A DNA stretch of 10,134 nt, taken from Pseudomonadota bacterium. GTDB lineage: Bacteria > Pseudomonadota > Alphaproteobacteria > Rhizobiales > Rhizobiaceae. The stretch spans positions 1 through 10,134 of the forward strand of contig JAEYXI010000500.1 in assembly GCA_023428515.1 (NCBI GenBank). Reading direction: 5' to 3'. A program made the translations under genes and the position numbers. Under the pieces are notes generated by a model that was given only the letters and a program-made list of their open reading frames with translations, did not search any database and was not told the origin of the DNA. Positions 1 through 10,134 of the stretch are shown one piece after another; within the stretch, counting starts at the first letter, position 1; each line of letters opens with the position of its first letter.

Positions 1-3
1 GGT

Positions 4-504
4 ATGGGTGGCGGCCCGTTCGGGCGTCATCGCGGCGGCCCGTTCGGCGGGCGCGGCCCGCGCATGTTCGATCCCGGGGCGCTCCGCCTCGTCGTGCTCG
101 GCCTGATCGCCGAGGAGCCGCGCCACGGCTACGACATCATCAAGGCGCTGGAGGCGAAATTCCAGGGCGCCTACAGCCCGAGCCCCGGCGCCATCTATCC
201 GATGCTGCAGATGCTCGAAGAGGCCGATCTCGTCGTCTCCAGTGCAGAAGGCAACAAGCGCCTCTATTCGATCACCGAGCAGGGCAGGGCCTACCTTGCC
301 GAGCATGCCGAAGAGCTCGCGCGCATCAACGCACAGATCGACGAGGTTTCCGCCGAGGGCGGGGAGATGTCGCTCGGCGAAGAGGTGAGGGAGGTCGCCA
401 AGGCGGTGTTCACGCGGCTCAGGCGCGGCCAGTTCTCGCCCGAGCAGGCGCGCAAGGCGCGCGACATCCTGAGAAAGGCGCGTCGCGACGTCGAGGATCT
501 GTGA
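4..504 (+). CDS. PadR-family transcriptional regulator, YqjI-like (5' end at window edge)
   Basis: DNA-binding repressor of the PadR winged-helix family. After a Gly/Arg-rich head (residues 1-20, two copies of GGPFG) comes the winged helix at about residues 27-97, with ALRLVVLGLI, HGYDIIKALE and SPGAIYPMLQMLEE, the usual PadR recognition region. A charged helical tail (about 100-166) should form the dimerisation arm. The order glycine-rich head, then 'F..GALRLVVL..I...HGY', matches E. coli YqjI, a nickel/iron-responsive repressor whose longer head is rich in His and Cys. Here only one His (residue 9) is visible in the head. The first ATG is at base 4, but the frame is open to base 1 and the codon before it is Gly, so the true head may be longer and lie outside the window. 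No ribosome binding site can be judged. The next gene starts 60 bases downstream on the same strand. Family call is firm; metal response is inference. Confidence 0.85.
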   Translation: MGGGPFGRHRGGPFGGRGPRMFDPGALRLVVLGLIAEEPRHGYDIIKALEAKFQGAYSPSPGAIYPMLQMLEEADLVVSSAEGNKRLYSITEQGRAYLAEHAEELARINAQIDEVSAEGGEMSLGEEVREVAKAVFTRLRRGQFSPEQARKARDILRKARRDVEDL

Positions 505-564
505 TAGGCCTTCGGATAGCGCTTCCGGGAGGAGGCGATATCGCAGGACAGGACAGGGCGGCCC

Positions 565-1017
565 ATGCCGGACAGCAAGCTTGACGAGTGGGATATCGAG
601 CACAGGGGCCTGCGCTCGATATCGTCACCGGAAATCAAGCGGTTCTGGGACGGCTATATCGCCTACCGGAAGGACGCGCCGATCGAGCATGGCAGCCTCT
701 ATTCGCGCTGGCGGCGGGTTGCCGATGATCTCGTGATCTCGCTCTACCTGACCAACAGGAGCGTCGGCCTGTTCGTCAGGGGGCAGCGCGGCGAGCGTTA
801 TCCAACCACGGTGGCTCGGCTGTCAGCCTATGAGCCCGATCTTGGCGATGCGCTTGCCGCCAGCCTCACCGGCTATCCTGGTTGCTGCTATCTCACCAAC
901 TTCCCGCTGCCCGTTACCGATCCGGCAAGCTGGTCCGAGGGCTACGCATGGCTGGAGGAGAGGGAAGAGCACTACCACCGCGTGCTCAGCCACGCGGTAA
1001 TCAATCAGACGGGCTGA
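565..1017 (+). CDS. hypothetical protein, 150 residues
   Basis: I do not recognise this protein with confidence. It is soluble, with no signal peptide or membrane segment. It begins with a polar stretch, then FWDGYIAYRKDAP (about 27-39), an alternating beta-rich middle (DLVISLYLTNRSVGLFVRG, YPTTVARLSAYEP), and ends in an aromatic, acidic helix (YAWLEEREEHYHRVL). The layout loosely recalls the C-terminal part of DUF4268 proteins, where a 'W..WL.E....Y..VL' helix closes the domain; this is a weak guess. The ATG at 565 is supported by AGGG at 555-558, six bases upstream. A much stronger purine run (527-535, GGGAGGAGG) sits about 30 bases upstream with no ATG, GTG or TTG at usable spacing. It may be cotranscribed with the PadR gene. 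It ends seven bases before the end of the convergent bmt gene, with no clear terminator between them. Confidence 0.75.
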   Translation: MPDSKLDEWDIEHRGLRSISSPEIKRFWDGYIAYRKDAPIEHGSLYSRWRRVADDLVISLYLTNRSVGLFVRGQRGERYPTTVARLSAYEPDLGDALAASLTGYPGCCYLTNFPLPVTDPASWSEGYAWLEEREEHYHRVLSHAVINQTG

Positions 1018-1024
1018 GCCCTTC

Positions 1025-2044
1025 TCAGGCGCGCACGCGCCGCCGTTCGCGCCGGCCTTCGCCGCCTTCGCCCGCGCCGCTCTGGTCGGCCGTCTTGTTG
1101 CGCAGCGGGCCGATGCGCGAAACGATCGTCTCGACCGTCGGGCGCTCCGCCTTCACATGCACGTCCAGCGCCTGGCGCATCGCCGCCAGATGCCCAAACG
1201 ACGTTCCGCAGCAGCCGCCAATGATCTTCGCGCCGCCGTCGACCGCCAGCCTGACATAGTCGGACATCAATTCCGGCGTGCCGGAATAATGGATCTCCGT
1301 GCCGCGGAATTCCGGAATGCCGCAATTGCCCTTGACGATGATCGTCGCATCGGGCTTCGCGGCGCTCATGTCGAGCAGCGAGGAAAGAATGTCGGACGCG
1401 CCGACGCCGCAATTGGCGCCGACCGCGACCGCGTTTTCCGTCAGCCCGTCGGCAACGTGGTGCACGTCCTTCGGCGCCAGCCCCATCATGGAGCGGCCGG
1501 CCGTGTCGAAGGAGAAGGTGTAGGTATAGGGCAGGCCGACCCGGATCGCGGCTTCGGCCGCGGCCTTCGCCTCGTCCGGGGCGGACATCGTCTCGATCCA
1601 GGCGATCTCCGCGCCGCCTTCCTTCAGGCCGGCGATCTGCTCTGCGAAGGCGTCGACCGCCTCGTCATAGGTCATGGCGCCGAGCGGCACGAGCAGTTCG
1701 CCGGTCGGGCCGACCGAGCCCGCGACGATCACCTTGCGGCCTGCCTTGTCGGCCACGCCGCGTGCGATTTCGGCGGCGCGCCTGTTCAACTCATGGACTC
1801 GGTCCTGCGCACTGTGCAGCTTCAGCCGCTGGCGTGTGCCGCCGAAGGAGTTGGTGAGGATGATGTCGGCGCCGGCGTCGACGAAATTCTGGTGCAGCGC
1901 CACGATCTTTTCAGGCGCACTTTCGTTCCAGAGCTCCGGCGCTTCGCCGGATTCCAGCCCCATGTTGAAGAGGTTCGTGCCCGTCGCGCCGTCGGCGAGA
2001 AGGACGCCCTTTTCGGCAAGCAGAGCGTCGATGGGATTGGTCAT
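1025..2044 (-). CDS. bmt: betaine-homocysteine S-methyltransferase
   Basis: Cytosolic zinc enzyme that moves a methyl group from glycine betaine to homocysteine, giving dimethylglycine and methionine. The homocysteine S-methyltransferase barrel covers about residues 8-300 of 339. Seen in order: DGATGTNL (18-25), TNSFGGT (64-70), GSVGPTGELL (109-118), GANCG with Cys212, and GGCCGT with Cys278/Cys279; these three Cys are the family's zinc ligands. It closely resembles the bmt product of Sinorhizobium meliloti, which feeds betaine breakdown through dimethylglycine. A low-complexity basic tail (about 320-339, rich in Gly, Glu and Arg) follows the barrel. The ATG at 2044 follows the start of the common motif NPIDALLAEKGVLLADG; only a GGAAAG run about ten bases upstream resembles a ribosome site. 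Promoter and a methionine-type operator lie at 2081-2109. Some enzymes of this family also accept sulfonium methyl donors (thetins), relevant given the DddP-like gene in this window. An S-methylmethionine-dependent role is a less likely alternative. Confidence 0.92.
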   Translation of the reverse strand: MTNPIDALLAEKGVLLADGATGTNLFNMGLESGEAPELWNESAPEKIVALHQNFVDAGADIILTNSFGGTRQRLKLHSAQDRVHELNRRAAEIARGVADKAGRKVIVAGSVGPTGELLVPLGAMTYDEAVDAFAEQIAGLKEGGAEIAWIETMSAPDEAKAAAEAAIRVGLPYTYTFSFDTAGRSMMGLAPKDVHHVADGLTENAVAVGANCGVGASDILSSLLDMSAAKPDATIIVKGNCGIPEFRGTEIHYSGTPELMSDYVRLAVDGGAKIIGGCCGTSFGHLAAMRQALDVHVKAERPTVETIVSRIGPLRNKTADQSGAGEGGEGRRERRRVRA

Positions 2045-2080
2045 GGGAACACGGCTTTCCAGCAGGTGAATTCAGATAAC

Positions 2081-2109
2081 GATATAAAGAAGTCTTTATG
2101 TCAGGTCAA
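2081..2109 (-). promoter_or_regulatory. predicted sigma70-type promoter of bmt
   Basis: On the minus strand TTGACC (2109-2104) and TATATC (2086-2081) are separated by exactly 17 bases. Transcription would start near 2075, leaving a leader of about 30 bases before the bmt ATG at 2044. This gives bmt its own promoter although the DUF1989 gene upstream points the same way. The call rests only on box matches and spacing. Confidence 0.6.
2084..2099. promoter_or_regulatory. ATAAAGA-N2-TCTTTAT operator, SahR/methionine type
   Basis: A perfect 7-base inverted repeat with a 2-base centre (ATAAAGA AG TCTTTAT) lies between the -35 box of bmt and its -10 box, overlapping the latter, about 40 bases before the start codon. 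From memory, ATAAAGA..TCTTTAT palindromes precede methionine-cycle genes (metH, metF, bmt, ahcY) in alphaproteobacteria and are bound by ArsR-family SahR-type repressors that sense S-adenosylhomocysteine. The position fits repression by blocking RNA polymerase. The regulator gene is not in the window. Confidence 0.65.
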
Positions 2110-2129
2110 TGAGACTCTGCGCTCCGGCC

Positions 2130-2744
2130 TCAGGCGGATCGCTCGATCTCCACATCGATCCGCGTGCAGGCATCGCCATTCGTCGGATGGAAGTCGACGG
2201 AGCACGCGGTGACGACGACAACAAGGTCGCGTTCGGCCCGCAGTGTCACATAGCCGCCGGGCGGATTGATCGACGCCAGCACTTCGATCCGCCCGTCGGG
2301 CTGCGGCGGCGAGTTCTGGAACAGGTCGACCGGATCGGGGACGAAGGGAAGGGCCAACCCTTCGTCCGCGAGCGCCGCCAGCATATTGTCGTGGCAGTTT
2401 GGGTGGCCGGGCAGGCCGAAATGCTCGTAGAGGCCTGGATTGCAGGCGGGATACAGCATGTCGTGCGGACCCGGCGAGCCATCTTCCACGAGCGTCAGCA
2501 GGGGCTGCCCTTTGATGCTGTAGAACTGTTCTCCGACCGCCGGAAACAGCCGTTCGGTGATGTCGCGCGTCTGCGAGGTGCTCAGCCAGTCGAGTTCCGG
2601 CTCGGCGACGATCGCCCAGAGGTCGGCGACCTGCTGGCCCTCCGGGTCGATGATGCGGATAGTATCGCCCTCCGCCACGCGGAAGGCGCGGCCGGACTGC
2701 GGCGGAATGGTCGTGCGCTCGGGCTTCGGCAAGGTCGGCTCCAC
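2130..2744 (-). CDS. DUF1989 (urea carboxylase-associated) family protein
   Basis: Single-domain protein of 204 residues covering the whole DUF1989 fold. Visible family marks are GQQVADLWA (36-44), STSQTRD (55-61), PHDMLYPACNP (93-103), HPNCHDN (114-120) and the end motif ACSVDFHPTNG (180-190). The conserved Cys and His (Cys101, His114, Cys117, His118, Cys181) are likely metal ligands. Relatives sit beside urea carboxylase and take part in guanidine or urea-type nitrogen breakdown, but many stand alone with unknown substrate; nothing of that pathway is visible here, so I give no reaction. The start is GTG at 2744, the farthest upstream start possible because an in-frame stop (TAG) lies five codons before it; no good ribosome site is seen. 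It begins 42 bases after the XRE regulator gene ends and is probably in its transcript, which suggests the regulator senses a compound linked to this enzyme. Confidence 0.85.
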   Translation of the reverse strand: MEPTLPKPERTTIPPQSGRAFRVAEGDTIRIIDPEGQQVADLWAIVAEPELDWLSTSQTRDITERLFPAVGEQFYSIKGQPLLTLVEDGSPGPHDMLYPACNPGLYEHFGLPGHPNCHDNMLAALADEGLALPFVPDPVDLFQNSPPQPDGRIEVLASINPPGGYVTLRAERDLVVVVTACSVDFHPTNGDACTRIDVEIERSA

Positions 2745-2786
2745 GCTGCAAAGGCGCTACCGGCATGCCCCAGTTCCGGCTCAATC

Positions 2787-3644
2787 TCAACCGTCGGCCG
2801 AGCCGGGCAGTTGCGCGGCGAGATTGCGGGCGAACGCCGCCGCTTCATGAGCGTTGACGTCGGCGGCGCGGATCAGGTTGTCGAAATGCCTGGTCAGGGT
2901 GCGGATCGGGTCGGTGGCGTTCAGCACCAGATACATGCCGCCGACATAGATCGCCGCACGATATGGCCCGAAGATCGTATAGGGCACGGAATAGCGCAGC
3001 CTGCCGTCGTAGAGGAACAGCCGGAAGGTCGGGTAGAGGTCGTCGAGCAGCTCAGCCATGTGGCTCAGTTGCGCGCGCCGCTCCTTCTCCGGGAAGCCGC
3101 TCCATACGCCTAGCCCTCGCGCAAATATATCGAGCGTGTGGAGCGGCATGCAGACCTCCATGTCGGTCTCGGGACGCCGGTTGTACTCGATGCGGTACTG
3201 CGTCTCGTCGGCCTGCTGCTCGCGGCTGCGATTGGTGATGTCGGCCTCGTAGTCGATCAGCGCCTCGGTGCGCAGCAGATCGGGGATGCCTGCCGGCACG
3301 TAGCGGATTTTCGTTCCCGCGGCCTCGGCATGCCAGCGCGCCAGCAGCGTCCGGTCGAACGCCCCGGAGCCTTCCTCGATCTCCAGGCTCTCGCGGATCT
3401 CGCCGGTCAGGACTTCGTCCTGGCTGAGACCCAGCAGCCAGTCGAGCGACACCCTGTTTTCGGCGGCGATGTTGAGCAGCGTCTCCGCCCGGGGAAGCCT
3501 CGTCGATGCGCCCGAAAGCAGTTGCGAGAGCGCCGAGCGGTCGATCCCCACGGCCGCGGCGAACTCCGACTGGTTCTGGTCCGAGCGTTGCAGCAGGAGT
3601 TTCAGGCGCTCCCGGAAGACATCTGAAAGTCGGCGCTTGTCCAT
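2787..3644 (-). CDS. XRE-family transcriptional regulator with C-terminal sensor-like domain
   Basis: Residues about 10-70 (of 285) form a Cro/CI-type helix-turn-helix: NQSEFAAAVGIDRSALSQLLSG carries the two DNA-reading helices, followed by LPRAETLLNIAAENRVSLDWLLGLS. The remaining ~200 residues are not a simple tail. IRYVPAGIPDLLRTEALIDYE followed by an alpha/beta region recalls the DUF5753-type domain that follows the helix-turn-helix in actinobacterial XRE proteins, suggesting ligand binding; this likeness is by eye. I place the start at the ATG at 3644 (MDKRRLSDVF) because AGGCGAG lies just upstream and the family begins there. An in-frame ATG at 3713 would add 23 residues (ending RNRIQASD) unlike the family. 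A promoter and an inverted repeat at 3727-3773 suggest self-regulation. The DUF1989 gene follows after 42 bases. Confidence 0.85.
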   Translation of the reverse strand: MDKRRLSDVFRERLKLLLQRSDQNQSEFAAAVGIDRSALSQLLSGASTRLPRAETLLNIAAENRVSLDWLLGLSQDEVLTGEIRESLEIEEGSGAFDRTLLARWHAEAAGTKIRYVPAGIPDLLRTEALIDYEADITNRSREQQADETQYRIEYNRRPETDMEVCMPLHTLDIFARGLGVWSGFPEKERRAQLSHMAELLDDLYPTFRLFLYDGRLRYSVPYTIFGPYRAAIYVGGMYLVLNATDPIRTLTRHFDNLIRAADVNAHEAAAFARNLAAQLPGSADG

Positions 3645-3726
3645 ATCACTCGCCTGGATTCGATTTCTGCTGACGGAAAGGAATGCGCGTTCTGGAGGAA
3701 CTCGAATCCCCATGTGTGTTTACAAT

Positions 3727-3755
3727 ATATAACATCTGCAGCCTTTGATGCGCAA
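3727..3755 (-). promoter_or_regulatory. predicted promoter of the XRE regulator gene
   Basis: Reading the minus strand, TTGCGC (3755-3750) and TTATAT (3732-3727) are 17 bases apart, in the AT-rich part of the divergent gap. Transcription would begin near 3720, about 75 bases before the ATG at 3644. The -35 box is a partial match, so this is a moderate call. Confidence 0.45.
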
Positions 3756-3773
3756 AATCTACATTTTGTGCGC
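3750..3773. promoter_or_regulatory. imperfect palindrome over the XRE promoter, candidate operator
   Basis: GCGCAAAAT, four spacer bases, then ATTTTGTGCGC: 16 of 24 positions are symmetric, with perfect GCGCA/TGCGC ends. It covers the -35 box of the predicted XRE promoter, a typical place for a self-repressing XRE protein to bind. It could also serve the desaturase gene on the other side. No experimental motif is known to me. Confidence 0.4.
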
Positions 3774-3800
3774 GTTGTCTCGTTGTGACCGGGCAATGCT

Positions 3801-3820
3801 CCTGACACAATGTTGTCAGG
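3801..3820. promoter_or_regulatory. CCTGACA-N6-TGTCAGG palindrome upstream of the desaturase
   Basis: Perfect 7-base arms around CAATGT; 16 of 20 positions are symmetric. It ends 40 bases before the chosen desaturase start and lies where a weak promoter (TTGTGA at 3783-3788, 17 bases, CACAAT at 3806-3811) would have its -10 box. This fits a dimeric repressor site. The regulator is unknown; the nearby XRE protein or an unlinked TetR/GntR-type protein are options. Confidence 0.45.
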
Positions 3821-3860
3821 AATCGCGAGATTCCGGCGACTGGGGGCAGTGGTCGAGGGC

Positions 3861-4874
3861 ATGCCGAGAAAAAACTGGGGCAAGAGCAGAAAAATCCAGG
3901 CCATCGAATGGCCGACGGTCTTTCTCATCATAGCTTGTTACGCTGCCTGGGTGGGGGCAGCGATCTTTCTCTGGCCATCTTATCCGACAATCGCATTGAT
4001 CGTGCTTGGTGTGCTGCTGGCCATGCAGTCGTCGCTGATGCACGAGGCCGCGCACGGCCACCCGACCCGTAAGGGCTGGCTCAACGAAGCTCTGGTCGGC
4101 TTGCCGATCGGGCTCGTCTATCCCTACCGCCGTTTCAAGGCGCTGCATCTGCGCCACCACGCCGACGAGCGGCTGACCGATCCTTTTGACGATCCGGAAA
4201 GCTATTATCGCGCGCTCTGGCACCACGAAGAGTTGCCCGCGGCGCTGAAGGCCGTGCTGAAGTTCAACAACACGATGATCGGACGCTTCGTCATCGGACC
4301 GCCGCTGGCGACGGTCGGCTTTCTCGCCACCGAGGCCGGGCTGATCGCCGATGGCGATCGGGCCGTGCGCAAGGCGTGGCTGCTGCACGCGATCGGTCTC
4401 GCCATCGTCCTGCCGGTCGTGCAGTTCGGCTTAGGCATCCCGCTGTGGCTCTATGTCCTTGTGCCGGTCTGGCTCGGCCAGTCGATCATCTCGGTGCGCA
4501 CCTTTGCCGAGCACCAGTGGTCGGAGCGGCCGGACGGACGCACCATCATCATCGAGCGCTCGCCGCTTGCCTTCCTGTTCCTCAACAACAATCTGCACCT
4601 CGTGCATCACAAGAGCCCGAACGTCGCCTGGTACAGGCTGCCGAAGCTTTTCCGCGACAAGCGCGAGCAGTGGATCGCCATGAACAACGGTTATGTTTTC
4701 CCGGGCTATTTCGCGCTGCTCAAGGAATATGCCTTCAAGGCGAAGGAGCCGGTGGTGCACCCCGCGCTGCGCCGTGCGCCGGAGCCGGGCCGCGCCTTCC
4801 GTCCGCGCGTCAGGGCGAACAATGTCTCGGGGCTGGGCACCGTGCCGGTCCCCGCCAAGCCGCCGAAGGATTGA
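3861..4874 (+). CDS. membrane fatty acid desaturase-family protein
   Basis: Integral membrane di-iron oxygenase-type protein of 337 residues. The three histidine boxes are complete: HEAAH (61-65, followed by GH), HLRHH (96-100) and HLVHH (246-250), plus the extra His218 in AEHQW common in this class. Hydrophobic segments at about 17-37, 43-60, 143-160, 174-190 and 193-212 fit the usual four-helix membrane core with the boxes facing the cytoplasm. The tail after about 300 is Pro/Arg-rich. The family desaturates or hydroxylates acyl chains; position specificity and even substrate cannot be read. I prefer ATG 3861 (MPRKNWGK) over the in-frame ATG 3810, which falls inside the CCTGACA palindrome and would add 17 atypical residues; neither start has a strong ribosome site. 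The PhnD-like gene follows after 44 bases, likely in the same transcript. Confidence 0.88.
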   Translation: MPRKNWGKSRKIQAIEWPTVFLIIACYAAWVGAAIFLWPSYPTIALIVLGVLLAMQSSLMHEAAHGHPTRKGWLNEALVGLPIGLVYPYRRFKALHLRHHADERLTDPFDDPESYYRALWHHEELPAALKAVLKFNNTMIGRFVIGPPLATVGFLATEAGLIADGDRAVRKAWLLHAIGLAIVLPVVQFGLGIPLWLYVLVPVWLGQSIISVRTFAEHQWSERPDGRTIIIERSPLAFLFLNNNLHLVHHKSPNVAWYRLPKLFRDKREQWIAMNNGYVFPGYFALLKEYAFKAKEPVVHPALRRAPEPGRAFRPRVRANNVSGLGTVPVPAKPPKD

Positions 4875-4918
4875 TCCCGCCGGCTTGCGTTTCTCCGAAT
4901 TGACCCTCAGATGACGCG

Positions 4919-5770
4919 ATGACCTCCATCGCAGCCCTTCCCATGTATGACTGGCCCGAGGCACGCGCCGAGACCGACGCGGAGTGGCAGGGCCTGCGCG
5001 CGCGTCTCGTCGCGGCCGGCATCGACGCGCCGCAAAAGCTCGTGCGTCGCAATGCTGAGCTGCCGGCTGTGCCGGGCGGCATTCTTGACGGCGAGGGCAG
5101 GGCGATCGCGCCAGATCCTGCGGCGCTGCCATCGGACGAACTCGACTTCCCGACTTTGTGGAAGCATCCGGCGCTGCTCTTCGCCCAGACCTGCTGGGGG
5201 CCGATGGAGGAGGGGCTGGAAAAACACGTCACCGTCATTGGCCAGCCAAGTTATGACGGCATCGAGGGCGGGCAGGGCGAGCTCTACTCCAGCCCGATCC
5301 TGATGCGACGCTCTTCACCCTCCCCCTTGCGGGGAGGATCGGCGCACAGCGCCGGGGTGGGGGTGGAGCAGGATAAAGCGCCTGCGGCGGTGCAGGCGCC
5401 TCTGGACGGCCGCGCCATCCTTCCGCTCGGTCTCATGCGCGGCCGGCGTTTCGCCTACAACAGCCTCGATTCCATGTCCGGGATTATTGCGCTGACCCGC
5501 GACCTCGAAGCCGCCGGCGAAAACCTCGCCGTCTTCTCAGAGCGTTTAGAGACCGCGGCGCATCGCGCGTCCATCGTCGCCGTCGCGGAGGGCAGGGCGG
5601 ATGTCTGCGCCGTCGATTGCCGGAGCTGGCACTTGGCGAAGCTGCATGAGCCGCGCGCCGGCGATGTCGAGGTCGTCGGCTGGACCGCACGGCGCAAGGG
5701 CCTGCCCTACATAACCTCTCGCCACACCTCGCCCGATATCGCTGCCCGGCTGAGATCCGCTCTGCGCTGA
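4919..5770 (+). CDS. PhnD/SsuA-like substrate-binding protein with repeat-derived insertion
   Basis: Periplasmic-binding-protein-II fold protein related to the phosphate/phosphonate binders (PhnD family), 283 residues. Typical pieces are IAALPMYDWPEAR (4-16), FAQTCWGPMEEGL (88-100), VTVIGQPSYDG (104-114), FAYNSLDSMSGI (178-189) and the lobe-two motif AHRASIVAVAEGRADVCAVD (214-233). There is no signal peptide or lipobox and no ABC ATPase or permease beside it, so it probably works in the cytosol as a sensor or enzyme rather than in uptake; rhizobia carry many such orphans. Start 4919 fits the family's 'MxxxASLPMYD' opening. Oddity: residues about 132-160 (SSPSPLRGG...) are encoded by a palindromic repeat placed in frame, in the loop between ILMRR and LPLGLMRGRRFAYN; the protein is about 30 residues longer than I would expect. 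The desaturase gene precedes it by 44 bases. The ligand is unknown. Confidence 0.82.
   Translation: MTSIAALPMYDWPEARAETDAEWQGLRARLVAAGIDAPQKLVRRNAELPAVPGGILDGEGRAIAPDPAALPSDELDFPTLWKHPALLFAQTCWGPMEEGLEKHVTVIGQPSYDGIEGGQGELYSSPILMRRSSPSPLRGGSAHSAGVGVEQDKAPAAVQAPLDGRAILPLGLMRGRRFAYNSLDSMSGIIALTRDLEAAGENLAVFSERLETAAHRASIVAVAEGRADVCAVDCRSWHLAKLHEPRAGDVEVVGWTARRKGLPYITSRHTSPDIAARLRSALR
5312..5370 (+). repeat. rhizobial-type palindromic repeat inside a coding sequence
   Basis: This stretch holds CCTCCCC-CTTGC-GGGGAGG (arms 5319-5325 and 5331-5337) followed by CGGCGC-ACA-GCGCCG (arms 5340-5345 and 5349-5354) and a GGGGTGGGGGTGG tail able to pair with the CACCCTCCCCC start. That order (CCTCCCC hairpin, GGCGC hairpin, GGGGTGGGG) is the signature of a short palindromic element spread widely between genes in Rhizobiales and related groups. 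Here it lies inside the PhnD-like gene and keeps the frame open. Edges are approximate; no target duplication is obvious. Confidence 0.7.
5378..5399 (+). repeat. perfect 8-bp inverted repeat just after the palindromic element
   Basis: GCGCCTGC and GCAGGCGC are separated by six bases (GGCGGT). It encodes part of APAAVQAP in the PhnD-like protein. It may be a third arm of the inserted element or chance in GC-rich coding DNA. With the two hairpins before it, about 80 bases of the message can fold almost continuously. Confidence 0.5.
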
Positions 5771-5789
5771 TCACGTCCTCGCGATTGCT

Positions 5790-5814
5790 GCAACCTTAGG
5801 GGGCATCAGGCGTT
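5790..5814 (+). promoter_or_regulatory. possible EcfG (general stress sigma) promoter
   Basis: GCAAC (5790-5794), 16 bases, then CGTT (5811-5814). The alphaproteobacterial stress sigma factor EcfG/RpoE2 uses GGAAC-N16/17-CGTT, so only one base of the -35 core differs. Transcription would start near 5820, just ahead of the small membrane protein gene. One mismatch in a short motif makes this tentative. Confidence 0.3.
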
Positions 5815-5847
5815 ATCGGCGTAATGGAGAGGGGCATGGAGGTTGTC

Positions 5848-5970
5848 ATGCCCGAAGCAGTGCTTCTGCCGATCCTCGGCGTTTTCGGCTCGCTGATCGC
5901 GGCCACGATCGCAGCATATCTGCTGCTCAATCGCGACGATCCGCATACGCGCGGTCGTCATCGCTTCTGA
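5848..5970 (+). CDS. small single-span membrane protein, 40 residues
   Basis: A short open frame: MPEAVLLPILGVFGSLIAATI and then AAYLLLNRDDPHTRGRHRF. It is a short head, one hydrophobic helix of about 22 residues (roughly 5-27) and a charged tail with Arg and His, expected to sit in the inner membrane. A textbook ribosome site (GGAGG) ends five bases before the ATG at 5848. In-frame ATGs at 5824 and 5836 would add eight or four residues; 5836 also has a purine run before it. It stands alone between the PhnD-like gene and a hairpin terminator, with a possible stress promoter upstream. Many alphaproteobacterial stress genes encode such one-helix peptides, but no function can be given. Confidence 0.5.
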   Translation: MPEAVLLPILGVFGSLIAATIAAYLLLNRDDPHTRGRHRF

Positions 5971-5973
5971 CCT

Positions 5974-6008
5974 GAAGGGCCGTCGGCTTCCCTGGCCGGC
6001 GGTCCTTC
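5974..6008 (+). terminator. strong hairpin terminator between convergent genes
   Basis: A 14-base-pair stem (arms 5974-5987 and 5995-6008, with two G-U pairs when read as RNA) closes a 7-base loop (TTCCCTG). It begins three bases after the stop codon of the small membrane protein gene and is followed by GTTTCG, a weak T-tract. The dddP-like gene on the other strand ends at 6024, so the hairpin may also limit read-through from that side. Confidence 0.65.
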
Positions 6009-6023
6009 GTTTCGCAATCGTTC

Positions 6024-7340
6024 TCAGAGCAGTCGTGCATCGAGCGGATAGCTTGACAGCAGATCGTTGCCCGTTTCCGTGATCAGCACCTGCTCCTCGA
6101 TCTTGACGCCCTCGCGCCCGCCGAGCCGGCCGATATAGCTTTCCACGCAGAGCACCATGCCCGGCTCGAGCACGCCGTCCGGCGTGTCCTCCGTCCAGTC
6201 GGCTGCATGCGGCAGCGTCGGATATTCGTCCGCAAGGCCGACGCCATGATAGAGCACGCCATAGCGCGCCGGAAAACAATCCGGCGGTGGCACAGCCGAG
6301 CGCTCGACCAACTCACGGAAACCCACGCCGGGCCGCATAAGCTCGGTGTTGTAGGCGATCTGCTCGGCCGCCATGCGGAAGAGGTCTCGCTGCTCGTTCG
6401 ACGCTTCGCCGTCGCCGCACAGCCAGGTTCGCGACAGGTCGGCGCAGAAGCCGTAAGGGCCGATGAGGTCGGTGTCGAAGGCAACGAGGTCGCCTGCCTC
6501 GATCTTTCGCGACGAGCATTCCTGGAACCAGGGATTGGTGCGCGGTCCCGACGACAATAGCCGCGTCTCGATCCATTCGCCGCCGCGCGCGATGTTGGCG
6601 CGGTGCAGCTCTGCCCACAACTCGTTCTCGCTGATGCCAGGCACCAGCGCTGTCTCCATCTCGCCCATGGCCGCCTCGCAGGCGACGATGGCGCGGCGCA
6701 TTGCGAGAATCTCGTCAGGCGACTTGATCAGCCGCGCGCTCTCCATCACCGCCTCGCCATTGCGGACGGTGACGCCGAGCCGTGCGAGTTCCGTCACGCC
6801 CTCCGGATCGAGGTGGTCGACCGCGATGCGGCTGTTGCCGCCGCCGTGCTCGCGCACAAGATCGGCGATGCCCGCCGCCCAGCGCGCGACGCGCCGGTCC
6901 GACAAATCCCCGCCGTAAAGATACATCCACGACACCGCCGGCCTGACCTCGTCGACCACGCCCGAATGATCGGAGAGGTGCTCGCAGGAGAAATAGTCGA
7001 ACAGCACGACCGGCCCGTCGGTCGCCACGAAACAGTGGCGGGTCGGGTTGTGCGCGACCCACAGCTGCATATTGGTCGAGTCCGTCGCGTAGCGGATGTT
7101 CACGGGGTCGTAGAGCAGCACGCCGGCATAGTCGCGACGCTTCAGCTCGGCGCGGATCCGCTCCAGCCGGTATTTCCGCATCGCCGGAAGGTCGGGAGCG
7201 GCGACACCCGCCACGGCCCACTCGCGCTCCGCCGTCTCGCCATAGCCCAGCACATGGCTGTTCAGCGCCGCCGCCTTCTCCCGCGCCTGCTGGCGCAATG
7301 TCGCCTCGATATCGATCCCGGCGCCCGGCTCGAAGGGCAT
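6024..7340 (-). CDS. dddP: DddP-type DMSP lyase homologue (M24 metallopeptidase fold)
   Basis: Pita-bread-fold protein of 438 residues, close to DddP (about 445), which cleaves dimethylsulfoniopropionate to dimethyl sulfide and acrylate with a two-metal centre. The creatinase-like N-terminal domain carries NIRYATDSTNMQLW (81-94). The C-terminal domain has RGGEWIETRLL and SGPRTNPWFQEC (252-275), then ligands Asp289, Asp291, Asp301, His365, Glu400 and Glu415. The gaps (2, 10, 64, 35, 15) equal those I recall for DddP Asp295, Asp297, Asp307, His371, Glu406, Glu421; Tyr360 and Asp371 match its Tyr366 and catalytic Asp377. Ordinary M24 peptidases have DxG..., not DTD, at the first ligand. Start ATG 7340 has no clear ribosome site; a TTG at 7373 overlapping the NYN stop is an alternative. 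It lies 29 bases after the NYN gene. DMSP as the true substrate is inferred; a related M24 hydrolase (as in ectoine breakdown) is the alternative. Confidence 0.8.
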   Translation of the reverse strand: MPFEPGAGIDIEATLRQQAREKAAALNSHVLGYGETAEREWAVAGVAAPDLPAMRKYRLERIRAELKRRDYAGVLLYDPVNIRYATDSTNMQLWVAHNPTRHCFVATDGPVVLFDYFSCEHLSDHSGVVDEVRPAVSWMYLYGGDLSDRRVARWAAGIADLVREHGGGNSRIAVDHLDPEGVTELARLGVTVRNGEAVMESARLIKSPDEILAMRRAIVACEAAMGEMETALVPGISENELWAELHRANIARGGEWIETRLLSSGPRTNPWFQECSSRKIEAGDLVAFDTDLIGPYGFCADLSRTWLCGDGEASNEQRDLFRMAAEQIAYNTELMRPGVGFRELVERSAVPPPDCFPARYGVLYHGVGLADEYPTLPHAADWTEDTPDGVLEPGMVLCVESYIGRLGGREGVKIEEQVLITETGNDLLSSYPLDARLL

Positions 7341-7369
7341 GATCTTGCGGTGACGACCGAATGTCGACG

Positions 7370-8116
7370 TCAAGCGGGCCTGCTCTTCCTGCTCTTCGGG
7401 GCGGCTGGCTTGACACGAATGCGCACGGCCTTGCCTTCCTTCTGCTCGACGTCGAAGGCGCCCGTCTTGGTCACCAGGTCGATCAGCTTGCGGGAGCCGT
7501 AGTTGCGGGGATCGAAGTCCGACGCCAGGTTCGCGAGCTGCGTGCCCACCGCGCCGAGCGGAACCCACCCGTCGTCCGTTTCCATCTCCGAGATGATGCG
7601 CTTGATGATCGGCGTAGCCGCGCTCGGCGGCTGCAGGGTCCTCTTCTGCGGACCCGCATCGCCGGCTGCTGCCGGCAACAGGTTCTCCGTATAGACGAAG
7701 CGCCGGCAGGCCTGTCGAAAGCTCTCGGGTGTTTTCTGTTCGCCGAAACCGAAAACGTCGAGCCCCTGTTCGCGAATGCGCGACGCCAGCCTGGTGAAAT
7801 CGCTGTCCGACGAGACGAGACAAAACCCTTCGAAGCGCCCGCTGTGGAGAAGGTCCATCGCATCGATCACCAGCGTGATGTCGGAGGCGTTCTTGCCTGC
7901 GGTATAGGCGAATTGCTGCTGGGGAACGATCGCGTGCTTGGCCAGCACGTCCGCCCAGGCCTTCGATCGGGTTCCGGAAAAATCGCCATAGATGCGGCGA
8001 ACGCTCGCCTCGCCGATCTTGGCGATTTCCTCGAACAGACCGTCGGCGATCTTCGCCGATGCATTATCGGCATCGATCAGGACGGCCAGTCGGGGCGAGC
8101 GTGGTTCGTTTGGCAT
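7370..8116 (-). CDS. NYN-domain ribonuclease-like protein with OST-HTH/LOTUS domain
   Basis: Two-domain soluble protein of 248 residues. The NYN (PIN-like, LabA/DUF88) domain fills about residues 9-150, with the acidic metal-binding positions in place: LIDADN (Asp15, Asp17), YGDFS (Asp44), NASDITLVIDAMD (Asp78, Asp84) and VSSDSDF (Asp103, Asp105). A Pro/Ala linker leads to an OST-HTH/LOTUS winged helix at about 167-232 (IIKRIISEMETDDGWVPLG, NYGSRKLIDLV), which binds RNA in its relatives, and a Lys/Arg-rich tail. The pair NYN plus LOTUS suggests an RNA-guided or RNA-binding nuclease; the RNA target is unknown. It sits 33 bases after the dehydrogenase gene and 29 bases before the dddP-like gene, so it is likely cotranscribed with both. 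The ATG at 8116 lacks an obvious ribosome site. Confidence 0.88.
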   Translation of the reverse strand: MPNEPRSPRLAVLIDADNASAKIADGLFEEIAKIGEASVRRIYGDFSGTRSKAWADVLAKHAIVPQQQFAYTAGKNASDITLVIDAMDLLHSGRFEGFCLVSSDSDFTRLASRIREQGLDVFGFGEQKTPESFRQACRRFVYTENLLPAAAGDAGPQKRTLQPPSAATPIIKRIISEMETDDGWVPLGAVGTQLANLASDFDPRNYGSRKLIDLVTKTGAFDVEQKEGKAVRIRVKPAAPKSRKSRPA

Positions 8117-8149
8117 GTCGTCAGGCTACCACGGCCATGGTCATCGAAG

Positions 8150-10134
8150 CTATGACCGCATCTTCTCGCCCGCGGGATCGAAGGGCGGCGCTACGTTGAT
8201 GCGGGCGGGGCGGCGGTGCCCGAGGATCTCGATCTCGAACAGGCCCTCGCTCTCGTCCTCGGCAAGTGCCGCCGGCACATAGCCCTGCGCCATCGACTTC
8301 TGCACGTAATGCGCATAGCCGCCCGAGGTCACCCAGCCGACCACGCGCCATTCGCCGTCGGTGATGCCGCGCACGGCGGAAGCGCCGGTCGCTGCGGTCG
8401 AGCCGCGCGCTTCCTTGCCCGTGCCGTCGAAGCGCGGGGCGCCGTAGCCGTGCGGCTTCTCGACCGTGCCGTAATCCTTACCGTTGACCTTCGCCCAGAT
8501 CGGCTCGTCGCCCATCACGTCGGCGTCGGTTGCATCGACGATCAGCGAGACGCGGCGCAGCTTGCCGCCTTCCGCCTTTTCCTTGGCTGCAGCCTCGCGG
8601 CCGATGAAGTCGTTCTTCTCGAGACGGATGAAGCGATCCATTGCTCCCTCGAACCGACCGTAGATCGGCCGCAACTCGCGGAACCAGGTCGGGAAATTCT
8701 TCTCGAGCCGCATGGAGAGCAGAGCGCGCATGCCGAAATCGACGATGCCGAATTCCTCGCCTGCCTCCTTGATCGCCTTGTAGACCAGCCGCTGGTAGGC
8801 CGGCTCCATCCAGATCTCGTAACCCAGGTCGCCGGTATAGGTGACGCGGTTCACCATTGCCGGCGCGCCGCCAACCGCCATCTCGCGGAAATCCATGAAC
8901 TTGAACGCGGCGGTCGACACGTCGACATCCACCAGCTTCTGCAGCAGCGCCTGCGCCTTCGGTCCGGCGATCGAGAGTCCGACCAGCGTCTGGTCGAAGC
9001 GATGGATACGAACTGAGCCATCTTTCGGCAGATGCTTCTCGAACCAGCGCATGTGGTATTTCTGCGCCGCCGACGAGCCCCAGATCATGAAGCGGTCTTC
9101 GCCGGCATGCGCAATGGTGAAGTCGCCGATAAGCTTGCCGAACTCGTTGAGCATAGGGGTCAGCACGATGCGGCCGATCTTCGGCATGCGGTTGCTCATC
9201 AACCGATTCAGGAAATCCTCTGAACCCGCGCCGCTGACTTCATATTTCGCGAAGTTGGCGATCTCGGTGACGCCGACGCTCTCGCGGGTCGCCCTGACTT
9301 CGTTGCCGACATGCTCGAAATCGTTGGAGCGGTGGAACGACACCTTGTCCTTCGGCTCGGTCCCCTCAGGCGCGAACCAGAGCGGCGTCTCCAGCCCCCA
9401 GCTGTCGCCCATCACGGCGTTCTGCGCGACCATCGTGTCGTAGAGCGGCGTCGTCTGCGCCGGACGCGCCGCCGGCAGTTCCTCGTTGGGGAAGCGGATC
9501 GAGAAGCGCCGCGAATAGTTTTCGCGCACCTTGGCGTTGGTATAACGCAGGCTCGCCCACTCGCCCCAGCGCGCCACGTCCATGCCCCAGACGTCAAAGC
9601 CCGGATCGCCATTGACCATCCAGTTCGACAGCGCGAGGCCAACGCCGCCGCCCTGCGAAAAACCAGCCATCACCGCGCAGGCGCACCAGAAATTCGTCAG
9701 TCCCTGCACCGGCCCGACCAGCGGGTTTCCGTCAGGCGCGAAGGTGAAGGGGCCGTTGATGATCTGTTTTATCCCCGCCTTCTCGATCCCGGGGAAATGC
9801 TTGAAGCCGATCTCCAGTGACGGCGCGATGCGGTCGATGTCGGGCTGCAATAGCTCATGGCCGAAATCCCACGGCGTATTCACCGGCGACCACGGCTTGC
9901 ACGCTTTCTCGTATGTGCCGAGCAGGATGCCGTTGCGCTCCTGGCGGCTGTAGATCTCGCCCTTGAAGTCGAGCACGCCGACCATCTCGCGCCCGGTCTC
10001 CCGGTTGAAGGCTTCCACTTCGGGCATCGGCTCGGTCAGCAGGTACATGTGCTCCATGGCGAGCAGCGGCAGTTCCAAGCCGACCATCCGGCCGACCTCG
10101 CGTGCCCACAACCCTCCGCAGTTCACCACGTGCT
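8150..10134 (-). CDS. GcvT-family FAD-dependent dehydrogenase (dimethylglycine/sarcosine type), 5' partial
   Basis: The C-terminal ~660 residues of a flavoenzyme that oxidatively demethylates N-methylated glycines and passes the methylene group to tetrahydrofolate. In order: end of the DAO domain (HVVNCGGLWAREVG at the edge; FTFAPDGNPLVGPV, VMAGFSQGGGVG), a linking FAO_M segment (WGMDVARWGEW), the GcvT folate domain (FAKYEVSGAGSEDFLNRL, YTGDLGYEIWMEP, GMRALLSMRLEKNFPTW) and the C-terminal barrel (VVGWVTSGGYAH, QGYVPAAL). The Rossmann GxGxxG and the flavin-binding head lie outside the window, so the frame's first GTG (10129) is not the start. About 45 residues (bases about 8380-8495, including EKPHGYGAPRF) lengthen the C-terminal barrel compared with plain GcvT proteins. 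The substrate fits dimethylglycine, the product of Bmt in this window, but sarcosine or another methylated amine is possible. It is the first visible gene of the transcript leading to the NYN and dddP-like genes. Confidence 0.88.
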   Translation of the reverse strand, partial: HVVNCGGLWAREVGRMVGLELPLLAMEHMYLLTEPMPEVEAFNRETGREMVGVLDFKGEIYSRQERNGILLGTYEKACKPWSPVNTPWDFGHELLQPDIDRIAPSLEIGFKHFPGIEKAGIKQIINGPFTFAPDGNPLVGPVQGLTNFWCACAVMAGFSQGGGVGLALSNWMVNGDPGFDVWGMDVARWGEWASLRYTNAKVRENYSRRFSIRFPNEELPAARPAQTTPLYDTMVAQNAVMGDSWGLETPLWFAPEGTEPKDKVSFHRSNDFEHVGNEVRATRESVGVTEIANFAKYEVSGAGSEDFLNRLMSNRMPKIGRIVLTPMLNEFGKLIGDFTIAHAGEDRFMIWGSSAAQKYHMRWFEKHLPKDGSVRIHRFDQTLVGLSIAGPKAQALLQKLVDVDVSTAAFKFMDFREMAVGGAPAMVNRVTYTGDLGYEIWMEPAYQRLVYKAIKEAGEEFGIVDFGMRALLSMRLEKNFPTWFRELRPIYGRFEGAMDRFIRLEKNDFIGREAAAKEKAEGGKLRRVSLIVDATDADVMGDEPIWAKVNGKDYGTVEKPHGYGAPRFDGTGKEARGSTAATGASAVRGITDGEWRVVGWVTSGGYAHYVQKSMAQGYVPAALAEDESEGLFEIEILGHRRPARINVAPPFDPAGEKMRS

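What the first reader, a model, noticed from the sequence alone, without database searches (positions are those of the whole stretch)
6024..7340. DMSP lyase DddP homologue with all catalytic positions kept in a non-roseobacter setting
Asp289, Asp291, Asp301, His365, Glu400 and Glu415 have the same spacing as the six DddP metal ligands as I recall them, and Tyr360 and Asp371 fall on the DddP catalytic positions. The extra metal-binding Asp (DTD) separates DddP from ordinary proline peptidases. DddP is known mainly from marine Roseobacter-type bacteria and some fungi; here it seems to sit in a Rhizobiales-like genome next to betaine-pathway genes. It could be a real DMSP lyase in a soil or plant bacterium, or a DddP-like enzyme for another onium compound.
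Basis: partly seen in the sequence, partly recalled or inferred. Interest (0 to 1): 0.75.

Follow-up and report, generated by a model that had tools for sequence, protein, structure and literature searches.

The report
DddP-like enzyme in betaine operon
The gene encodes a close cousin of the marine enzyme that makes the gas dimethyl sulfide, but in these soil bacteria it sits in a conserved set of genes for breaking down betaines, so having the same active-site residues does not show that it makes dimethyl sulfide.

Summary
In detail: window 6024-7340(-) encodes an M24-fold protein with all six DddP metal ligands, the extra Asp and both catalytic residues. It is 43.5% identical to RlDddP, and its predicted structure matches DddP far better than any prolidase. 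The start is probably a TTG at 7373.

The protein scores 478.5 bits on NCBI's DddP model (cut-off 600). In the tree it lies in a Rhizobiaceae/Mesorhizobium clade beside, not inside, the clade holding the solved DddPs. The eight residues do not diagnose DMSP lyase: they are complete in 21 of 25 more distant relatives, some in betaine gene clusters. Its conserved neighbours are an MttB-family methyltransferase (outside the window), a FAD/GcvT dimethylglycine-dehydrogenase-like enzyme, a desaturase-like oxygenase, an XRE regulator and betaine-homocysteine methyltransferase. dmdA is over cut-off in 1 of 23 genomes with this clade, 14 of 23 with the DddP clade.

Best reading: a dinuclear-metal enzyme of DddP-type chemistry acting on a quaternary-ammonium compound, possibly with side activity on DMSP. 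"DddP in Mesorhizobium" is already in print (PMC7039863) from sequence alone; if this clade was counted there, that census is inflated. No assay has been done.

The parts
6024..7373 (-).
7370..8116 (-). NYN + OST-HTH/LOTUS domain protein; its TGA stop overlaps the TTG start of the DddP-like gene. Found at >=60% identity in only 3 of 80 related loci, so probably a passenger
8150..10132 (-). FAD/GcvT fusion protein of the dimethylglycine/sarcosine dehydrogenase type; its 5' part lies beyond the window
   Evidence: present in 79 of 80 related loci
4919..5770 (+). PhnD-like substrate-binding protein, convergent with the DddP-like gene
3810..4874 (+). fatty-acid-desaturase-type protein, probably an oxygenase
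   Evidence: 77 of 80 related loci
2787..3713 (-). XRE-type regulator
   Evidence: 76 of 80 related loci
2130..2744 (-). DUF1989 protein (matches the N-terminal part of TMAO demethylase and urea-amidolyase-associated proteins, below their cut-offs); 19 of 80 related loci
1025..2044 (-). betaine-homocysteine S-methyltransferase (555 bits, cut-off 338)
   Evidence: 74 of 80 related loci

Best explanation
The gene encodes a dinuclear-metal enzyme of a subfamily that is sister to DddP and found in Mesorhizobium and other Rhizobiaceae. It works in a betaine (quaternary-ammonium) catabolic gene cluster together with an MttB-family methyltransferase, a dimethylglycine-dehydrogenase-like FAD/GcvT enzyme and betaine-homocysteine methyltransferase. 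By analogy with DddP, the metal pair (Asp300, Asp302, Asp312, His376, Glu411, Glu426 in the 449-aa numbering) would hold the substrate carboxylate, Asp382 would take the alpha proton with Tyr371 beside the onium group, and the onium leaving group would be expelled by beta-elimination. The natural substrate is most likely a quaternary-ammonium acid, not DMSP; DMSP cleavage may persist as a side activity. Shown here: residues, predicted fold, phylogenetic position and conserved gene neighbourhood. Inferred: metal binding, the reaction and the class of substrate.
Against: No substrate was tested. The known active-site residues are the same as in DddP, so nothing in them excludes DMSP as the true substrate. 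Proven fungal DddP from Fusarium is only 32% identical to RdDddP (PMC4108388), less than this protein (42.1%; the two figures come from different alignment methods). AcuI-family acrylyl-CoA reductases are over cut-off in all 46 genomes checked. One clade genome (G760) has dmdA over cut-off, and three more (G808, G731, G701) have dmdA-like matches at 363-375 bits, below the cut-off of 410. Conserved neighbourhood within Mesorhizobium is partly shared descent. The sister rows L101/L102 have none of the window's other genes nearby, and two of 14 DddP-clade loci also have a FAD/GcvT neighbour, so that neighbour does not separate the two clades.
Confidence: 0.5

Rival explanations
1. A genuine physiological DMSP lyase: it cleaves DMSP from plants, algae or sediment into DMS and acrylate, and acrylate is handled through AcuI-family enzymes.
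For: Known active-site residues and predicted fold are those of DddP. The closest solved proteins are DddPs. The query is closer to RdDddP (42.1%) than the proven Fusarium DddP is (32%). AcuI family in 46 of 46 genomes. A metagenome study already counts Mesorhizobium dddP.
Against: Below NF043017 cut-off (478.5 against 600); outside the DddP clade; lacks the DG-x-x-ND-x-DRVEIGPT N-terminal stretch of the DddP clade; dmdA over cut-off in only 1 of 23 clade genomes; betaine gene context. PMC10686828 uses R. leguminosarum J391 as a host 'which cannot catabolize DMSOP' (passages), although wider DddP-like genes are common on R. leguminosarum plasmids; that J391 itself carries one was not checked.
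Confidence: 0.2
2. A metal-dependent hydrolase of the creatinase or ectoine-hydrolase kind that releases an N-methylated glycine or similar compound from a larger precursor, feeding the dimethylglycine/sarcosine-type enzyme next door.
Against: The Asp pair, Tyr and Asp of DddP are complete in 33 of 33 clade rows. Ectoine hydrolase model scores 51.6 against a cut-off of 575. Creatinase is 17-20% identical.
Confidence: 0.25
3. An ordinary Xaa-Pro peptidase, as the source names given by JGI mostly have it.
For: The JGI names among the 120 listed homologues say Xaa-Pro dipeptidase or aminopeptidase; NCBI names mostly say M24 family metallopeptidase, peptidase M24 or Xaa-Pro peptidase family protein.
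Against: 61 bits to the best prolidase against 372 to RlDddP; the Asp-Thr-Asp pair is absent from three other M24 proteins of M. amorphae. RlDddP itself had no measurable activity on valine-proline (PMC5395565 passage).
Confidence: 0.04

Closest known systems
DddP, metal-dependent DMSP lyase (RlDddP 4RZY, RdDddP 4B28; NCBIfam NF043017)
   Same: Predicted fold, six metal ligands, catalytic Tyr and Asp, NMQLW motif, N-terminal appendix with an RKIxP motif
   Different: 43.5% identity; below the model cut-off; separate sister clade; different N-terminal stretch; Gly282 of DddP is Ser here, as in most wider relatives; betaine gene cluster; dmdA mostly absent
Wider DddP-like M24 proteins of Rhizobium, Caballeronia, Pseudomonas and others, annotated 'Xaa-Pro peptidase family protein' where annotated
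   Same: The same eight active-site residues in 21 of 25 rows; betaine-type gene neighbourhoods in some
   Different: No RKIxP appendix seen in those printed; outside the joint DddP plus query group; uniting the query with the eight-row clade that includes the Rieske-linked genes is rejected (AU p=0.0055)
Ectoine hydrolase DoeA/EutD, creatinase, prolidase (other M24 families)
   Different: 17-26% identity in those structural matches; ectoine hydrolase and prolidase models far below cut-off; no Asp-Thr-Asp pair in the three M24 paralogues checked

Membership tests
DddP DMSP lyase | Six metal ligands including the extra Asp297 | tested here: met
   but also met by all 25 wider rows, so not diagnostic
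DddP DMSP lyase | Catalytic Tyr366 and Asp377 | tested here: met
   also in 21 of 25 wider rows
DddP DMSP lyase | Score above the curated cut-off of NF043017 (600 bits) | tested here: not met
   478.5 bits; five other query-clade members scanned score 476-527
DddP DMSP lyase | Nested in the clade of characterised DddPs | tested here: not met
   joining it to the core DddPs alone is rejected, AU p=0.003; sister position to all DddPs not rejected, p=0.44. Fungal DddPs and O. doudoroffii DddP1/2 could not be included
DddP DMSP lyase | Two-domain DddP fold | tested here: met
DddP DMSP lyase | N-terminal stretch RKIDPxRR...DGxPNDNDRVEIGPT (feature defined here from the DddP-clade loci) | tested here: not met
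   Only RKIxP is shared; the rest is replaced by FGRHRKIMPF...LGYGxxAExEW
DddP DMSP lyase | Releases DMS and acrylate from DMSP | not testable with these tools
   needs an enzyme assay
Xaa-Pro peptidase (M24B) | Closest by sequence and structure to prolidases or aminopeptidase P | tested here: not met
Ectoine hydrolase DoeA | Score above NF038259 cut-off (575) | tested here: not met
   51.6 bits

The most novel reading that the evidence does not exclude
The DddP-like superfamily is at root a family of onium lyases of betaine catabolism (for example, expelling trimethylamine from beta-alanine betaine or a related acid). This Rhizobiaceae clade is a living representative of the ancestral function, and marine DddP is a derived branch that took on DMSP. 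Carbon-nitrogen beta-elimination by a dinuclear M24-fold enzyme would, as far as I recall, be a new activity, and many 'dddP' genes counted in soils and sediments would not be DMSP lyases.
Probability: 0.25. Interest if true: 0.75.

Novelty: new variant of a known kind. Interest (0 to 1): 0.5.

Why it matters
DddP is a much-counted marker of DMSP cleavage. A sister clade, common in Mesorhizobium, with the same known active-site residues but a betaine gene cluster around it means that residue checks and closest-ratified-enzyme rules would accept it. PMC7039863, which reports dddP in 37.8% of sediment bacteria and names Mesorhizobium, used the second kind of rule (passages). One assay on one protein would show whether that census needs correction, and would bear on where DddP came from.

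Tried and rejected
FAD/GcvT-M24 gene fusion: a 1399-aa open frame in L183 looked like one, but its first part is out-of-frame read-through; rejected.

AcuI as a marker of acrylate release: over cut-off in 46 of 46 genomes of both groups, so it does not discriminate.

A sulfur-binding Trp at position 20, recalled for DddP: the 4RZY stretch printed (from residue 8) shows no Trp there, so it was not used. The review says only that a tryptophan and a tyrosine bind the sulfur.

First AF2 model from 13 close sequences was poor (pLDDT 61.2); replaced by one from 36 diverse sequences.

Crude gene callers: searches missed or mis-called genes in some loci (for instance no genes for L179). The version was used for gene order in the loci outside the 80; the counts 70 and 71 of 80 rest.

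First hand count of MttB pairs within 2 kb gave 8; a recount by script gave 9.

Literature: M24 proteins in hydroxyproline-betaine clusters, nothing relevant among the 12 of 17 papers listed. MttB plus dimethylglycine dehydrogenase in rhizobia, no paper. Activity of a Mesorhizobium DddP, none seen in the listings, in an open-licence library only.

Full report
The observation. The minus-strand ORF at 6024-7340 encodes a 438-aa protein with Creatinase_N and Peptidase_M24 domains. By sequence its only close solved relatives are DddPs: RlDddP 372 bits, RdDddP 354, then prolidases at 61 or less. The start is probably a TTG at 7373: it overlaps the NYN gene's TGA stop and restores an N-terminus (FGRHRKIMPF) conserved in relatives. 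The longer reading does not change the DddP model score.

Not a DddP by the curated test. NCBIfam NF043017 gives 478.5 bits against a cut-off of 600. In a sample of 199 genomes of the family of M. amorphae, 61 match at E<=1e-100. Of these, 14 are over the cut-off, 39 have their best match between 459 and 527 bits as the query does (and one more, G717, at 517, is a partial DddP-clade gene), and no genome has both a match over 600 and one of the 459-527 kind. Of the 39, 18 were placed on the tree and all 18 fall in the query clade. In the class sample 53 of 289 genomes match at E<=1e-60, with 6 over the cut-off. In the phylum sample 34 of 398 match at E<=1e-100, with 17 over.

Phylogeny. A quick tree of 109 rows and a careful tree of 91 rows (seven long or outgroup rows and eleven close Mesorhizobium-type rows left out) agree. 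The query clade (33 rows; 22 after thinning, support 100/100) lies beside the 47-row clade (100/99) that holds RlDddP, RdDddP and an Oceanisphaera gene annotated dddP. Together with L101/L102 they form one group (100/98); L101/L102 join the DddP side only weakly (88/62). Uniting the query clade with the 25 core DddPs alone is rejected (p=0.003), as is uniting it with an eight-row wider clade that includes the Rieske-linked genes (p=0.0055). A direct sister position to all DddPs is not rejected (p=0.44). These groups were named after seeing the tree, so the p-values are guides.

The residues do not diagnose function. All eight are kept in 33 of 33 query-clade rows and 46 of 47 DddP-clade rows, but also in 21 of 25 wider rows. 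Those wider rows include L118, beside a GbcA-like Rieske oxygenase, 4-hydroxyproline epimerase and a glycine-betaine ABC transporter, L121, beside a GbcB-like reductase, and L117, beside a BCCT transporter and a weaker GbcA match; the Gbc matches are all below those models' cut-offs. So the extra Asp separates this whole superfamily from the three ordinary M24 proteins checked here, not DMSP lyases from their relatives. Only seven positions are fixed differently (each at 90% or more) in the two clades; one, Ser287 against DddP Gly282, follows the conserved NPWFQEC stretch.

Neighbourhood. The best 80 of 151 related loci were kept, 74 of them titled Mesorhizobium. In these the set FAD/GcvT - this gene - PhnD-like, desaturase-like - XRE - BMT recurs at >=60% identity: FAD/GcvT 79, desaturase 77, XRE 76, BMT 74, PhnD 30, DUF1989 19, PadR 6, NYN 3. 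PhnD rises to 70 and an MttB-type gene reaches 71 by looser clustering. MttB was confirmed by Pfam in three loci; it lies outside the window. The gap from FAD/GcvT to this gene is often about 60 bp; in other loci unrelated genes are inserted. In 14 more diverse clade loci, some cut by contig ends and without an identity limit, BMT is found in 13, desaturase in 11, FAD/GcvT in 11 (one of them only a 25% match to a GcvT), PhnD in 10 and XRE in 9. Two loci (L001, L007) keep the MttB-type gene, FAD/GcvT and this gene but not the rest within the 8-kb flanks. Against the reading: the sister rows L101/L102 have none of the window's other genes nearby, and among 14 DddP-clade loci FAD/GcvT occurs in 2 and BMT in none; among 16 wider loci FAD/GcvT occurs in 4 and BMT in 1. 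In 52 class-sample genomes MttB lies within 2 kb of a DddP-like gene in 5 genomes (9 pairs in the cut listing), against 0.93 genomes and 0.95 pairs expected for random placement (Poisson p 0.003 by genomes).

DMSP context. DMSP demethylase DmdA is over its cut-off in 1 of 23 genomes with the query clade and 14 of 23 with clade-type DddP. These 46 were picked from genomes on the tree, not drawn at random, and the second set holds close pairs such as G646 and G648. Three query-clade genomes have DmdA-like matches at 363-375 bits, below the cut-off of 410. AcuI-family genes are over cut-off in all 46. The Antarctic Pseudomonas MPC6 plasmid carries a wider DddP-like gene with a BCCT transporter, near an 838-aa CoA transferase, another BCCT transporter, an iron-type alcohol dehydrogenase and a methylmalonate-semialdehyde dehydrogenase; that this recalls the dddD-T-B-C set is from memory. 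It is a point for a link of some wider relatives to DMSP.

What is in print. PMC7039863 (abstract and passages; [quoted passage not shown] This clade would pass that rule; whether it was the one counted was not checked. PMC10989825 (passages) shows activity for a DddP 55% identical to Oceanimonas DddP2. PMC10686828 (passages) shows that DddPs also cleave DMSOP and uses R. leguminosarum J391 as a host that cannot catabolise DMSOP. PMC4108388 cites activity of Aspergillus and Fusarium DddPs, the latter only 32% identical to RdDddP, which warns against excluding DMSP activity on distance alone.

Conclusion. The protein looks like DddP as far as predicted fold and active-site residues can tell, but it is not a member of DddP by the curated score or by clade. 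Its company is betaine catabolism. The most likely role is an onium-handling step there, by DddP-type chemistry; this is inference. The DMSP-lyase reading remains open and one assay would decide it.

Noticed in passing
window 7370-8116: An NYN + LOTUS protein gene lies between FAD/GcvT and the DddP-like gene and overlaps its start (TTGA); seen at >=60% identity in only 3 of 80 related loci. Other loci have a GDSL lipase, SDR, PMT-like or other gene in that place.
   Followed up: partly
L117 and L218 (Pseudomonas sp. MPC6 plasmid): A wider DddP-like gene and BCCT transporter lie near a DddD-like set: 838-aa CoA transferase, BCCT, iron-type alcohol dehydrogenase, methylmalonate-semialdehyde dehydrogenase. 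The DddD likeness is recalled, not tested.
   Followed up: partly
L219, L118 (Rhizobium plasmids): A wider DddP-like gene is on 69 plasmid records, 68 of them Rhizobium. In the two loci looked at it sits beside a Rieske-type oxygenase, 4-hydroxyproline epimerase and a glycine-betaine ABC transporter.
   Followed up: partly
P0072: A protein 85% identical to the query is named 'Dimethlysulfonioproprionate lyase DddP [Mycolicibacterium aubagnense]'; an actinobacterial home looks like a mislabelled or contaminated record.
   Followed up: no
L120 and L082: The Sinorhizobium meliloti pSymA copy and one M. amorphae DddP-like copy have Gly at the Asp377 position, so not all of the superfamily keeps the proposed catalytic base.
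   Followed up: no
L119 4610-5915: A desaturase-type protein plus a ferredoxin directly precede a DddP-like gene; the desaturase is 25% identical to the window's, so such proteins may stand in for the Rieske system.
   Followed up: no
window 2130-2744 and 8150-10132: The DUF1989 protein and the GcvT part match two different parts of trimethylamine N-oxide demethylase Tdm (113 and 120 bits, far below its cut-off of 1100).
   Followed up: no
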